From positions 1 through 64,000 of the forward strand of contig JAURMI010000010.1 of NCBI GenBank assembly GCA_030830785.1: DNA of 64,000 bases. The letters are read 5' to 3'. Both the position numbers and the translations under genes were made by a program. Positions 1-64,000 of this stretch are shown one piece after another. Numbering within the stretch: position 1 is the first letter of the stretch; every line of letters begins with the position of its first letter. The DNA is from Crocinitomicaceae bacterium (GTDB lineage: Bacteria > Bacteroidota > Bacteroidia > Flavobacteriales_D > Crocinitomicaceae). The notes under the pieces are model-generated. The model saw nothing but the letters and a program-made list of their open reading frames with translations. It did not search any database and had not been told where the DNA came from.

Positions 1-49
1 CACGACCTTGCCAAGGTCGGGGTCGCGGGTTCGAATCCCGTTTCTCGCT
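1..49 (+). tRNA. tRNA-Gly (GCC), 5' end cut off by the window edge
   Basis: The anticodon arm (CGACC, loop TTGCCAA, GGTCG) reads GCC, which decodes glycine GGC/GGU. It is followed by a variable loop, a T arm with the GTTCGAAT loop (30-36) and the 3' half of the acceptor stem (42-48). CCA is not encoded. The D arm and 5' acceptor strand lie outside the window. It is co-directional with the next tRNA 7 bases away, so the two probably share a transcript. Confidence 0.93.
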
Positions 50-56
50 CTTTTGA

Positions 57-140
57 GCTCGAGTGGTGGAATCGGTAGACACGCCGGACTTAAAATCCTG
101 TGGGCATTTGCCCGTGCGGGTTCAAGTCCCGCCTCGAGTA
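57..140 (+). tRNA. tRNA-Leu (TAA)
   Basis: The acceptor stem pairs 57-63 with 133-139, with discriminator A140. The anticodon loop CTTAAAA gives TAA. There is a long class II variable arm (TGGGCATTTGCCCGT), as expected for leucine, and a T arm with loop TTCAAGT. It is 84 nt long and CCA is not encoded. It probably shares a transcript with the upstream tRNA-Gly and ends at the hairpin at 155-188. Confidence 0.96.
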
Positions 141-154
141 CTATTTTGTGAGAT

Positions 155-188
155 AAACCCTTGATTCTAAACGAATTGAGGGTTTTTT
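155..188 (+). terminator. Rho-independent terminator of the tRNA-Gly/tRNA-Leu unit
   Basis: AAACCCTTGATTC (155-167) pairs with GAATTGAGGGTTT (173-185) across a 5-base loop, with two mismatched positions in the middle of the stem. The right arm runs into six T. It lies 15 bases after tRNA-Leu. Confidence 0.8.
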
Positions 189-284
189 GTTTTAATAGGG
201 TTTAAAGTATTTTTGTATTTTAAAATAGGGGTATATTTCCGTTTTTTTAAGTAGCTTTAAATTAATATTTAATCTTTTCAAACA

Positions 285-713
285 ATGGAACACATAGAAC
301 AAAAAACAGCAAGCGCTGAATTTAAAATTTCAGGCAATACACTAAGTCATATGCACGAATCTGCCAAATGGGCGCACTTTCTTTCCATTGTAGGTTTTAT
401 TGGCATTGGGCTTATGTTCCTTGTGGGGATAATCACTATGATAGCAGGCTCTTCGGTGGGGCGCAGCGAGGGGGCGGGGCTCTTTTTTATCTATGCTATC
501 ATGGCTGTTCTTTATTTTTTCCCCACCTATTTCTTATTTCTCTTTGCCACAAAATTTAAGGCGGCACTAAACGATAATGATCAATCAAACGCTGATATTG
601 CAATAGAAAATCTAAAGAACCTGTTTAAGTTTACGGGTATACTTACCATTGTGGTGTTGTCTTTATATATCTTAATTATTTTCGGTGTTGTCATTGCTCT
701 TGCATTGCAATAG
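285..713 (+). CDS. Small multi-pass membrane protein, DUF5362-like
   Basis: This is a 142-residue protein with a short polar N terminus (about 1-28) and three hydrophobic segments: about 31-55, 65-88 and 113-140. The segment between the second and third is charged and has the form LNDNDQSNADIAIENLKNLFKF. The layout resembles the DUF5362 family of Bacteroidota inner-membrane proteins, whose function is unknown to me. The start is the first ATG after the tRNA terminator, with an A-rich leader. It stands alone between two tRNA units, so neighbours give no hint of a role. I am confident it is a real gene and less sure of the family name. Confidence 0.82.
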   Translation: MEHIEQKTASAEFKISGNTLSHMHESAKWAHFLSIVGFIGIGLMFLVGIITMIAGSSVGRSEGAGLFFIYAIMAVLYFFPTYFLFLFATKFKAALNDNDQSNADIAIENLKNLFKFTGILTIVVLSLYILIIFGVVIALALQ

Positions 714-762
714 AGATAGTTGTTGCCTTTTTTATTTATCTATTCTTCGCTTTTAAATTTTT

Positions 763-835
763 CGGGATGTAGCTCAGTTGGTAGAGTACTCGTCTGGGGG
801 GCGAGAAGTCGCAGGTTCAAGTCCTGTCATCCCGA
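763..835 (+). tRNA. tRNA-Pro (GGG)
   Basis: The acceptor CGGGATG (763-769) pairs with CATCCCG (828-834), with discriminator A835. The D arm AGCTCAGTTGGTAGAG is canonical. The anticodon loop CTGGGGG reads GGG, which decodes proline CCC/CCU. The T loop is TTCAAGT. It is 73 nt long and CCA is not encoded. Short reading frames crossing it are chance. Confidence 0.96.
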
Positions 836-856
836 CATTCTTTTCTATTTTGATTG

Positions 857-881
857 AAAATACCCTTTTGATGGTATTTTT
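857..881 (+). terminator. Terminator after tRNA-Pro
   Basis: AAAATACC (857-864) and GGTATTTT (873-880) form an 8-bp stem with an 8-base loop that runs into T residues. It begins 22 bases after the tRNA. Confidence 0.7.
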
Positions 882-899
882 AATGCCATTTCCCAACAT

Positions 900-907
900 T
901 ACTTTTG
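900..907 (+). promoter_or_regulatory. Bacteroidota -7 promoter element for the TonB receptor
   Basis: TACTTTTG matches TAnnTTTG. It lies about 31 bases upstream of the GTG start at 938 and just past the tRNA-Pro terminator. I did not find a convincing TTG at the right -33 distance. Confidence 0.45.
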
Positions 908-937
908 TGTCGTTATTTATATTTAATCTAAATAAGC

Positions 938-3157
938 GTGCGCATCATCTTTACTTTTTGTCTTTTTTCCGTTTTTTCCATTTATGCCCAAGAATTACCA
1001 ACATCAGACTCTCTTCGAACAATAGAAACTCAAGCTATTTCAATAATTGGATTGCAAACAAATTTTATTGGTGGATCGGCAACAAGAATTAGTCCTGCAC
1101 AATTAGAAAAACTCAATCAAAACGACATCAACAAAGTGCTGCGCAGCGTGCCAGGGGTACAAATCCGAGATGAGGAGGGCTTCGGATTAAGGCCAAACAT
1201 TGGAATGCGCGGCACACCGGTAAACCGAAGTGCGAAAATTACCCTCATGGAAGATGGCATTCTCATAGCGCCCGCTCCTTATGCTGACCCATCTGCTTAT
1301 TACTTTCCTACATTTGCTCGCATAGCAAGTCTTGAAGTGCTCAAAGGCAGCAGCCAAATTAAACATGGCCCTTATACCATTGGTGGGGCTTTGAATTTAC
1401 ATTCAACAAAAATTCCATTACAGTTCAGCGCCTTCGGGCAAGGAAGTTATGGAAGCTATGGCATGAATCAAGAACGTTTTTGGGTGGGAGAAACCAAGGG
1501 GCAGTTGAGCTATTTATTTGAGCTGAACCGGGTTGCTGCATCTGGCTTCAAGCAGCTTGACGGCGGAGGCAATACAGGATTTGATCGTCGGGATTTTCTG
1601 GGTAAAATACGCTGGCAGAGCGTCAGTAAAGCAAAAGTTCAACAAAGCCTTCAACTTAAAATTCTCCATACCGAAGAGCAGTCCAATGAAACCTATCTTG
1701 GCCTAACCTACAGTGATTTTATCGCCAACCCCTTGAGAAGATACGCAGGAACGCAAAAAGACCAATTGAACCTTTGGCACAACCACTTGATTTTGCAACA
1801 TGTACTTAGGCCGCTAAAAAGTTTACAAATCAGCAGTAGCGCATACCTTACAAAAACCTTTCGCGATTGGGGGCGTGCATATAGTTTTGGCACAAAAAGT
1901 ATCAATACTATACTATCTGACCCCCTTACTGAACTTCAGGCTTATAATATTATGACCGGAAAAACAGATGGGGATGTAATTTTCCGCAGCGCAGCCCGCA
2001 CCTATTTCACAAGAGGCGTTCAGACCTATGCCAACTATGAGTTCAAAACAAGTGCGGTTTTAAATAAACTTGAGTTAGGATTCCGGTTACATCAAGATTT
2101 AGCCAGCAGGTATGGTACTCAAAGCACCTATTATATGAATAGCGCAATCATGTTATTAACAGATGGAGGCGAACAAGGCAATCAAGAAAATCAAATACGG
2201 GCTGGCTTGTCATTTGCCTCGTTTTTAAATTACAAATTGGAGTGGCAAAAATGGGGGCTAAGTGCAGGTGTAAGAAATGAAAGAATCATATTAAGAATGG
2301 AAAATTTTGGAAACAGTGATTTTTCAAGGTCTGGCTCAAGTAAAACTACTGCCCAAAACAACATTTTTGAATGGTTGCCAGGAGCATCTTTGGATTATAG
2401 AATCAATGCTGAGCAACTGTTGTTTGTAGGCGCACACAAGGGTTTTTCTCCTCCTGGTATGCCAAGTGCAAACAGCGCAAATCAAGCAAGAGCCGAAAAA
2501 GCAATCAATTATGAAATAGGTTATAGATATTGTACAAATAGAAACCAAATTCAAGCGGTTATTTTTAGAAGTGCTTATCAAAATTTACTTGGCTCAGACA
2601 ATATTTCTGGCGGAGGCGCAGGTAGCGGCGAGCAATTCAATGCAGGGCAAGCAAACATACAAGGGTTTGAATTTAGCTTGCAAAAACAAATACAACTCAA
2701 TGAGGTCTCTATACCTATCCAGGCCAATTATACTTATACTCAAGCCGTCTTTTCCGAGACCTTTGTTAACGGAGGCGGTGATTGGGGGAGCGGCCTTATA
2801 AACATTGGTGATCAAATTCCATTTATTACTCCTCATCTCTTGGGCATGAGCGCAGGCGCAGAGACCAAGAGCTGTAGTGCAATTTTGAGTGCAAATTATG
2901 TAAGTGCCACAAGAATCAAACCAAGTCAAGGCGCCCTAGTTGTGCCTGCCCCGAACCAGTCTTATGCTTCAGTGAATTGCATCCCGGCTTATTTATTGCT
3001 TGACTTATCAATCCAGTACCAGCTGACCGCTGCATGGAAGGGGTGTTTTAGTGTGCAAAACTTGACCAACAATCTAAATGCTGTTGCCAATCTACCGCAG
3101 GGCTACAGATCTACAATGCCACGTGCATTTATTTTAGGGTTTAAGCTGCAGCTTTAA
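938..3157 (+). CDS. TonB-dependent outer-membrane receptor, FecA-like
   Basis: This 739-residue outer-membrane importer is energised by TonB and probably takes up ferric citrate or a similar siderophore. Residues 1-17 form a signal peptide ending in YAQ. The plug domain spans about 45-160 and carries the FecA-type sequence GFGLRPNIGMRGTPVNRSAK followed by LMEDGILIAPAPYADPSAYY. The rest is a 22-strand-type barrel ending in the aromatic-rich strand FILGFKLQL. There is no N-terminal carboxypeptidase-like or signalling domain, unlike SusC proteins or transducing FecA, so sigma/anti-sigma control is not expected and none is encoded nearby. The start is GTG; no upstream in-frame ATG gives a signal peptide. 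The substrate is inferred from FecA resemblance only. Confidence 0.92.
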   Translation: MRIIFTFCLFSVFSIYAQELPTSDSLRTIETQAISIIGLQTNFIGGSATRISPAQLEKLNQNDINKVLRSVPGVQIRDEEGFGLRPNIGMRGTPVNRSAKITLMEDGILIAPAPYADPSAYYFPTFARIASLEVLKGSSQIKHGPYTIGGALNLHSTKIPLQFSAFGQGSYGSYGMNQERFWVGETKGQLSYLFELNRVAASGFKQLDGGGNTGFDRRDFLGKIRWQSVSKAKVQQSLQLKILHTEEQSNETYLGLTYSDFIANPLRRYAGTQKDQLNLWHNHLILQHVLRPLKSLQISSSAYLTKTFRDWGRAYSFGTKSINTILSDPLTELQAYNIMTGKTDGDVIFRSAARTYFTRGVQTYANYEFKTSAVLNKLELGFRLHQDLASRYGTQSTYYMNSAIMLLTDGGEQGNQENQIRAGLSFASFLNYKLEWQKWGLSAGVRNERIILRMENFGNSDFSRSGSSKTTAQNNIFEWLPGASLDYRINAEQLLFVGAHKGFSPPGMPSANSANQARAEKAINYEIGYRYCTNRNQIQAVIFRSAYQNLLGSDNISGGGAGSGEQFNAGQANIQGFEFSLQKQIQLNEVSIPIQANYTYTQAVFSETFVNGGGDWGSGLINIGDQIPFITPHLLGMSAGAETKSCSAILSANYVSATRIKPSQGALVVPAPNQSYASVNCIPAYLLLDLSIQYQLTAAWKGCFSVQNLTNNLNAVANLPQGYRSTMPRAFILGFKLQL

Positions 3158-3164
3158 TACTTAA

Positions 3165-3188
3165 TTTAGGCTTGCAACCAAGCCTAAA
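3165..3188. terminator. 10-bp perfect hairpin after the TonB receptor
   Basis: TTTAGGCTTG (3165-3174) and CAAGCCTAAA (3179-3188) form a perfect stem with loop CAAC, 8 bases after the receptor stop. No T tract follows on the plus strand, so it is either an atypical terminator or an mRNA 3'-end protector. Confidence 0.5.
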
Positions 3189-3247
3189 ACCACAGAATAG
3201 CTCATTATTTTGTAACTTCACGGTTCATTTTTTGTACATTTAATCAT

Positions 3248-5857
3248 ATGTGGAGTAGAATAGCCAGTTTTATTTTGCGAAATCGCCTTTTCATTCTTGC
3301 GATTATTGCTATCATTACAATATTCTTTGGTTACTTTACTTTCACCGCCTTGAAAGTCGACAACCGTGTTGGCAATACCTTACCAAAAGACCACCCCATT
3401 CAAATGGATTATGAAAACTTCAAACTGCAGTTTGGAGAAGAGGGTTCAACGCTGGTTATTGCAATTCAAACCAAAAAGCTTTACACAGAAAACAACTTTA
3501 AAAAATGGCGCGAACTAGCATATAAGATACTTAAGATTAAAGGGGTTAATAATGTTGTATCTGAGGCCACATTGTTTGGCATGACCAACAATATTGCTAA
3601 GAACGAATTTGAAATACACCGAATTTTTTCAGACACCACGTTTGGTGAAAAAAGCATTGCTGAAATTAAAGAAGATGTGCGCAAAAACCCTATCTACCGT
3701 GGCTTACTCTATAATGAAAAAAGCAATGTTTCATTATTGATGATCGGCATTGATGAAAAAGTGCTTTCCCATCCTAAAAAGTCAAAGGTTGTTTTTGAAA
3801 TTGAAGAATTAGCAAAAAATTATGACAAACAATTCGGCAAACTGTATTTTGCCGGACTTCCTCACATTCGCGTAATAGTAGCCAAAAGAATAGTGTCTGA
3901 AATGTATATTTTTTTAGCGCTATCCATAATTGCCTCTTCTTTGCTGATGTACCTCATATTTAGGTCATTCACCATTATGATGATCAGTAATATGATTGTT
4001 TTCATTTCGGTAATTTGGGCGCTGGGCAGTATTGCACTTATGGGTTATACCTTAACTATTGTGATGGCTTTGGTTCCTCCGTTGCTTATTGTTATTGGTG
4101 TTCCCAACTGTGTTTTCTTGTTTACGAGATATCATCAAGAATACACGCGTCTGCAAAGCAAAATGCCTTCGTTATTTATGATGGTCAAGCGCGTGGGGTC
4201 CGTTACTTTTCTTACTAATTTAACTACGGCCGTTGGTTTTGTAACCTTTACTAGCTCAGACAAGCTCGGGGAGTTTGGCCTTATCTCGAGCTGGAATATT
4301 ATGATGGTTTTTGCGCTCTCTTTGACCATTCTTCCAATCCTAACTTCTTTTGCGAGCAACCCAAAACCTAGGCACCTGCATCATTTATCGAGACAATCGT
4401 CGAAATGGTTCTTGAATTTGTCTGTTGAAATTGTCACAAAGCACCGGGTTAAAGTTTATATTAGTTCGGTGGTTTTAGTCATAATTAGCCTTTATGGCAT
4501 GACTAAGATTTTCTCCACGGGGAATATTACAAGCGATCTTCCCGAAGATGACCCTATACTTCTCGATATAAAATTTATTGAGAAAAATTTCGGGGGCTCA
4601 ATTCCTTTTGAAATAACCATAGATTATAAAGAAAAGGGGCGGTTATTTAATGCCAATACCATGAGAAAAATTGAAGCGGTCCAAGAAAGCTTTTCTAAAG
4701 ATTCGCTCTTCTCTAAAAGTCTTTCATATATAGATTTAATCAAATCTATTAACATGGCTTATCACGGAGGAAATGAAAACAAATTTTCAATCATTTCTAA
4801 TCGCGACAAACTTAGACTTAAAAAATACATTGACAAGCTCGATCTAAGTAGTTTAAACGGGGGTGCTGTTTCCTTGAAGAGCCTTGTTGACACTGCGCAC
4901 ACAACACTTAGAATAAGGATGCAAATGAAGGATTTAAGCGTTGACAAAGTTGCGCCGGCCTTAGACCGCCACAAGAAAAAAATTGATGAAATCCTCAACC
5001 CAGAAAAACCAACTTTAGAAAAACTTTACACTAAAATTAAAGGGGGTGAGGTTGATAAAATAGACTCATTAATGTATAACCATTCTGATGTGTTCAATAA
5101 TTTGTGTTCTAATGTGGCAAATGGAAACGCCGACATGCAGATGAGTTTTGATTTAAATCCTGAAAAAATTAAAACCTATGCAAAAAAAACAGGGTTCGAT
5201 AAACATCTAAGAAATGCGATAAACAAGTCTTATTTCACTCCTGTATTTACCGGAATTAAGGTTGTTCAAACCGAGGGCACAAAATACTTGTTTACAAACC
5301 TTCTCCAAAGTTTGATGTTTGCGATTGTTTCCATTGCTATTATGATTGGGTTTTTATTCCGCTCGTTTAGAATTATTTTGGTTTCGATGATACCAAATGT
5401 TATTCCGCTTTTATTTACAGCGGGCATGATGGGCTTCTTGAAGATTCCACTTAAACCTTCCACAATTTTGGTGTTTGGTATCGCACTGGGCATTACTGTT
5501 GACAATGCTATTTTATTTTTAGGAAAATACAGAAATGAACTTAAAGTACACGCATGGGATACCCGTTATGCCATTTTGCACTCCTTGCGTGAAACTGGGT
5601 TGGGTATCGTTTATACATCAATAGTGCTGTTTTTTGGGTTTTTAATGTTTTCATTTTCCCAATTTGGGGGCACACAAGCCCTTGGCTTGCTTGTCTCAAT
5701 AACCATTTTTGTAGGAACCATTACAAACCTTATTATTCTGCCTTCTCTGCTTCTAACACTAGAAAGGAAGATTAATATTAAATCTCTTCAAGAGCCTTTC
5801 TTTGATAATTATTACGAAGAAACAGATTATGACATGGACAAGCTCGAAGTCGAGTGA
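3248..5857 (+). CDS. RND superfamily exporter, MMPL/Patched-like permease
   Basis: This 869-residue inner-membrane protein has the RND two-half layout. Transmembrane helix 1 (about 13-35) is followed by a large periplasmic loop (36-215) and a block of helices (217-370). Helix 7 (about 402-422) is followed by a second loop (430-680) and another helix block (684-845). Near 745-760 the helix motif GIALGITVDNAILF carries the acidic residue expected in the proton relay. The MMPL-like predicted-exporter branch commonly moves lipids or hydrophobic compounds, but the substrate here is unknown. No membrane-fusion or outer-membrane partner is adjacent, which fits this single-gene branch. The ATG start is preceded by an A+T-rich leader. 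The C-terminal tail is acidic. Confidence 0.9.
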   Translation: MWSRIASFILRNRLFILAIIAIITIFFGYFTFTALKVDNRVGNTLPKDHPIQMDYENFKLQFGEEGSTLVIAIQTKKLYTENNFKKWRELAYKILKIKGVNNVVSEATLFGMTNNIAKNEFEIHRIFSDTTFGEKSIAEIKEDVRKNPIYRGLLYNEKSNVSLLMIGIDEKVLSHPKKSKVVFEIEELAKNYDKQFGKLYFAGLPHIRVIVAKRIVSEMYIFLALSIIASSLLMYLIFRSFTIMMISNMIVFISVIWALGSIALMGYTLTIVMALVPPLLIVIGVPNCVFLFTRYHQEYTRLQSKMPSLFMMVKRVGSVTFLTNLTTAVGFVTFTSSDKLGEFGLISSWNIMMVFALSLTILPILTSFASNPKPRHLHHLSRQSSKWFLNLSVEIVTKHRVKVYISSVVLVIISLYGMTKIFSTGNITSDLPEDDPILLDIKFIEKNFGGSIPFEITIDYKEKGRLFNANTMRKIEAVQESFSKDSLFSKSLSYIDLIKSINMAYHGGNENKFSIISNRDKLRLKKYIDKLDLSSLNGGAVSLKSLVDTAHTTLRIRMQMKDLSVDKVAPALDRHKKKIDEILNPEKPTLEKLYTKIKGGEVDKIDSLMYNHSDVFNNLCSNVANGNADMQMSFDLNPEKIKTYAKKTGFDKHLRNAINKSYFTPVFTGIKVVQTEGTKYLFTNLLQSLMFAIVSIAIMIGFLFRSFRIILVSMIPNVIPLLFTAGMMGFLKIPLKPSTILVFGIALGITVDNAILFLGKYRNELKVHAWDTRYAILHSLRETGLGIVYTSIVLFFGFLMFSFSQFGGTQALGLLVSITIFVGTITNLIILPSLLLTLERKINIKSLQEPFFDNYYEETDYDMDKLEVE

Positions 5858-5889
5858 AAAAAAATAACCTATTGATTCCTAGCTAAAGC

Positions 5890-7935
5890 TTATTCTTGGT
5901 TCAATTTCTTAACCATTGTCAATATTGTGGCCAAAGCAACAGTCTCTCCTGTTTGATCATATACATCTACCAAAAACTTAACTATTCCCTTAGCGATATC
6001 TTCGGGCGAGCGTTTTTCTTGATCCACTTTTTCTTTAACTGTAAACCTTACACCTATTGTTGTGCCGGGATAAACGGGCTTGGTAAATCGGGCGTCTTCA
6101 ATGCCATAATTCAACAACACCGGGCCTTTCTTAGGGTCTACAAATAAACCAGCTGCTTTTGATAAAATAAAATATCCGTGTGCAACTCGGCTTTCAAAAA
6201 TAGTTCCTTCCAAAGCAGTTTCGTCCATATGGGCATAAAAGTTGTCTCCAGAAACATTTGCAAAATTTACTATGTCAGCATCTGTTACCGTGTGCTTGTG
6301 TGTAAATACAGTTTCTCCTACCACCAATTCTTCAAAATGCTTTCTGAAAACATGTGGTTTTGCCTCTGTCATTTCAGAGCCGATTTGATATTGATTTGTA
6401 ATTGCGGTAATGGTTGTTGGGTGGCCTTGAATTGCTGTGCGCTGAAGATAATGCAATATACCTCGTTTGCCCCCCATTTCTTCGCCACCACCAGCTCGGC
6501 CAGGACCACCGTGTGTTAACAATGGCATGGGAGAGCCGTGTCCTGTACTTTCTTTGGCACAATCTTTATTGAGCACCAAGATGCGCCCGTGAGTACTTGC
6601 TGCACCAACCACATAATCTAGGGCTTCTTTGTTATCTGGTGTTACAATTGAAGAAACCAATGATCCTTTTCCTAATTTTGCTAATTCTATTGCATCGGCA
6701 AGGTCTTTATAAGGCATTATAGTAGCAACTGGCCCAAAGGCTTCTATTTCGTGAACACTTCTGGTATTCAAAGGATCTTCATTTCTAAACAATATAGGAC
6801 CAAAGAAAAAACCATCTTCCCTTTTGGCGCCAATTACTTCAAAATTGTCTAAGTCGCCAAAGACCAATTGCTGCTCTTTGGAAAGTGTTTTTACACTTTC
6901 ACTCACGCGCTCTAACTGCATTTTGGTTGCAAGAGCCCCCATTCTAACTCCTTCAACGGTGGGGTCTCCTATTTTAACACCCGATAAACGCGAAGAAATA
7001 GCAGACTCCACCTCATCGATTAGTTTTTCTGGAACTATGATGCGCCTAACCGCGGTACATTTCTGTCCCGCCTTAATGGTCATTTCTTTAACGCATTCTT
7101 TTACAAACAAATCGAACTCTTCAGTGCCCGGAACGGCTGCTTGCCCTAAAATTGTGGCATTTAAGGAATCGGCCTCTAAATTAAAACTCACACTTTTTTC
7201 GGCTATTTGAGGGAGGGCCTTCAATAGTTTGCCAGTAACGGCGCTACCTGTAAAAGTAATCGTATCGGGCGTGTCCACAGCATCTAAAATTCCTCTTCCC
7301 AAACCACATATGAGTTGAAGTGAGCCCTCGGGTAAAATTCTAGATTCAATGATGTCTCGCACCATAACTTCTGTTAAATAGCAAGTGTGCTCCGACGGTT
7401 TTACGATGGCGGGAACGCCCGCCATTAGGTTTACTGCTATTTTTTCGAGCATTCCCCAAATTGGAAAATTAAACGCATTAATGTGAACGGCAACCCCTTC
7501 TTTAGGCACCATTATGTGGTGGCCAATAAATGTTCCGTTTTTAGACAGCGGCGCCGCTACACCGTCAATATGGTAGGGTAAATCTGCAAATTGTCTTCGT
7601 AAACTTGCGTTGGCAAATAAATTACCTATTCCTCCTTCGATGTCTATCCAAGAATCTACTTTTGTTGCTCCGGTTAATGCAGAAATCTGATAGTATTTTT
7701 CTTTTCGATCTAAAAGAAATAAAGCAAGTGCCTTTAACATGCGCCCGCGTTCTTGAAAGGTCATTTTTCTCAAAGCATCGCCTTTTTTGCGGCCATAGTC
7801 TAGAACTTCTCCAAAGTCTATTCCCGCACTCGAAACTTCTCCAAATTGAATTCCAGTAATGGCATTATATAGAGGTGTTTCAACGCCTGAGCCATCTACC
7901 CATTGTCCTAATATATAATTTTGAAAACGCTGCAT
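5890..7935 (-). CDS. paaZ: Bifunctional PaaZ: oxepin-CoA hydrolase and dehydrosuberyl-CoA semialdehyde dehydrogenase
   Basis: PaaZ opens the oxepin-CoA ring during phenylacetate degradation and oxidises the resulting aldehyde with NADP+. The 681-residue protein has an N-terminal aldehyde dehydrogenase (about 1-510) and a C-terminal MaoC-type hydratase (about 525-681). Catalytic residues are in place: Cys293 in AGQKCT and Glu254 in NLEAD for the dehydrogenase, and Asp564 and His569 in SGDNFYAH for the hydratase. Size and both active sites match E. coli PaaZ, so both activities are expected. It lies 6 bases after the rseP stop on the same strand, so it is probably co-transcribed with rseP. No other paa gene is in the window, so the epoxidase (paaABCDE) and paaK, paaG and paaJ must be elsewhere or absent. 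Confidence 0.94.
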   Translation of the reverse strand: MQRFQNYILGQWVDGSGVETPLYNAITGIQFGEVSSAGIDFGEVLDYGRKKGDALRKMTFQERGRMLKALALFLLDRKEKYYQISALTGATKVDSWIDIEGGIGNLFANASLRRQFADLPYHIDGVAAPLSKNGTFIGHHIMVPKEGVAVHINAFNFPIWGMLEKIAVNLMAGVPAIVKPSEHTCYLTEVMVRDIIESRILPEGSLQLICGLGRGILDAVDTPDTITFTGSAVTGKLLKALPQIAEKSVSFNLEADSLNATILGQAAVPGTEEFDLFVKECVKEMTIKAGQKCTAVRRIIVPEKLIDEVESAISSRLSGVKIGDPTVEGVRMGALATKMQLERVSESVKTLSKEQQLVFGDLDNFEVIGAKREDGFFFGPILFRNEDPLNTRSVHEIEAFGPVATIMPYKDLADAIELAKLGKGSLVSSIVTPDNKEALDYVVGAASTHGRILVLNKDCAKESTGHGSPMPLLTHGGPGRAGGGEEMGGKRGILHYLQRTAIQGHPTTITAITNQYQIGSEMTEAKPHVFRKHFEELVVGETVFTHKHTVTDADIVNFANVSGDNFYAHMDETALEGTIFESRVAHGYFILSKAAGLFVDPKKGPVLLNYGIEDARFTKPVYPGTTIGVRFTVKEKVDQEKRSPEDIAKGIVKFLVDVYDQTGETVALATILTMVKKLNQE

Positions 7936-7941
7936 ATCGAA

Positions 7942-9345
7942 TTATTTAAACACCCATCGTACTAAATCTGCGCCATTGGCATATACCATCAAAGAAAGCA
8001 ATAAAAATATTCCAATATACTGAGCCACCTCTAAAACCCTTTGAGGCGCTTCTTTACCAGTAATCATTTCATAAAGCAAAAACACAACATGGCCCCCATC
8101 CAATGCTGGAATCGGCAAAATATTCATAAAAGCTAAAATAATGGAAAGTAAGGCGGTTGTATGCCAAAAGGCATACCAATCCCATTGCGCCGGAAAAAGA
8201 TTGCCTATTGTTGCAAAACCACCAATTTGTGTTGCCCCCTTTTTAGTAAATACAAACTTGAATTGATTGACATAATCAGATAAAATATTGTAACCGTAAG
8301 AAGCGCCTATGCTTATGCTTTGCATAAAAGTGTATTCTTTTTGAATTAGTGCGGCTTGATCTAGCATTGTCGTGTTAGTTAAAACCCCAATGGTTCCATC
8401 TGACTTTACTTTTACGCTATGGGTAATGGTGTCTTTGGCATCTCCATTTTGCGCCACCATTATTTCAACTGTTTTGTTTTTGTTATTAAATAGTGTCGAC
8501 TGAAATTCATCATAATATTGAATGTTTTGTCCGTTGACTTTGAACACAATATCTTTTGAAGTTATCCCTCCTTTTTGGGCTGGAGAGCCCTTTGACACCT
8601 CTTCAATTGACACGTTTTGAGCGCGTAAGGAGAAAGCCGGAAAAGCCCCAACTTCAAATAGTTTTTGGTCAATGTCTGATGGTAGTTTAATTTTTTCTAT
8701 TTGACCCCCGGGGTGTTTAATGGTAATATTTCTTGCTCCCCGAAGTAATATTTCTTTATTGATTTCCTCTAGATTTAGCGGTTGTTTTGATTCTATGTCC
8801 ACTACTTTGTCGCCGCTGTATATGCCGTATTGATTCAAATAAGGATGAACCCCTAACCCTGCCTTGAGTTTAGTTTGGTCTAGGGTTGGTTGTCCCCAGG
8901 TAAAAACAACACCTATATAAATAATAAACCCTAAAATGAGATTAACGGTAACACCGCCGATCATTATTATAAGTCTTTGCCACGCCTTTTTACTTCTAAA
9001 CTCCCAAGGTTGGGGCTCGTTTTTTAATTGTTCGGTATCCATAGACTCGTCTATCATACCGGCAATTTTCACATAACCACCCAGCGGAACCCAGCCTATG
9101 CCCCACTCTGTAGTGTTGGGGTCTTCACTCCAATCTGATGGTTCTTTTTTGCTGAACCATGATTTTTTAATTTTTCCCTTAACTCTTTTCCAACGAAAAA
9201 AAGAAAAATACGGGTTGAAAAAAAGATAGAATTTTTCAACGCGTGTTTTAAATAGTTTTGCAGGTATAAAGTGTCCCAATTCATGTAGCGTCACTAATAG
9301 CGCCAATGAGGTTAAAAGTTGAGCTGCTTTTATTAAAAAGTCCAT
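7942..9345 (-). CDS. rseP: RIP-family zinc metalloprotease RseP
   Basis: This 467-residue inner-membrane site-2 protease cleaves membrane-embedded substrates such as anti-sigma factors or signal-peptide remnants. The zinc motif HELGH is at residues 21-25 in the first transmembrane helix. The second ligand motif NILPIPALDGGH is at 408-419. A PDZ region lies between them (about 200-300, with the GSPAQKGGI loop). Further helices are near 125-150, 370-400 and 435-455. Length and layout are typical. The -7 element TATCTTTG lies about 20 bases before the ATG (see 9365-9397), so it can be expressed separately from polA. paaZ follows directly. No sigmaE or anti-sigma gene is nearby. Confidence 0.95.
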   Translation of the reverse strand: MDFLIKAAQLLTSLALLVTLHELGHFIPAKLFKTRVEKFYLFFNPYFSFFRWKRVKGKIKKSWFSKKEPSDWSEDPNTTEWGIGWVPLGGYVKIAGMIDESMDTEQLKNEPQPWEFRSKKAWQRLIIMIGGVTVNLILGFIIYIGVVFTWGQPTLDQTKLKAGLGVHPYLNQYGIYSGDKVVDIESKQPLNLEEINKEILLRGARNITIKHPGGQIEKIKLPSDIDQKLFEVGAFPAFSLRAQNVSIEEVSKGSPAQKGGITSKDIVFKVNGQNIQYYDEFQSTLFNNKNKTVEIMVAQNGDAKDTITHSVKVKSDGTIGVLTNTTMLDQAALIQKEYTFMQSISIGASYGYNILSDYVNQFKFVFTKKGATQIGGFATIGNLFPAQWDWYAFWHTTALLSIILAFMNILPIPALDGGHVVFLLYEMITGKEAPQRVLEVAQYIGIFLLLSLMVYANGADLVRWVFK

Positions 9346-9364
9346 AATTTCATTTTTTCAATTA

Positions 9365-9397
9365 CAAAGATACCGTAAGTTTATTAGTGTGCCTCAA
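9365..9397 (-). promoter_or_regulatory. Probable promoter of rseP-paaZ
   Basis: On the minus strand, TTG (9397-9395, inside the last polA codons) lies 22 bases upstream of TATCTTTG (9372-9365). This fits the Bacteroidota TTG / TAnnTTTG pair. The rseP ATG begins 19 bases after the -7 element. Confidence 0.5.
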
Positions 9398-12191
9398 GCC
9401 AATTTTTAGCTGCCTTCATTTCTACAACCATGGGCACTTCCATCTCTACTGCGCTTTCCATGGCTTTTTTGACGAGTTGTTGCATGGTTGTTAATTCATC
9501 TTGGTGCACATCAAAAACCAATTCGTCATGAACTTGTAATATCATTTTAGATTTCAGTTGTTCTTGACTCATAGCTTTATGAACGGCAACCATGGCCAAT
9601 TTAATGATGTCGGCTGCGGAGCCCTGAATTGGAGCGTTGATTGCATTGCGCTCAGCAAAACCTCGAACAACAGCATTGGCTGAATGTATATCTGGTAAAT
9701 ACCTGCGGCGTTTTAAAATGGTTTCCACATAGCCTGTTTCTCTAGCTTGTGCAATAACGTTATTCATATATGACTTAATTGTGCTGTATTGATCAAAATA
9801 GGCGTCAATAATATTCTTGGCTTCTGTCCTCGAAATACGTAAGTTTTGTGCCAAACCAAAAGCAGATTGTCCATATATTATTCCAAAATTAACCGCTTTA
9901 GCTGCGCTTCTCTGTTCTCTTGTTACCTCACTTATTGCTGTGTGGAAAACTTTGGCGGCAGTTGCCGCATGAATATCATGGCCGCTTTTAAATGCAGCAA
10001 TCATATTTTCGTCTTTGGCCAATGCAGCTATGATGCGCAACTCAATTTGCGAATAGTCGACGGCCATTAATAGATAATCAGCGCTTCGTGGAACAAAAGC
10101 ACGCCTGATTTCGCGGCCTTTAGCCGAGCGCACTGGAATATTTTGCAAATTAGGGTTGTTGGAGCTCAAACGGCCGGTAGCCGTTATTGTTTGCATGAAA
10201 TTACTATGAATGCGCTTGTCTACAGGATCACAAAGTGTAGGTAATGGGTCTACGTATGTGCTTTTGAGTTTGCGCAGCTGTCGGTATTCTAAAATATTGC
10301 CTATGATTGGGTGGTCATGTTCATGTTTTTGAAGAACGTCTTCTGATGTTGCGTATTGCCCTGTTTTTGTCTTTTTTGCTTTACTTGAAATTTGTAGTTT
10401 TTCAAATAAAATTTCACCTAACTGTTTTGGTGAGTCAATGTTGAAATCTTGTCCGGCAAGGGTTTTAATTTCTTTGTCCAAAAAAATAAGTTTTTCATCT
10501 AACTCTATTGAATATTGGTTTAGCGCAGCTGCATCAATGGCTATGCCTTCTTGCTCAATATCTTTTAATACACTTACAAGTGGCATTTCAACATCATAAA
10601 ACAGCGTGTTGAGGTGCGGCTTCTGTATTTCGGGTGAAAACACCTGTTTAAGCTGAAATGTAATGTCTGCGTCTTCACATGCATAATCCTTAATTTGATC
10701 AGCAAAAAGGTCTGCCATATTTGCTTGGTTTTTACCCTTTTTTCCGATGAGCTCTTCTATTGCTATTGGTTGATAGTTTAAATAATAATTTGCGAGAAAA
10801 TCCATTCCTTGTTTGGCTTCTGGATTAATTAAATATTGCGCAATCATCGTGTCAAATAAAGGGCCTTTTAACCTGACTTCATACCTATTCAATACCTTTA
10901 AATCGAATTTAATGTTGTGTGCGATTTTTTCAATTGAATCGCTTTCGAACACTTCAATAAATTCATGTAAAATCTCTTTTGTCTTTTGAAAATCTGGCGG
11001 AACAGGTATATAAAAAGCCTCCTTTGGTTTATAAGAGAATGAAAATCCTACTAGATCGGCGTGTAGTGCATCAATTGAATTTGTTTCAGTATCAAAACAA
11101 ACTTCACGTTGATTTAAAAGCAGCTCGAGTAATTCTTTTCGCTCTTCGGGGTTTGAAACGAGGTGATAGCTTGGTTTTTCTGTGGCTATTGTCTTATAGC
11201 TTGCAGTAATGATTGGTTCTTGTGGCTCAAGCATACTTTGAGCACCAAACAAATCAAGTTGGTCTTGACCCTGCGCCTTAATTGGTTTGGGGGCTGGGGC
11301 CTCTTCTCCCAGAATTCGTTTAGATAATGTTCTAAACTCAAGCTCAGTAAAAATCGTGCTAATTGCCTCTGGATTTACATCGCTCACCTCCAAATCTTTT
11401 TCGTTAAATTCAACCGGTACATTTCTAATAATTGTAGCCAGTGATTTTGACATTAACCCTTGGTCCTTGAAATTTTCAACGTTTTCTTTTTGTTTGCCTT
11501 TTAATTCGTGGCTGTGTTCAAATAAGGCCTCCATAGAACCATATTTTGCCACCAAAATTTTAGCTGTTTTTTCTCCAATACCGGGAATACCAGGAATATT
11601 ATCTGATGCGTCACCCCAAAGCCCCAAAATATCAATAACTTGAATTGGGTTTTGTATTTCAAATTTTTCACAAACTTCTTTAACCCCTAATATTTCTGGT
11701 GGGTTGCCACCTCGGCCCGGTTTATAAATAAAGGTATTAGGACTTACTAATTGGGCATAATCTTTATCTGGAGTCATCATGTAGGTAACAAAACCTTGTT
11801 GTTCTGCAATACCCGCAACAGTTCCAATGACATCGTCTGCTTCAAAACCCGCTACCTCTAAAATTGGGATGTTAAAGGCGCTGATGATTTGCTTAATAGG
11901 CCAAATCATTGAGCGAATGTCTTCTGGCATCTCCTCGCGTTGTGCTTTATAATCTTCAAATTCTTCTTGGCGCTGAGTCGATCCTCCGGGTGGGTCAAAA
12001 ACTACGGCTATATGTGAGGGTTGTTCTGTTTTTAGCACATCTATTAGCACATTGGTAAAACCAAAGGCGGCCGATGTGTTCACTCCTTTTGAGCTCACGC
12101 GCGGGTTTTTTGCAAAGGCAAAATAAGCACGGTAAATGAGCGCGTAAGCATCTAATAAAAACAGTTTTTTAGGGGTTTGCAAAGATCGCAT
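9384..12191 (-). CDS. polA: DNA polymerase I
   Basis: This 935-residue repair and Okazaki-fragment polymerase has all three domains. The 5'-3' exonuclease spans about 1-300 (start DAYALIYRAYF). The 3'-5' proofreading exonuclease spans about 345-535 with its metal motifs intact: DTE in CFDTETNS, NIKFD, and YACEDAD. The polymerase domain spans about 560-935 with motif A DYSQIELRI, motif B RSAAKAVNFGIIYG and motif C VHDELVF. It is therefore predicted to proofread, unlike Taq-type enzymes. Its ATG overlaps the stop of the upstream lipoprotein gene by one base (TAATG), pointing to translational coupling. It is the third gene of the M20 dipeptidase / lipoprotein / polA run. Confidence 0.97.
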   Translation of the reverse strand: MRSLQTPKKLFLLDAYALIYRAYFAFAKNPRVSSKGVNTSAAFGFTNVLIDVLKTEQPSHIAVVFDPPGGSTQRQEEFEDYKAQREEMPEDIRSMIWPIKQIISAFNIPILEVAGFEADDVIGTVAGIAEQQGFVTYMMTPDKDYAQLVSPNTFIYKPGRGGNPPEILGVKEVCEKFEIQNPIQVIDILGLWGDASDNIPGIPGIGEKTAKILVAKYGSMEALFEHSHELKGKQKENVENFKDQGLMSKSLATIIRNVPVEFNEKDLEVSDVNPEAISTIFTELEFRTLSKRILGEEAPAPKPIKAQGQDQLDLFGAQSMLEPQEPIITASYKTIATEKPSYHLVSNPEERKELLELLLNQREVCFDTETNSIDALHADLVGFSFSYKPKEAFYIPVPPDFQKTKEILHEFIEVFESDSIEKIAHNIKFDLKVLNRYEVRLKGPLFDTMIAQYLINPEAKQGMDFLANYYLNYQPIAIEELIGKKGKNQANMADLFADQIKDYACEDADITFQLKQVFSPEIQKPHLNTLFYDVEMPLVSVLKDIEQEGIAIDAAALNQYSIELDEKLIFLDKEIKTLAGQDFNIDSPKQLGEILFEKLQISSKAKKTKTGQYATSEDVLQKHEHDHPIIGNILEYRQLRKLKSTYVDPLPTLCDPVDKRIHSNFMQTITATGRLSSNNPNLQNIPVRSAKGREIRRAFVPRSADYLLMAVDYSQIELRIIAALAKDENMIAAFKSGHDIHAATAAKVFHTAISEVTREQRSAAKAVNFGIIYGQSAFGLAQNLRISRTEAKNIIDAYFDQYSTIKSYMNNVIAQARETGYVETILKRRRYLPDIHSANAVVRGFAERNAINAPIQGSAADIIKLAMVAVHKAMSQEQLKSKMILQVHDELVFDVHQDELTTMQQLVKKAMESAVEMEVPMVVEMKAAKNWLEAH

Positions 12192-12661
12192 TAGAAGGAA
12201 GGAAAATACGGTTGGAATTGAGTTGTTTCCACTTGGCTTTCTTTAGAAAACGGAATGGCTTTATAAATGAACATTGTGCCCAGCTTTGGATAACCAGTTA
12301 TCTTAAAACTTACAACGGGTTTTTTTGTTGCTTTATATGCGGTTGTCACAAAGCCAGGCTCTGGAATGATTCGTATGGGGAAGTTGAGGCTGTTCTCTTT
12401 GTGGGCTTTTAATTTAATAAGGCTGTCTAGGTAAATGTTTCCGATTTTTTGGTCATCAATAAACAATTCATATGCACTCGGGGCTAGTTTAATAGGCAGC
12501 CAAAGTTTATTTTGAACCCGAAATCCCACCTTTAATTTTATGAGTTGGCCGCTGAATAATTCAATTTGTGAACCTTCGTAGCTTATGATTTCTATTGGTT
12601 CTTCTAGCGTCTTACAGGCAACCAGGGTAAATATTAATGAAAGATAAAATATGTGTTTCAT
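12191..12661 (-). CDS. LEA type 2-like lipoprotein
   Basis: This 156-residue protein has a lipoprotein signal (lipobox LVAC, lipidated Cys16). The mature part alternates beta-prone segments, such as VGFRVQNKLWLPIKLAPSAY and a later FPIRI strand. This resembles the water-stress/LEA14 fold common in Bacteroidota lipoproteins of this size. It is probably a periplasm-facing or outer-membrane-anchored protein of unknown function. It overlaps the dipeptidase stop by four bases (ATGA) upstream and the polA start by one base downstream, so the three genes are tightly coupled. Lipoprotein status is clear; the LEA assignment rests on general pattern only. Confidence 0.8.
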   Translation of the reverse strand: MKHIFYLSLIFTLVACKTLEEPIEIISYEGSQIELFSGQLIKLKVGFRVQNKLWLPIKLAPSAYELFIDDQKIGNIYLDSLIKLKAHKENSLNFPIRIIPEPGFVTTAYKATKKPVVSFKITGYPKLGTMFIYKAIPFSKESQVETTQFQPYFPSF

Positions 12662-14046
12662 TTGTGGGCCTGACTAAAATATTTAAAGAAAAATGGAATT
12701 GTTTCAATTCCTTTATAAAAGTTAAACACACCAAAATGCTCATTTGGACTATGAATTGCGTCGCTATCTAGACCAAAACCCATTAGAATTGTTTTTAATC
12801 CTAATTCTTTTTCAAACATGGCTATTATTGGGATACTTCCTCCACTTCTAACAGGAATGGGTTTTTTTCCAAAAGTGTATTCATATGCTTGGCTTGCGGC
12901 CGAATATGCCATAGAATCTGTAGGTGTAACAACGGGCTGTCCTCCGTGATGTGGGGTTACTTTAACACGAACACTTTTTGGTGCAATTTGCTCAAAATGA
13001 TTTATAAATAAGCGTGTGATTTCTTCGGGGTCTTGATCTGGCACCAAGCGCATTGAAATTTTTGCATACGCCTTGGAAGCTATGACCGTTTTAGCTCCAG
13101 CGCCCGTATAACCACCCCATATTCCATTCACATCAAGTGTTGGTCGTATTGATCCTCTTTCCATTGTAGAGTAACCTTCTTCACCCTGGGTAGTTGTTAT
13201 TTCTAGTGCTTCACAATAAGCGCTCTCAGAAAATGGAGCCTTTGCCATTTCTCTTCTATCTTCATCTGAAAGAGCAACAACTTTGTCATAAAAACCAGGA
13301 ATTGTAATTCGCATTTGCTCATCGTGGAGGCTAGCAATCATATGGGTTAAGACATTAATTGGGTTGGCAACACAACCCCCATATAAACCTGAGTGTAAAT
13401 CTCTATTGGGCCCAGTAAGTTCTACCTCAACATAGCTTAAACCCCTAAGCCCTGTTGTTATTGAGGGGGTATCATTGGCAAGCATGCCTGTATCGGAAAC
13501 CAATATGATGTCTGCCTTAAGTTTTTCTTTGTTATTGGCAACGAACAAGCTTAAATTAGGGCTTCCCACCTCTTCTTCTCCCTCGATCATTAATTTCACA
13601 TTACATGGTAATTCCTGGGTTTGAAGCATTGCTTCAACTGCTTTAACATGCATGAAAAACTGACCCTTGTCGTCACATGAGCCGCGGGCAAAAATTGCGC
13701 CTTCAGGATGAATTGAAGTTTTCTTTACAATTGGTTCAAAAGCTGGAGAATTCCATAATTCCAGCGGGTCCGCTGGTTGAACATCGTAATGGCCATAGAC
13801 CAAAACTGTGGGGAGTTTAGTGTCAATTATTTTTTGAGCAAATACTATTGGGTGTCCATTTGTGGCTATTACTTCTACACCATCCAATCCTATTTGACTT
13901 AAATGGTCGGCAAGATGGTTGGCACAAAACTGCACATCATTTTTAAAGTTTGGGTCAGCAGAGACAGACGGTATGCGCAACAATTCGAATAGCTCTTCTA
14001 AAAATCTATTCTTATTTTTTCCTATAAAATTGATTGTTTTTTCCAT
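12658..14046 (-). CDS. M20 family dipeptidase / metallo-hydrolase
   Basis: This 462-residue cytosolic zinc peptidase resembles PepV and carnosine-dipeptidase-type enzymes. Metal-site motifs are visible: VYGHYDVQP with the first His and Asp, GSCDDKG with the bridging Asp, and EGEEEVGSPN with the catalytic Glu pair. A lid (dimerisation) domain follows, around GLRGLSYVEVELTGPNRDLHSG. It probably releases amino acids from dipeptides. I place the start at the ATG at 14046; a TTG six codons upstream would add an unconserved leader. It is first in the run with the LEA-like lipoprotein and polA, overlapping the lipoprotein start by four bases. Confidence 0.92.
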   Translation of the reverse strand: MEKTINFIGKNKNRFLEELFELLRIPSVSADPNFKNDVQFCANHLADHLSQIGLDGVEVIATNGHPIVFAQKIIDTKLPTVLVYGHYDVQPADPLELWNSPAFEPIVKKTSIHPEGAIFARGSCDDKGQFFMHVKAVEAMLQTQELPCNVKLMIEGEEEVGSPNLSLFVANNKEKLKADIILVSDTGMLANDTPSITTGLRGLSYVEVELTGPNRDLHSGLYGGCVANPINVLTHMIASLHDEQMRITIPGFYDKVVALSDEDRREMAKAPFSESAYCEALEITTTQGEEGYSTMERGSIRPTLDVNGIWGGYTGAGAKTVIASKAYAKISMRLVPDQDPEEITRLFINHFEQIAPKSVRVKVTPHHGGQPVVTPTDSMAYSAASQAYEYTFGKKPIPVRSGGSIPIIAMFEKELGLKTILMGFGLDSDAIHSPNEHFGVFNFYKGIETIPFFFKYFSQAHK

Positions 14047-14165
14047 AATAAATCGATGATTCAAAGTTGCGAAAAATCATGGTTTTTATTGTCTAGAAAA
14101 ACATATAAATTTTATAATGCAACTTTTTTAGCTAATTTAACGTCCAAACGACAACACTAGAAATT

Positions 14166-16502
14166 ATGAAACAACTACTACTTTTCGTTTTTACATGCTC
14201 ATTTTTTGGGGTGTTTGCACAACCTATTGCTGTGTCTACAACCCAAACCCCCCAACAATTAGTTGAGAATGTTTTATTGGGTTTTGGTGTGACGGCTTTG
14301 AATGTTACAATTAATGGGGATCCAACATTAGCCAACACCCCTCAAAGCAACATGGGTTATTTTACCAACACTAACACATTGTTTCCAATAGGCAATGGTT
14401 TAATATTGACAACGGGAAATGCCATTGGTGCTCCAGGGCCGAATAATCAAAGTGGCGCAACAAATAACAGTCCTGCAACAACAAATGTTTCCTTTGACCC
14501 ACACCTAAACGATATCGCAAACGCAGGGGTAACCAATGGAATTGTTTTAGAATTCGACTTTATTCCTTCCGGAGACACCTTGGTTTTTAATTATATGTTT
14601 GGCTCTGATGAATACCCCGAGTGGTCCCCCTCATCATTTAATGATGCTTTCGGTTTATTTTTGTGGGGGCCTGGTGTTTCTGGCCCTTACGTATTGGCGG
14701 GCTATCCAAACGGTGGGGCTAATCTTGCTACAATTCCAGGAGGAACACCGGTTACCATTAACAATGTAGGGCCTTCATCTAACACGGCGTATTATGTTGA
14801 TAATGTAAATGGTGTTACTTATGGCGACGCCCTTCAATATGACGGAACCACAGTTTTGTTAACTGCCTCGTCTAGCGTACAATGCAACCAGCTTTACCAC
14901 ATTAAATTAGCCATTTCAAATGTAGGCGACCAGTCTTTAGATTCCGGTGTTTTTTTGGAGGCGGGTTCATTTAGCTCAGCCGCTGTTGATGTTGCTGTTG
15001 CAACCGTTTCAGGTGACACCACCATTATTGAGGGCTGTACATATGCGGATTTTATATTTACTAGGCCTCCTGGGCAAGTAGATGATACGCTTATTATAAA
15101 CTATACTATTGGAGGTGTGGCCCAAGAAGGTATTGATTACAACACTTTACCAAACCCAATTATGTTTTTACCAGGTGAAGACACTGTTATTGTTACTCTT
15201 AACCCTCTTCAAGATGGTATTAATGAGGGGTTTGAATCTGTTATAATTACTGTTGAACTTATTAACCCTTGTGGTGATACGATAATCTCCTCGGGTACTA
15301 TCTACATAGGAGAGGGCCCAATCATTAATATTACAGGTAATGACCCCACTGTTTATTGTGCAACAGACAGTATTTGGCTTACTGCAAGCGCCTCTGGTGG
15401 ATACGCCCCCTACTCCTATCAATGGGAAAATTTAGCCGGGGCCAGCCTCGGGACAAATGACTCAATTTCAATTGGAATAAATCAAAACGGCACGATGTAC
15501 TATTTGGTGACGGCTACCGACAATTGCAACTTCACACAAACCGACACGGTAACCTTAACAATGAACCAGATGTTGGCCATAGACACCATTTTCGTTGGTC
15601 CTTCTACTTGTGTTCCAACAGGCTTTGTTTCTGTTCAAGCAAGTGGCATTCAGGGTGTTCCTCAGTACACGTGGACAGGGCCGGGGCCAAATGGCTTTAT
15701 TGATGCTTCCGTATGGCAAAACCTTCCTTCTGGTTGGTATTATATTACTGTTGAAGATGATGTTTGTTTGGTATCGGATAGCGCTTTTGTAGATTTACTA
15801 GACCCACCTGTTGCAGAACTTAGTGCTAGCCCCACTTCAGGTTGCGCGCCTTTGTCTGTGTCCTTTACAAATACGAGCCAAAATGCTATAACGTATAGTT
15901 GGGATTTTGGTGATGGCCAAACAGCAAGCAGCAATGATTTAAGCCCTCAAAACCATGTTTTTGATGTTCCTTTTGGTACGTATACCGTGGTTTTAACTGC
16001 TAACCAGGGGCCACAATGTACAGATGTTGCATCTGTTCTTATTGTCGTGGATGTTTGTGGATGTACTGACCCATTGGCTACCAACTATAATCCGAACGCC
16101 AATGTTGATGATGGTTCATGTGTCTTTCCTACGGGATGTACAGACCCATTGGCATTGAATTACGATCCTAACGCACTTATTGATGACGGTGGTTGTGAAT
16201 ATGCTCGGCCTGAGGTTTTTGCTCCTAATGTTTTTAGCCCTAACATGGATGACCTCAATGAATTATTCTATCTCGACACTAAAAACGTAATAGAGCTACA
16301 ACTTTTAATATTGAATCGCTGGGGCAATGTTTTATTAGACGCTACTTCGGTTGATTTGGCAAACAACAACCCTTCCTGGGATGGAAAAATAAATGGAGAA
16401 TTGGCCTCAGAGGGGGTTTATTTTTATAAGTACATTGCCAAAGGGTTAAATAATCAGGAGATTACCGGCCATGGTTATCTACACTTGGTAAATAAAAATT
16501 AA
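14166..16502 (+). CDS. Secreted adhesin-like protein with choice-of-anchor L, PKD and gliding-motility (T9SS type B) C-terminal domains
   Basis: This 778-residue surface protein has a signal peptide at 1-18 ending in FAQ. A choice-of-anchor L domain follows (about 22-265; NMGYFTNTNTLFPIGNGLIL, FDFIPSGDTLVFNYMFGSDEYP). Next come a Calx-beta-like segment (about 275-385), an Ig-like stretch (about 390-545), a PKD domain (about 557-627; WDFGDGQTASS) and two short cysteine repeats of the form GCTDPLAxNYxPNA...DDGxC (about 631-680). The C terminus (about 683-778; PNVFSPNMDDLNELF) is the gliding-motility-associated CHU_C domain, the type B signal for T9SS export. It probably acts in adhesion or gliding. 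It is single, with no SprF-like partner gene adjacent. Confidence 0.9.
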   Translation: MKQLLLFVFTCSFFGVFAQPIAVSTTQTPQQLVENVLLGFGVTALNVTINGDPTLANTPQSNMGYFTNTNTLFPIGNGLILTTGNAIGAPGPNNQSGATNNSPATTNVSFDPHLNDIANAGVTNGIVLEFDFIPSGDTLVFNYMFGSDEYPEWSPSSFNDAFGLFLWGPGVSGPYVLAGYPNGGANLATIPGGTPVTINNVGPSSNTAYYVDNVNGVTYGDALQYDGTTVLLTASSSVQCNQLYHIKLAISNVGDQSLDSGVFLEAGSFSSAAVDVAVATVSGDTTIIEGCTYADFIFTRPPGQVDDTLIINYTIGGVAQEGIDYNTLPNPIMFLPGEDTVIVTLNPLQDGINEGFESVIITVELINPCGDTIISSGTIYIGEGPIINITGNDPTVYCATDSIWLTASASGGYAPYSYQWENLAGASLGTNDSISIGINQNGTMYYLVTATDNCNFTQTDTVTLTMNQMLAIDTIFVGPSTCVPTGFVSVQASGIQGVPQYTWTGPGPNGFIDASVWQNLPSGWYYITVEDDVCLVSDSAFVDLLDPPVAELSASPTSGCAPLSVSFTNTSQNAITYSWDFGDGQTASSNDLSPQNHVFDVPFGTYTVVLTANQGPQCTDVASVLIVVDVCGCTDPLATNYNPNANVDDGSCVFPTGCTDPLALNYDPNALIDDGGCEYARPEVFAPNVFSPNMDDLNELFYLDTKNVIELQLLILNRWGNVLLDATSVDLANNNPSWDGKINGELASEGVYFYKYIAKGLNNQEITGHGYLHLVNKN

Positions 16503-16518
16503 GGGTGACTTATTCGAT

Positions 16519-18210
16519 TTGAGGAAAGACAAGCTGCTGCGTCCTTTATTGTTTTTGTTGTTTGCCGCATCGTTGTTGGGTTGGGTGATTTTTGTCCAAC
16601 TTCCCAGGGATCCTGTCGGTGATGTACAATATGGTGGTGTGCTTCGTATTTCAATCAAAGGGGCGGCGCCACAACTCAATCCTTTGGTAGAAAACACGAT
16701 TACTCATCACCGCATACAGCAACTTGTCTTTGAACCCCTTATAAAAATGTCAGACAATGGTCAGACTTGGCATCATTATTTAAGTAAAAACATTGTTCTT
16801 AAAAATAATGGTGCGTCTGTTTATATAGAATTAAAAAGAAACATTCGTTTTGCACCAAATCCGTGTTTTAAGTTTACTACCGACGAACTTCATGCTTCAG
16901 ATGTGGCTTTCAGTCTTTCTTTAGCCTGCTCAAACCACCCTAAAGTTTTAAAAAACCCATATTTAGCCAATTTAATTGTTGGAGGAAAAGAATATTTCTC
17001 AAAAAAAATAAGCCCGCTTAATGAAAATGTGAGCGGTATTCAAGTTTTAGACAATTACAGGCTCAAGATATCTTTAACGGACAATTACAATCATTTTCTG
17101 AAAATGTTGAGCGGCCCATCATTTGGTATTATGAGTAAAGCGGCGGCAATCTTTTATGGTGATGACTTTTTTAATTCGCCTGTAGGAACCGGGGCTTTTC
17201 AACTAGAATCAAATTCAAATCAAAGGGCCCTTTTTATTTCCAACCCAAACTATTGGCGCAAAGACAAATTCGGAAACAAACTTCCCTATTTAAAAAAGGT
17301 TGTTGTTTCATATAATGTTTCTGGAAAGAAAGCAAACAGCTTGTTTTTACAAAATCAACTTGATCTCTTATTTGACCTTCCAGTAGACGATCTTCAAAAT
17401 GCTTTTGGAACGCTAAAGGATGCTAAATCTGGCCGAAACCCATTGCATGAAATCTATTTGAAAGAGGCGGCAAAAGTACACTTCATACAGTTTAATTGTA
17501 CGCGGCCACCCTTTGATAATCCTAATTTGAGAAGGGCCTTTGCTTTGGCCATTGACACTCGGGCTATTTGCGATGAGGTTTTGCGTGGAGATGGCTCGCC
17601 TCTTTTTAAGAATTTTATTCCTTCTTCAAAAAAAGAAATGGAGGGCCCTAATGCTTCTAAGGACACAACAATGGAAGCGCGCATAAAAGAGGCTAAAAAC
17701 CTGCTTTTGTTAGCAGGTTATGATGAAACTAAGCCCCTTCCTTCAATCACTTTCTTCATTGACGCAACAAAAGAATCAATAGCATATCGCTGGGCAAAAG
17801 CAATCAAGGAAATGTTAACACAAAACCTTGGGGTTTCTATAGTCCTCAGCGAAAAAACACATAACAACAATCAAAATTTTGCTATTTGGCGTAACGGTTG
17901 GATTGGAGACTATTGGGGCGCAGAGTCTTATTTGCGCTTGTTTTACAGCCCCGCACAACAGCCTTTGTTTTTTAAAAACAAAAACGTGGATGAACTATAT
18001 AAAACATCCATTTTAGCGCGAGGGGCTAAACAAAAACAAGCGGCAGAAAACCTATGTGAAAAAGAAATTTTAAAACAACAAGCCTTAATACCCATCTATA
18101 GCGAGGGTTTTGTTGTTGTGAATCAACTCCGTTTACGCGGACTAAAACTTAATGAGTCTGGGCTGTTGGATTACGCAACGCTTTTCATTAAAAACATAGC
18201 GCCTAATTAA
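16519..18210 (+). CDS. Peptide/nickel-type ABC transporter substrate-binding protein (SBP_bac_5)
   Basis: This 563-residue extracytoplasmic solute-binding protein is of the OppA/DppA class. An N-terminal hydrophobic segment (about 8-27) acts as a signal or anchor; there is no lipobox cysteine. The family fold is visible from YGGVLRISIKGAAPQLNPL through PNLRRAFALAIDTRAICDEV to GWIGDYWGAESYLRLFY. It probably captures oligopeptides for a Dpp/Opp permease, but no permease or ATPase gene is adjacent. The start is TTG at 16519; no ATG or GTG lies upstream in frame after the previous gene, so this is the best choice though unusual. Its end overlaps the convergent tryptophan dioxygenase gene by 8 bases. 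Confidence 0.87.
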   Translation: MRKDKLLRPLLFLLFAASLLGWVIFVQLPRDPVGDVQYGGVLRISIKGAAPQLNPLVENTITHHRIQQLVFEPLIKMSDNGQTWHHYLSKNIVLKNNGASVYIELKRNIRFAPNPCFKFTTDELHASDVAFSLSLACSNHPKVLKNPYLANLIVGGKEYFSKKISPLNENVSGIQVLDNYRLKISLTDNYNHFLKMLSGPSFGIMSKAAAIFYGDDFFNSPVGTGAFQLESNSNQRALFISNPNYWRKDKFGNKLPYLKKVVVSYNVSGKKANSLFLQNQLDLLFDLPVDDLQNAFGTLKDAKSGRNPLHEIYLKEAAKVHFIQFNCTRPPFDNPNLRRAFALAIDTRAICDEVLRGDGSPLFKNFIPSSKKEMEGPNASKDTTMEARIKEAKNLLLLAGYDETKPLPSITFFIDATKESIAYRWAKAIKEMLTQNLGVSIVLSEKTHNNNQNFAIWRNGWIGDYWGAESYLRLFYSPAQQPLFFKNKNVDELYKTSILARGAKQKQAAENLCEKEILKQQALIPIYSEGFVVVNQLRLRGLKLNESGLLDYATLFIKNIAPN

Positions 18211-19153
18211 GCGCGGTTTCTATCCAAGCCTTTCCCCAATTTTCTTGCTCTTCTTCTGACCATAGTGTTGGGTAAAAAATGCGTTTTTGAAATCGTGGGG
18301 GCAAATACTTTTGCCAGTTAGTTCCTCCTGTTGCGGCAATATCTTTGTCTTGCCTAGCTAAATAGCGAACTGCGGATTTATAATGGGCTAGAGGCCAATT
18401 AATATTTACATTGATGTCATTTTGCTTTAACGCCTCAATTATCTGGGGGTCTTTTTGCTCTTGCTTTGAGAGACGCATATAAACCTGCCAAAGATTTTTA
18501 TCGCGACAATATTCGCCGCGTGTAATAAATGTGTTGCGGTATTTTTCTTCAAATTGAATTAAAGTCAAGGTCTTTTTTCCTGTTTTCTCTTCTGTGGCAC
18601 CTTCCTTCCAATATATGTGCTCAAATAAGTCGGAAATATTGTTGTTGTTCTTTAAACTTTTTCGCTGTTTTTTGGATACTAAGTTGATAAAGTCTGTACT
18701 AAATATCTCTATTTCACGGTATTGTGCAGACTGAAACCCTGATGCTGGCAATAAAGACATTCTAAATTTTAAAAATTCTTCGCGGTCCATGCCCAAAACC
18801 ATTATTTCAAAGCTATTAATCAATGCTGAAAAATAGCGGTTGATCCTCCCAACTCTTTCAATAAAAAAATTTTTACTGGGTTTTTTTTTCGCGCCAAGGG
18901 CTTCAAATTCTCTGAGGGCCAATTTAAAATACAGTTCTGTAATTTGATGGTATACAATAAAAACCACCTCGTCTGAAAAAGGGGTTTTGGGTTTTTGTAA
19001 ATTTAGCAGTGTGTCTAACTGGATGTAATCCCAATATGTGGTTACATCGGCATACAGAAGCCCCTCTAAATAGGCGTTAAAATCTTCGCCTAAAGCATCA
19101 TATTTTTTTTGAAGTAATTTTAATTTTTCTAAAAGCTCTGGGTTAACTTCCAT
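18203..19153 (-). CDS. Tryptophan 2,3-dioxygenase family protein
   Basis: This 316-residue heme enzyme opens the indole ring of tryptophan to N-formylkynurenine. Family marks are YWDYIQLDTLLNLQ, the distal-pocket His69 in FIVYHQITELYF, PASGFQSAQYREIE, and a C-terminal ATGGTNW with His257 in WPLAHYKSAVRYL as probable heme ligand. The C-terminal part departs from textbook TDO (the usual segment with two histidines before the glycine-rich loop is not seen), which is common for the Bacteroidota branch. No kynureninase, formamidase or kynurenine monooxygenase gene is near. It converges on the peptide-binding-protein gene with an 8-base overlap and diverges from the bestrophin gene. Confidence 0.88.
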   Translation of the reverse strand: MEVNPELLEKLKLLQKKYDALGEDFNAYLEGLLYADVTTYWDYIQLDTLLNLQKPKTPFSDEVVFIVYHQITELYFKLALREFEALGAKKKPSKNFFIERVGRINRYFSALINSFEIMVLGMDREEFLKFRMSLLPASGFQSAQYREIEIFSTDFINLVSKKQRKSLKNNNNISDLFEHIYWKEGATEEKTGKKTLTLIQFEEKYRNTFITRGEYCRDKNLWQVYMRLSKQEQKDPQIIEALKQNDINVNINWPLAHYKSAVRYLARQDKDIAATGGTNWQKYLPPRFQKRIFYPTLWSEEEQENWGKAWIETALN

Positions 19154-19213
19154 GTGAGATTGACTAAGTATCGTGGTTCGAAATTAAACAATTTTTAAGA
19201 GTTAAAACTATTT

Positions 19214-19221
19214 TAACTTTG
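19214..19221 (+). promoter_or_regulatory. -7 promoter element of the bestrophin gene
   Basis: TAACTTTG matches TAnnTTTG exactly and ends 18 bases before the ATG at 19240. The alternative TTG start at 19219 would lie inside this element, which argues for the ATG. Confidence 0.5.
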
Positions 19222-19239
19222 TTGTTGTTTAAGAGCGGT

Positions 19240-20106
19240 ATGATAAACTATAATCCTAAAAATTGGCTGTCGTTCATTTTCTCTTTTCATAAAAGCGACA
19301 CGGTGCGTATTATGTGGAAAGAACTTTTGTACATAGGAATATTGTCTATTCTGACCGCCTATATAGTCATCACGTTTTTTTCGGGCGCATCGTTTTTAAA
19401 AAATTTAACGGTGGTTTATTCTCTGTTAGGCTTTTTAATTTCATTGTTATTGGTTTTTAGAACCAATACAGCATATGACAGGTGGTGGGAAGGTAGAAAA
19501 GCCTGGGGGGCCTTGGTAAATGACACGCGCGCTTTAAGCACAAAATTAAGTGCCTTGCCAATCCAAGAACCACAAAAAAAATTATTTAAGGATTTAATTG
19601 TATTATATGTTTTTGCTGTAAAAAACCACTTGCGTCAGCGCTTGTTAGAAAACGACGACCTGATTGCTCCTGATTTAAAAAAAATAAATCTAGAGGGCCA
19701 TCAGCCTGTAGCTATTCAAACGCTTATTCGTCTTGAAATTCAAAAATTACTCAACGAAAAATTAATAAGCCCTGAAATATGGCTTTCATTGCAAAATGAT
19801 GTTGACTCGCTTCTAGACTCTTTGGGCGTGTGTGAGCGCATTCAAAAAACACCTATTCCTTTTTCTTACAGTTTATTCATTAAAAAATTTATTTTCATTT
19901 ATGTTGTTACAATGCCTCTTGCTTTTGTTCCTCTTTTTGGGTACTTATCGGCATTTATTTCAACTTTTGTTTTTTATGCTTTAGTTAGCATGGAAATTCT
20001 TGCTGAAGAAATAGAAGATCCTTTTGGAGAAGATGATAACGATCTGCCTGTTGACCAAATATGCCAAAACATCCATAATGTTTGCCAACAGATTTTTAAT
20101 ATATAA
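19240..20106 (+). CDS. Bestrophin-family anion channel
   Basis: This 288-residue inner-membrane protein is related to bacterial bestrophins (KpBest type), pentameric ion channels. The N terminus MINYNPKNWLSFIF is family-typical. Hydrophobic segments occur near 28-50, 55-72, 210-232 and 235-255. The hallmark segment FRTNTAYDRWWEGRKAWG follows the second helix, and the C-terminal EIEDPFGEDDNDLP matches the acidic post-helix motif. The ATG start is preferred over a TTG seven codons upstream because of homology and the -7 element. It ends just before a hairpin shared with the convergent small protein gene. Ion selectivity cannot be read from the sequence. Confidence 0.92.
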   Translation: MINYNPKNWLSFIFSFHKSDTVRIMWKELLYIGILSILTAYIVITFFSGASFLKNLTVVYSLLGFLISLLLVFRTNTAYDRWWEGRKAWGALVNDTRALSTKLSALPIQEPQKKLFKDLIVLYVFAVKNHLRQRLLENDDLIAPDLKKINLEGHQPVAIQTLIRLEIQKLLNEKLISPEIWLSLQNDVDSLLDSLGVCERIQKTPIPFSYSLFIKKFIFIYVVTMPLAFVPLFGYLSAFISTFVFYALVSMEILAEEIEDPFGEDDNDLPVDQICQNIHNVCQQIFNI

Positions 20107-20129
20107 AAAAAGCGCCTCGCCGGCGCTTT
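20105..20129. terminator. Bidirectional terminator between bestrophin and the 51-residue protein
   Basis: AAAGCGCC (20109-20116) and GGCGCTTT (20122-20129) form an 8-bp perfect stem with a 5-base loop. An A run at 20105-20111 becomes a U tract on the minus strand, so it is strongest for the minus-strand gene and weaker for bestrophin. Confidence 0.8.
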
Positions 20130-20149
20130 CAGAAAAGTAATTTGTCTCT

Positions 20150-20305
20150 TTATTTGGTCTCTTTGTCGAAAATTCGTTTCGGTCGTAATTGTTCGAAAAG
20201 CCCTTTTGTTAACCAATAGGGTAAAATAAAGCCCAATAAAAAGAATAACATCCAAAATGCCATTCCCCCTATCAAAAGAAACGTTACAATACCGAAAGTG
20301 CTCAT
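20150..20305 (-). CDS. 51-residue single-pass membrane protein, hypothetical
   Basis: The minus strand holds an ATG-started frame of 51 codons. It begins MSTFGIVTFLLIGGMAFW, continues through a hydrophobic helix to about residue 30 (ILPYW), and ends in a basic/polar tail (EQLRPKRIFDKETK). The positive charge after the helix suggests an N-out, C-in topology. It is followed, 20 bases after its stop, by a good terminator with a U tract on its own strand. It sits between convergent bestrophin and divergent fumC. I do not recognise the family. The hydrophobicity pattern and its own terminator support a real gene; a longer overlapping frame on the same strand looks like a shadow. Confidence 0.62.
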   Translation of the reverse strand: MSTFGIVTFLLIGGMAFWMLFFLLGFILPYWLTKGLFEQLRPKRIFDKETK

Positions 20306-20312
20306 CTTCTAT

Positions 20313-20320
20313 TATTTTTG
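20313..20320 (+). promoter_or_regulatory. -7 promoter element of fumC
   Basis: TATTTTTG matches TAnnTTTG and lies 50 bases before the fumC ATG, just upstream of the divergent 51-residue protein gene. No clear -33 TTG is seen. Confidence 0.4.
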
Positions 20321-20370
20321 CATTAATAAACGCGTCAAAATTACATAAATAAATTCATAAAGACTAAAAA

Positions 20371-21768
20371 ATGGAATTCCGCATAGAAAAAGATACAATG
20401 GGGGAGGTTCGGGTTCCTTCTCATCGTTATTGGGGGGCGCAAACAGAGCGCTCAAGAAACAATTTTAAAATTGGCCCTGAGGGGTCTATGCCCCTAGAAA
20501 TTATTCACTCTTTTGCAGTGCTAAAAAAAGCGGCGGCGCAGGCCAATTATGAGTTAGGTGTGCTAACCGAAGAAAAACAAAATCTTATTTCTAAGGTTTG
20601 TGATGAAATATTATTAGGTCAACACGATGAAGAATTTCCTTTAGTTATTTGGCAAACAGGTTCTGGAACACAGTCTAACATGAATTGTAATGAGGTAATA
20701 GCAAATAGAGCCCATGTATTAAATGGCGGTAGTTTGACTGATAATCAAAAAATTTTAAGCCCAAATGATGATGTCAATAAATCACAATCCTCAAATGATA
20801 CCTATCCAACAGCTATGCATATAGCGGTATATAAAATGGTTGTTGAGAAAACCATCGTGGGTATTAAACAACTAAGGGACTCACTCCATAAAAAAGCCGT
20901 ACAATTTAGCGCTGTTGTTAAAACTGGGCGCACACATTTTATGGACGCCACCCCGCTAACTATGGGCCAAGAGTTTAGTGGGTATGTTGCCCAACTTGAT
21001 AAATCAATTTTATGTATTGAAAACGCATTGATTGGAGTAAGCGAATTAGCTTTAGGGGGTACTGCTGTGGGCACTGGGTTAAACACACCAAGGGGTTATG
21101 ATGTGTTGGTTGCTAAAAAAATTGCTTCTATAACAGGGTTTCCGTTTGTAACGGCAAAAAATAAATTCGAGGCATTGGCTGCACATGATGCGCTTGTTGA
21201 GATGTCTGGTGCCTTAAAACGGTCGGCTGTTGCTTTGATGAAAATTGCTAACGATATACGTATGTTATCATCTGGCCCGCGCTGCGGAATAGGTGAGATA
21301 ATCATCCCAGATAACGAGCCCGGATCATCAATAATGCCAGGAAAGGTAAACCCAACCCAGCCTGAAGCGCTCACAATGGTTTGTGCCCAGGTTATGGGTA
21401 ATGATGTTGCTGTTGGGGTCGCGGGGTCTAATGGGCATTTTGAATTAAATGTTTTTAAACCTGTTATTGCTGCTAACGTTTTGCAGTCAGCTAGATTGTT
21501 GGGTGATGCGTGTGTTTCTTTTTCTGAAAATTGCGTGGTGGGAATTGAGGCAAACCACGATGTCGTTAAACAACATCTCGACAATTCATTGATGCTTGTT
21601 ACTGCGCTCAATACTAAAATAGGGTATTACAAAGCTGCTGAAATTGCAAAACACGCACATAAAAACAACATTACTCTTAAAGAGGCAGCTGTTGGCCTAG
21701 GCCATGTAAGCCCAGAGGAATATGACCAAATAGTTGACCCCACTAAAATGATTGGTTCAATGGACTAA
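20371..21768 (+). CDS. fumC: Class II fumarate hydratase
   Basis: This 465-residue TCA-cycle enzyme interconverts fumarate and L-malate in the cytoplasm as a homotetramer. Characteristic segments are [19 protein letters not shown] (about 97-115), [17 protein letters not shown] (about 189-205, with the catalytic His) and the signature loop [13 protein letters not shown] (about 318-330, with the catalytic Ser). Length is normal and no iron-sulfur ligands are present, as expected for class II. The ATG start matches the family start ([15 protein letters not shown]). It is followed 73 bases later by icd, another TCA gene with its own -7 element, so the two are neighbours rather than a strict operon. 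Confidence 0.97.
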
Positions 21769-21818
21769 TTTGCTTGATTTTTAGCCTTTTGATGACCCGC
21801 TGAAATCAGATTATTGAT

Positions 21819-21826
21819 TATTTTTG
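21819..21826 (+). promoter_or_regulatory. -7 promoter element of icd
   Basis: TATTTTTG matches TAnnTTTG and ends 15 bases before the icd ATG, so the leader would be only about 8-10 nt. Confidence 0.45.
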
Positions 21827-21841
21827 CACAAAAAAAATTAG

Positions 21842-23071
21842 ATGTCAAAAATTAAAGTAGCCAATCCGGTAGTAGAGTTAGACGGGGACGAAATGACGAG
21901 AATTATTTGGAAATTCATCAAAGACAAACTCATTCTTCCTTATTTAGAGGTCGATATCAAATATTATGATTTGGGTATTGAGATGAGAGACCAAACAAAT
22001 GATCAAATTACCGTTGAAGCCGCAGAAGCTATAAAAAAATACAAGGTTGGTATAAAGTGCGCTACGATTACACCTGATGAAGCGCGTGTCGAAGAGTTTA
22101 ATTTGAAGTCTATGTGGAAGTCTCCCAACGGAACCATCCGCAATATTCTCGATGGAACGGTATTTCGCGAACCCATCGTAATGCAAAATGTGCCACGCCT
22201 TGTCACCAATTGGTCTGCGCCAATTATTGTAGGGCGTCACGCTTTTGGTGATCAATACCGCGCCACAGATGCAGTATTTAAAGGTAAAGGAAAGCTCACT
22301 ATGACTTTTACCCCTGAAGACGGTGGCCAGGTCCAAACCTTTGACGTGTATAACTTCAACGGGGACGGTGTTGGTATGACAATGTATAACACTGACGCCT
22401 CAATTGCTGGCTTTGCAAGGAGCTGTTTCAATATGGCGCTTACCAAAAAATGGCCTTTATATTTATCTACCAAAAACACTATTCTCAAGAAATACGACGG
22501 GCGTTTTAAAGTTATATTCGAAGAAATTTATCAAAATGAATTTAAATCACAATTCGAAGCCAGTGGTATTGTCTATGAACATCGGCTAATAGATGACATG
22601 GTGGCCTCGGCATTAAAGTGGAATGGTAATTTTGTTTGGGCTTGTAAGAACTATGACGGCGACGTACAGTCCGACACCGTTGCTCAAGGTTTTGGTTCCT
22701 TGGGCCTAATGACCTCTGTGCTCATTACACCTGATGGTCAAATTATGGAATCAGAGGCCGCTCATGGTACGGTTACGCGCCATTATCGCGATCATCAAGC
22801 GGGCAAAAAAACATCCACAAACCCAATTGCATCGATTTTTGCTTGGACCCGCGGACTCGCCTTTCGGGGAAAGCTCGATAATAATCCTGAGCTTATTCGC
22901 TTTTGTGAAACACTAGAAAAAGTCTGTATTGAAACTGTTGAGGGGGGCATCATGACCAAAGACCTCGCTGTTTGTATTCATGGAAACAAAGTAAATCATG
23001 GAGAACATTTTGTTTATACCGAAGAATTCCTGGATGCCCTCGATCGAGGTTTACAAGAAAAAATGAATTAA
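21842..23071 (+). CDS. icd: NADP-dependent isocitrate dehydrogenase, eukaryote-like homodimeric type
   Basis: This 409-residue enzyme converts isocitrate to 2-oxoglutarate and CO2 and makes NADPH. It belongs to the IDH class that resembles eukaryotic cytosolic and mitochondrial enzymes: start [19 protein letters not shown], substrate loop [10 protein letters not shown] with the conserved serine, and [13 protein letters not shown]. The C-terminal half has [22 protein letters not shown], in which the Arg/His pattern is that of NADP users. It is shorter than the 740-residue monomeric type and differs from the E. coli Icd class. A strong terminator (23075-23095) follows at once. Confidence 0.96.
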
Positions 23072-23074
23072 TTT

Positions 23075-23095
23075 AGGGGCTAAGGCCCCTTTTTT
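23075..23095 (+). terminator. Rho-independent terminator of icd
   Basis: AGGGGC (23075-23080) and GCCCCT (23085-23090) form a 6-bp stem with loop TAAG, followed by six T. It begins 4 bases after the icd stop and ends directly against the next gene's ATG at 23096, so that gene needs read-through or an internal promoter. Confidence 0.8.
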
Positions 23096-23614
23096 ATGCG
23101 TTTATTTTTTCTTTTATTCACGCTTCCCTTAATGACATATGGTCAGTGTATTGAAAACGATTGGCTTGGGACTTACGATGGTGTGATGGAAATCTATGGA
23201 AGAAGCGGGTTGCAACAAAACGTTGGTGTTCGTTTTGATTTAAAACCTTTAGACGAGCCTTTTTCTTGGTCTTATACCATGAATTATATAAATCAAAAAA
23301 ATGATGAGATTATTAGTACTAAAGCATATAAAATCGTTTATAGAGAAGAAAGTAATACTTGTTGGATGGATGAGGGTGATGGCCTGCTCATCGAGATGAA
23401 TTTGCTTGGAAACTGTTTTTATGATCATTTTCAATTAAATGATATGTTCTATAACTCTTCTTTGTGTAAAGAGGGTAATGACCTTCTTTTTTGTATAACC
23501 GGGGGGAAGAAAAAACCAACCTATTCAAGCCCCCATATTGTGGAAGCGGGAGGGGTTGTTGAAACGATGAGAATAGATTTTCTCCAGCGTGTTAAACTTA
23601 AGTTGCGGCAATGA
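23096..23614 (+). CDS. Secreted protein of unknown function
   Basis: This 172-residue protein has a signal peptide (about 1-16, ending in TYGQ). The mature part has four or more cysteines (CIENDW, NTCWMDE, GNCFYDHF, SSLCKEG, LLFCITGG) and alternating beta-like segments, suggesting a small disulfide-stabilised beta fold in the periplasm or on the surface. I do not recognise the family. Its ATG abuts the icd terminator. Its stop overlaps the next gene start by four bases (ATGA), so it is translationally coupled to the DUF4403 lipoprotein and probably works in the same envelope process. Confidence 0.78.
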   Translation: MRLFFLLFTLPLMTYGQCIENDWLGTYDGVMEIYGRSGLQQNVGVRFDLKPLDEPFSWSYTMNYINQKNDEIISTKAYKIVYREESNTCWMDEGDGLLIEMNLLGNCFYDHFQLNDMFYNSSLCKEGNDLLFCITGGKKKPTYSSPHIVEAGGVVETMRIDFLQRVKLKLRQ

Positions 23615-25005
23615 AAACCCTTGTTGTTTTTATTGGTTTTTTTGTTATTGCCTCCTGTAAAACGATTCAGACATACCCACCCCCGCCAGAATTTCGCTTG
23701 GTTGAAGATTTAAGTTCATCCGAGCCATCTTTTCTCAACATTCAAACCCAAGTCTCACTTAAGCCCTATTTAGATGAAGCTGAGAAATCATTAGAATATA
23801 AATTCTGGGGTAGCGAAAAGACCTGTCAAGGGGTTAGCTACAATTATGGTTTTGAGCGCTCACCAATCGATTTTAAACTGTCTGATGATGAAGTCAGTTA
23901 TACGATCGATGGGAAATTTAATTTGTACTTATCCTATTGCCCGGGCTGTCATGAATTATTTGGGGACGAACAATGCATAATACCGCGAATTACAGCTTCT
24001 TGTGGGGTGAATGAGCCCAAGCGAAAAGTGCAATTGAGTTATACAAGCAAGGTTGCCATTAACAGAAGTTTTAGTCTTCAATCTCAAACAAAACTAAACT
24101 ATTTTAAAATTATTGATCCTTGTCAAATAACGGTTTTTAAATATGACGCTACCCCCACTATTGAAAAAGAAGTTAAAACCGTGCTCAAACAATTTGAAAA
24201 GGATATCGACAAAGAATTGTCTTCGGCACCTATTAACGCAACCCTAAAAGATGTTTGGCTGTCATTACAAGAGCCTATTTCGTTGGCTCCATATGGATAT
24301 TTCTATTTAAGACCCAACGCATTAAGTGTTTTTGACTTGAAATTAATTGACAAAGGGAAAAAGGCTGTTTTTCAAACTCAAGTTACGGCTCAACCCATAT
24401 TTTCTACTAATAATTTAGCATTAAATACATTAAGTTTGCCCGAAAACGTTAAGCCAATTGATTCACAAAATTCAAGTGTTATTAATTTAAAAACTGTTGC
24501 CTCCTATGATTCTATAAACCAATTTCTTTTACGGGATTTTGATACGCAGCAAATTCAAATTTCATCGAGAAGGTTTATCAGTATTGATAGGGTTTCCTTA
24601 TTGGGCCCACAACAAGAAAAATTGCTTATTGAAGTGGTTTTTTCTGGAACAAAAAGCGGAATATTATATTTGTTAGTTAACCCATATGTTGATGAACAAC
24701 AACACCTCAAAATTAAAGATTTAGAATATGAGTTATTTACTAAAAGTGTGTTGCTTAAGTCTGCAAAATGGATTCTAGATGAAAAAATTAAAGAAAAAAT
24801 TCAATCGGGTGTAGCTGTTGATTTGAACCCTTATTTGCTCGAAACAAAAGAGGCTATTTATCAGCAAATTAATAGTGAGGTTTCGCCTGGTGCGCACTTA
24901 GAAGGACATATAAACGAATTAAATATTCAACATCTTACAATAGCTTCTGGGAGCCTCGTTGTGGGTCTCCAGCTTAAAGGTGTGATGAAACTAAATATAG
25001 AATGA
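23611..25005 (+). CDS. DUF4403 family lipoprotein
   Basis: This 464-residue envelope lipoprotein has lipobox IASC at residues 13-16. The body resembles DUF4403: repeated beta-rich halves, with the typical central segment NATLKDVWLSLQEPISL followed by YFYLRPNALSVFDLKL, and a C-terminal half with EVVFSGTKSGILYLLVNPYVD. DUF4403 proteins are widespread in Bacteroidota and look like lipid-binding (BPI/TULIP-like) beta structures, but no function is established to my knowledge. A cluster of cysteines (LSYCPGCHELFGDEQC) near residues 110-125 is an unusual local feature. It sits between the secreted protein (4-base overlap) and the OmpA-like protein (16-base gap). Confidence 0.78.
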   Translation: MKTLVVFIGFFVIASCKTIQTYPPPPEFRLVEDLSSSEPSFLNIQTQVSLKPYLDEAEKSLEYKFWGSEKTCQGVSYNYGFERSPIDFKLSDDEVSYTIDGKFNLYLSYCPGCHELFGDEQCIIPRITASCGVNEPKRKVQLSYTSKVAINRSFSLQSQTKLNYFKIIDPCQITVFKYDATPTIEKEVKTVLKQFEKDIDKELSSAPINATLKDVWLSLQEPISLAPYGYFYLRPNALSVFDLKLIDKGKKAVFQTQVTAQPIFSTNNLALNTLSLPENVKPIDSQNSSVINLKTVASYDSINQFLLRDFDTQQIQISSRRFISIDRVSLLGPQQEKLLIEVVFSGTKSGILYLLVNPYVDEQQHLKIKDLEYELFTKSVLLKSAKWILDEKIKEKIQSGVAVDLNPYLLETKEAIYQQINSEVSPGAHLEGHINELNIQHLTIASGSLVVGLQLKGVMKLNIE

Positions 25006-25021
25006 CTCGTATAAATAAGAG

Positions 25022-26086
25022 GTGAAATTTATACTTTTTTTACTCTTTTGTTGTCCGTCTTTTTTTGCACAACAAGATTCCTACAACACATGCAAAGGAG
25101 CAATAAACGCTCCTGTTGAAAGTTCTTTTTCATTGCCTTTTTTAGCAAAAAAAACGAGTAATGATATTTGGGTGTTTTTTAATGCTCCCCACGATGGTTG
25201 GTTAAACTTAATGTTAACTTGTGAGAATTTGGGCCCAACAGAAATAACGGCCTTGTATTATATTTCCGAAAATGGTGTTTGTGATACTAATATGGTGGAG
25301 AGTGGCGCTGCATTTTCAATGTTAAAAAATAAAAATCTAGATTTTCAATTAACTCAAAACCAAACCCTGATCATTCACTTAATTGCCCCAAAAAAATTTA
25401 AAGAAGCCGTGATTTTTAAAAGTGGTTTTACTAAAATAAATCAAAAAGAAACGCTAGTAGATTTAAAATACAGCAACGAAGTGCCGGCATACACTTTATA
25501 TATTAGAGATAAAACATCTAATGAACCTGTTGTAGGAAAAGTTTATTTACAAGGTTCCAATGATATTGCTGGTACTTATTTCGCTTCGCATTTGCAAATC
25601 AACATTAATCAGAAAATAAGAAAAGGAAGTGTTAAAATTGAAGCGCCTGGGTATTTTCCATTAGAAATTTCTGAGCAAGGCATCCCTATAAACGAAAATT
25701 TTATTGACACTTTTTATTTACAAAAGTTTGAGGTTGGCACACTTAGTAAATTAGAAAAAGTATATTTTAACGCTGGTTTAGCGCAAATTACTGAAGACTC
25801 TTACCCACAGTTGAATCGATTAAGAGATTTGTTGGTGCTCAATCCAAATATTGCTATTGAAATTCATGGTCACGTTAACCTTGATGAAAACAGCGATAAA
25901 AAAGCGCAAAAATTATCTAAACAGCGCGCCTTAATGGTGAAGAATTATTTAATTAAAAGTGGTGTTGACGCCAAAAGACTAATCGCATTGGGGTTTGGTG
26001 GTACAAAACCTATCTATGCGCAACCTCAAAATGAAAGCCAAAAAGAAGCCAATAGACGTGTTGAGATTCTAATAAGGAATTATTGA
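25022..26086 (+). CDS. OmpA-family envelope protein
   Basis: This 354-residue protein has a signal peptide at 1-16 (ending FFAQ), an N-terminal beta-rich domain (about 20-140), a carboxypeptidase-regulatory-like segment (about 150-220; TSNEPVVGKVYLQG) and a C-terminal OmpA/MotB peptidoglycan-binding domain (about 240-354). That domain keeps the ligand pattern: IEIHGHV, then LSKQRA, GFGGTKPI and ANRRVEI. It probably tethers outer-membrane components to the cell wall. The start is GTG, chosen because it gives the signal peptide. It is last of the three-gene envelope set behind icd, and its end overlaps convergent rpiB by 7 bases. Confidence 0.87.
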   Translation: MKFILFLLFCCPSFFAQQDSYNTCKGAINAPVESSFSLPFLAKKTSNDIWVFFNAPHDGWLNLMLTCENLGPTEITALYYISENGVCDTNMVESGAAFSMLKNKNLDFQLTQNQTLIIHLIAPKKFKEAVIFKSGFTKINQKETLVDLKYSNEVPAYTLYIRDKTSNEPVVGKVYLQGSNDIAGTYFASHLQININQKIRKGSVKIEAPGYFPLEISEQGIPINENFIDTFYLQKFEVGTLSKLEKVYFNAGLAQITEDSYPQLNRLRDLLVLNPNIAIEIHGHVNLDENSDKKAQKLSKQRALMVKNYLIKSGVDAKRLIALGFGGTKPIYAQPQNESQKEANRRVEILIRNY

Positions 26087-26511
26087 CATGAAATTTTCGC
26101 AACACGGTTTGCGTGTCTTCCGCCCTCAAAGTTTGTTTCTAAAAAAATCTTAACTATAACCTTTGCTTTTTCATCAGAAATGAAGCGAGCGGGCAGTGCT
26201 ACAATATTTGCATCATTATGTTGTCTTGCCAGTTGAGCAATTTCTTCATCCCAACAAAGTGCACAGCGAATAGCAGCGTGTTTGTTGGCGGTCATACTTA
26301 TTCCATTACCTGAACCACAGAGCAGTATACCTAAACTTTGAGGGTGTGCACTAATGTGTTTTGCAACTGGGTGGGCAAAATCGGGGTAATCAATACTGTC
26401 TTGAGAAAAACAACCGTAATCTTTTACTTCATGGCCTAAAGATCTTAAATAAACCATAAGAGTTTCTTTCATTGTGTAACCAGCGTGATCACTACCTATT
26501 GGAATGAGCAT
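26080..26511 (-). CDS. rpiB: Ribose-5-phosphate isomerase B
   Basis: This 143-residue pentose-phosphate enzyme interconverts ribose 5-phosphate and ribulose 5-phosphate. The start IPIGSDHAGYTMKETL holds the substrate Asp-His pair. The active-site loop LLCGSGNGISMTANK carries the catalytic Cys, and HNDANIVALPARF is the conserved C-terminal segment. Length is standard and it should form a dimer. It is a single gene facing away from the A+T-rich spacer and convergent with the OmpA-like gene. Confidence 0.95.
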   Translation of the reverse strand: MLIPIGSDHAGYTMKETLMVYLRSLGHEVKDYGCFSQDSIDYPDFAHPVAKHISAHPQSLGILLCGSGNGISMTANKHAAIRCALCWDEEIAQLARQHNDANIVALPARFISDEKAKVIVKIFLETNFEGGRHANRVAKISCQ

Positions 26512-26546
26512 TTTCTTTAAAATTTAATCTGTTTTTATCTATTTAT

Positions 26547-26831
26547 TTATAAACAAAGTTAAAATAATCGAGGGTACAACTCAATAAATACATTGAGCTT
26601 TTAAACACAAGGGGTTCTTTTTTAGTGAAAATCTTGTTTATAATAATTAATAATATAATTTGCATAAATCTTCAAAAATGTGAAAGCAAAAGAAGATTGT
26701 ATAAACAAAATATTGTTTGTGAGATTTATACAGTTATTTTCAACTGTATTTTTAACTTATTTATGAATTTTAAATATTCTTTTAATAAACAATTTATAAA
26801 TGTATTTTATTGTTTATAACACCATAAACAA
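26547..26831. repeat. Six-copy cluster of the 8-mer ATAAACAA / TTGTTTAT
   Basis: Exact copies lie at 26549-26556 (+), 26634-26641 (-), 26701-26708 (+), 26785-26792 (+), 26810-26817 (-) and 26824-26831 (+). Three extend to the 10-mer TTATAAACAA (26547, 26634, 26810). A near copy TTGTTTGT is at 26713. The copies at 26785 and 26810 face each other and form a 9-bp inverted repeat. Even at this base composition I would expect well under one copy by chance. Confidence 0.65.
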
Positions 26832-26920
26832 TTGATTATTAATTATTTATTATGTTTTTATAGTCAATAACTTGTTCATTAAGTAAAGGTGTTTTTTCAT
26901 AAAAATTTTTAAACTTCTTT

Positions 26921-26929
26921 TTATTCACA
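26921..26929 (+). promoter_or_regulatory. DnaA-box match (TTATTCACA)
   Basis: This matches the consensus TTWTNCACA exactly and is the only such match I found in the spacer. A single 9-mer is weak evidence by itself; it matters because of the A+T-rich context and the nearby parS sites. Confidence 0.4.
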
Positions 26930-27015
26930 TTTCAACATCCTTAATAACAATAATAATTTTCTTTTTTTATTTAAAAATCTATTTTATTAATTATTAAGCT
27001 TGGGCTTATTGGAAC

Positions 27016-27023
27016 TATTTTTG
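27016..27023 (+). promoter_or_regulatory. -7 promoter element of the DUF4175 operon
   Basis: TATTTTTG matches TAnnTTTG and lies 31 bases upstream of the ATG at 27055, at the right-hand end of the A+T-rich spacer. Confidence 0.45.
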
Positions 27024-27054
27024 TAAGTCCAAAATGAAATATTAGATTTATTCT

Positions 27055-30000
27055 ATGAACAGTGCTTATTCACTTCTTATTGATCAAATAGATGCGTTTA
27101 TACGAAAGTATTATCTAAATCAAATTTTAAAGGGTGTAATCTTATTTAGTACATTCTTTTTACTGGCGTTTTTAGTTACTACTACACTTGCTTTTATTTG
27201 GTTATTTCCAATTTGGGTAAGAGCAATTTTATTTTTTGGTTTTATCGTTTTACAAAGCGCATTATTCATTCATTATATTGGTTTTCCTTTAAGCAAATTA
27301 TGGTCATTTGGTAAGCGAATTTCACATCTTCAAGCCGCAGAAATTATTGGTTCTTTTTTTCCTGATATCTCAGATAAACTCAAAAATACACTCCAATTAC
27401 ATAATGCTTTAAATACAAATGAAGGATCTATAGAATTACTTAAAGCAAGTATTGAACAAAGATCAAAAAAGCTTAGTGTAATATCTTTTTCAGATGTTAT
27501 TGAGTATAAAAATCAAAAAAATCGCTTAAAATTTCTATTACCTCTTTTAGTTGGAGTGATTGGTATCGGTTTTTGGATGCCACAAATATTCACACAAGGA
27601 TCTAAAAGAATTATTAATTACAGTACAGAATATAAAGCACCCAATCCGTATTTATTTTCTTTTATAAATTTTAAACAACGCATGGATGAAGGGGATATTC
27701 CAGAAATTAATGTACAAGTAAAACCAGCCCCAGGCTTTAATTCTTTACCAAAACAATTATATATAGTTTGTGATCAAGGAAAATTCCTTATGAAACAAAA
27801 GAAAAGGAATCTTTTTGTATTTGAGTTATCCCCTCTTCAAAAGAACACTTCGTTTTATATTACAACAAATGAATTTAATAGTGCAAACAAATGGATATAT
27901 GTTAATGCTAAATCTGTTTTAGGCACTTTAAAAGCCCACTGTTATTTTCCAAAATACTTAAATAAAACAGATTGTGTAATTGAAAATACAAACGACTTGA
28001 ATATTCCTGAAGGTACGGTTGTAAAATGGGAATTGGCTACAAAAAACACAAAAAAATTAACCGTTTTAGTAAATGACACAAGAATAAATTTAAATCCAAA
28101 GTATAGTCAGTTTAAAAGAGAATATAAATCGAGTGTCGATCAAAAAATAATTTTAACCAATTCCCAAACCAATAAAAATGATACTATAAGTTCTCAAATT
28201 AATGTAATTAAAGACGCATACCCACTAATAGAAATTCAAGAAGAAAAGGATTCAATTTTTGAAGCAAGAAGATATTTTACAGGACAGATTACTGATGATT
28301 ATGGTTTAAGTGAGTTAAAATTTTATTACACAATTGAACAAATTAATGGTCAAAAGAAAACACAGCAATTTAACGTTGACAAAGTATCTGGAACACAACA
28401 AAAATTTGATTTTGCGGTGGATTTTAGTCGTGAGCAACTCCATTTAAACGATGTTATAACCTATTACTTTGTGGTTTACGATAATGATGGTATAAACGGA
28501 CATAAAGCCACTAAAAGCTTGATAAGCACTTATGAGCTACCTGGTATTGAAGAATTAAACGACAAAAGAAAAGAGGAACAAACAGCGCAAATTAATGTCT
28601 TAGAAGATGTTTTTGATAAAATGCAACAATTCAACAAAGATGTTCAACAACTTAAAAAAGAAACGCTTCAATCTAAAACTTCCAATTGGAATAAAATAAA
28701 TAAAGCAGAACAATTGCAACAACAACAAGAGCAGTTACAACAACAAATACAAGAAAGTTTAGACCAACTCAAACAAAGCACTCATGAAAAAAATCAACTA
28801 TCACCTATAGATAAAGAATTACTCGAAAAACAGTCCTTATTAGAAGAATTACTTAAAGAAGTGATGGATGATGAGTTAAAATCTTTATTAGAACAACTCG
28901 AAGAACTACTTAAAGAACAAAACAAAGATGCGCTTAATGATAATCTAAATGATGTAGAACAATCTGTTGAAGACATGAGTAAGCAACTCGATAGAAGTTT
29001 AGAGTTATTAAAGAAAATGCAGGTCAATGAACGAATTGATGATTTAGAAAAAGAATTAAACGAGCTGGCTAAAGAACAAGAAGATTTAAACAATGAATTA
29101 GAAACACTTTCAAAAGATGAGTTGCTTAAAAAGCAAAAAGAACTCAATAATAAATTTGACGAAATAAAAAAAGAACTAAACGAGCTTCAAGAACTGAATA
29201 AAGCACTAATGCAACCACTAGATTTAGAAGGTTTAGATGATGTACAAGAGCAAATATCTGAGGATTTGAAAAACGCCCAACAAGAGATAGAGGATGGTAA
29301 AAACAAAAAAGCGGGTGAAAATCAAAAATCAGCAGCTTCTAAAATGAAATCTTTAGCTGCGCTGATGAACGCTAAGCAAAATCAGTCTAATAAAAAACAA
29401 GAAGAAGAAGACATGGAAAGTTTGAGGCTTATTTTGGAGGGTTTAATAAGTTTAAGTTTAGAACAAGAAAAAAATCAAAAACACTTTGTTAAAATAAACA
29501 CAAAGGATCCGGTTTATAGAAAATTAGGGAGGCAGCAACAGCGTATCATTGATGATACTAAAATAATCAAAGATAGTCTTTATGCCCTAGCAAAGCGCCA
29601 ACCCAAGATTTCCACTTTTATAGATACGGAACTTGCAAGTATTGATGCCCATCAAAAATTAGCTATTGAAGCCATTGATGATCATCAAAAGAAAGAGTTA
29701 GAAAAACACCAACAAAAAGCAATGACCTCATATAATAATCTTGCGTTATTACTCAACGAGGTGCTGCAGTCTATGCAACAACAAATGAACGCACAAATGC
29801 AAGGTAATGGGAGTTGTGAAAACCCAGGAAAAGGGCGGCCAAAATCTGGTCAATCTATGTCTTCTGGAGACATGAAAGAGCTGTTAAAAAAACAGCTCGA
29901 ACAAATGCAGAAGGGGGCCAATCCCGGTCAGAAAAACCCTGGAGATAAGCCCGGTACAAAACCCTCTGAACAAGGAAAACCAGGTCAAGGCTTGCCTGGT

Positions 30001-30420
30001 TTAGGAAGTAAGGAGCTTGCCCGCATGGCAGCCGAGCAATCAGCAATAAGACAACGCATCGAACAGTTAAAACAAGAGCTCAATAAGGATGGAAGCGGAC
30101 AAGGTAATCAGCTAAATCCCTTATTAAAAGAATTGGAACAACAACAAAAAGAGTTGTTAATGAAACGAATAAACCCACAAACCATCCAACGGCAAAAAGA
30201 GATTCTTACACGTCTTTTAGAAAGCGAAAAAGCCATGATGCAAAGGGGTTATGAAGAGCAGCGAGAATCAAATACAGCAAAAGACCCTCAAAAAGGTAAC
30301 CAAATTAGATTTGAGGCGTATAAAAAGTTGAAATGGAATGAAATTGAAAAGATAAAAGCAATTGACCCCGCTTTGCAACTATATTACAAGCAGCGATCAG
30401 ATAGCTATCTCAATCAATAA
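27055..30420 (+). CDS. DUF4175-family large coiled-coil membrane protein
   Basis: This 1121-residue protein has three N-terminal transmembrane segments (about 22-45, 50-75 and 157-175) and a beta-rich extracytoplasmic region (about 190-490). A long glutamine/glutamate/lysine-rich coiled coil runs from about 500 to 780. The C-terminal half is charged, with a glycine/proline-rich low-complexity linker (about 920-990). This is the layout of the DUF4175 proteins found throughout Bacteroidota; the role is unknown. It is first in a four-gene run with an RsbW-like ATPase, ybeY and mnmG that is conserved in the phylum. Its codons are more A+T-rich than those of most genes here, matching the adjoining spacer. 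Confidence 0.87.
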   Translation: MNSAYSLLIDQIDAFIRKYYLNQILKGVILFSTFFLLAFLVTTTLAFIWLFPIWVRAILFFGFIVLQSALFIHYIGFPLSKLWSFGKRISHLQAAEIIGSFFPDISDKLKNTLQLHNALNTNEGSIELLKASIEQRSKKLSVISFSDVIEYKNQKNRLKFLLPLLVGVIGIGFWMPQIFTQGSKRIINYSTEYKAPNPYLFSFINFKQRMDEGDIPEINVQVKPAPGFNSLPKQLYIVCDQGKFLMKQKKRNLFVFELSPLQKNTSFYITTNEFNSANKWIYVNAKSVLGTLKAHCYFPKYLNKTDCVIENTNDLNIPEGTVVKWELATKNTKKLTVLVNDTRINLNPKYSQFKREYKSSVDQKIILTNSQTNKNDTISSQINVIKDAYPLIEIQEEKDSIFEARRYFTGQITDDYGLSELKFYYTIEQINGQKKTQQFNVDKVSGTQQKFDFAVDFSREQLHLNDVITYYFVVYDNDGINGHKATKSLISTYELPGIEELNDKRKEEQTAQINVLEDVFDKMQQFNKDVQQLKKETLQSKTSNWNKINKAEQLQQQQEQLQQQIQESLDQLKQSTHEKNQLSPIDKELLEKQSLLEELLKEVMDDELKSLLEQLEELLKEQNKDALNDNLNDVEQSVEDMSKQLDRSLELLKKMQVNERIDDLEKELNELAKEQEDLNNELETLSKDELLKKQKELNNKFDEIKKELNELQELNKALMQPLDLEGLDDVQEQISEDLKNAQQEIEDGKNKKAGENQKSAASKMKSLAALMNAKQNQSNKKQEEEDMESLRLILEGLISLSLEQEKNQKHFVKINTKDPVYRKLGRQQQRIIDDTKIIKDSLYALAKRQPKISTFIDTELASIDAHQKLAIEAIDDHQKKELEKHQQKAMTSYNNLALLLNEVLQSMQQQMNAQMQGNGSCENPGKGRPKSGQSMSSGDMKELLKKQLEQMQKGANPGQKNPGDKPGTKPSEQGKPGQGLPGLGSKELARMAAEQSAIRQRIEQLKQELNKDGSGQGNQLNPLLKELEQQQKELLMKRINPQTIQRQKEILTRLLESEKAMMQRGYEEQRESNTAKDPQKGNQIRFEAYKKLKWNEIEKIKAIDPALQLYYKQRSDSYLNQ

Positions 30421-30438
30421 GTTTCGTATATTTTGAAT

Positions 30439-30852
30439 ATGAAAGAGGGTTTTAAAGTTGTTAAAGAACTTAGTTTAGAGTCTGATTATCAGTCACTTAT
30501 AGATGTAGAAAATTTAGTTGGTTCTGTATGTGATGATTTTGGAATTCAGACAGACGCTTTTGGAAATGTTTTAATTGCTGTTTCTGAAGCGGTAAATAAC
30601 GCCATTCAACACGGCAATAAGGAAAAGCAATCCGCCCGAGTTTACTTACAAGTTGGCACCTCCACAGACCGTTTTTATATTCAAGTAAAAGATGAAGGGC
30701 CTGGCTTTTCGCATCAAGACCTTCCCGATCCAACTGCGCCTGAGAACCTGTTAAAAGATAGCGGTAGAGGGGTTTATTTAATGAAAAATCTGGCAGATGA
30801 AGTGGAATTTTTGCAAGCTGGAAACACGGTAAATTTATATTTCCATAAATGA
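30439..30852 (+). CDS. RsbW-like ATP-binding protein (anti-sigma factor kinase fold)
   Basis: This 137-residue GHKL ATPase-domain protein resembles serine kinases that switch anti-sigma factors. The N box VSEAVNNAIQHGN (with the Mg-binding Asn), the G1 motif VKDEGPGF and the G2 motif GRGVYLMKNLADEV are intact, so ATP binding is expected. No anti-anti-sigma (STAS) or PP2C partner is encoded nearby, so its target is unknown. I choose the ATG at 30439 over a TTG two codons upstream. Its stop overlaps the ybeY ATG by four bases (ATGA), giving tight coupling. Confidence 0.9.
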   Translation: MKEGFKVVKELSLESDYQSLIDVENLVGSVCDDFGIQTDAFGNVLIAVSEAVNNAIQHGNKEKQSARVYLQVGTSTDRFYIQVKDEGPGFSHQDLPDPTAPENLLKDSGRGVYLMKNLADEVEFLQAGNTVNLYFHK

Positions 30853-31289
30853 TTTCAATTATTTGTATTGAACAAAGTTTACCCAAATTTTTTAGAAAGA
30901 ACAATTTAAAAAAGTTTTCGAGTGCAATTGTAAAAGAAGAATTAAAGGAGCTCGGTGACCTTAGTTTTGTCTTTGCAAGCGACAATTATTTACTAGATTT
31001 AAATAAGCAGTTTTTAGAGCACGATTATTATACCGATGTAATCACTTTTGATTACTCTATCAAAGGCACTATAAGTGGAGACGTTGTTATTTCTTTAGAT
31101 AGAGTTAAGGACAATGCAGACCGACTCGGAGCACCCTTAAAACAAGAGCTGCATCGCGTTTGTTTTCATGGTTTATTGCATCTTTGTGGATATAAAGATA
31201 AAAGCCAAAAAGACATTAAAACAATGCGGGCTAAAGAAGATTATTATTTAAATAAATTTGTTTCACGTGAAACAAACGAGGATAACTAA
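30849..31289 (+). CDS. ybeY: Endoribonuclease YbeY
   Basis: This 146-residue metal-dependent endoribonuclease acts in 16S rRNA 3'-end maturation and ribosome quality control. The metal motif is [11 protein letters not shown]. The first two histidines of the H-x3-H-x5-H signature are present, but the third position is Asp; I recall this form from other Bacteroidota, and Asp can still bind zinc. The C-terminal codons contain a complete parS site (31259-31274) whose sequence fixes residues VSRET. It overlaps the upstream ATPase by four bases and is followed 29 bases later by mnmG. Confidence 0.93.
31259..31274. promoter_or_regulatory. parS centromere site 1 (perfect palindrome)
   Basis: TGTTTCACGTGAAACA matches the bacterial parS consensus at every position, and the palindrome extends two more bases each side (31257-31276). 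ParB binds such sites and spreads along the DNA for chromosome segregation. It lies inside the 3' end of ybeY. parA and parB themselves are not in the window. Confidence 0.88.
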
Positions 31290-31293
31290 CACT

Positions 31294-31309
31294 TGTTTCA
31301 CGTGGAACA
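31294..31309. promoter_or_regulatory. parS centromere site 2
   Basis: TGTTTCACGTGGAACA is the reverse complement of TGTTCCACGTGAAACA, the classical Bacillus subtilis parS. It starts 35 bases after the start of site 1, in the ybeY-mnmG gap, 10 bases before the mnmG ATG. Bound ParB could also affect mnmG expression. Confidence 0.88.
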
Positions 31310-31318
31310 CACCATAAA

Positions 31319-33190
31319 ATGTTAGCACATTACGATGTAATAGTTGTTGGGGCTGGCCACGCGGGATGTGAGGCAGCAAATGCCGCAGCCAAAATGGGCA
31401 GCAAGGTTTTGTTGGTAACAATGAACATGAACACCATCGCCCAAATGAGCTGCAATCCGGCAATGGGTGGTGTGGCAAAAGGTCAAATAATTCGTGAAAT
31501 TGATGCGCTTGGTGGCGGCTCGGGAATTGTAAGCGACAAGAGTGCAATACAATTTAGAATGCTCAATAGATCAAAAGGGCCAGCAATGTGGTCTCCACGA
31601 ACACAGAATGACCGCGCTCTGTTCTCCATGGAGTGGCGCTATTTATTAGAGCAAAATCCAAACGTGGATTTCTGGCAAGACATGTGTGTGGGAGTTATAG
31701 TTGAAAAAAACAAAGTAATAGGTGTACAACTCGCCATGGGAACCAAAGTGTTTGGCTCAAGTGTTGTATTAACAAACGGAACTTTTTTAAACGGACTTAT
31801 TCATTTAGGGGAAAAACAGTTTGGCGGTGGAAGGGCAGGAGAAAAAGCGGCCACAGGATTAACCGAAAGCTTAGTTATGTTGGGTTTTGAATCTGGGCGA
31901 ATGAAAACAGGAACCCCGCCAAGGGTTGACGGTAGAAGTCTAGATTATTCAAAGATGGAGGAACAACACGGTGATGAAAACCCATCGAAATTCAGTTTTT
32001 CTAATACACAACCATTACAAAAACAACTTTCTTGCCACATCACATATACCAATGAGCGCACACACGATTTGTTGCGCACTGGTTTTGATAGGTCTCCAAT
32101 GTTCAATGGAGCTATAAAGAGTAGCGGCCCAAGATATTGTCCAAGCATTGAGGATAAAATTTCTCGTTTTGTGGATCGTGAGCGACACCAAATCTTTGTT
32201 GAGCCCGAAGGGTGGAATACCGTTGAAATTTATGTAAATGGGTTCAGCACCTCTCTTCCTGAAGAAGTGCAATTTGATGCATTAAAAAGTATTATTGGCT
32301 TTGAAAACGCTAAAATGTTTCGGCCAGGATACGCCATAGAGTATGATTATTTTCCCCCAACACAACTTAAACACACCCTTGAAACAAAACCAATAGAAAA
32401 CTTGTTTTTTGCAGGACAAATAAACGGAACCACCGGATACGAGGAGGCGGCAAGCCAGGGTTTAATGGCGGGAATTAATGCGCATTTAAAAACACATGAA
32501 AAAGAACCCTTTGTTTTATCGCGAAGCGAAGCATACATAGGTGTGTTGATAGATGATTTAATAACTAAAGGGACTAACGAGCCTTACAGAATGTTTACTA
32601 GCCGTGCCGAATTTAGAATTCTTTTACGTCAAGACAATGCGGACGAAAGACTTTCTTATTTAGGGCATAGACTTGGTTTAGTTAGTGATGAGCTAATGCA
32701 GAAAGTTATAAATAAACAAAGTTTAACAAATGAATTAATACAAGCTTTACGTCAAATAGGTGTTAGCCCCAATGAGGCAAACCCAATTTTAGTAAATAAA
32801 AATTCCTCTCCAATAAATCAACAAATCAAAGCAAGTTCTATTTTAACCAGACCACACATAACACTTGAAGACATAAAACAAATGAGTGATCAGGTGGTAA
32901 ATTGTGTTGAGAAAATTGAGAAAACGGACCCGTTAGCAGTAGAGCAGGCCGAAATTCTTTTAAAATATGAGGGATACATAGAAAGAGAACAGGAACAGGC
33001 AGAAAAACACCATCGATTAGAGTCTTTGTTGTTACCGGCTAAATTAGATTATAAAAAAATTAAAAACCTTAGTATTGAGGCTAAAGAAAAGCTGAATCAA
33101 ATTCAACCCAAAACACTTGGGCAGGCAGCACGGGTTTCCGGCGTTTCACCAAGTGATATTTCAGTGCTTTTAGTTCATTTAGGACGGTAA
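31319..33190 (+). CDS. mnmG: tRNA uridine-5-carboxymethylaminomethyl modification enzyme MnmG (GidA)
   Basis: This 623-residue FAD enzyme works with MnmE to put the cmnm5 group on the wobble uridine of several tRNAs. The dinucleotide fold [10 protein letters not shown] (GxGxxG at 11-16) starts the protein. The family segments [37 protein letters not shown] and [19 protein letters not shown] are present, and the C-terminal helical MnmE-binding domain (about 545-623) is complete. In many bacteria this gene sits beside the replication origin, and here two parS sites lie directly upstream. mnmE is not in the window. Confidence 0.97.
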
Positions 33191-33334
33191 TATCGATTTT
33201 AAAGACCCCTAAGAGCGTTTTTAAGCGCCCAACACCCAATCACAAACAACACAAAGAGATGTGCGCTTAAAAAAGACTAAAAAACAGGGTTTTTTATTCT
33301 TTTTTTGACTTTTCAAATTTTGTAAATTTATAGC

Positions 33335-34285
33335 ATGCAGAATCGCTTGGTTATTTTTCTCGATAGTGTACATCCAATTTTAGAGGAAAGGCTCACACAA
33401 AGCGGCTTGGTTTGTTTGAAAGACTATGATTCCTCTTTGGATGATCTTGACAAGAAACTTTCAAATGCCTATGGTATTGTAATAAGGTCTCGTTTTACAA
33501 TTAATTTAGACTTTTTAAAGCGCTGCCCCAATCTTAGATTTATTGCAAGGTCCGGCTCCGGGCTTGAAAATATTGACACTATTGTTTGCGAACAACGGGG
33601 TATTAAAATTTACAACTCACCGGAGGGAAATAGAAACGCCGTGGCCGAACACGCGCTATCAATGCTTTTGAATTTGATGAATAATATAAATAAAGCCGAC
33701 AGAGAAATTCGGGGTGGGGTGTGGAACAGAGAAAGTAATAGGGGTGAAGAATTAGATGGAAAAACAGTAGGAATAATTGGCTATGGCAACAACGGCTCAG
33801 CCTTTGCAAAAAAACTTAGAGGATTTGAAATAAAGTTACTTGCTTATGACAAGTATAAAACAGGTTTTGGAGATCATTTTGTTCAAGAATGTACTTTAGA
33901 AGCCATCCAACAACAAGCCGATGTTTTAAGTTTTCACATTCCTCAAAACGAAGAGACACAGTACTTTTTTAATCAAGACTTTTTAGAAAAGATGCAAAAA
34001 CCCTTTTACTTATTGAATCTCTCTCGTGGCAAAGTGGTTCAAACTCATGCCGTAGTAAAAGGCTTGGAAACAAAAAAAATTAAAGGGGCCGGGCTAGATG
34101 TTTTGGAATATGAACAAAAAAGTTTTGAAGCCTTTTTTAATCAAGCCCTTCCAGATACCTTAACATTTTTATTGGGCCAACAAAATGTTTGTCTAACCCC
34201 ACATGTGGGTGGTTGGACGACTGAAAGTTACGAGCAATTAAGCAGTGTTTTGGCAGATAAAATTTTATCTGATTATTTGGATTAA
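33335..34285 (+). CDS. D-isomer-specific 2-hydroxyacid dehydrogenase (phosphoglycerate dehydrogenase-like)
   Basis: This 316-residue NAD(P)-dependent enzyme of the SerA/formate-dehydrogenase superfamily has a Rossmann fold motif GIIGYGNNGSAFA near 146-158. The catalytic Arg is about residue 231 (NLSRGKV) and the catalytic His about 290 (LTPHVGG). The substrate-side motif RSRFTINLDFL...ARSGSGLENID is present. It lacks the C-terminal ACT regulatory domain of long SerA, so it could be a short-form phosphoglycerate dehydrogenase or another 2-hydroxyacid enzyme; no serC or serB is adjacent to decide. A TTG (33305) and TAAATTTA (33323) lie upstream as an imperfect promoter. It ends overlapping the convergent S4 gene by 4 bases. 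Confidence 0.88.
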   Translation: MQNRLVIFLDSVHPILEERLTQSGLVCLKDYDSSLDDLDKKLSNAYGIVIRSRFTINLDFLKRCPNLRFIARSGSGLENIDTIVCEQRGIKIYNSPEGNRNAVAEHALSMLLNLMNNINKADREIRGGVWNRESNRGEELDGKTVGIIGYGNNGSAFAKKLRGFEIKLLAYDKYKTGFGDHFVQECTLEAIQQQADVLSFHIPQNEETQYFFNQDFLEKMQKPFYLLNLSRGKVVQTHAVVKGLETKKIKGAGLDVLEYEQKSFEAFFNQALPDTLTFLLGQQNVCLTPHVGGWTTESYEQLSSVLADKILSDYLD

Positions 34286-34662
34286 TCCTCACCCCAATTA
34301 TCCATGAATCGATCCAAATTTCTTCGGTCTTTTTTGGATGGTTTTCCATCTGTTTGATGGTAGGCTTTTTGGGCGCTTTGGTATTGTCTGAGTTTTTCTA
34401 CCTCTTCTTCTGGAGTAATATCCAAGATGTAATCTTTTACTAATGTGGCGCCAACACGCCTTTCTAGCAAAGCCAAGATTTTGTATTGGAATTTTGCATT
34501 GTGACGAACAATGGTGATGATTTGTTCTGTTTTAATTTCACGAGCTGGTTTTATATTTTCACCATTTAACAACACATGACCCTTAACCACCATTTGTGTT
34601 GCAGCAGAGCGTGTTTTACTCAATCTAACTGACCACAGAAATTTATCCAATCGGATTTTCAT
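34282..34662 (-). CDS. S4-domain RNA-binding protein, Hsp15 (HslR)-like
   Basis: This 126-residue protein has an N-terminal S4 domain (about 1-60; MKIRLDKFLWSVRLSKTRSAA then GHVLLNGENIKPAREIK) and a charged C-terminal tail rich in Lys and Arg. Hsp15 recognises stalled 50S subunits carrying peptidyl-tRNA and helps recycle them. I place the start at the ATG at 34662, which begins directly with the S4 motif; a longer frame would add an unconserved leader inside the neighbouring gene. It overlaps the upstream YjbR-like gene by 20 bases. Confidence 0.88.
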   Translation of the reverse strand: MKIRLDKFLWSVRLSKTRSAATQMVVKGHVLLNGENIKPAREIKTEQIITIVRHNAKFQYKILALLERRVGATLVKDYILDITPEEEVEKLRQYQSAQKAYHQTDGKPSKKDRRNLDRFMDNWGED

Positions 34663-34996
34663 CTCGAATTTTTTTTGGTAGGCCAGCATAAACCAATTGA
34701 TACGAATGGTCAATTAGCTCTTTAATCAAAATGTTATTGACACCTGAATGAAGAGAAACTGTATTCCAGTGTTTGTGATTCATGTGAAAGCCGGGTTTTA
34801 TACCACGATGCGATTCGCGCAGTATAAGCGCCCTTTCAGGGTCACATTTCAAATTTAATCCGCTGGGATTTTCTACATCAATTAGGGCAAACATTTTGCC
34901 AAAAACCTTGAAAACCAGAGTTTTATCATCAAAAGGAAAGTGTTCTGTAACCCCAGGCTTATTAACGCAAAAGAGATAAATCTCCTCTAGGCTCAT
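34643..34996 (-). CDS. MmcQ/YjbR family protein
   Basis: This 117-residue protein of the MmcQ/YjbR (CyaY-like fold) family carries the typical pattern: KPGVTEHFPFDDKTLVFKV near 12-30, the MFALIDVE strand, and a C-terminal region with HMNHKHWNTVSL and LIDHSYQLVYAGL. Members are often called DNA-binding, but their role is not settled. It sits 3 bases after the desaturase stop and overlaps the S4 gene by 20 bases, so desaturase, YjbR and S4 genes are probably one transcript. Confidence 0.88.
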   Translation of the reverse strand: MSLEEIYLFCVNKPGVTEHFPFDDKTLVFKVFGKMFALIDVENPSGLNLKCDPERALILRESHRGIKPGFHMNHKHWNTVSLHSGVNNILIKELIDHSYQLVYAGLPKKIRDENPIG

Positions 34997-34999
34997 TGC

Positions 35000-36103
35000 T
35001 TATGCAATAGCAGGATTATACTTGCCGAGCGCCTTTAGCATTTTAGTATGCTCACCCAAGGCCTTTATAAAGGTTTTATATGAATGGTAAGGAAGCATAT
35101 ATTCTTTAGCGGTTTGCTCGACAATTTTAGAAATCTTTTTATAATGAATATGACAAATTGAGGGAAACAGGTGGTGTTCAACTTGAAAATTTAAGCCCCC
35201 AACGAACCAAGAAAAAAGTTTGGATTTTGGAGCAAAATTCGCTGTGTTGTAAAGTTGACTAACAGCCCAGTCGGCCTCGACAACCCCCGAATCGTTTGGA
35301 ACCGGATAGGTTGAAACAGGAACAACGTGTGCAGGCTGAAAAATAACGGCAAGCACCAAACCACAAATAAATTGCATTATTAAAAAGCCAACAATACTTA
35401 TTTGCCATACGCTACCACCAAAATATAAAGGACAAAAAAGAAATAAAAAGGTGTAAAATAACTTGAGCAATATAATCCTAAACAAGTGTTGTTTGAAAGA
35501 AATCCCCAAAGCGCCAATAAGCCCCTTTTTCTTGTAGCGAAAAGCCTGCTGATAATCTTTACTTATAAACCAAAACAAGGTCATTAGCCCATAAAAAAAC
35601 CAGGCATATAGGTGTTGGAATTTATGAATTGACCTGTATTTGGAGTGTGGAGAAAAGCGCAAGACCGGCAGGGGTGGATCAATGTCTTCGTCGTGATCAG
35701 CAACATTTGTAAAAGTGTGGTGCAACACATTGTGTTGAACACGCCAATTTCTTGCGCTTCCACCAAGAAGAATGATAACATTACCGATTAAGGTGTTTAC
35801 CCATTGTTTTCGAGAATATGCGCCGTGGTTTGCATCGTGCATTATGGACAATCCAACTCCCGCCATTCCAAAACCCATGATCGCCCAAAGACTTAAATAA
35901 AAATAAGTTGGTAAATCTGTTAAATACAAAAAAGCGTATGGCGTCAAAAACAAACACATCAACACAATGGTTTTGATCACCATTGCCACATTCGCAGTTT
36001 TAGCAATATCATTTTCTTTAAAATATGCGTTTACCCGAGACTTAAGTGTTTTATAAAATTCTGTGTTATGATCTTTGGAAAACTGAATTGAGGAATAATT
36101 CAT
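35000..36103 (-). CDS. Membrane fatty-acid (acyl-CoA/acyl-lipid) desaturase
   Basis: This 367-residue integral-membrane di-iron desaturase introduces a double bond in acyl chains, affecting membrane fluidity. Three histidine boxes are present: HDANHG (about 88-93), HNVLHH (about 122-127) and QVEHH (about 308-312). The QxxHH form of the third box is typical of front-end or linoleoyl-type desaturases. Four hydrophobic segments flank the boxes. There is no fused cytochrome b5 domain, so electrons must come from a separate carrier. It follows the MsbA-like gene by 66 bases on the same strand and leads into the YjbR and S4 genes. Confidence 0.92.
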   Translation of the reverse strand: MNYSSIQFSKDHNTEFYKTLKSRVNAYFKENDIAKTANVAMVIKTIVLMCLFLTPYAFLYLTDLPTYFYLSLWAIMGFGMAGVGLSIMHDANHGAYSRKQWVNTLIGNVIILLGGSARNWRVQHNVLHHTFTNVADHDEDIDPPLPVLRFSPHSKYRSIHKFQHLYAWFFYGLMTLFWFISKDYQQAFRYKKKGLIGALGISFKQHLFRIILLKLFYTFLFLFCPLYFGGSVWQISIVGFLIMQFICGLVLAVIFQPAHVVPVSTYPVPNDSGVVEADWAVSQLYNTANFAPKSKLFSWFVGGLNFQVEHHLFPSICHIHYKKISKIVEQTAKEYMLPYHSYKTFIKALGEHTKMLKALGKYNPAIA

Positions 36104-36169
36104 TTTGGGATTTTAAGTTGTAAAGGTAAGCAATATAAACACGCTTCCTCGTAAAAAAGCACAATATGA

Positions 36170-38008
36170 CTAATTAAGCCCTTGCAAAGCACAAAGGTTT
36201 TTATATATACCACCCTGTAACATAAGCGCATCATGGGTGCCCTGCTCGACAATTTTACCCTTTGACAAAACAATAATTTGATCTGCATTTCGGACGGTTG
36301 AAAGCCTGTGGGCAATAACAAAGGACGTTCTTTGCTGCATTAAATTTTCAAGTGCTTGTTGAACTAATTTTTCAGAAGCCGTGTCAAGAGCAGAGGTGGC
36401 CTCGTCTAAAATTAAAATAGAGGGGTTTTTATATACTGCCCTTGCAATTGCAATGCGTTGTTTTTGACCCCCAGAAAGTTTATTTCCTCGCTCCCCTAAA
36501 ACCGTGTCGTACCCATCATCAAGAGAACTAATAAATTCATGTGCGTTTGCAATTTTTGCCGCAGAAACAACCCTTTCTAAATCGAAGGACAAATCACCAA
36601 AAGCAATGTTTTGTGAAACGGATAAATTAAATAAAAAAGATTCTTGGCTTACAACCCCAATAATATTTCTCAACGAGCTTAGCTCAATTTCACGAATATC
36701 TATACCATCAATTTTAATACAACCTTTATTCACGTCATAGAAGCGTAGCAACAAATCCATCAATGTTGATTTACCGCTTCCAGACTCACCAACAATGGCC
36801 ACAAGACTGCCCTTTGCAACCTCCCAATTAATTTGATCTAATACAACCTGGTCTTGATAAGCAAAGCCCACATTTTGAAAAGAAACGCCTTTTTCCAAGG
36901 AGAGAACAGGGGTGTTGTTGGGCGGGTTTATAATGGGGTCTGGGGTTTTAAGTAGGCTATTAATTCTGTCTTGGGAGGCCTGGGCCTTGTTCATATTGGC
37001 CATGTTGTTTGAAACACTTTGAATGGGTCTTAAAAATTGTGAAAAAACGATTATGTAAGTCAAAAACACCTCACCACTAAGACCAATTTCCTCTCCATTT
37101 AATATTAAGCGACCACCAAAATAAACCAACGCCAAGAGCACCATTGCCCCTAAAGTTTCATTTACAAGAGGAGAAAGGTCTCGTTTGCGAAACACACGGG
37201 TGGCCAACCTTTGGTGCTGATCGTTTTGTTTACGAAATTGCTGAACCACAAAACCAATAGCTTCAAAGGCTTTAATCACCCTCACACCACCAAGGTTTTC
37301 GTCCATTGAAGCATATAAAAAACCTAATTGCTCTTGTGTTTTTTTTGCAGTTCGCTTCAAACTTTTACCAATTCTTGAAATAACAAAAGCAGAAATAGGA
37401 ATGAGCAATAAGGCAGTTAATGTAAGTTTGGGACTCATATATACAAGGGTAGCCAAGTTAATTAATATGGCCAGAGGCTCTCTAAAAATAAGTTCAAGCA
37501 AACTAACAACCGCAACCTCTATTTCATTAACATCACTATTCATTCTCGCCATTAGATCCCCCTTCTTTTCATTACTGTGATAGGATAAAGGAAGCTCTAG
37601 AGATTTTTTAAAAAGCGCCAATCGAATATCTCGTACAACAGTCATGCGCAACCTAGATTGTGTCCAGACGGCACCATAACGAAAAACATTTTTCAGAAAA
37701 AAAGCTATAAATACCGTTAAGCAAACAAAGAGCAAGGCTGATTTAGGGTCGGCTTTTACCAAGGTATACATATAATGGTTGTATGCATCTTGAACGTAAT
37801 TTACTATACCGGTTAAGCCGCCTTCCCAGCGCGGCGCCCCAACAAAGGAAAGCTCACTAGGGTCTTTAAATATGAGCTGAAGCACAGGAATAAAAAGGAT
37901 TAACGAGAGTAAATTAAATACTACAAAAAGCAAATTAAAAAGTATGGTTGCCCATGCCATGCCTTTGTATTTAAAAGTGTAGCGGTAAATTTCTTTGTAG
38001 TAAGACAT
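36170..38008 (-). CDS. MsbA-like ABC exporter (fused permease and ATPase)
   Basis: This 612-residue half-transporter forms a homodimer and is a candidate flippase for lipid A or another lipid, or a drug exporter. Six transmembrane helices fill about 1-330. The ATPase domain (about 365-612) has Walker A GESGSGKST, the signature LSGGQKQR, Walker B ILILDEATSAL and the H-loop IAHRLSTV. I start it at the ATG at 38008: the longer frame adds 14 residues and would begin upstream of the -7 element TATATTTG at 38014-38021. It is divergent from rbfA, whose promoter lies in the same 64-base gap. Confidence 0.92.
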   Translation of the reverse strand: MSYYKEIYRYTFKYKGMAWATILFNLLFVVFNLLSLILFIPVLQLIFKDPSELSFVGAPRWEGGLTGIVNYVQDAYNHYMYTLVKADPKSALLFVCLTVFIAFFLKNVFRYGAVWTQSRLRMTVVRDIRLALFKKSLELPLSYHSNEKKGDLMARMNSDVNEIEVAVVSLLELIFREPLAILINLATLVYMSPKLTLTALLLIPISAFVISRIGKSLKRTAKKTQEQLGFLYASMDENLGGVRVIKAFEAIGFVVQQFRKQNDQHQRLATRVFRKRDLSPLVNETLGAMVLLALVYFGGRLILNGEEIGLSGEVFLTYIIVFSQFLRPIQSVSNNMANMNKAQASQDRINSLLKTPDPIINPPNNTPVLSLEKGVSFQNVGFAYQDQVVLDQINWEVAKGSLVAIVGESGSGKSTLMDLLLRFYDVNKGCIKIDGIDIREIELSSLRNIIGVVSQESFLFNLSVSQNIAFGDLSFDLERVVSAAKIANAHEFISSLDDGYDTVLGERGNKLSGGQKQRIAIARAVYKNPSILILDEATSALDTASEKLVQQALENLMQQRTSFVIAHRLSTVRNADQIIVLSKGKIVEQGTHDALMLQGGIYKNLCALQGLN

Positions 38009-38013
38009 TGACA

Positions 38014-38021
38014 CAAATATA
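38014..38021 (-). promoter_or_regulatory. -7 element of the MsbA-like gene, near-leaderless
   Basis: TATATTTG on the minus strand ends only 5 bases before the ATG at 38008, so the transcript should begin at or next to the start codon. Confidence 0.5.
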
Positions 38022-38060
38022 CATTTTTGTTGGTATAAGCCCCCGCTCATCTACTATTCT

Positions 38061-38068
38061 TACCTTTG
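38061..38068 (+). promoter_or_regulatory. -7 element of rbfA, near-leaderless
   Basis: TACCTTTG matches TAnnTTTG and ends 4 bases before the rbfA ATG at 38073. This again predicts an mRNA that begins at or very near the start codon. Confidence 0.5.
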
Positions 38069-38072
38069 CAAA

Positions 38073-38408
38073 ATGAGTTCTATTCGCCAACAAAAAATTG
38101 AGTCGGTAATTCAGGCCGAATTGGCCTTGTTTTTTCAGAGACAAGCAAGCGATATTTGTCTAGGGGCAATGGTGTCCGTTACGGTGGTGCGCATTACATC
38201 GGATCTCAGCCTTGCAAGAATTTATTTAAGCATTTTTGCTGGCCCAGACAAACAGACGGTATTGGATAATATTCATGCGAATCGCGGTAAAATTCGTAAC
38301 GAAGTTGCTAAGAGGCTTAAAAACCTTAGAAAGATTCCAGAATTGGTTTTTTATATCGATGACTCCTTGGATTATGCCAACAAAATAGATGAACTTCTTA
38401 AAAAGTAA
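38073..38408 (+). CDS. rbfA: Ribosome-binding factor A
   Basis: This 111-residue KH-fold protein binds immature 30S subunits and helps mature the 5' end of 16S rRNA. The start SSIRQQKIESVIQAELALFF, the strand MVSVTVVRITSDLSLARIYLS and the C-terminal LRKIPELVFYIDDSLDYANKIDELL are typical. Length is normal. The stop TAA at 38406-38408 is in the same frame as the following permease gene and three bases before its probable ATA start, so the two are closely coupled. Confidence 0.96.
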   Translation: MSSIRQQKIESVIQAELALFFQRQASDICLGAMVSVTVVRITSDLSLARIYLSIFAGPDKQTVLDNIHANRGKIRNEVAKRLKNLRKIPELVFYIDDSLDYANKIDELLKK

Positions 38409-38411
38409 GCA

Positions 38412-39611
38412 ATAAACACCCCGCTATACATAGCAAAAAAATATCTTTTCAATCGATCAAAAAGATCGATAGTTAGAATTATTTCACGTATTTCGGTTGT
38501 TGGCATAGGAATTTGCGTTGCGGCAATGTTGATTTTACTTTCTGCATTTAACGGCATTGAGCATATGGTTGCTAAACTTTACACCGCTTTTGATGCACCG
38601 ATAACCATACAACATAAAGCCCGTAAAACCTTTTTATTAAATCAGTTAGATGACGCCGCTTTAAAAAAAATAAAAGGTGTAAAAGTGTTGAGCAAAGAGA
38701 GGGAAGAGTTGATTGTATTACGAAAAGATCAGCGCTGGATAAATGCAACACTACACGCTGTAGACCCTGTTTTTATTAAAGAAGCAAGAGTAAACCAACA
38801 TCTAATCAATAATGTTGGTGCAGGAGCACTAAATGAGAAGGGGCGGGTTTTTTTGGGGTCAGATATTTTTTCCAAATTGAAATTAGGTTTAGGATCGGAT
38901 AAAAACGATGTGTTAATATATGTGCCCAAACAAAATCTCAGCATGAGGTTAGGGGCTAACCCATTTAATACACAGCAGTTTGAGGTGGCAGGAGCATTAA
39001 ATTATAATCAAGAATTAAACAGCACCGTAATGCTGTGCAATTTTGATGTGGCCTCAAGTCTTTTTGATCAAGAGGGGGCCTTATCTCGACTCAATATTTA
39101 TCTTGAACCAAAAGCCGACCCAAGAATTGTTCAGCAAGAAATACAAGAATTAGTGGGCTCAGAATATAAAGTAAGGACGCAACACCAAAAAAATGAATTG
39201 ATTTATAAAACAAGCAAATCAGAAAGATTAGTGGTTTTTATCATTTTAGTTTTTGTGTTTATGCTGGCCGCATTTAATTTAATAGCTGCCCTTACAATGT
39301 TAATTCACGAAAAAAAGGAGAATTTCCATATTTTAAAAGCAATGGGATTAAACGATAGAGGAAGGTTTATGGTGTTTTTTATTCAAGGCCAATTACTCAC
39401 CTTATTCGGTGTAGTATTTGGGTTGTTTATAGGTTTTATCATTTGTTGGAGCCAGCAATTTTTAGGTTGGCTAATTGTGCCAGGCGCAAACGTGCCCTTT
39501 CCTATAGTTTTTGACCCAATGGATATTGTTGCCATAATTATATCATCGGTTTTCATCGGTTTAATTTTTACTTATTTCCCCACCCGATTCTTAATGAAAA
39601 AGACTAAGTAA
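38412..39611 (+). CDS. LolC/LolE-like FtsX-family permease, probable ATA start
   Basis: This 399-residue inner-membrane permease resembles the lipoprotein-release system (LolCDE). Transmembrane helices lie near 27-47, 280-305, 325-350 and 370-390, with a large periplasmic domain between the first two. The first ATG in frame (38526) falls inside helix 1, but the family N terminus is fully encoded upstream: xNTPLYIAKKYLFNRSKRS followed by IVRIISRISVVGIGICVAA. The in-frame rbfA stop at 38406 limits extension, and the codon at the position where relatives have Met is ATA (38412). No ATG, GTG or TTG lies between. So it has either an ATA start, a recent ATG-to-ATA change, or read-through from rbfA. 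The lolD-type ATPase is not adjacent. Confidence 0.85.
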   Translation: MNTPLYIAKKYLFNRSKRSIVRIISRISVVGIGICVAAMLILLSAFNGIEHMVAKLYTAFDAPITIQHKARKTFLLNQLDDAALKKIKGVKVLSKEREELIVLRKDQRWINATLHAVDPVFIKEARVNQHLINNVGAGALNEKGRVFLGSDIFSKLKLGLGSDKNDVLIYVPKQNLSMRLGANPFNTQQFEVAGALNYNQELNSTVMLCNFDVASSLFDQEGALSRLNIYLEPKADPRIVQQEIQELVGSEYKVRTQHQKNELIYKTSKSERLVVFIILVFVFMLAAFNLIAALTMLIHEKKENFHILKAMGLNDRGRFMVFFIQGQLLTLFGVVFGLFIGFIICWSQQFLGWLIVPGANVPFPIVFDPMDIVAIIISSVFIGLIFTYFPTRFLMKKTK

Positions 39612-39636
39612 CCTATTGGTTAATTATATTTTATGA

Positions 39637-41193
<1,557 letters not shown>

Positions 41194-41195
41194 TC

Positions 41196-41465
41196 ATGTT
41201 GTTGGAAATCATTACCCCAGAAATAAGTATTTTTAAAGGAGAAGTAAGCTGCGTAAGCCTTCCTGGTACAGATGGGTTTTTTCAGGTATTAAATAACCAT
41301 GCGCCCATAATTTCTTCTTTAAAGGCAGGGGAAGTTCGTTTTGAGTCTGACTCAAGCATAGAATCCTCCGAACAAGTAACCGTTAATGGAAACACTGCTA
41401 TTGTTCAGATAAAAGGAGGGGTCGCAGAACTTAATAATCAAAAATTAATCGTTTTAGCCGATTAA
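41196..41465 (+). CDS. atpC: F1Fo ATP synthase subunit epsilon
   Basis: This 89-residue central-stalk subunit lies 2 bases after the atpD stop. The beta-sandwich N-terminal domain is visible (MLLEIITPEISIFKGEVSCV, then GTDGFFQVLNNHAPIISSLK). The protein stops after this domain; the C-terminal helical hairpin that inhibits ATP hydrolysis in E. coli (about 130 residues in total) is absent. The short form is usual in this phylum and implies that epsilon-type inhibition is missing. A terminator follows. Confidence 0.95.
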   Translation: MLLEIITPEISIFKGEVSCVSLPGTDGFFQVLNNHAPIISSLKAGEVRFESDSSIESSEQVTVNGNTAIVQIKGGVAELNNQKLIVLAD

Positions 41466-41486
41466 AATAAATTACAAATAATTTTT

Positions 41487-41517
41487 AAAGGGAGCGGTCT
41501 AACCAATCCCTTTTTTT
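41487..41517 (+). terminator. Terminator of atpDC
   Basis: AAAGGGA (41487-41493) pairs with TCCCTTT (41507-41513), with a small inner hairpin GGT-CTA-ACC in the loop. A run of T continues to 41517. Confidence 0.75.
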
Positions 41518-41559
41518 ATGAAGTTTTCCGCAAAAGATTCCGTATTTTCGCTAGATTAA

Positions 41560-42312
41560 ATGAGCCTAATTTCACAACTTGATAAAGAAAATATTCCTCG
41601 CCACATTGCCTTTATAATGGACGGCAATGGTCGTTGGGCAAAAAGCAGGGGCCAACACCGCTTGTTTGGACATTCTTCTGGGGTTGAATCTGTAAAAGAA
41701 ATAATTAAAACATCTCGTGAATTAGGTGTTGAATACCTTACAATGTATGCTTTTTCAACTGAAAATTGGTCCAGACCAACCGATGAAATAGAGGGTTTAA
41801 TGAATTTATTGGTAGAGGCCATTTCAAATGAGGTGGATGAAATGGATGCTAAAAACGTTCGATTGCTAACCATTGGAAATATTAAAGGTTTACCAGGCAA
41901 TTGTTATGATTCATTGTGCCAGGCAATGGAAAGAACAAAAAACAACACGGCTCTAACATTGGTTTTGGCCTTGAATTACTCAGCTAGGCAAGAAATATTA
42001 AACGCGTCTATGCAGGCCCACCAATTAATGCTGCAATCAAAAATTTCACCTGAAGAACTTACAGAAGAAATCTTTGCTTCATTGCTTCAAACCAAAGAAA
42101 TTCCAGACCCGGAATTATTGATTCGAACAAGTGGAGAGTGCCGTATTAGTAACTTTTTGCTTTGGCAATTGTCTTACACAGAGTTGTTATTTACAGAAAC
42201 GCATTGGCCAGACTTTCGACGAGAGGCGTTTATTGATGCAATTTGTAAATATCAAAAGCGAGAACGTCGTTTTGGCATGGTATCTGAACAAATAAAGAAC
42301 ACAAATGAATAA
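41560..42312 (+). CDS. uppS: Isoprenyl transferase (undecaprenyl diphosphate synthase)
   Basis: This 250-residue cis-prenyltransferase makes the C55 lipid carrier for peptidoglycan and polysaccharide synthesis. The catalytic segment FIMDGNGRWAKSRG starts with Asp21. The later family motifs YLTMYAFSTENWSRP and RTSGECRISNFLLWQLSYTEL (substrate Arg and Ser) are present; relatives usually have GGE or GDQ where SGEC is found here. Its stop overlaps the bamA start by eight bases, so it opens the run uppS / bamA / two skp-like genes, a standard envelope-biogenesis cluster in Bacteroidota. Confidence 0.95.
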   Translation: MSLISQLDKENIPRHIAFIMDGNGRWAKSRGQHRLFGHSSGVESVKEIIKTSRELGVEYLTMYAFSTENWSRPTDEIEGLMNLLVEAISNEVDEMDAKNVRLLTIGNIKGLPGNCYDSLCQAMERTKNNTALTLVLALNYSARQEILNASMQAHQLMLQSKISPEELTEEIFASLLQTKEIPDPELLIRTSGECRISNFLLWQLSYTELLFTETHWPDFRREAFIDAICKYQKRERRFGMVSEQIKNTNE

Positions 42313-44863
42313 AGCTATTTTGCTATTTCTTTTAGGATTTGCCAGTGTAACATGGGCGCAAAACCCAACCAATCTGGGTGATTTTAATTTTGATTATGCG
42401 AATCCACAGACATTTGAAATTGGCCCTATAAGAGTGGTGGGCGCAGACAACTATGATCACCAAGCCATAAAGCTAATCGCCGGATTGCGCACAGGACAAA
42501 AAATAACCTTGCCTAGCCAACAAGTCAATAAAGCTATTGAGCAACTTTGGGCAGAGGGCTTGTTTTCGGACGTAGCTATTTATGCCGAAAAGGAAATAGG
42601 AGGCATCGTTTACATGGTAATTGAGTTGAGCCCAAGGCCCAAACTTTCGAAATTTAGATTTGAAGGCATTAATAAACGCGAGGCCGATAAATTAAGAGAG
42701 GAAATTAGCCTATATGCTGGAAAGACGATAACAGAGAATTTGGTTTTTGAAACTAAGAGTAAAATAAGAAGTTATTATCGGGAAAAGGGGTTTTACTATG
42801 CAAAGGCACAGATTGTTCGTCAGCGAGACACGTTGATCAATAATTCTGAAATCTTTGTAATTAAAATCGATAAAGGAATAAAAATTGGAATTAAAGAAAT
42901 TGAATTTGTGGGCGTTACCGCTGTACCCATATGGAAGTTGCGAATGTCTATGAAAGACACAAAACAAAAGGGCCCGCAACGTATTTTTAAGCGCTCAAAA
43001 TACACTGAAAGTAGTTACGCCACAGATAAAAAGGCGCTTTTGGCAAAATTTAATGCAGAAGGGCTTCGCGACGCCCTAATTACTAGCGATACTGTTTTCA
43101 TGCTCGATGAAAAAAACATGAAAATACAGATTAATATTAGCGAGGGTGAAAAATATTATTTTGGCCAAATAGAATGGATAGGAAACGCGAAATATCGCTC
43201 CAGTTTTTTAGATACTGTTTTGGGTATAAAGCCGGGAGATTTATACAATCAAGACCTGTTCAATCAGCGGCTCTATGGAAATGGCGATGGCAGGGACATT
43301 TCCTCTCTTTATATGGATAGGGGCTATTTGTTTTTTCAAATCCAACCGGTAGAAACAGGTGTGGCAGATAACAGAATAAATCATCAAATCCGCATAATTG
43401 AAGGCAAGGAGGCCCACATAGGTACGATTAGTGTTAGAGGAAACACCAAAACCAATGACCACGTAATTTTAAGAGAAATACGTACCAAACCAGGAGATTT
43501 GTTCAACAAGGCAGACATCATGCGCACCCAAAGAGAGCTTGCACAACTTGGCTTTTTCGATGAACAAGGGTTTCAAGTAAACCCACAGCCAAACCCGGCT
43601 AACGGAACAGTAGATATAGAATACGTAGTTGTAGAAAAATCTAGTGACCAAATTGAACTTTCTGGTGGTTATGGTGGGGCAGGACCAAATACCTCTGGAC
43701 GCGTAATTGGAACCTTAGGGCTTTCTTTTAATAACTTTTCCACAAAGAATTTTTTTAATAAAGACGCCTGGACACCACTTCCCGGTGGTGATGGGCAGCG
43801 ATTAACTATAAGAGCACAATCTACCGGGCGTTATTATCAAGGATATAATTTTTCCTTTACCGAGCCTTGGTTAGGGGGCAAAAAGCCCAACTCACTGACC
43901 TTTTATATTACCAACTCTTCGATTTCTACAAATGGATTGCTTCGCACAAATGAAAACTACAACGGCATTTCTATATCTGGAACAGGGGTGGCTTTGGGAA
44001 GACGTAAAAAATGGCCAGATGATTATTTTGTGGCCAATTATGAATTGTCATATATGTATTACGATGTGCAGAAATATTCGTTTTTTCCGTTATTTCAGAA
44101 TGGTTATGCAAACGACATTTCATTAAAATACACCTTACAACGCAGTTCTGTTAGCGCACCTATTTATCCGCAAAATGGATCCAATTTTACTTTCTCTGCA
44201 AAAGCAACGGCACCATATTCCTTATTTGAAAAAGATAAAGATTACGGATCTTTAAGCACACAAGAGCGCTACAAGTATTTAGAATACTATAAGTTGAAAT
44301 TTACAGGAGAGTGGTTTACGCCATTGAGCGGGGATAAAAAACTGGTTTTGATGTCGCGCTTTGGTTTTGGATATATGGGCGCATACAATAAAGCAAAGGG
44401 AATTTCTCCTTTTGATCGATTTATTATGGGTGGCAGCGGGCTCACAGGAATGGGAGCCAACCAAATTGGCGGCAGAGAAATAATTGCATTGCGCGGCTAT
44501 GAAGATCAAACTATTTCATCGCCAGGTGGAGACCCCATAGTTGCAAAATATACGCTAGAATTAAGATACCCTATTTCATTAAACCCGCAGGCAACCTTCT
44601 ACGCATTGTCCTTCCTTGAGGCAGGAAACACTTATCCAAGCTTTGATAAATTTAACCCATTTAATGTAAAAAGGACAGCCGGGGTGGGTATTAGAGTCTT
44701 TTTGCCAATGTTTGGAATGCTAGGCTTAGACTATGGATTGGGTTTTGATCAATTAGACAGCTGGGCTTCAGGACATGGAAAAGGCTCAGATTTAGACATA
44801 AAAACAAAAGGATACTATCCAAAGCTAACCTTTACAATAGGCATGAACCTAGGAGAATTGTAG
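42305..44863 (+). CDS. bamA: Outer-membrane protein assembly factor BamA
   Basis: This 852-residue outer-membrane insertase has a signal peptide at about 1-18 (TWAQ). POTRA repeats run from about 35 to 450; the first strands carry IGPIRVVGADNYDHQAIKLI and later SVRGNTKTNDHVILREIRT. The 16-strand barrel runs from about 465 to 852 and includes the lid/loop 6 motif GLTGMGANQIGGREIIALRGYE, whose RGY replaces the usual VRGF/RGF core. Folding outer-membrane beta-barrels such as the TonB receptor at 0.9 kb depends on it. It is followed by two Skp-like chaperones that would deliver clients. Confidence 0.95.
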   Translation: MNKAILLFLLGFASVTWAQNPTNLGDFNFDYANPQTFEIGPIRVVGADNYDHQAIKLIAGLRTGQKITLPSQQVNKAIEQLWAEGLFSDVAIYAEKEIGGIVYMVIELSPRPKLSKFRFEGINKREADKLREEISLYAGKTITENLVFETKSKIRSYYREKGFYYAKAQIVRQRDTLINNSEIFVIKIDKGIKIGIKEIEFVGVTAVPIWKLRMSMKDTKQKGPQRIFKRSKYTESSYATDKKALLAKFNAEGLRDALITSDTVFMLDEKNMKIQINISEGEKYYFGQIEWIGNAKYRSSFLDTVLGIKPGDLYNQDLFNQRLYGNGDGRDISSLYMDRGYLFFQIQPVETGVADNRINHQIRIIEGKEAHIGTISVRGNTKTNDHVILREIRTKPGDLFNKADIMRTQRELAQLGFFDEQGFQVNPQPNPANGTVDIEYVVVEKSSDQIELSGGYGGAGPNTSGRVIGTLGLSFNNFSTKNFFNKDAWTPLPGGDGQRLTIRAQSTGRYYQGYNFSFTEPWLGGKKPNSLTFYITNSSISTNGLLRTNENYNGISISGTGVALGRRKKWPDDYFVANYELSYMYYDVQKYSFFPLFQNGYANDISLKYTLQRSSVSAPIYPQNGSNFTFSAKATAPYSLFEKDKDYGSLSTQERYKYLEYYKLKFTGEWFTPLSGDKKLVLMSRFGFGYMGAYNKAKGISPFDRFIMGGSGLTGMGANQIGGREIIALRGYEDQTISSPGGDPIVAKYTLELRYPISLNPQATFYALSFLEAGNTYPSFDKFNPFNVKRTAGVGIRVFLPMFGMLGLDYGLGFDQLDSWASGHGKGSDLDIKTKGYYPKLTFTIGMNLGEL

Positions 44864-44905
44864 CATTGACAATAATTTGGTAAATTCGTCGTTTTAAGCA
44901 GGCAG

Positions 44906-45424
44906 ATGAAATTTTTAAAGTATTTTTTATTAATTGTTTTGGTTTTTGGCATGCGTTTTGTCAAAGCCCAATCATATGCCTTCATTGACTCTGACTATAT
45001 TTTGGAAAATGTACCCGAATACAATGAGGCAAAAGAACGCTTGGATAAAATGGCCGAGCGCTGGACCAAAGAAATAGAAGATCGTTACGCAACAATAAAA
45101 GACCTAAAAAACAATTTTGACAGAGAGGAAGTATTACTTCCAAAAGAAGAAAAAGAAAAAAGAAAACTAGAAATTGAAAAGTTAGAAATGGAAGCCATTG
45201 AATTGCAAACCAAACACTTTGGGGCCAATGGCGACTACTTTCAAAAAAGACAAGAATTAATTAAGCCTATCCAAGACCGTGTATTCACGGCAATGAAAAA
45301 GGTGGCGAAACGCGAAGGTTATGAATTTGTATTTGACAAGGCAAACCAGAGCAACTTATTATATGCAGAAAAAGAATTCGACATCTCAGAGGAAGTGCTC
45401 GAAGAAATGGGAATAACTAAATAA
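44906..45424 (+). CDS. OmpH/Skp-family periplasmic chaperone, copy 1
   Basis: This 172-residue periplasmic holdase has a signal peptide (about 1-21, ending VKAQ). The core is a charged helical hairpin: helix 1 about 40-95 (heavy in Glu and Lys), a turn, then helix 2 to about 150. The start of the mature part, SYAFIDSDYILENVPEYNEA, and the end, GYEFVFDKANQSNLLYAEKEFDI, match the Skp fold (trimeric tentacles around a small beta core). It lies 42 bases after bamA and 10 bases before a second, divergent copy. Confidence 0.92.
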   Translation: MKFLKYFLLIVLVFGMRFVKAQSYAFIDSDYILENVPEYNEAKERLDKMAERWTKEIEDRYATIKDLKNNFDREEVLLPKEEKEKRKLEIEKLEMEAIELQTKHFGANGDYFQKRQELIKPIQDRVFTAMKKVAKREGYEFVFDKANQSNLLYAEKEFDISEEVLEEMGITK

Positions 45425-45434
45425 AAACAAAAAA

Positions 45435-45944
45435 ATGAAAAATGTAATACTTAGTCTATTTGTTACTGTAAGTTTTGGGGTGTTTGCCCAAACTAAAATA
45501 GGCCATGTCGACTCCAAAAAACTGTTAGACACCCTCCCTTCTAGAAAGGAGGCAATAAAAAAACTAGACTCCATGCAAACATCAGGCATGCAAGAATTAC
45601 AAATGATGGATGCCGAATTGCAAAAAGCATACAACGACTATGTAAATAATAAAATAAATAAGTCTCCGGCAGAATGCCAAATTATTGAAAACAAACTCAT
45701 GCAAAAACAACAAATGTTGGAAGCATCCTCTGCTTCTTTTGAAGAGGGGATACAAATCATGAGTGAAGAATTGAACAAACCAATTTTGGAACGCATTCAA
45801 AAATCTATTGAAATAGTAGCTGAGCGTAAAAAACTAAATTATGTACTAGATGTTACGGCAACAATGTATTCAAAAGGAGGCATTGATATTACAGATGAGG
45901 TCATTGTCGAGCTTTTATTATTGGATGCTGCAGCAAAAAACTAA
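45435..45944 (+). CDS. OmpH/Skp-family periplasmic chaperone, copy 2
   Basis: This 169-residue protein has a signal peptide (about 1-18, ending VFAQ) and the same strand-hairpin-strand layout as the preceding gene (KIGHVDSKKLLDTLPSRKEA at the start, KLNYVLDVTATMYSKGGIDIT at the end). Sequence similarity to copy 1 is low outside the fold pattern, so the duplication is old. Paired Skp paralogues after BamA are the rule in this phylum, and the two may form distinct trimers or mixed ones. A long terminator follows. Confidence 0.92.
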   Translation: MKNVILSLFVTVSFGVFAQTKIGHVDSKKLLDTLPSRKEAIKKLDSMQTSGMQELQMMDAELQKAYNDYVNNKINKSPAECQIIENKLMQKQQMLEASSASFEEGIQIMSEELNKPILERIQKSIEIVAERKKLNYVLDVTATMYSKGGIDITDEVIVELLLLDAAAKN

Positions 45945-45961
45945 AAATTATTTAAAGCTTT

Positions 45962-45990
45962 AAAGGACAGCCAACGGTTGTCCTTTTTTG
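45962..45990 (+). terminator. Terminator of the uppS-bamA-skp run
   Basis: AAAGGACA (45962-45969) pairs with TGTCCTTT (45979-45986), and the stem continues inward with GCC/GGT around loop AAC. A T run follows to about 45989. Confidence 0.85.
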
Positions 45991-46003
45991 TTTAGATTTG
46001 AAC

Positions 46004-46828
46004 GTGAATACATCGGGTCCTATAGGTGTTTTTGATTCAGGTTACGGGGGTTTAACAGTTTTAAAAGAACTAAGAAAACAATTCCCAAATCATGACTTTA
46101 TTTATTTTGGTGACAATGCCAGGGCTCCGTACGGCAATCGCTCCTTTGATGTGGTTTATCAGTTTACACTTGAAGCAGTAGCGTTTTTATTTAAAAAGGG
46201 GTGCCCCCTTGTAATTCTTGCCTGCAATACAGCTTCGGCAAAAGCACTGAGAACTATTCAGCAAAAAGACTTGCCAGGCCTAGCCCCAGAAAACAGGGTC
46301 CTTGGCGTAATTAGGCCTAGCGCAGAAATTTTGGGCGAGGTATCTAAAAGCGGGCATGTTGGAATATTAGGAACCAACGGAACCATAGGCTCTAATTCTT
46401 ACCCTATTGAACTCCAAAAATTTGCCCCTCATTTGCAGGTGCATCAACAGGCATGCCCGATGTGGGTTCCACTAATTGAAAACCAACAGTATTTACACCC
46501 CGCCGGCAAACAATTCATTGCAGACGATGTGAAGAAAATAATGCATCAAAGCAATCAAATTGATACCATTTTATTGGCCTGCACACACTATCCTGTGCTT
46601 AAAACACAGATAGAATCATTGGCGGGAAAGCAAGTAAATGTAATTGCCCAGGGGCCCATTGTGGCCTCCAAATTGTTTAGCTATTTAGGCGCTCACCCGG
46701 AAATGGAAGATCGGCTCACCAAGAATGGGAAGCTGAGTTTTTACAGTTCTGAATCCCCTGCTGTTTTTAATGAAAGGGCATCGTATTTTTTTGAATCAAA
46801 AGTAGAGGCACTTCACCACAGCTTTTAG
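46004..46828 (+). CDS. murI: Glutamate racemase
   Basis: This 274-residue cofactor-independent racemase supplies D-glutamate for peptidoglycan. The two catalytic cysteines are in LACNTASAKA and LACTHYPVL, and the substrate loop is GVFDSGYGGLTVL with YFGDNARAPYG. Start choice: GTG at 46004 gives MNTSGPIGVFDSG, which matches the usual family start; a TTG two codons upstream is also possible, and there is no ATG. It follows a strong terminator, so it needs its own promoter, though I see no clear TAnnTTTG. Confidence 0.95.
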   Translation: MNTSGPIGVFDSGYGGLTVLKELRKQFPNHDFIYFGDNARAPYGNRSFDVVYQFTLEAVAFLFKKGCPLVILACNTASAKALRTIQQKDLPGLAPENRVLGVIRPSAEILGEVSKSGHVGILGTNGTIGSNSYPIELQKFAPHLQVHQQACPMWVPLIENQQYLHPAGKQFIADDVKKIMHQSNQIDTILLACTHYPVLKTQIESLAGKQVNVIAQGPIVASKLFSYLGAHPEMEDRLTKNGKLSFYSSESPAVFNERASYFFESKVEALHHSF

Positions 46829-46829
46829 T

Positions 46830-47153
46830 CTAACGAAGCTTTCTGCTTAAATGTAAAAGCAAATCTTCATTTAACTTTTCTTGCATGGATGAGTGAAAAG
46901 CGTAATAATTTAGGCTTTTCTCAAATTGTTGGCGTGTGGTTTTGTTATTTTTTAATATTCTATTGACGCTTTGATCAAGGGCTTCTTTATATTGACTAGG
47001 CACCCCATACTTACTTTGATAATAAAGCTCTAAAAGTGTGATTTTTTGAACAAGCACTCCCATCTTTTTGGGTTGAATTATTTCAGCAGGAACCCCGTTC
47101 TGTTGGCAAGAATAAGCAATTAAACAAAAAATTAAAACAACGCTGTATTTCAT
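46830..47153 (-). CDS. DUF4296-like lipoprotein
   Basis: This 107-residue lipoprotein has a signal with lipobox AYSC. The mature part starts IIQPKKMGVLVQKITLLE and ends with a helix pair SMQEKLNEDLLLHLS. This follows the DUF4296 pattern: proline-Lys-Met near the lipobox, and FEKSLNYYAFHSSM corresponding to the family FxxSxxYYxxHP-type segment. Function is unknown. It is located just downstream of pyrC with a 4-base ATGA overlap, an arrangement I recall from other Bacteroidota. The ATG at 47153 is preferred over a TTG two codons upstream. Confidence 0.82.
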   Translation of the reverse strand: MKYSVVLIFCLIAYSCQQNGVPAEIIQPKKMGVLVQKITLLELYYQSKYGVPSQYKEALDQSVNRILKNNKTTRQQFEKSLNYYAFHSSMQEKLNEDLLLHLSRKLR

Positions 47154-48487
47154 CTGCAATCAAACATTAAACGTTGGCCCACTTGCCCTTCTATAATCTT
47201 ATGATTGGCATATACACAAGCGCCATTTACGTAGGTGCTGTGTATTTGATGTGAAAACGTATGGCCCTCAAAAGGAGACCAACCACATTTATATAATAAT
47301 TGTTGCTTTTCAACTGGTGGCCCGGCTTTTGGCGATACGAGAACAAGATCAGCAGCATATCCCTCATTGATAAACCCCCTTTTTTGGATATTAAATAAAA
47401 TAGCAGGCGCGTGCGCCATTTTTTCTACAATGCGCTCAAGGCTTATTTTTCCTTCTTGAGCCTTATCCAACATTGCCAGCAATGCATGTTGCACCAACGG
47501 CCCTCCAGACGGTGCTATTGCGTAGGGCTGGTTTTTTTCTTCTATTGTGTGTGGCGCATGGTCTGTGGCAATAACATCAATACGATTGTCAATCAAAGCA
47601 TTCCAAATTCCTTCTCTGTCGGCAGCTGTTTTTATTGCCGGGTTCCATTTTATATAATTCCCCTTTGATAAGTAATCAGCATCTGAAAACCATAAATGAT
47701 GTATACAGGCCTCAGCTGTGATGCGTTTTTGTTCAAGAGGCAGTTTATTGTCAAATAATTCAGTCTCTTTTGCGGTAGAAATGTGTAAAACGTGTAAACG
47801 CGCATTGTGTTTTTTAGCCAAAGCAACCGCCTTTGACGAAGACATATAACAAGCCTCTTCACTTCGAATAATAGGGTGGGCGCTAATTGGTATCAATTGT
47901 CCATATTTTTGTTGCTGTACCAATAAATTGTTTCTAACTGTAGTTTCGTCTTCACAATGTGTAGCAATGAGCGCCCCAACACGAGAAAACAAGCCCTCTA
48001 AGACACTTTCTTTGTCCACGAGCATATTTCCTGTGGAGGAACCCATAAAAACCTTAATACCGCAAACTTTGGAGACATCTGTTTTAAGCACCTCTTCTAG
48101 ATTGTCATTAGAAGCGCCCATGAAAAATGAATAATTTGCAATTGAGGATTTTGAGGCAATGTGGTATTTATTCTCTAAAAGTTCTTGGGTTAAAGCATTT
48201 GGCACCGTGTTAGGCATCTCCATAAAACTAGTGATACCCCCAGCCACGGCAGCACGAGACTCGGTGAATATATTTCCTTTATGAGTAAGGCCGGGCTCTC
48301 TAAAATGCACTTGGTCATCAATACAACCAGGTAAAACCAAAAGCCCACTGGCGTCAACCTCTTTAACCCTATCACTCACAGCAATATTGGGTGCAATTTT
48401 TTCAATTTTTCCCGAAGAGATTAAGATATCAGAAATGTGCCGTTTTCCTTCATTAATGATTGTGCCGTTTTTAATAATGGTTTTCAT
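47150..48487 (-). CDS. pyrC: Dihydroorotase (amidohydrolase family)
   Basis: This 445-residue enzyme of pyrimidine synthesis cyclises carbamoyl-aspartate to dihydroorotate. The amidohydrolase core is clear: PGCIDDQVHFREPGLTHKG, HCEDE, LHVLHIST and the catalytic Asp in VIATDHAPH. Oddly, the usual HxH zinc pair at the start reads QVH, so the first ligand is Gln; I recall the same sequence in other Bacteroidota copies, so this looks lineage-wide rather than a defect. An allantoinase or dihydropyrimidinase-like role remains possible. The ATG at 48487 forms a 4-base overlap with the transferase stop. An ATG two codons upstream is an alternative. Confidence 0.9.
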   Translation of the reverse strand: MKTIIKNGTIINEGKRHISDILISSGKIEKIAPNIAVSDRVKEVDASGLLVLPGCIDDQVHFREPGLTHKGNIFTESRAAVAGGITSFMEMPNTVPNALTQELLENKYHIASKSSIANYSFFMGASNDNLEEVLKTDVSKVCGIKVFMGSSTGNMLVDKESVLEGLFSRVGALIATHCEDETTVRNNLLVQQQKYGQLIPISAHPIIRSEEACYMSSSKAVALAKKHNARLHVLHISTAKETELFDNKLPLEQKRITAEACIHHLWFSDADYLSKGNYIKWNPAIKTAADREGIWNALIDNRIDVIATDHAPHTIEEKNQPYAIAPSGGPLVQHALLAMLDKAQEGKISLERIVEKMAHAPAILFNIQKRGFINEGYAADLVLVSPKAGPPVEKQQLLYKCGWSPFEGHTFSHQIHSTYVNGACVYANHKIIEGQVGQRLMFDCR

Positions 48488-49200
48488 TTCCATTTCATTT
48501 TACGCATTTGCCAAACACCAAAAAAGGCCTCTTTAAAAATACTAGTTGACATTTTAGACTCTCCAACAACCCTATCAATAAAAGTAATGGGAATTTCTTT
48601 TACCTTGAAACCCAAGCGTATAGCAGCATATTTCATGCAAATTTGAAATGCATAACCCTTAAAAGGAATGAGCTCTAAGGGAATGGTTTGGAGCACCTCA
48701 TTTCTATAACACTTGAATCCAGCAGTTGTGTCTTTAATGGAAATAAATAAAATTAGCCGAACATAAACACTGGCAAAGTAGCTCATTAAAATCCTTTTAA
48801 AGGGCCAATTGCGCACACGACCACCCTTAACGTAGCGAGATCCAATTGCACAATCAGCGCCTTGTTCACATGCTGCTACAAGCCTAGGCAGGTCTGACGG
48901 ATTATGAGAAAAATCACAATCCATTTCCACTATGTAGGTGTAGTTTCTTTCTAAAGCCCATTTAAACCCATGAATATATGCTGTCCCTAAACCAAACTTG
49001 CCATTTCGTTTTTCTAAAAAAACTTCTGGGTGAGCGTTCATTATAATCTCAATTTGGGCAGCCGTACCATCTGGTGAGTTATCATCAATAAAAAGAATAT
49101 GATAACCTTGCTTTAGCTCAAGAATTTTTGCCACCATTTTAACGACGTTTTCAAATTCATTATAAGTGGGTATAATTATAAGTGTTCGCGGGTTAACCAT
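48484..49200 (-). CDS. Polyprenol-phosphate mannosyltransferase-like glycosyltransferase (GT2)
   Basis: This 238-residue GT-A enzyme resembles dolichol-phosphate mannose synthase. The N terminus TLIIIPTYNEFENVVKMVAK, IDDNSPDGTA, the metal motif MDCDFSHNP and the acceptor segment DTTAGFKCYRNEVL are family marks. It lacks the C-terminal transmembrane or GtrA-like domain of some relatives, so it is a soluble or peripheral enzyme. It probably loads a sugar on undecaprenyl or polyprenyl phosphate for envelope glycosylation. It forms a run with pyrC and the DUF4296 lipoprotein through 4-base overlaps. A terminator for the upstream rplY gene lies just before it. Confidence 0.92.
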   Translation of the reverse strand: MVNPRTLIIIPTYNEFENVVKMVAKILELKQGYHILFIDDNSPDGTAAQIEIIMNAHPEVFLEKRNGKFGLGTAYIHGFKWALERNYTYIVEMDCDFSHNPSDLPRLVAACEQGADCAIGSRYVKGGRVRNWPFKRILMSYFASVYVRLILFISIKDTTAGFKCYRNEVLQTIPLELIPFKGYAFQICMKYAAIRLGFKVKEIPITFIDRVVGESKMSTSIFKEAFFGVWQMRKMKWK

Positions 49201-49233
49201 ATCTATTGATAACGAAATTAACGAAGAAAAGTG

Positions 49234-49261
49234 ACAAAAAAAACCGCCACAAGGGCGGTTT
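49234..49261 (-). terminator. Terminator of prs-rplY
   Basis: AAACCGCC (49241-49248) and GGCGGTTT (49254-49261) form an 8-bp stem with a 5-base loop. On the minus strand the A run at 49234-49241 becomes a U tract. It lies 23 bases after the rplY stop. Confidence 0.88.
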
Positions 49262-49283
49262 AGTTATTTTATGAAATTAAAGG

Positions 49284-49889
49284 TTATTCTTCTGCTTTTT
49301 CTACGCTTTCTTCTTCGTCAGCTTCATCATCAGCGCCTTTAACTGCGCCGCGAGCCATTTTTACGGCAACCACTACTGTGTTGGCAGGATCTAAGAATTT
49401 CACACCAGGAATTTCGATTTTGTTCACGCGAATGGCATCGCCAATACGCAATTTTGAAATGTCTAAGGTAATTGCATCTGGCAATGCGCTTGGCAAACCA
49501 ACACACTGTAACTGTCGAAACACAATCATTAGTTTACCTCCAGCCATTACACCAACTGAAGAACCAGTAATTCGAACAGGCAATTTAACCCTTACTTCTT
49601 TGTTATCACTGAGTTCATAAAAGTCAACGTGTTGAATGGTGTCTTTGGTTGGGTGTTGCTGAAGCTCGCGAATAATCCCGGTAGCTTTTTTACCATCGAT
49701 GTCTAATGCAACCTGAAAAACATCAGGAGAAAAAACAATTTTATCAATAGCCGTTCGCTTTACCGAAAAGTGAGTTTGCTCACCCTGTCCGTAAAGCACA
49801 CAAGGTACTAGGCCCGCATTACGCAAAGCCGCAGCATCCTTTTTCCCTACGTTCGCCCGAAGCGAACCGCTCAAATGTGCAGTTTTCAT
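49284..49889 (-). CDS. rplY: 50S ribosomal protein L25 / general stress protein Ctc
   Basis: This 201-residue long-form L25 binds 5S rRNA. The N-terminal L25 domain (about 1-92; LSGSLRANVGKKDAAALRNAGLVPCVLYG and a DFYEL strand) is followed by the TL5/CTC beta domain (about 95-180). An acidic tail of Asp and Glu (about 185-201) is common in this phylum. It follows prs by 16 bases, the prs-rplY (prs-ctc) pairing that is widely conserved, and ends at a strong terminator. Confidence 0.95.
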   Translation of the reverse strand: MKTAHLSGSLRANVGKKDAAALRNAGLVPCVLYGQGEQTHFSVKRTAIDKIVFSPDVFQVALDIDGKKATGIIRELQQHPTKDTIQHVDFYELSDNKEVRVKLPVRITGSSVGVMAGGKLMIVFRQLQCVGLPSALPDAITLDISKLRIGDAIRVNKIEIPGVKFLDPANTVVVAVKMARGAVKGADDEADEEESVEKAEE

Positions 49890-49905
49890 GTTATATATAT
49901 TTAAT

Positions 49906-50835
49906 TTAAGAGATTACAAAATGTGTACTTATTGACTCGTTTTTAACCAAGCGCTTGATTACATCTGCAAATAGAGGGGCAACACTTAAAACGCGTATTT
50001 TTTCATTTTGCTGATGAAGCGGGATGGTGTCAGTTATTATAAGTTCGGTTAATTTAGAATTAGAAATACGATCAAATGCCGGACCGCTAAGCACGGCGTG
50101 TGTGGTATATGCCCGAACGCTTTTAGCCCCCTTTTCTATAAGAAGATCGGCCGCAGTTGTCAAAGTACCCGCCGTGTCACACATATCGTCAATGATTACC
50201 ACGTCTTTTCCTAGTACATCACCAATGACCGTCATTTCTGCAATTTCATTGGCTTTTTTGCGGTGCTTATGACAAAGAGCCAAACCACAATTAAGGTTTT
50301 TAGCATAAGAGTTAGCTCTTTTTGCCCCTCCAGCATCTGGGGCAGCAACCACAAGATTTAATCTATCGTATTGCTCAATTTCTTTGAAAAACAAAGTAGA
50401 AGCGAAAAGATGATCTACTGGCACCTCAAAGAACCCCTGAATTTGATCTGCGTGAAGATCCATGGTCATAACACGGTCCACACCAGCCGCAACAAACATA
50501 TTAGCAACTAGTTTTGCTCCAATTGGCACTCTGGGCTTGTCTTTTCGATCCTGACGGGCAAATCCAAAATAAGGGACGACTGCAATAATTTTTCTTGCAG
50601 AGGCGCGCTTAGCTGCATCTACAAGTAAAAGTAATTCGAACAAATTTTCAGTTGGTGGCATTGTAGACTGTACAATAAACACGTCTTGACCGCGCACGGT
50701 TTCTTCAAATGATGGCTGAAATTCACCATCTGAAAATACGTTTACTTTGACGTCACCAAGCTCGGTTCCGAAAGAACTGGCAATTTGTTTCGCCAGCTTT
50801 TCAGAAGCCCTACCTGCAAAGATTTTAACACCCAC
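49906..50835 (-). CDS. prs: Ribose-phosphate pyrophosphokinase (PRPP synthetase)
   Basis: This 309-residue enzyme makes PRPP from ribose 5-phosphate and ATP for nucleotide, His and Trp synthesis. Marks are FSDGEFQPSFEETVRGQDVF, the ATP/metal loop DLHADQIQGFF, and the PRPP-binding loop VVIIDDMCDTAGTLTTAA. I start at GTG 50835: it gives MGVKIFAGR as in relatives, and it lies 18 bases after the -7 element TACCTTTG at 50854-50861. The longer frame would run through this promoter and into the divergent ABC gene. It forms an operon with rplY. Confidence 0.94.
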   Translation of the reverse strand: MGVKIFAGRASEKLAKQIASSFGTELGDVKVNVFSDGEFQPSFEETVRGQDVFIVQSTMPPTENLFELLLLVDAAKRASARKIIAVVPYFGFARQDRKDKPRVPIGAKLVANMFVAAGVDRVMTMDLHADQIQGFFEVPVDHLFASTLFFKEIEQYDRLNLVVAAPDAGGAKRANSYAKNLNCGLALCHKHRKKANEIAEMTVIGDVLGKDVVIIDDMCDTAGTLTTAADLLIEKGAKSVRAYTTHAVLSGPAFDRISNSKLTELIITDTIPLHQQNEKIRVLSVAPLFADVIKRLVKNESISTHFVIS

Positions 50836-50853
50836 GATACTGAAAATTGGATG

Positions 50854-50861
50854 CAAAGGTA
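50854..50861 (-). promoter_or_regulatory. -7 promoter element of prs-rplY
   Basis: TACCTTTG on the minus strand matches TAnnTTTG and lies 18 bases upstream of the chosen GTG start of prs. Confidence 0.5.
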
Positions 50862-50874
50862 AGGAATTAAGAAC

Positions 50875-50882
50875 TAATTTTG
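50875..50882 (+). promoter_or_regulatory. -7 promoter element of the ABC exporter gene
   Basis: TAATTTTG matches TAnnTTTG and ends 7 bases before the ATG at 50890. It is back to back with the prs element, 13 bases apart. Confidence 0.45.
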
Positions 50883-50889
50883 TAATACA

Positions 50890-52653
50890 ATGAATCAAAA
50901 GCCACAAATTTCACTTTTCAAGCGCTTATTCAGCTATGTAAAACCGTATAAAAAACTTCTTTTTATTGCCATTTGCTCAACAATTCTTTTAGCGGCGATT
51001 TCTCCCTCAAGACCTTATGTGATTGGCCAAATAATTGATAGGTATTTGTTAAGAGACAAAAACCCAAACATGTTGCTTTTGGGTTCCCTTTTGGTGTTGG
51101 GCATGCTCTTGTTGGAGGCTTTTTTGCAGGTTGTAGGAACATATTTTTCAAATTTACTTGCCCAATCTGTGATAAGAGATTTGCGACAAAAAGTAATTCA
51201 TCATTTTATGCAGCTGCGCGTGGCATATTTTGATAAAAACCCAGTTGGCGCTATGGTAACCAGAGTGGTCTCTGATGTGGAGGCTATTACAGAAGTTTTT
51301 TCATCAGGTATTATGGATATTGCTGCAGACTTGTTGTCATTAATATTAATTGTTTTATTTATGTTTTTAACAGATTGGCAATTGGCGCTAATGACATTAA
51401 TCCCTGTTCCCATTTTAATTTGGGCTACAAGGATTTTTGCTCGAGCAATGAAATCCTCTTTTCAATTAGAGCGGATGGCAGTGACCAAATTAAACACTTT
51501 CGTTCAAGAACGACTTACAGCGATGAGCATCGTTCAACTATTCAATCGTCAAAATAGTGAAGCCACACAATTTGAAAATATAAATAAAGAGCATCGTGCA
51601 GCCCATATAAAAGCGGTTTGGGCCAACTCAATATTTTTTCCTTTTGTAGAATTATTAAGCTCTATGTCAGTTGCGGCCCTTTTGGTTTGGGGAGCAATAC
51701 AGGCATCGGGAAGATCAGATCAAGAAATAAGCCTCATGTTTGGCGAACTATTTGCTTTTGTGTTTTGGATCAGTCAATTATATAGACCTATAAGAATGTT
51801 GGCCGATAAATTTAATGTGTTGCAGCGAGGCACGGTAAGGGCAGAGCGTATATTTGCTGTTTTAGATGAAAAAACTGATATTCAGCATAAAGGAAAGATT
51901 ACTAACGTTGATTTCGACCAAGATTTGCGCTTCGAAAATGTTGGTTTTGCCTATGTAGAGAATCAGCCTGTAATTAATAATTTGAACTTAACAATAAAAC
52001 ACGGCCAAACGATTGCTATTGTTGGCGCTACTGGTTCAGGAAAGACAACCCTGGTAAATTTATTGGGACGCTTTTATGAGCATCAGGTTGGTTATATAAA
52101 AATAGGAAACACGCCTATTGAAGAAATCGATTTAAAAGTGTTGCGCAAAAATATAGCCATTGTTTTGCAAGATGTGTTTTTGTTTTCAGACACAATACTT
52201 AACAACATTACTCTAGGTGATCCAAATATAACCCCAGAGCAAGTTATAGAAGCCGCCAAAGAAGTTGGAGCGCATGATTTTATTAGTATGCTCCCAGACC
52301 AATATGAACATCAAATCGGAGAAAGAGGGGGCAGGCTTTCAACAGGACAACGTCAGTTATTGTCGTTTATACGCGCCTATGTTTATCAACCCAAGCTGCT
52401 GATTTTAGACGAGGCCACATCTAGTGTAGATACTGAAAGTGAGTTTCTGATTCAAAAAGCAACAGAAAAACTAACCTTGGGGCGAACCTCAATCGTGATT
52501 GCACACCGTCTTTCAACAATACGCCAAGCCAACCACATCATTGTAATGGAAAAGGGAGAAATTATAGAACAGGGCACACACGAAGAGCTGCTGGAGCTCA
52601 ATGGTCAATACAAGAAATTATCTGACAAACAGTTTTTTAACCAGCAATCATGA
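50890..52653 (+). CDS. ABC exporter, fused permease-ATPase (multidrug/lipid type)
   Basis: This 587-residue half-transporter has six transmembrane helices in about 1-320 and an ATPase domain at about 345-587, with Walker A GATGSGKTT, signature LSTGQRQL, Walker B LLILDEATSSVD and H-loop IAHRLSTI. The signature reads LSTGQ instead of LSGGQ, as in the YheH/LmrC-type branch of heterodimeric or MDR-like exporters. It differs from the MsbA-like protein at 36-38 kb. It is followed with a 4-base ATGA overlap by a substrate-binding-fold protein, an unusual partner for an exporter. It is divergent from prs. Confidence 0.92.
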   Translation: MNQKPQISLFKRLFSYVKPYKKLLFIAICSTILLAAISPSRPYVIGQIIDRYLLRDKNPNMLLLGSLLVLGMLLLEAFLQVVGTYFSNLLAQSVIRDLRQKVIHHFMQLRVAYFDKNPVGAMVTRVVSDVEAITEVFSSGIMDIAADLLSLILIVLFMFLTDWQLALMTLIPVPILIWATRIFARAMKSSFQLERMAVTKLNTFVQERLTAMSIVQLFNRQNSEATQFENINKEHRAAHIKAVWANSIFFPFVELLSSMSVAALLVWGAIQASGRSDQEISLMFGELFAFVFWISQLYRPIRMLADKFNVLQRGTVRAERIFAVLDEKTDIQHKGKITNVDFDQDLRFENVGFAYVENQPVINNLNLTIKHGQTIAIVGATGSGKTTLVNLLGRFYEHQVGYIKIGNTPIEEIDLKVLRKNIAIVLQDVFLFSDTILNNITLGDPNITPEQVIEAAKEVGAHDFISMLPDQYEHQIGERGGRLSTGQRQLLSFIRAYVYQPKLLILDEATSSVDTESEFLIQKATEKLTLGRTSIVIAHRLSTIRQANHIIVMEKGEIIEQGTHEELLELNGQYKKLSDKQFFNQQS

Positions 52654-53507
52654 AACGACTAAAAATAGGCGGCGTCCCTGAGCATTTTAATTTGCCTTGG
52701 CGGCTTGCAATAGAAGAGGGCCTATTTAAAAAAGCCGGAATTGAATTGCATTGGTCTGATATGACGGGCGGCACCGGCCAAATGATAAAGGGATTACAGG
52801 CCGAAACACTAGATGTTGCTGTTTTACTAACCGAGGGTATAACGAGGGCAATTTTAAAGGGATTAGATGCAAAAATTTTAGCCGTTTATGTGCAAAGCCC
52901 TCTTTGCTGGGGCATTCATGTGCCCAAAAACAATCATGTAAAGAGGTTAGATTTGCTTGATGGGGCGACATTTGCCATTTCTAGGGAAGGTTCTGGCTCT
53001 CATTTAATGACCTATTTATTGGCGCAGCGTGAAGGGTGGGAGCCCAATTCCTTGGCATTCAATGTTGTTGGAGATATATATGGTGGGTTGTGGGCGCTAA
53101 ATTTTGGAGAGGCAGAAGGGTTTCTTTGGGAAAAATACACCACTCAGCCTTTTATTGATCAAGGAAAAATAAAACGAATTGGAGAGGTATTGACGCCCTG
53201 GCCCTGTTTTGTTATAGCGGTACGTAACGAGGTGTTAGACGCAAATGCAGAATTACTTAGCAGTATGGTTGAAATCATTCAAAAAAGAGCAGCGACGCTA
53301 AAAAGCTCAAAAATCGCTGCTGAAGTTTTTGCCTGGCGTTATGCATTAAAGAAGTCACAAGTAGAGGAATGGCTAAGCCAAACAATTTGGGCAACACAAC
53401 TCAGTATAACCCCTTTTGATTTACAAAAAACGGCTTCAACACTTAAGGCCTTAAATTTAATTAATGATCAAGAATTTGATGGGTGGCAAAACAAATTGTT
53501 ACCTTAA
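52650..53507 (+). CDS. Periplasmic-binding-fold protein without signal peptide (Ca3427-like / NMT1-SsuA type)
   Basis: This 285-residue type 2 periplasmic-binding-fold protein starts directly with the first strand (MKRLKIGGVPEHFNLPWRLA) and has no signal peptide or lipobox, so it should be cytosolic. The fold is recognisable from EEGLFKKAGIELHW, TGGTGQMIKGLQAETLDVAV and the hinge IHVPKNNHVKRLDLLDG with ISREGSGSHLM. It resembles the Ca3427-like branch of the SsuA/ThiY/NMT1 group, whose ligands are unknown to me. The upstream exporter overlaps it by four bases, so they are co-translated, but an exporter does not use a binding protein in the usual way. Confidence 0.85.
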   Translation: MKRLKIGGVPEHFNLPWRLAIEEGLFKKAGIELHWSDMTGGTGQMIKGLQAETLDVAVLLTEGITRAILKGLDAKILAVYVQSPLCWGIHVPKNNHVKRLDLLDGATFAISREGSGSHLMTYLLAQREGWEPNSLAFNVVGDIYGGLWALNFGEAEGFLWEKYTTQPFIDQGKIKRIGEVLTPWPCFVIAVRNEVLDANAELLSSMVEIIQKRAATLKSSKIAAEVFAWRYALKKSQVEEWLSQTIWATQLSITPFDLQKTASTLKALNLINDQEFDGWQNKLLP

Positions 53508-53705
53508 AAACCAGGCATAATTAGTCTTGATTTTTGGATATTAATTTGATTTTTTAGCTTATTCTAAGTATGAGGCTTTATTAAATGACCAAAATGTTTT
53601 ATTATTCTTTGCAAATTGACACTTGTTCAAAAAGAACCCGTCATTGTTCATTTACAGGCAGTTAGAAAATTAAAGTTTTTAACTTCATTGTATTAAACAC
53701 GCAGT

Positions 53706-53816
53706 ATGATACCTCTAGTACCAGCTTTTGATACAAATTTTTGGTGGGCGGTTGCAGCGGTTTTGGCTATTCTTAGTATAATTTTTGCCGTCTTTTTGAT
53801 GGATAAAAAGAACTAA
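53706..53816 (+). CDS. 36-residue hypothetical membrane peptide
   Basis: An ATG-started frame of 36 codons begins MIPLVPAFDTNFWWAVAA, runs through a hydrophobic helix (about 12-31) and ends FLMDKKN. A polar N terminus with a tryptophan pair and a Lys-rich C-terminal end suit a single-pass inner-membrane peptide. It stands alone in the 305-base gap between the binding protein and the convergent S41 protease, overlapping the protease stop by 4 bases. No homologue is known to me. It could be chance; the membrane pattern and position make it worth keeping at modest confidence. Nothing else is visible in the gap from 53508 to 53705. Confidence 0.42.
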   Translation: MIPLVPAFDTNFWWAVAAVLAILSIIFAVFLMDKKN

Positions 53817-55381
53817 AATAGAGCAAGAGCCCGTTTAAGCTCGACATCTTGGTTATTGATAATTTGATAATAACCCTCTTCTAAATAAAGGTGTCTAGCA
53901 ATTTCTGCCTTGAGCAGCAAAACAATCTTTTCTTTGCTGTGTAGGTATTCGTTTTGTTGGTATTGAATGCCAAATTCACGAGAAGCAAACGCCACAAATT
54001 GATTTAGAAGAAATTGATCAACGATGAATTTTTTATTGAATTCATCGAGGCGGTAGTTTATTGTCTTTCGATTGAGGTAATCAAAAACAAAAGCATTAAA
54101 AACCCCATTCCATCGCAACTCTGAAAGATACAAGGAGTTTTTGGATGTGTCTCCAGGAACAAAGATGTCTGGCATTATGCCCCCACCACCATATACAGTG
54201 CGTCCATTTCTGGTTTTAAAACGAAGTGAATCGACGAAAATACTCGAATCAGGCTTAAAATACTCTTCTGTAAATGATTTCTGCTCATCTTCTTGGTAGG
54301 CTTCATAACCCTTATTATATGGGCGCTGAATTGAGCGGCCGGAGGGGGTATAATAACGAGCAACAGTTATGCGCAAGTTGCTCCCGTCATTAAGGCGTCT
54401 GTCTTGTTGTATAAGCCCCTTTCCATAAGACCTTCTGCCTACTATAGTAGCACGGTCATTGTCTTGCAGCGCCCCTGCTAATATTTCGCTAGCCGAAGCA
54501 GATTGCGCATCAATAAGCACAACAACCTTTGTTTTTTCTAATATACCGGCATTCGTTGCACGGTAAAAAGTTTCCTTACTATGTTGTCCCTTTGAGCTTA
54601 AAATCAAATACCCTTTCGGAAGAAACTCATCGGCAATTTGTATGGCCGCATCCATTGTTCCACCACCGTTACCCCTTAAATCGAGGACAAGGTTTTTCAT
54701 TCCCTTCTTTAGAAGGCTTAAGGCTGCACGATGGAATTCATCTGCAGTAGGGACAGAAAACTGGGAGATTTGAACATAACCAACCGAAGGCCGAATCATG
54801 TATGAACATGGAACAGTTGCAATTGGAATTGTATTTCGAACCAGTGTTTTATAATATTTTTTACCCTTTCGTAAAATGGTCACGTTAACTTTAGTTTTTG
54901 GCTCCCCTTTTAACCTTGACATCACCTCCTCATTGGTGATGCTTTTACCCGTGGCCTTCTTTGAGTTGATTTCAATAATTCGATCACCCCTTTGCAGCCC
55001 ACCTATAAAAGCCGGTGACTTATCATTTACATGCGTAATACAAATCGTGTCTCTAAAAAGCAAAAAACGCACCCCAATTCCACCAAATGCAGCATTGGTC
55101 TGTTCATCAATCTGTATAATGTCCTTGGCTGCAATATAGTTGCTGTGCGGATCAAGTTTATGTAACATTTCTGAAATAGTCTGCTCGAAAATATCTTCTT
55201 TGTTGATTTTATCAACATATTGTTGATCTAATACTTCAAATATTTGATTTAGTTTTTGAAGCTCCTTATTTGAGTTTTCTGCAGACCCAAAAATTGCACT
55301 ACCCACCCAAATACCCAGCGCACCGACCACAGAAAGTAAGACAGGAAGCCAATAATTAGTTTTAGGAGCCCGCTCAGTCAT
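53813..55381 (-). CDS. S41 family C-terminal processing peptidase
   Basis: This 522-residue tail-specific protease has an N-terminal membrane anchor (about 11-30) that holds it in the periplasm. A PDZ domain (about 85-165; GDRIIEINSKKATG) is followed by the catalytic domain (about 190-360), with the serine in SASASEILAGAL and the lysine in RRSYGKGLIQ. A C-terminal region of about 150 residues follows. It belongs to the CtpA/Prc group that trims envelope proteins. The ATG at 55381 is preferred to a TTG five codons upstream; it overlaps the dCMP deaminase stop by 8 bases. Confidence 0.92.
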   Translation of the reverse strand: MTERAPKTNYWLPVLLSVVGALGIWVGSAIFGSAENSNKELQKLNQIFEVLDQQYVDKINKEDIFEQTISEMLHKLDPHSNYIAAKDIIQIDEQTNAAFGGIGVRFLLFRDTICITHVNDKSPAFIGGLQRGDRIIEINSKKATGKSITNEEVMSRLKGEPKTKVNVTILRKGKKYYKTLVRNTIPIATVPCSYMIRPSVGYVQISQFSVPTADEFHRAALSLLKKGMKNLVLDLRGNGGGTMDAAIQIADEFLPKGYLILSSKGQHSKETFYRATNAGILEKTKVVVLIDAQSASASEILAGALQDNDRATIVGRRSYGKGLIQQDRRLNDGSNLRITVARYYTPSGRSIQRPYNKGYEAYQEDEQKSFTEEYFKPDSSIFVDSLRFKTRNGRTVYGGGGIMPDIFVPGDTSKNSLYLSELRWNGVFNAFVFDYLNRKTINYRLDEFNKKFIVDQFLLNQFVAFASREFGIQYQQNEYLHSKEKIVLLLKAEIARHLYLEEGYYQIINNQDVELKRALALF

Positions 55382-55820
55382 GTTCAATATTTTCAATTTG
55401 TAAGACTTCTAAGCCTGCAGAAACTAAAAATTCTAATCCAGACAAATCTTTGTATGCTTCTTGATAAACCAAGCGCTTGATGCCTGATTGCAAAATCAAC
55501 TTACTACACTCTTTGCAGGGTGAATGTGTAAGGTATAAAGTCGCATTATTGCAATTGTTTGTGGATCGGGCAACCTTAAGTATAGCGTTGGCTTCAGCGT
55601 GTAAAATGTACCAGTGTGTTTCGTTGTTTTTATCTTCACAGCAATTATCAAATCCAGCTGGAGCACCATTGTAGCCATCAGAGATAATGATGGCGTCCTT
55701 AACAATAATGGCACCTACTTGCTTTCGTTTGCAATAAGAAAGTCGAGACCAACTTGCGGCAAGGCGCAAATAAGCCTTGTCGTAGCGTATTTGTTTATCG
55801 CCGCTCACCTTAACCCCCAT
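55374..55820 (-). CDS. dCMP deaminase family protein (ComEB-like)
   Basis: This 148-residue zinc deaminase has the signature HAE (His74, Glu76) and PCKEC (Cys102, Cys105), with substrate segments SDGYNGAPAGFDNCCED and the TLYLTHSP strand. It should convert dCMP to dUMP for thymidylate synthesis; ComEB of Bacillus belongs here. It overlaps the upstream membrane protein by 11 bases and the downstream protease by 8 bases, so the three are one transcript joined to the oxidase cluster. Confidence 0.93.
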   Translation of the reverse strand: MGVKVSGDKQIRYDKAYLRLAASWSRLSYCKRKQVGAIIVKDAIIISDGYNGAPAGFDNCCEDKNNETHWYILHAEANAILKVARSTNNCNNATLYLTHSPCKECSKLILQSGIKRLVYQEAYKDLSGLEFLVSAGLEVLQIENIEHD

Positions 55821-56235
55821 GACTTATCTGCCCCCCCAAATAACCGGTAAATACAAACAAAATAAAAACTACAATACCGACAATGAGAGCACCAATTTGT
55901 AACTTTCTAGCACCAAACCATTCAACTCGCTCAGCCCAAAAACCCACTAAAGAAAGAGCTGCCAATAAAAAAATAAAAAACAATGTCTTTTCAGCAAATT
56001 GCTCATGAATATGAATAACTTGATGAGATATTCCTTTAACTTTCTCGAGTTGATGTTCTGCCGATTCTCCCGAAAGGTAAGCGATAAGACCCCCAACACC
56101 GGATATTATCAAAATCAAATAAGCGCTGAGCGCTGTTTTTAGATTGGGCTTTAAAAGGGCGATAATTAGTAAAACAATACCTAAAAAAGTGCCTATAATA
56201 GGTAAATGATTGCTTAGCAAGTGTAGGTTAGACAT
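55810..56235 (-). CDS. Four-helix inner-membrane protein, DUF2231-like
   Basis: This 141-residue protein has four hydrophobic segments (about 10-28, 35-55, 84-102 and 113-134). A polar linker between the second and third contains several histidines (SAEHQLEKVKGISHQVIHIHEQF). The start HLLSNHLPIIGTFLGIVLLI follows the small heme-associated DUF2231-like family in which conserved His residues precede the helices. It is located at the end of the oxidase assembly cluster, which fits a role in respiration or heme/copper handling, but this is inference. Confidence 0.75.
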   Translation of the reverse strand: MSNLHLLSNHLPIIGTFLGIVLLIIALLKPNLKTALSAYLILIISGVGGLIAYLSGESAEHQLEKVKGISHQVIHIHEQFAEKTLFFIFLLAALSLVGFWAERVEWFGARKLQIGALIVGIVVFILFVFTGYLGGQISHGG

Positions 56236-56271
56236 GTAACATGAGATTATTTATTAAAAATAAATAATTTT

Positions 56272-56790
56272 TTAGTGATTATAAAATGGAGAAATCATTA
56301 TGTATACCAACACCCCAGACACAGCTACATATAGCCATACTGGAAAAGCAAATCGAGTCCATTTTTTGTGTCGCTGATAGTTGCCCTCCCAAGCATAAAG
56401 ATAGGTGAATAACACAATGGGAATAACAGCAACACTTAAAACTATGTGTGAAATCAGCAATGTGTAATACAATACTTTGAATTTCCCATCATATATAGTT
56501 GTATCAGAGGTCATGTGGTAGGCAACATAACAAACCAAGAACAATACACTTAAAAATAGTGCGGTTTGTATCGTTTTTTGATGTTGTTGTACCTTTCCTC
56601 GTTTTATAAACGCCAGTGCAATAAGAAGAAGCACGGCTGTTAGTCCATTTATTGTAGCATAAACCGGAGGCAAGAAAGAAAGGTCAACCCCATCAATTTT
56701 TATACCGAAAAGTGCTGCAACAGCGATGGGGATTATTATTGAAATGACAACAATCCATTTGCGTAGCGCAGATTTATTTTGTTCTGACAT
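56272..56790 (-). CDS. DUF420 family membrane protein
   Basis: This 172-residue inner-membrane protein has five hydrophobic segments (about 11-30, 36-60, 77-93, 113-137 and 147-168). The helix pattern with conserved histidine-containing segments (YVAYHMTSD, LISHIVLSV) is characteristic of DUF420, the CtaG/CtaM-like proteins that accompany cytochrome-oxidase genes. A role in oxidase maturation (heme or copper delivery) is likely but unproven. It overlaps the SCO gene by 17 bases upstream. Confidence 0.88.
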   Translation of the reverse strand: MSEQNKSALRKWIVVISIIIPIAVAALFGIKIDGVDLSFLPPVYATINGLTAVLLLIALAFIKRGKVQQHQKTIQTALFLSVLFLVCYVAYHMTSDTTIYDGKFKVLYYTLLISHIVLSVAVIPIVLFTYLYAWEGNYQRHKKWTRFAFPVWLYVAVSGVLVYIMISPFYNH

Positions 56791-57454
56791 TGTATTCGTT
56801 ATTTAATAAGTTTTTTGTTTCAGAAATTAATCTTTTATATTCTTTTTTATTGATGCTGAGATCTGGCATGATGACTTCGTAAACTCCTCGAACATAGCCT
56901 TTTTTGTCTACTAAAGTAAAAGCTCCAGAGTGTGCATATCCGCCAAGCGCATCTTCTTCTCTTCCGGCAAAAATAAGAAAATGCTCAATCCCTAATTGGT
57001 GAGTAAAAGCTTCATTTCCCGTTAGAAAAGACCAGTTTTTATTTTCTATTCCCAGTCGTTTTTTATGGGCCTTAAGCACGCTAGGAGAGTCGTGAGTAGG
57101 ATCAATACTAAATGATAAATATTGTAGGTGCTTGCCGTAATTGTGTAATTCTTTTTCAACTGTTTTAAGTTGGGCATTCATTATTGGACAAATACTTGGA
57201 CATGAGGCAAAAAAGAACTCTGCAATCCACACTTTGTTTTTAAAGTCATTGTTGGTCACTTGTAGCGAGTCTTCATTGAAAAATGTAAACGGAGGAATGG
57301 TTTGATAAATCGTATCTGTATGTAATACCCCGTCAATTTTTTTGTATGCCACATCAAAATTACCTAAATAAGGCAGCTTCTTTGCCTTATTTTCTTGACA
57401 AGAGAGAAACCCTAAAGAAAATAGGACTAGATAACTAAATAGGTTTTTTAGCAC
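56774..57454 (-). CDS. SCO1/SenC family copper-delivery lipoprotein
   Basis: This 226-residue thioredoxin-fold protein loads copper into the CuA site of cytochrome oxidase. Lipobox FLSC puts the lipidated cysteine at 19. The copper ligands are complete: Cys85 and Cys89 in SCPSICP and His175 in GYAHSG. It is anchored to the membrane with the domain in the periplasm. It overlaps the upstream SCO-like gene by 20 bases and the DUF420 gene by 17 bases, so the assembly factors are tightly coupled. Confidence 0.93.
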   Translation of the reverse strand: MLKNLFSYLVLFSLGFLSCQENKAKKLPYLGNFDVAYKKIDGVLHTDTIYQTIPPFTFFNEDSLQVTNNDFKNKVWIAEFFFASCPSICPIMNAQLKTVEKELHNYGKHLQYLSFSIDPTHDSPSVLKAHKKRLGIENKNWSFLTGNEAFTHQLGIEHFLIFAGREEDALGGYAHSGAFTLVDKKGYVRGVYEVIMPDLSINKKEYKRLISETKNLLNNEYNVRTK

Positions 57455-58133
57455 GTTCTTTGTCGTATTGTTTTATTAATAGGGCGAGGTGCTCTTTCAT
57501 TTTACGAATCATGCCTTCCGTGTGCCCGTTTAAAACCATCCGAAGATGATTTTTCTTGTCAATAAGCAGCATGAGCTCATTGTAGGAAACCCCGCCAAAA
57601 TACTTTTGATCATAAACAATAAGCTTTTGACCATTGTTCGTAATGTCAAAAAAATCAGTTGGATTTCCGCTAACTAATTGCCAAAGTTCAGGATCAAAAC
57701 CCTCGACTTTAGATTTTAACATAGACAGCACATCTTCAATTGCTTTTTGATCAACTGGCCGACCAAGAGAGTCTACGACAATAGAGAGAAGCCTGACTTG
57801 CTTTAGTTTTTTACGCTTATTGGTGCGTAGGTCTTTGTAAATGTTTTGGGTTAAAGGAAAAAAGGCAGGGCCACAATTGTAGGGACAAGAAGTCTGAATT
57901 GTATTTATAATTACAACTTGGTTTTGATAATCACGAAGGGTTTTGGTTTGTTTTCCAAGGTGATTGTAAACAGTGAAGACGGGGCTCTTTACTAGGCCAT
58001 AGTCTGCCAATTGCTTAAAATGATGGTTACAACCCCTAGTTGCAATAAAGATTAAAAAAAGCGCAGGCCCAAAGACCAATGTAAGTGCCAAAACGGCGCG
58101 CCATCTATTTTGAGATCGGACATTTTTTAGCAT
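57435..58133 (-). CDS. SCO-like thioredoxin-fold protein lacking the copper histidine
   Basis: This 232-residue protein has an N-terminal membrane anchor (about 12-31) and a SCO/thioredoxin-like domain. The CxxxC pair is kept (Cys83 and Cys87 in TSCPYNCGPAF). The position that aligns with the copper-binding His of SCO is Tyr184 (GVSYNELMLLID). Without the histidine it is unlikely to deliver copper in the same way. A reductase that keeps the CuA or SCO cysteines reduced is a reasonable guess. It is placed between CoxIV (3-base gap) and the canonical SCO (20-base overlap). Confidence 0.85.
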   Translation of the reverse strand: MLKNVRSQNRWRAVLALTLVFGPALFLIFIATRGCNHHFKQLADYGLVKSPVFTVYNHLGKQTKTLRDYQNQVVIINTIQTSCPYNCGPAFFPLTQNIYKDLRTNKRKKLKQVRLLSIVVDSLGRPVDQKAIEDVLSMLKSKVEGFDPELWQLVSGNPTDFFDITNNGQKLIVYDQKYFGGVSYNELMLLIDKKNHLRMVLNGHTEGMIRKMKEHLALLIKQYDKERAKKPI

Positions 58134-58136
58134 GGC

Positions 58137-58505
58137 TTATTGCCACATGGTTTTCCAAACACTACCTATTGCAGTGCCCTCCCAAAGGGCGATAAAAATG
58201 AGAAAAAGAACAAAAATGAAGTAAGGGATCAAAATGATATTTCGCAAGTATTTACGCTCATCACCAAGATGCATAAATACCATGACAATATAGCCTGCCT
58301 TGAGCAGGGTTAGCAAAATGAAAATGGCTTTAACTGCAGCCCACCACTCTGAAGATTGTTTTACTGTTGCGCCAATGAAAACCTCTACAACAGTAACAAT
58401 CGTTAATAAAATGGTTACTTTATAAATTTTTTGACGAATTTGTTTGCCTTTCGCCTCATCATGATGAGCGTGAAGGGAATACTCTATAAGATCGTCTCTT
58501 TCCAT
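58137..58505 (-). CDS. Cytochrome c oxidase subunit IV family protein
   Basis: This 122-residue membrane subunit has three hydrophobic segments (about 28-48, 58-78 and 88-110). The segment LLKAGYIVMVFMHLGDERKYLR between the second and third is typical of the bacterial CyoD/CtaF-like subunit IV. The N-terminal 25 residues are polar and His-rich (SLHAHHDEAKG). It probably stabilises the oxidase. It lies between CoxIII and the SCO-like gene in the conserved order. Confidence 0.9.
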   Translation of the reverse strand: MERDDLIEYSLHAHHDEAKGKQIRQKIYKVTILLTIVTVVEVFIGATVKQSSEWWAAVKAIFILLTLLKAGYIVMVFMHLGDERKYLRNIILIPYFIFVLFLIFIALWEGTAIGSVWKTMWQ

Positions 58506-58528
58506 GATATTTGTTCTTTAAGAGGTGT

Positions 58529-59554
58529 TTACAATAAATAAAAGAAGGTAAATACGAAGACCCAAACCAAATCCACAAAGTGCCAATAAAGGCCTGTTTT
58601 TTCGACCATTTCATAGTGGCCACGTTTGTGGTAAGTGCCCAAAATTACCCCTAGTAAAATTAGAATATTAATTATTACACCAGAAAACACGTGGAAACCA
58701 TGAAATCCGGTAATGAAGAAAAAGAATTGTGCGTATTGTTGAGGCCCATATTCATTTTGCTTCATATTAGCACCATATATAACGCGGTGTTGCTCTCCGG
58801 CGTAAAGCGCTTTGTAATACTCTTTTTCAGCCTCTTGACCGCTAATATTTTTTTGGCCCACCTTGAATTTTTTACCATCTCTTTTGATGATTAGTTGCAT
58901 ATCGTGGTCCTTAGCTTTATTGATTTTAGCCACAGAACCATCTGCTAAATGAATGTTTCCATTCTCTAGATGACCTAATTCAGCAGCATGCTGGAATTCG
59001 TGCATCAGGTCATCTTTTATAACGGACCCAACACGGTGTTTTTTACCAGCTTCTATAACCGTAAAGTTTTCAATTTCTCCAAAATGACCTTTTACAATCG
59101 CCTGCGAACCATCGGAAAGTTCTATTTTACCAAATTCAGAGCCATGAATAAAGTGAGACCACTCCCAGGCTTGAGAACCCAAAAAGAAGAAACCACCAAT
59201 AACCGTTGCAATCATCCATTTGGTTACCCCCTTACGATCCATTCGATGACCAGCCTCAACAGCTAATACCATGGTAACTGAGGAAACAATTAGAATGAAT
59301 GTCATCAGGGCCACGTAAAGCAACGGATAGCCGTGACCTAAAAAGGGCATAGAATTAAATGTTTGCTCACCTATAGGCCATGCATCTTGAGCGTCGTGGC
59401 GGGTGAAACCATAAGAAATTAATAAACCAGTAAAAGTGAGCGCATCCGAAACAAGGAAGAACCACATCATTAGTTTACCATAACTTGTTTGAAAGGGGGA
59501 TTCTTTACCACCCCATAAGGTTTTGGCGTCTAGTTGTGCAGAATGTCCGGCCAT
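58529..59554 (-). CDS. Heme-copper oxidase subunit III, copy 1, with 130-residue insertion
   Basis: This 341-residue subunit III is about 130 residues longer than the roughly 200 usual for five-helix forms. Helices lie at about 28-50, 76-100, 112-130, 275-305 and 322-341. A hydrophilic insertion (about 138-270) separates helices 3 and 4 and contains repeated short beta-type units (LSDGSQAIVKG, LADGSVAKINK, IKRDGKKFKVG). The core motifs FITGFHGFHVF and YWHFVDLVWVFVF are intact. It works with subunits I and II, which are not in this window. It lies 24 bases after the next CoxIII-like gene. Confidence 0.92.
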   Translation of the reverse strand: MAGHSAQLDAKTLWGGKESPFQTSYGKLMMWFFLVSDALTFTGLLISYGFTRHDAQDAWPIGEQTFNSMPFLGHGYPLLYVALMTFILIVSSVTMVLAVEAGHRMDRKGVTKWMIATVIGGFFFLGSQAWEWSHFIHGSEFGKIELSDGSQAIVKGHFGEIENFTVIEAGKKHRVGSVIKDDLMHEFQHAAELGHLENGNIHLADGSVAKINKAKDHDMQLIIKRDGKKFKVGQKNISGQEAEKEYYKALYAGEQHRVIYGANMKQNEYGPQQYAQFFFFITGFHGFHVFSGVIINILILLGVILGTYHKRGHYEMVEKTGLYWHFVDLVWVFVFTFFYLL

Positions 59555-59578
59555 TTTTAGTTAAATTTTTGTGCAAGT

Positions 59579-60628
59579 TTAGTGAATAAATATCAAAAAC
59601 GCGAGTAAATAAAGCCATAAAAGACCTAAAAAGTGCCAGAATATACTGCTTAGCCTTAGCGACAATGTATTTTGCGATGAATACCGCCCTTTAAATGTGG
59701 CAAAGGCAACTTTTAATAGGTAGAGTAAGGCAATAATAACGTGAAGCAAATGAACGAAAGTAATCAAGTATAAATATGAAGACGCGGAGTCTGCTGATTC
59801 CATGGCCGAAAGTTGCATGTAGGGTTTAAGCGCTGTACCATTATAATACAATTTGCGGTTTTTATACTCAAGTTTTTTGCCCCCATAGTAAATCGTAAAA
59901 TCCTTTCCGTAGGTGCCCTTGGCAAAAAAATCGCCCCTCTTGTCGCGAATATTTATGGACAATTCATAAAGGCGTAACTCATCTGAAAAGGTCATTTGGG
60001 TGCTGTCGTTAATATAAAGTAAATTGTTTTTGATTAAAACAGGGCTGTCCTTGTACAGTAATTCAAAGTCTGGGTTGGCATCTTTGATTTTTAGTGGTGC
60101 CTGCCTGGAAATTTTTTCAAATTGGTTAAAATACTGTTGAATTTTTAAAAATGTTTGTTCAGATATTGGGGTGCCATTAATCAAGTATTCGTTTCCATCA
60201 ACCCCAACAAGATTCCCTTTGTATTTAAATTGAAAATAATCCCCATATCGTCCATTGACAACCAAGATATCATTTACAGGGTTAACTCCTCTATCAACGA
60301 GTTCTCCGTATCCGCTGAACTGAAAATAAACAAAAGAACCCCCAAAAATTAAAGTTGCAAGCATAGCGCCTTTTAAACGCGTTTGATTGTCCCTTTTAGC
60401 AAAAAAAATGGCAAGCCAAAAGCTAAGCGAACTTAGTGCAATAAAAAGTGTGCTGAATATAAATCCATTGGGCATAGGATATTTAAGCCAAAAAGATTTA
60501 CCCATTGAAACATAATAGCCAGAAGTGAGCCCAGCAAAAAGCATAATAATGCTGAAAATACCCACATAGACTAAATTTTTTTTCATTTTTTCTTTAAGCT
60601 CAGGGCTCATGTCATTTTGGTAGCTCAT
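59579..60628 (-). CDS. Heme-copper oxidase subunit III-like protein, copy 2, with large insertion
   Basis: This 349-residue membrane protein has CoxIII-like helices at about 18-40, 55-76, 88-105, 284-310 and 325-347. A hydrophilic insertion of about 175 residues (107-283) sits at the same place as in copy 1, and it also contains repeated small strand units (IKNNLLYINDS, YGGKKLEYKNRKLYYNG). The end WHFLGLLWLYLLAFLIF matches the last CoxIII helix (WHFVD type), but the FHGxHV motif is weaker (FVHLLHVIIAL). It may be the second subunit III of a larger oxidase, or an accessory protein. It lies 1 base after cyoE. Confidence 0.87.
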   Translation of the reverse strand: MSYQNDMSPELKEKMKKNLVYVGIFSIIMLFAGLTSGYYVSMGKSFWLKYPMPNGFIFSTLFIALSSLSFWLAIFFAKRDNQTRLKGAMLATLIFGGSFVYFQFSGYGELVDRGVNPVNDILVVNGRYGDYFQFKYKGNLVGVDGNEYLINGTPISEQTFLKIQQYFNQFEKISRQAPLKIKDANPDFELLYKDSPVLIKNNLLYINDSTQMTFSDELRLYELSINIRDKRGDFFAKGTYGKDFTIYYGGKKLEYKNRKLYYNGTALKPYMQLSAMESADSASSYLYLITFVHLLHVIIALLYLLKVAFATFKGRYSSQNTLSLRLSSIFWHFLGLLWLYLLAFLIFIH

Positions 60629-60629
60629 A

Positions 60630-61526
60630 TTAAAGTTTTAAAATTTGGAAAAAATAATCTGTTCGGTCAATCACGTAAATAAATTGAATGATTGGTAAAT
60701 AAACAAATGAAGCAAACATCAGTTTACGCGCATCTGCAATTAAGCAACTGTGAAATAATTTATAAGACAAGTAGAAAAACCAGCCCCCCAGAAGACTGGC
60801 CAAAACTAATGTTGTTAAGCCTGTCCAGCCGAGAAGCCAGGGCATTAAGCTAAAGGGAATAAGCGCCAATGAGTAAGCCATTATTTGAAAAGCCGAAGCT
60901 TTGCTTTGGCCAGTTTGGGAGGGCAACAATGAAAAACCGGCTTTGTTGTAGTCATCAAAGAGAACCCAAGCTATTGCCCAAAAATGCGGGAATTGCCAAG
61001 TAAACTGAACAAAAAATAGAATGCCCGGCACAAGCCCAAAAGCATCTGTAGCAGCAATGGCCCCTAAAAAAGGAGGAATTGCCCCTGGAAATGCACCAAT
61101 AAATACAGCCCAAGGGGTTTTTTGTTTTAGCGGCGTATAGACAAACACATAACTCGAAAAAGCGAATAAGCCCAAAAGGGCACTTTTCAGGTTAATTAGA
61201 AATAATAAATAAGTGCCAATTATTAAAAAAGCACCCACAAGCACATACGCTTCTTTTAGCTGCATTTGACTTGTTGGCAAAGGCCGGCGATTGGTTCGGC
61301 TCATTAATTGGTCGAGCCTGCGCTCCCAAATTTGATTGGCGCCATTTGAAGCACCTGTTACCAAAGCCCCCCCAAGCATAAGGTATATGATTTCTAATAA
61401 GCTCGTGCCACCAGCAAATAAATAACCGCTAAGCGCTGATAAAATGACGAGAAATGAAAGCCGAAACTTGGTGAAAACCAAGTAAACTTTAAGTTTAGAA
61501 GGTGTTGTTGCGGTTGCTTTGGACAT
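60630..61526 (-). CDS. cyoE: Protoheme IX farnesyltransferase (heme O synthase)
   Basis: This 298-residue UbiA-family prenyltransferase converts heme B to heme O for the oxidase. The first Asp-rich motif appears as NQIWERRLDQLMSRTNRRPL (DxxxD type, about 66-85) and the second as DDYNKAGFSLLP (about 190-201). Seven to nine hydrophobic segments are present. It leads the oxidase cluster, with a -7 element TAACTTTG 5 bases before the ATG. The absence of ctaA from the window means heme A synthesis, if used, is encoded elsewhere. Confidence 0.95.
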   Translation of the reverse strand: MSKATATTPSKLKVYLVFTKFRLSFLVILSALSGYLFAGGTSLLEIIYLMLGGALVTGASNGANQIWERRLDQLMSRTNRRPLPTSQMQLKEAYVLVGAFLIIGTYLLFLINLKSALLGLFAFSSYVFVYTPLKQKTPWAVFIGAFPGAIPPFLGAIAATDAFGLVPGILFFVQFTWQFPHFWAIAWVLFDDYNKAGFSLLPSQTGQSKASAFQIMAYSLALIPFSLMPWLLGWTGLTTLVLASLLGGWFFYLSYKLFHSCLIADARKLMFASFVYLPIIQFIYVIDRTDYFFQILKL

Positions 61527-61531
61527 TTTTA

Positions 61532-61539
61532 CAAAGTTA
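61532..61539 (-). promoter_or_regulatory. -7 element of cyoE, near-leaderless
   Basis: TAACTTTG on the minus strand ends 5 bases before the cyoE ATG at 61526. This predicts a transcript that starts at or next to the start codon. Confidence 0.5.
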
Positions 61540-61598
61540 ATTTAAAAACTTCAAGAGGCATAAAGTATACAACCCAAAATGATGTTCAAAAGCGAATC

Positions 61599-61952
61599 TT
61601 AAGTTGTTTCAGAATAGTAATCATTTTTAATGAAGTAGTCCAGCAAGGACTCCTTAAGCAAATGCTGCTGTTGCTGATGATCTAATGAAGGTAGTTTATT
61701 GTTCAGGGTATAATGTGGCCAGAGATCTTCGTCTCGACCATTAAATGAATAATAACCGTAGGGTTCAAGTAGGGTGCAAATGGCAATATGCATGAGTTCC
61801 ATTTTTTGTTGTTTTGAGAAAGTTCGGTGCCCCATGCCTAGTTCGTTGACGCCAACTAAAAAAAGAAAGGCAGACATGTCCATTCCCGGGCCAAAATCTT
61901 TTTCAAGGTGCTTTTGGAGTTGTTGAAAGCGCAATTCAATGTCGTGATCCAT
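61599..61952 (-). CDS. Conserved-looking hypothetical protein, 117 residues
   Basis: This is a soluble, mostly helical protein. It starts MDHDIELRFQQLQKHL, has a mildly hydrophobic stretch (MSAFLFLVGVNELGMG) near 25-40 and a segment with several aromatic residues (YGYYSFNGRDEDLWPHY) near 65-82. It ends in a Gln-rich helix (DHQQQQHLL). No signal peptide. I do not recognise a family with a function, although a short acidic protein of this type occurs near oxidase genes in relatives. The start is moved to the ATG at 61952; the longer frame would pass through the T9SS-gene terminator. Confidence 0.72.
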   Translation of the reverse strand: MDHDIELRFQQLQKHLEKDFGPGMDMSAFLFLVGVNELGMGHRTFSKQQKMELMHIAICTLLEPYGYYSFNGRDEDLWPHYTLNNKLPSLDHQQQQHLLKESLLDYFIKNDYYSETT

Positions 61953-61989
61953 GATGCAAAAATACGCATTGAATGCTGATTGGTGATAC

Positions 61990-62019
61990 AAAAAAAGGGG
62001 CCCCTTACGAAAGCCCCTC
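61990..62019 (-). terminator. Terminator of the T9SS carbohydrate-binding protein gene
   Basis: AGGGGC (61996-62001) and GCCCCT (62013-62018) form the stem with an 11-base loop. On the minus strand the A run at 61990-61996 becomes the U tract. It starts 20 bases after the stop. Confidence 0.8.
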
Positions 62020-62038
62020 CTTTTCATCAATCAACGTC

Positions 62039-63505
62039 TTATTTTTTCACAAATTGTTTGCTGCTGCTGCCAGCTGCTGTTTGAATTTGGATTGTGTAGA
62101 TTCCTGTTTTAAGATCTTCTACATTAATTTGTTGTGAGATGCCATTACCAGCAAATTGAGCGACAATTTTACCTGTAAGGTCGATAATGCGAACCTCATT
62201 TATCGTTTGTGCCGCAGTAACAGTTAATACTGAATTTACTGGGTTAGGATAAATAGACACATTATTTGAGTTTTCTTCGATACCCGTAGTACAATCTTCA
62301 CAACTTTCCCAACAAACCTCACCTATTGTTGCAGGACCAGTTACGGTGTATGCACGATTTGTGTATTGACCGCTAGGATCTGTAATTGTACAAGACTCTC
62401 CACCTGCAAATTGCTCAGAAACATTCCATCCGTCGATGGTAAATTTATATTCAATAGCACCTGAAGCTAATGGAACAGTAACATCCCATACATTGTCCAT
62501 GTTCGCATCGGTCATAGGTGTACAAGTTCCACACCAGCCGTTAAAGTTGCCATTTAAGAACACCCCAGCGGTAGTAGAACCTCCACCTGCAATATAATCA
62601 TTCATATCTACTGAAAAAGAAACCTCGTTTGTACAAACATCACAGCTTGCAAAGCAAACGTTTGGCAAAGTAATATCACCTGTAACATCATGGAAGCGAT
62701 TAGTAAATTGGCCACTTGGATCTGTAACGGTACAAGATTCACCACCCACGAATTCTTCTTGGGCATTCCAACCATCGATTGTGTATTTGTATTCGATTCC
62801 CCCTGGAGGAAGCGGAAGGGTTACTTCCCACATACCGTTGCCCATATCATTCATAGGGTTACATGTACCACACCAACCATTAAATGTACCATTTACAAAT
62901 ACACCTCCAGTAAGAGAACCGGTGTATTGTGACATGTCTACACGGAAAGTAACGTTGTAATCTTGAACCGGAATAACCGTTGTGCGCTCATATACAAAAC
63001 GCCACCATCCCGGACCAAAGTTGATATCGGCAGTAAGGGTATTGCCTCCATTAGAAATTTCTACATTATAAGTAATAGAACTTGCCGCACCAGCTGGGCT
63101 AGTTATTTCAGCACCGTTAATTACTTTAGATAAGCCAATGTGTGCTCCTAAGCCGTTAACGGTTAAAGTGCCTGCGGCTGCATCATAGCTGTAAGTAGCA
63201 GCGCCACCAACGTGTGGGGCTACCGGAGCGCCACAACCTTCTTGCACTCCCTGCCACGCTTCTAGCCATGTAGAACCGTCCATGTAGTGGGTCATGGTGC
63301 CGCTGGCATCAAAAGTAATAGAATCATCAAAAAGACATGCGCGTGTAGTGACATCGCCAGCGCTGTTAGCCCACCAACTCATATCGCCTGGGCCAGATGG
63401 ACCGACGCCAAGCGCCGCAGCTTGTGGTGCTAATTTCCAAGTCCCCTCAATTTGAGCCGAAAGGCTTAAAATCGGAGCAAAAAGTAAAAAGTACAGTTTT
63501 TTCAT
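62039..63505 (-). CDS. Secreted carbohydrate-binding protein with two tandem CBM-like repeats and T9SS type A signal
   Basis: This 488-residue protein has a signal peptide at 1-17 (LSAQ). An N-terminal domain (about 18-175; GTWKLAPQAAALGVGPSG and CGAPVAPHVG, ending GPGWWRFVYER) is of the kind found on secreted beta-glucan-acting proteins of marine Bacteroidota. Two tandem repeats follow (about 183-291 and 294-405; GVFxNGxFNGWCGTC then IEYKxTIDGW), like the CBM20/48 starch or glycogen-binding fold, with paired cysteines. Residues 414-488 are the T9SS type A sorting domain (SIYPNPVNSVLTV...GIYTIQI). There is no catalytic domain, so it probably captures polysaccharide on the surface. A GH3 gene lies 90 bases upstream on the same strand. 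Confidence 0.88.
   Translation of the reverse strand: MKKLYFLLFAPILSLSAQIEGTWKLAPQAAALGVGPSGPGDMSWWANSAGDVTTRACLFDDSITFDASGTMTHYMDGSTWLEAWQGVQEGCGAPVAPHVGGAATYSYDAAAGTLTVNGLGAHIGLSKVINGAEITSPAGAASSITYNVEISNGGNTLTADINFGPGWWRFVYERTTVIPVQDYNVTFRVDMSQYTGSLTGGVFVNGTFNGWCGTCNPMNDMGNGMWEVTLPLPPGGIEYKYTIDGWNAQEEFVGGESCTVTDPSGQFTNRFHDVTGDITLPNVCFASCDVCTNEVSFSVDMNDYIAGGGSTTAGVFLNGNFNGWCGTCTPMTDANMDNVWDVTVPLASGAIEYKFTIDGWNVSEQFAGGESCTITDPSGQYTNRAYTVTGPATIGEVCWESCEDCTTGIEENSNNVSIYPNPVNSVLTVTAAQTINEVRIIDLTGKIVAQFAGNGISQQINVEDLKTGIYTIQIQTAAGSSSKQFVKK
62291..62959 (-). repeat. Tandem repeat within the T9SS carbohydrate-binding gene
   Basis: Two copies of a domain of about 110 codons lie head to tail (about 62633-62959 and 62291-62626). 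Shared protein signatures are NGxFNGWCGTC, IEYKxTIDGWN, FxGGESCTxTDPSGQ and TNR. They are clearly related but diverged, so the duplication is not recent. Confidence 0.8.
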
Positions 63506-63533
63506 AATTTAAATTGTTAGAGGTTTTAAGGTT

Positions 63534-63541
63534 CAAAGTTA
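63534..63541 (-). promoter_or_regulatory. -7 promoter element of the T9SS carbohydrate-binding gene
   Basis: TAACTTTG on the minus strand matches TAnnTTTG and lies 28 bases before the ATG at 63505. The gene can thus be expressed apart from the upstream GH3 gene. Confidence 0.45.
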
Positions 63542-63594
63542 AAAGAACACGATAAATATAGTAAAAAATACAATAAGCCAAAAAAACGCTTGCT

Positions 63595-64000
63595 TTATTC
63601 AACAATTATATCTTCAAAAAGTTCAAATGTTAGTTTTTGGTCAGCACAGAAAATCTCAAAGGACCCTTTTTCTGCACGCCATTTTCCATCTGCACTTATG
63701 CGTTTAAGGGCGTGGACATCGAATCCAAACTCGAGTGTTTTGTTTTCTCCAGGGCGAAGTGAAACCTTGTAAAAATCGATCAATCTTTTGTTTTCAGGAG
63801 TGGTGCTGGCATATAAATCACGCAGATAAATGGGCACAACCATCGCTATAGTGGTGTTATGAGGGTTGCTTACATTCACTTCAATGTCAAAAGCTCCTTT
63901 TTTTTCGTCTTTGTTTGCAAAACGGACTCCGTTGATCATACCCATATGGTAGGAAAGCCCAAAACCAAAATCCCATTGCGGATTGTATGCATCGAACTGC
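63595..64000 (-). CDS. Glycoside hydrolase family 3 beta-glucosidase, C-terminal fragment (runs off the window)
   Basis: The minus-strand frame is open to the right window edge; about 134 C-terminal residues are visible. It contains the GH3 C-terminal motif YNPQWDFGFGLSYH, then the fibronectin-III-like domain of GH3 enzymes: FDIEVNVSNPHNTT, VPIYLRDLYAST, RLIDFYKVSLRPGENKTLEFGF. The catalytic domains lie outside. It would release glucose from beta-linked oligosaccharides. Its closeness to the T9SS carbohydrate-binding protein suggests a beta-glucan (laminarin-type) locus continuing to the right. Confidence 0.88.
   Translation of the reverse strand, partial: QFDAYNPQWDFGFGLSYHMGMINGVRFANKDEKKGAFDIEVNVSNPHNTTIAMVVPIYLRDLYASTTPENKRLIDFYKVSLRPGENKTLEFGFDVHALKRISADGKWRAEKGSFEIFCADQKLTFELFEDIIVE

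Follow-up and report, generated by a model that had tools for sequence, protein, structure and literature searches.

The stretch of DNA analysed here (the window) comprises 64,000 nucleotides from a Crocinitomicaceae bacterium. Two short palindromic sites lie where ybeY gives way to mnmG, and an AT-rich intergenic region lies upstream of them:

26512..27054, no strand assigned: candidate oriC, a 543-base divergent intergenic region that includes the window's most GC-poor 400 bp (16.8% GC)
30849..31289, plus strand: ybeY (rRNA maturation RNase), 93.7 bits against TIGR00043 (cut-off 45)
31259..31274, no strand assigned: parS site 1, the perfect palindrome TGTTTCACGTGAAACA within the 3' end of ybeY; conserved in relatives
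31294..31309, no strand assigned: parS site 2, TGTTTCACGTGGAACA on the plus strand and TGTTCCACGTGAAACA on the minus strand; conserved in relatives
31319..33190, plus strand: mnmG (gidA), 852.9 bits against TIGR00136 (cut-off 524.85)

ParABS is a known chromosome segregation system, and chromosomal parS sites may lie inside genes, as site 1 does here. The initial annotation had placed two parS 16-mers at this junction; both are present, and site 1 is a perfect palindrome as claimed. The two sites, which start 35 bases apart, fit the 16-base parS palindrome TGTTNCACGTGAAACA, site 2 being separated from the perfect palindrome of site 1 by one base. The minus-strand reading of site 2 is what we take to be the Bacillus subtilis form of parS. 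The final codons of ybeY span site 1 and give VSRET in the ybeY frame, and a gap of 9 bases lies between the end of site 2 and the ATG of mnmG (31319).

Conservation of the sites was examined in samples of increasing breadth. When 120 genomes of the order were searched, 78 had a site with at most one mismatch to the perfect palindrome, compared with 9 for the reversed control pattern; the other 42 had none under this criterion, which is stricter than the one used later for the phylum. Such a site was found in 12 of 13 genomes of the window's genus and in 29 of 31 of its family, the genomes without one being G082 (same genus) and G052 (same family). The search yielded 29 loci besides that of the window, one per genome and all selected by a match. 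All 24 loci from the same family (L011-L034) had one or more sites where ybeY meets mnmG, and in the five from other families (L006-L010) the sites lay beyond the 3' end of mnmG.

A set of named relatives was then formed from the best 80 MnmG relatives, including Crocinitomicaceae, Fluviicola, Brumimicrobium, Salibacter, Algoriphagus, Echinicola, Belliella and Rufibacter; 77 of these carried ybeY in the locus. For this set and for the phylum, a site was counted when it had at most one mismatch to TGTTYCACGTGRAACA, and the start of ybeY was taken as the aligned start. A site was present between the ybeY start and mnmG in 74 of the 77 ybeY-bearing loci, the three without one being L086, L089 and L099. 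In many relatives the site ended 6-11 bases ahead of the mnmG start codon. A further parS-like site, 2-9 bases after the last MnmG codon and overlapping or just past the stop, was seen in some loci, e.g. L048, L055, L064, L067, L077, L079, L088, L106 and L107, so that mnmG is bracketed by parS there. The window itself has no parS-like site at the mnmG stop.

The phylum sample consisted of 118 genomes; mnmG was located in 117 of them, G233 giving no real match. At least one site occurred in 112 of the 118 genomes, against 17 for the reversed control. A site lay within 2 kb of mnmG in 105 of the 117 genomes, and 212 of the 260 sites were found there. In the 100 genomes for which the mnmG neighbourhood was fetched, 88 had a site within 2 kb, and these neighbourhoods held 167 of the 206 sites of those genomes; for the remaining 17 genomes positions were compared by hand, and all 17 had a site near mnmG (45 of 54 sites). 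Conservation in relatives, which had been proposed as a check on the parS claim, is thus borne out both in the named set (74 of 77 loci) and in the phylum sample (105 of 117 genomes).

The 12 of 117 phylum genomes that had no site with at most one mismatch within 2 kb of mnmG are the following:

G132, G153, G199, G172, G154, G226, G121, G205, G208, G189, G156, G181: no parS within 2 kb of mnmG

Five of these (G199, G172, G154, G205, G208) had no site anywhere in the genome. Two or more sites lay elsewhere in G132, G153, G226 and G181, and one in G156 and G189; the two sites of G121 look like chance. Versions with two mismatches adjoined mnmG in G199, G172, G154, G121, G205 and G189. The genomes with sites away from mnmG belong to families f18 (G156, G181), f20 (G189), f27 (G132, G153) and f41 (G226), and the positions of those sites are known for G156, G181 and G189.

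No ybeY was found beside mnmG in G156 and G181, nor in 88 genomes outside the class in a tblastn search that used YbeY of the window as query and may overlook distant ybeY genes. Since 82 of these 88 genomes keep parS at mnmG, parS travels with mnmG, and ybeY is only a local neighbour. The ybeY/mnmG junction, offered by the initial annotation as the landmark of the pair, is therefore conserved as a position, but the constant partner is mnmG and not ybeY. The parS pair itself is an ordinary known element in a very stable place, and what may surprise is its phylum-wide tie to mnmG. Among the matches listed in a literature search, no title or abstract opening described parS at mnmG for Bacteroidota; Livny 2007, which is said to be the founding survey of parS, may state such a tie. 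According to passages of PMC2768785, Blattabacterium, an endosymbiont of the Bacteroidota, is without dnaA, gidA and parA.

The placement of the sites relative to mnmG bears on what they are for. In the 88 phylum genomes, out of 100 fetched, that have a site within 2 kb, sites were found only downstream of mnmG in 36, on both sides in 35 and only upstream in 17. The palindromes could be operators, either for an autonomous repressor or for ParB regulating mnmG, with segregation being secondary: the gap between site 2 and the mnmG start is 9 bases (6-11 bases for a site in many relatives), and a protein bound there would hinder mnmG expression. Against this, the distribution over the two sides of mnmG suits a tag of the locus and not a promoter element, and the motif is textbook parS in an assembly with a cognate ParB. 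We regard an operator function as improbable.

That ParB gave the only match to the ParB family in the assembly, and it lies on contig C26, not on the parS contig:

L035 7876-9652 (G000:C26; parA 8762-9652), strand not given: parA-parB; parA and the start of the parB open reading frame overlap

A ParA ATPase is thus encoded together with ParB. The motif KGGVGKTT is visible in ParA, whose matches to NCBIfam ParA-superfamily models were all below cut-off; the genes downstream of parAB on C26 appear dapB- and lepB-like, as judged by eye from the sequence. A lack of parB, which would have spoken against parS, was hence not encountered. ParB scored 183 bits against TIGR00180 (cut-off 58.45) and contains GERRFRA, a motif with a CTP-binding role in ParB. 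In an alignment with the Caulobacter protein (6t1f), this ParB has R, H, K and G at positions 173, 179, 184 and 201; the published numbering was reached by shifting the chain by 10, a value chosen to put R, T, A and G on these positions. R173 and G201 are helix-turn-helix residues of the parS type.

These residues bear on whether the window sites are nucleoid-occlusion (Noc) sites and not parS. Passages of PMC7383237 state that R173 and G201 are absolutely conserved in extant ParB and altered in Noc, that positions 179 and 184 are variable, and that K or R occupies 184 in about 28% of extant ParB. The sole ParB-type protein found in the assembly scored 235 bits against the Noc model and has K at 184, as in Noc. 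However, this score is below the Noc cut-off of 315, and position 184 is the one described as free to vary (PMC7383237, in the same passages). Positions 173 and 201 are of the ParB type and do not carry the Q173 and R201 of Noc, and the parS bases are retained in the window sites. An assignment to Noc is very unlikely.

The overlap of site 1 with ybeY raises the question of whether the sequence is kept because YbeY needs a C-terminal VSRET. Among the 77 ybeY-bearing loci of the best 80 MnmG relatives, the site is read in frame as V-S/P-R-E/G-T in 36, which would accord with a coding constraint. In five it is read in another ybeY frame (e.g. FHVKH), and in five it overlaps the ybeY stop codon, the stop in three of them being the site's own TGA. 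All sites lie beyond the ybeY stop in 28 loci, and three loci have no site. These counts use the site nearest the end of ybeY, and 12 loci without the YbeY motif were read from a fixed in-frame offset. Codons in the 36 in-frame loci are nearly identical, with two departures, both in the last codon; this codon use is little evidence and partly circular, because the sites were picked by DNA sequence. As site frames and positions vary among relatives, the constraint acts on DNA. Hence the overlap is incidental, a by-product of tight packing, with selection on the DNA site. The earlier claim that the YbeY C terminus is constrained by a DNA site stands insofar as site 1 is inside the ybeY frame; the site shapes this tail in certain lineages and not in others. 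Contradicted by the data on frame and position, and by the second copy (site 2) outside ybeY, the coding constraint was rejected and has hardly any probability left.

The whole assembly (1,901,471 bases, 26 contigs, 83% complete) was scanned for further sites. The only sites with up to two mismatches were the pair itself, so parS is rare and clustered here (two such sites in 1.90 Mb), and just two sites with three mismatches occurred elsewhere. Scattered matches of equal quality, for which the initial annotation had recommended a genome scan, were absent at up to two mismatches. With a first-order Markov model of the window, 0.0008 exact sites and 0.043 one-mismatch sites were expected by chance in 1.90 Mb. 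That the pair is chance or artefact is practically inconceivable: the shuffle control at three mismatches does not discriminate (two or more matches in 6 of 100 shuffles) and alone would not rule chance out, and the reversed control has one match at one mismatch in the assembly, but the Markov expectation and the same placement throughout the phylum sample contradict it, in agreement with the earlier judgement that a chance match is implausible.

To locate the sites relative to the replication origin, GC skew was computed for three single-contig relatives. In G106, of the same family, twenty 20-kb samples were taken. Their skew turns from negative to positive within 1.39-1.62 Mb and reverts within 3.94-4.17 Mb; a single sample, at 2.085 Mb, has the wrong sign. 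Over a continuous 400 kb of G106, the lowest of the printed points of cumulative skew was at about 1.758 Mb, in an AT-rich stretch; parS is at 1.746 Mb, some 12 kb away. For G174, of another family and coarsely sampled, the sample at 2.43 Mb precedes the switch and the one at 2.60 Mb follows it; parS, at 2.567 Mb, lies between the two. Coarse sampling of G109 gave weakly negative skew before parS (4.347 Mb) and weakly positive skew after it, and noisy values of either sign elsewhere. The skew of the window's own contig is indecisive and does not locate the origin. The expected proximity of parS to the origin is therefore supported by GC skew in relatives (densely sampled in G106, coarsely in G174, weakly in G109), but not in the contig for which it had been suggested.

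The genes dnaA and parB were found far from these sites. In the three relatives sampled for skew, dnaA was 0.75-1.9 Mb and parB 0.9-2.3 Mb from parS. Over 14 single-contig genomes, the distance from parB to mnmG ranged from 366 kb to 2.3 Mb, and dnaA was within 25 kb of mnmG in just two. In three single-contig genomes of the window's family, parB lay close to the point opposite parS, at 0.88-0.99 of the distance to it. For the eight single-contig Bacteroidia, dnaA and parB were each at least 0.74 Mb from mnmG, the dnaA distance being at least 1.4 Mb in six and 0.75 and 0.88 Mb in the other two. Seven of these eight (G109, G106, G100, G212, G174, G220, G148) keep parS with mnmG, and the eighth, G152, retains a one-mismatch site.

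Low GC, AT-rich counterparts in the family and the skew of relatives point to 26512-27054 as the candidate oriC of the window. This region, 4.2-4.7 kb from parS, contains one TTATTCACA and three TTATAAACA on either strand. An AT-rich stretch (below 32% GC) at a similar distance upstream of mnmG was present in 16 of 32 family-type sequences (31 loci and the window). The skew minimum of G106 is farther out from parS than the window's candidate. The 64-kb window has one TTATNCACA, inside the AT-rich stretch, and TTATCCACA with up to one mismatch was not enriched in the window (15 matches against 19.9 expected). When k-mers were counted in the AT-rich stretches, leaving out L043, which is too near a contig end, TTATAAACA and TTATACACA exceeded the Markov control, and unrelated words such as CCTTAATA outranked both; the k-mer excess is a weak sign of oriC.

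In loci of the Cytophagales type, TTATNCACA was clustered 4.3-5.0 kb past the mnmG start, where 53 copies fell in 16.8 kb, compared with 31 over 315 kb, and 13 of 24 loci had two or more of these boxes in that interval. The loci were 25 picked by hand, L091 being dropped as too short, and the interval was set after the TTATNCACA positions had been inspected. Dense DnaA-box-like clusters of TTATNCACA were noted in loci such as L092, L096-L098, L108 and L109. The cluster, 2.5-3 kb past the end of mnmG, is likely to be oriC in these loci.

The SMC condensin is the usual partner loaded at parS, common but not universal. Of 15 genomes tested against TIGR02168 (cut-off 567), six scored above the cut-off, namely G152 of the Bacteroidia and five of the six from outside the class; the sixth of these, G149, has SMC in two pieces. 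The other eight, all Bacteroidia (G212, G174, G220, G148, G109, G106, G100 and G000, the last being the window's 83% complete genome), gave nothing above 28 bits. Only one of the nine Bacteroidia genomes tested thus gave an SMC above the cut-off, which suggests that SMC was lost within Bacteroidia. Passages of PMC10197239 likewise report no known condensin in the two Bacteroidetes studied there.

Taken together, the sequence data make it almost certain that these two sites serve a ParABS segregation system as its chromosomal centromere (parS). Named relatives place the bacterium as Crocinitomicaceae-type, within the Flavobacteriales. The three outcomes named in the initial annotation as speaking against parS (scattered matches of equal quality, a missing parB, and a lack of conservation in relatives) all failed to appear. 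By analogy with established ParABS biology, ParB dimers would load at both sites as CTP-dependent clamps and spread from there across the mnmG neighbourhood close to oriC, and newly copied origins would be moved apart by ParA; parAB, sited elsewhere, would act in trans on parS. Most class relatives tested yielded no SMC, so the sites are probably retained for ParA-driven origin segregation (or for an unknown loader) rather than for SMC loading.

A broader view can be put forward tentatively, with somewhat less than even confidence. It may be that neither dnaA nor parAB but the unit of mnmG and parS is the fixed physical marker of the origin throughout Bacteroidota, taken in the broad GTDB sense. 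Much of Bacteroidia would then have an SMC-less centromere with parAB far away (near the terminus in the window's family), and ParB before the mnmG start may couple mnmG transcription to origin copying. The mnmG-parS unit could serve as a sequence-only origin finder across a large phylum where dnaA misleads, a use for which skew was checked in three of the eight single-contig Bacteroidia. Genomes that keep parS with no SMC found and with parAB distant would also be natural cases in which ParB-parS segregation is separable from condensin loading.

With the parS of Bacillus subtilis, Pseudomonas and Caulobacter, the window shares the 16-base consensus, clustered sites, a place near the origin and a cognate ParA and ParB. 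It differs from these ParABS systems in that parAB is unlinked from parS (in each of the 14 single-contig genomes, parB is 366 kb or more away from mnmG) and in that eight of the nine Bacteroidia tested gave no SMC above the cut-off. An ancestral origin gene cluster comprises gidA, gidB, parA, parB and dnaA, the 'origin genes' in passages of PMC2099444. Like this cluster, the arrangement described here has gidA (mnmG) where the skew changes sign, in all three sampled relatives; unlike it, dnaA and parB are at least 0.74 Mb from mnmG in eight single-contig Bacteroidia. In passages of PMC10197239, Hi-C links parS clusters to ori domains in gut bacteria, Bacteroides caecimuris among them; parS was used there to choose which skew shift is ori. 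A parS cluster with the origin domain, and an origin that is not systematically with dnaA, are common to the gut bacteria of those passages and to the genomes studied here. Unlike the present analysis, the same passages tie parS neither to mnmG nor to ybeY and hold no phylum-wide test. The interesting part is this arrangement: anchored at mnmG, unlinked from parAB, usually unlinked from dnaA and often without detectable SMC.
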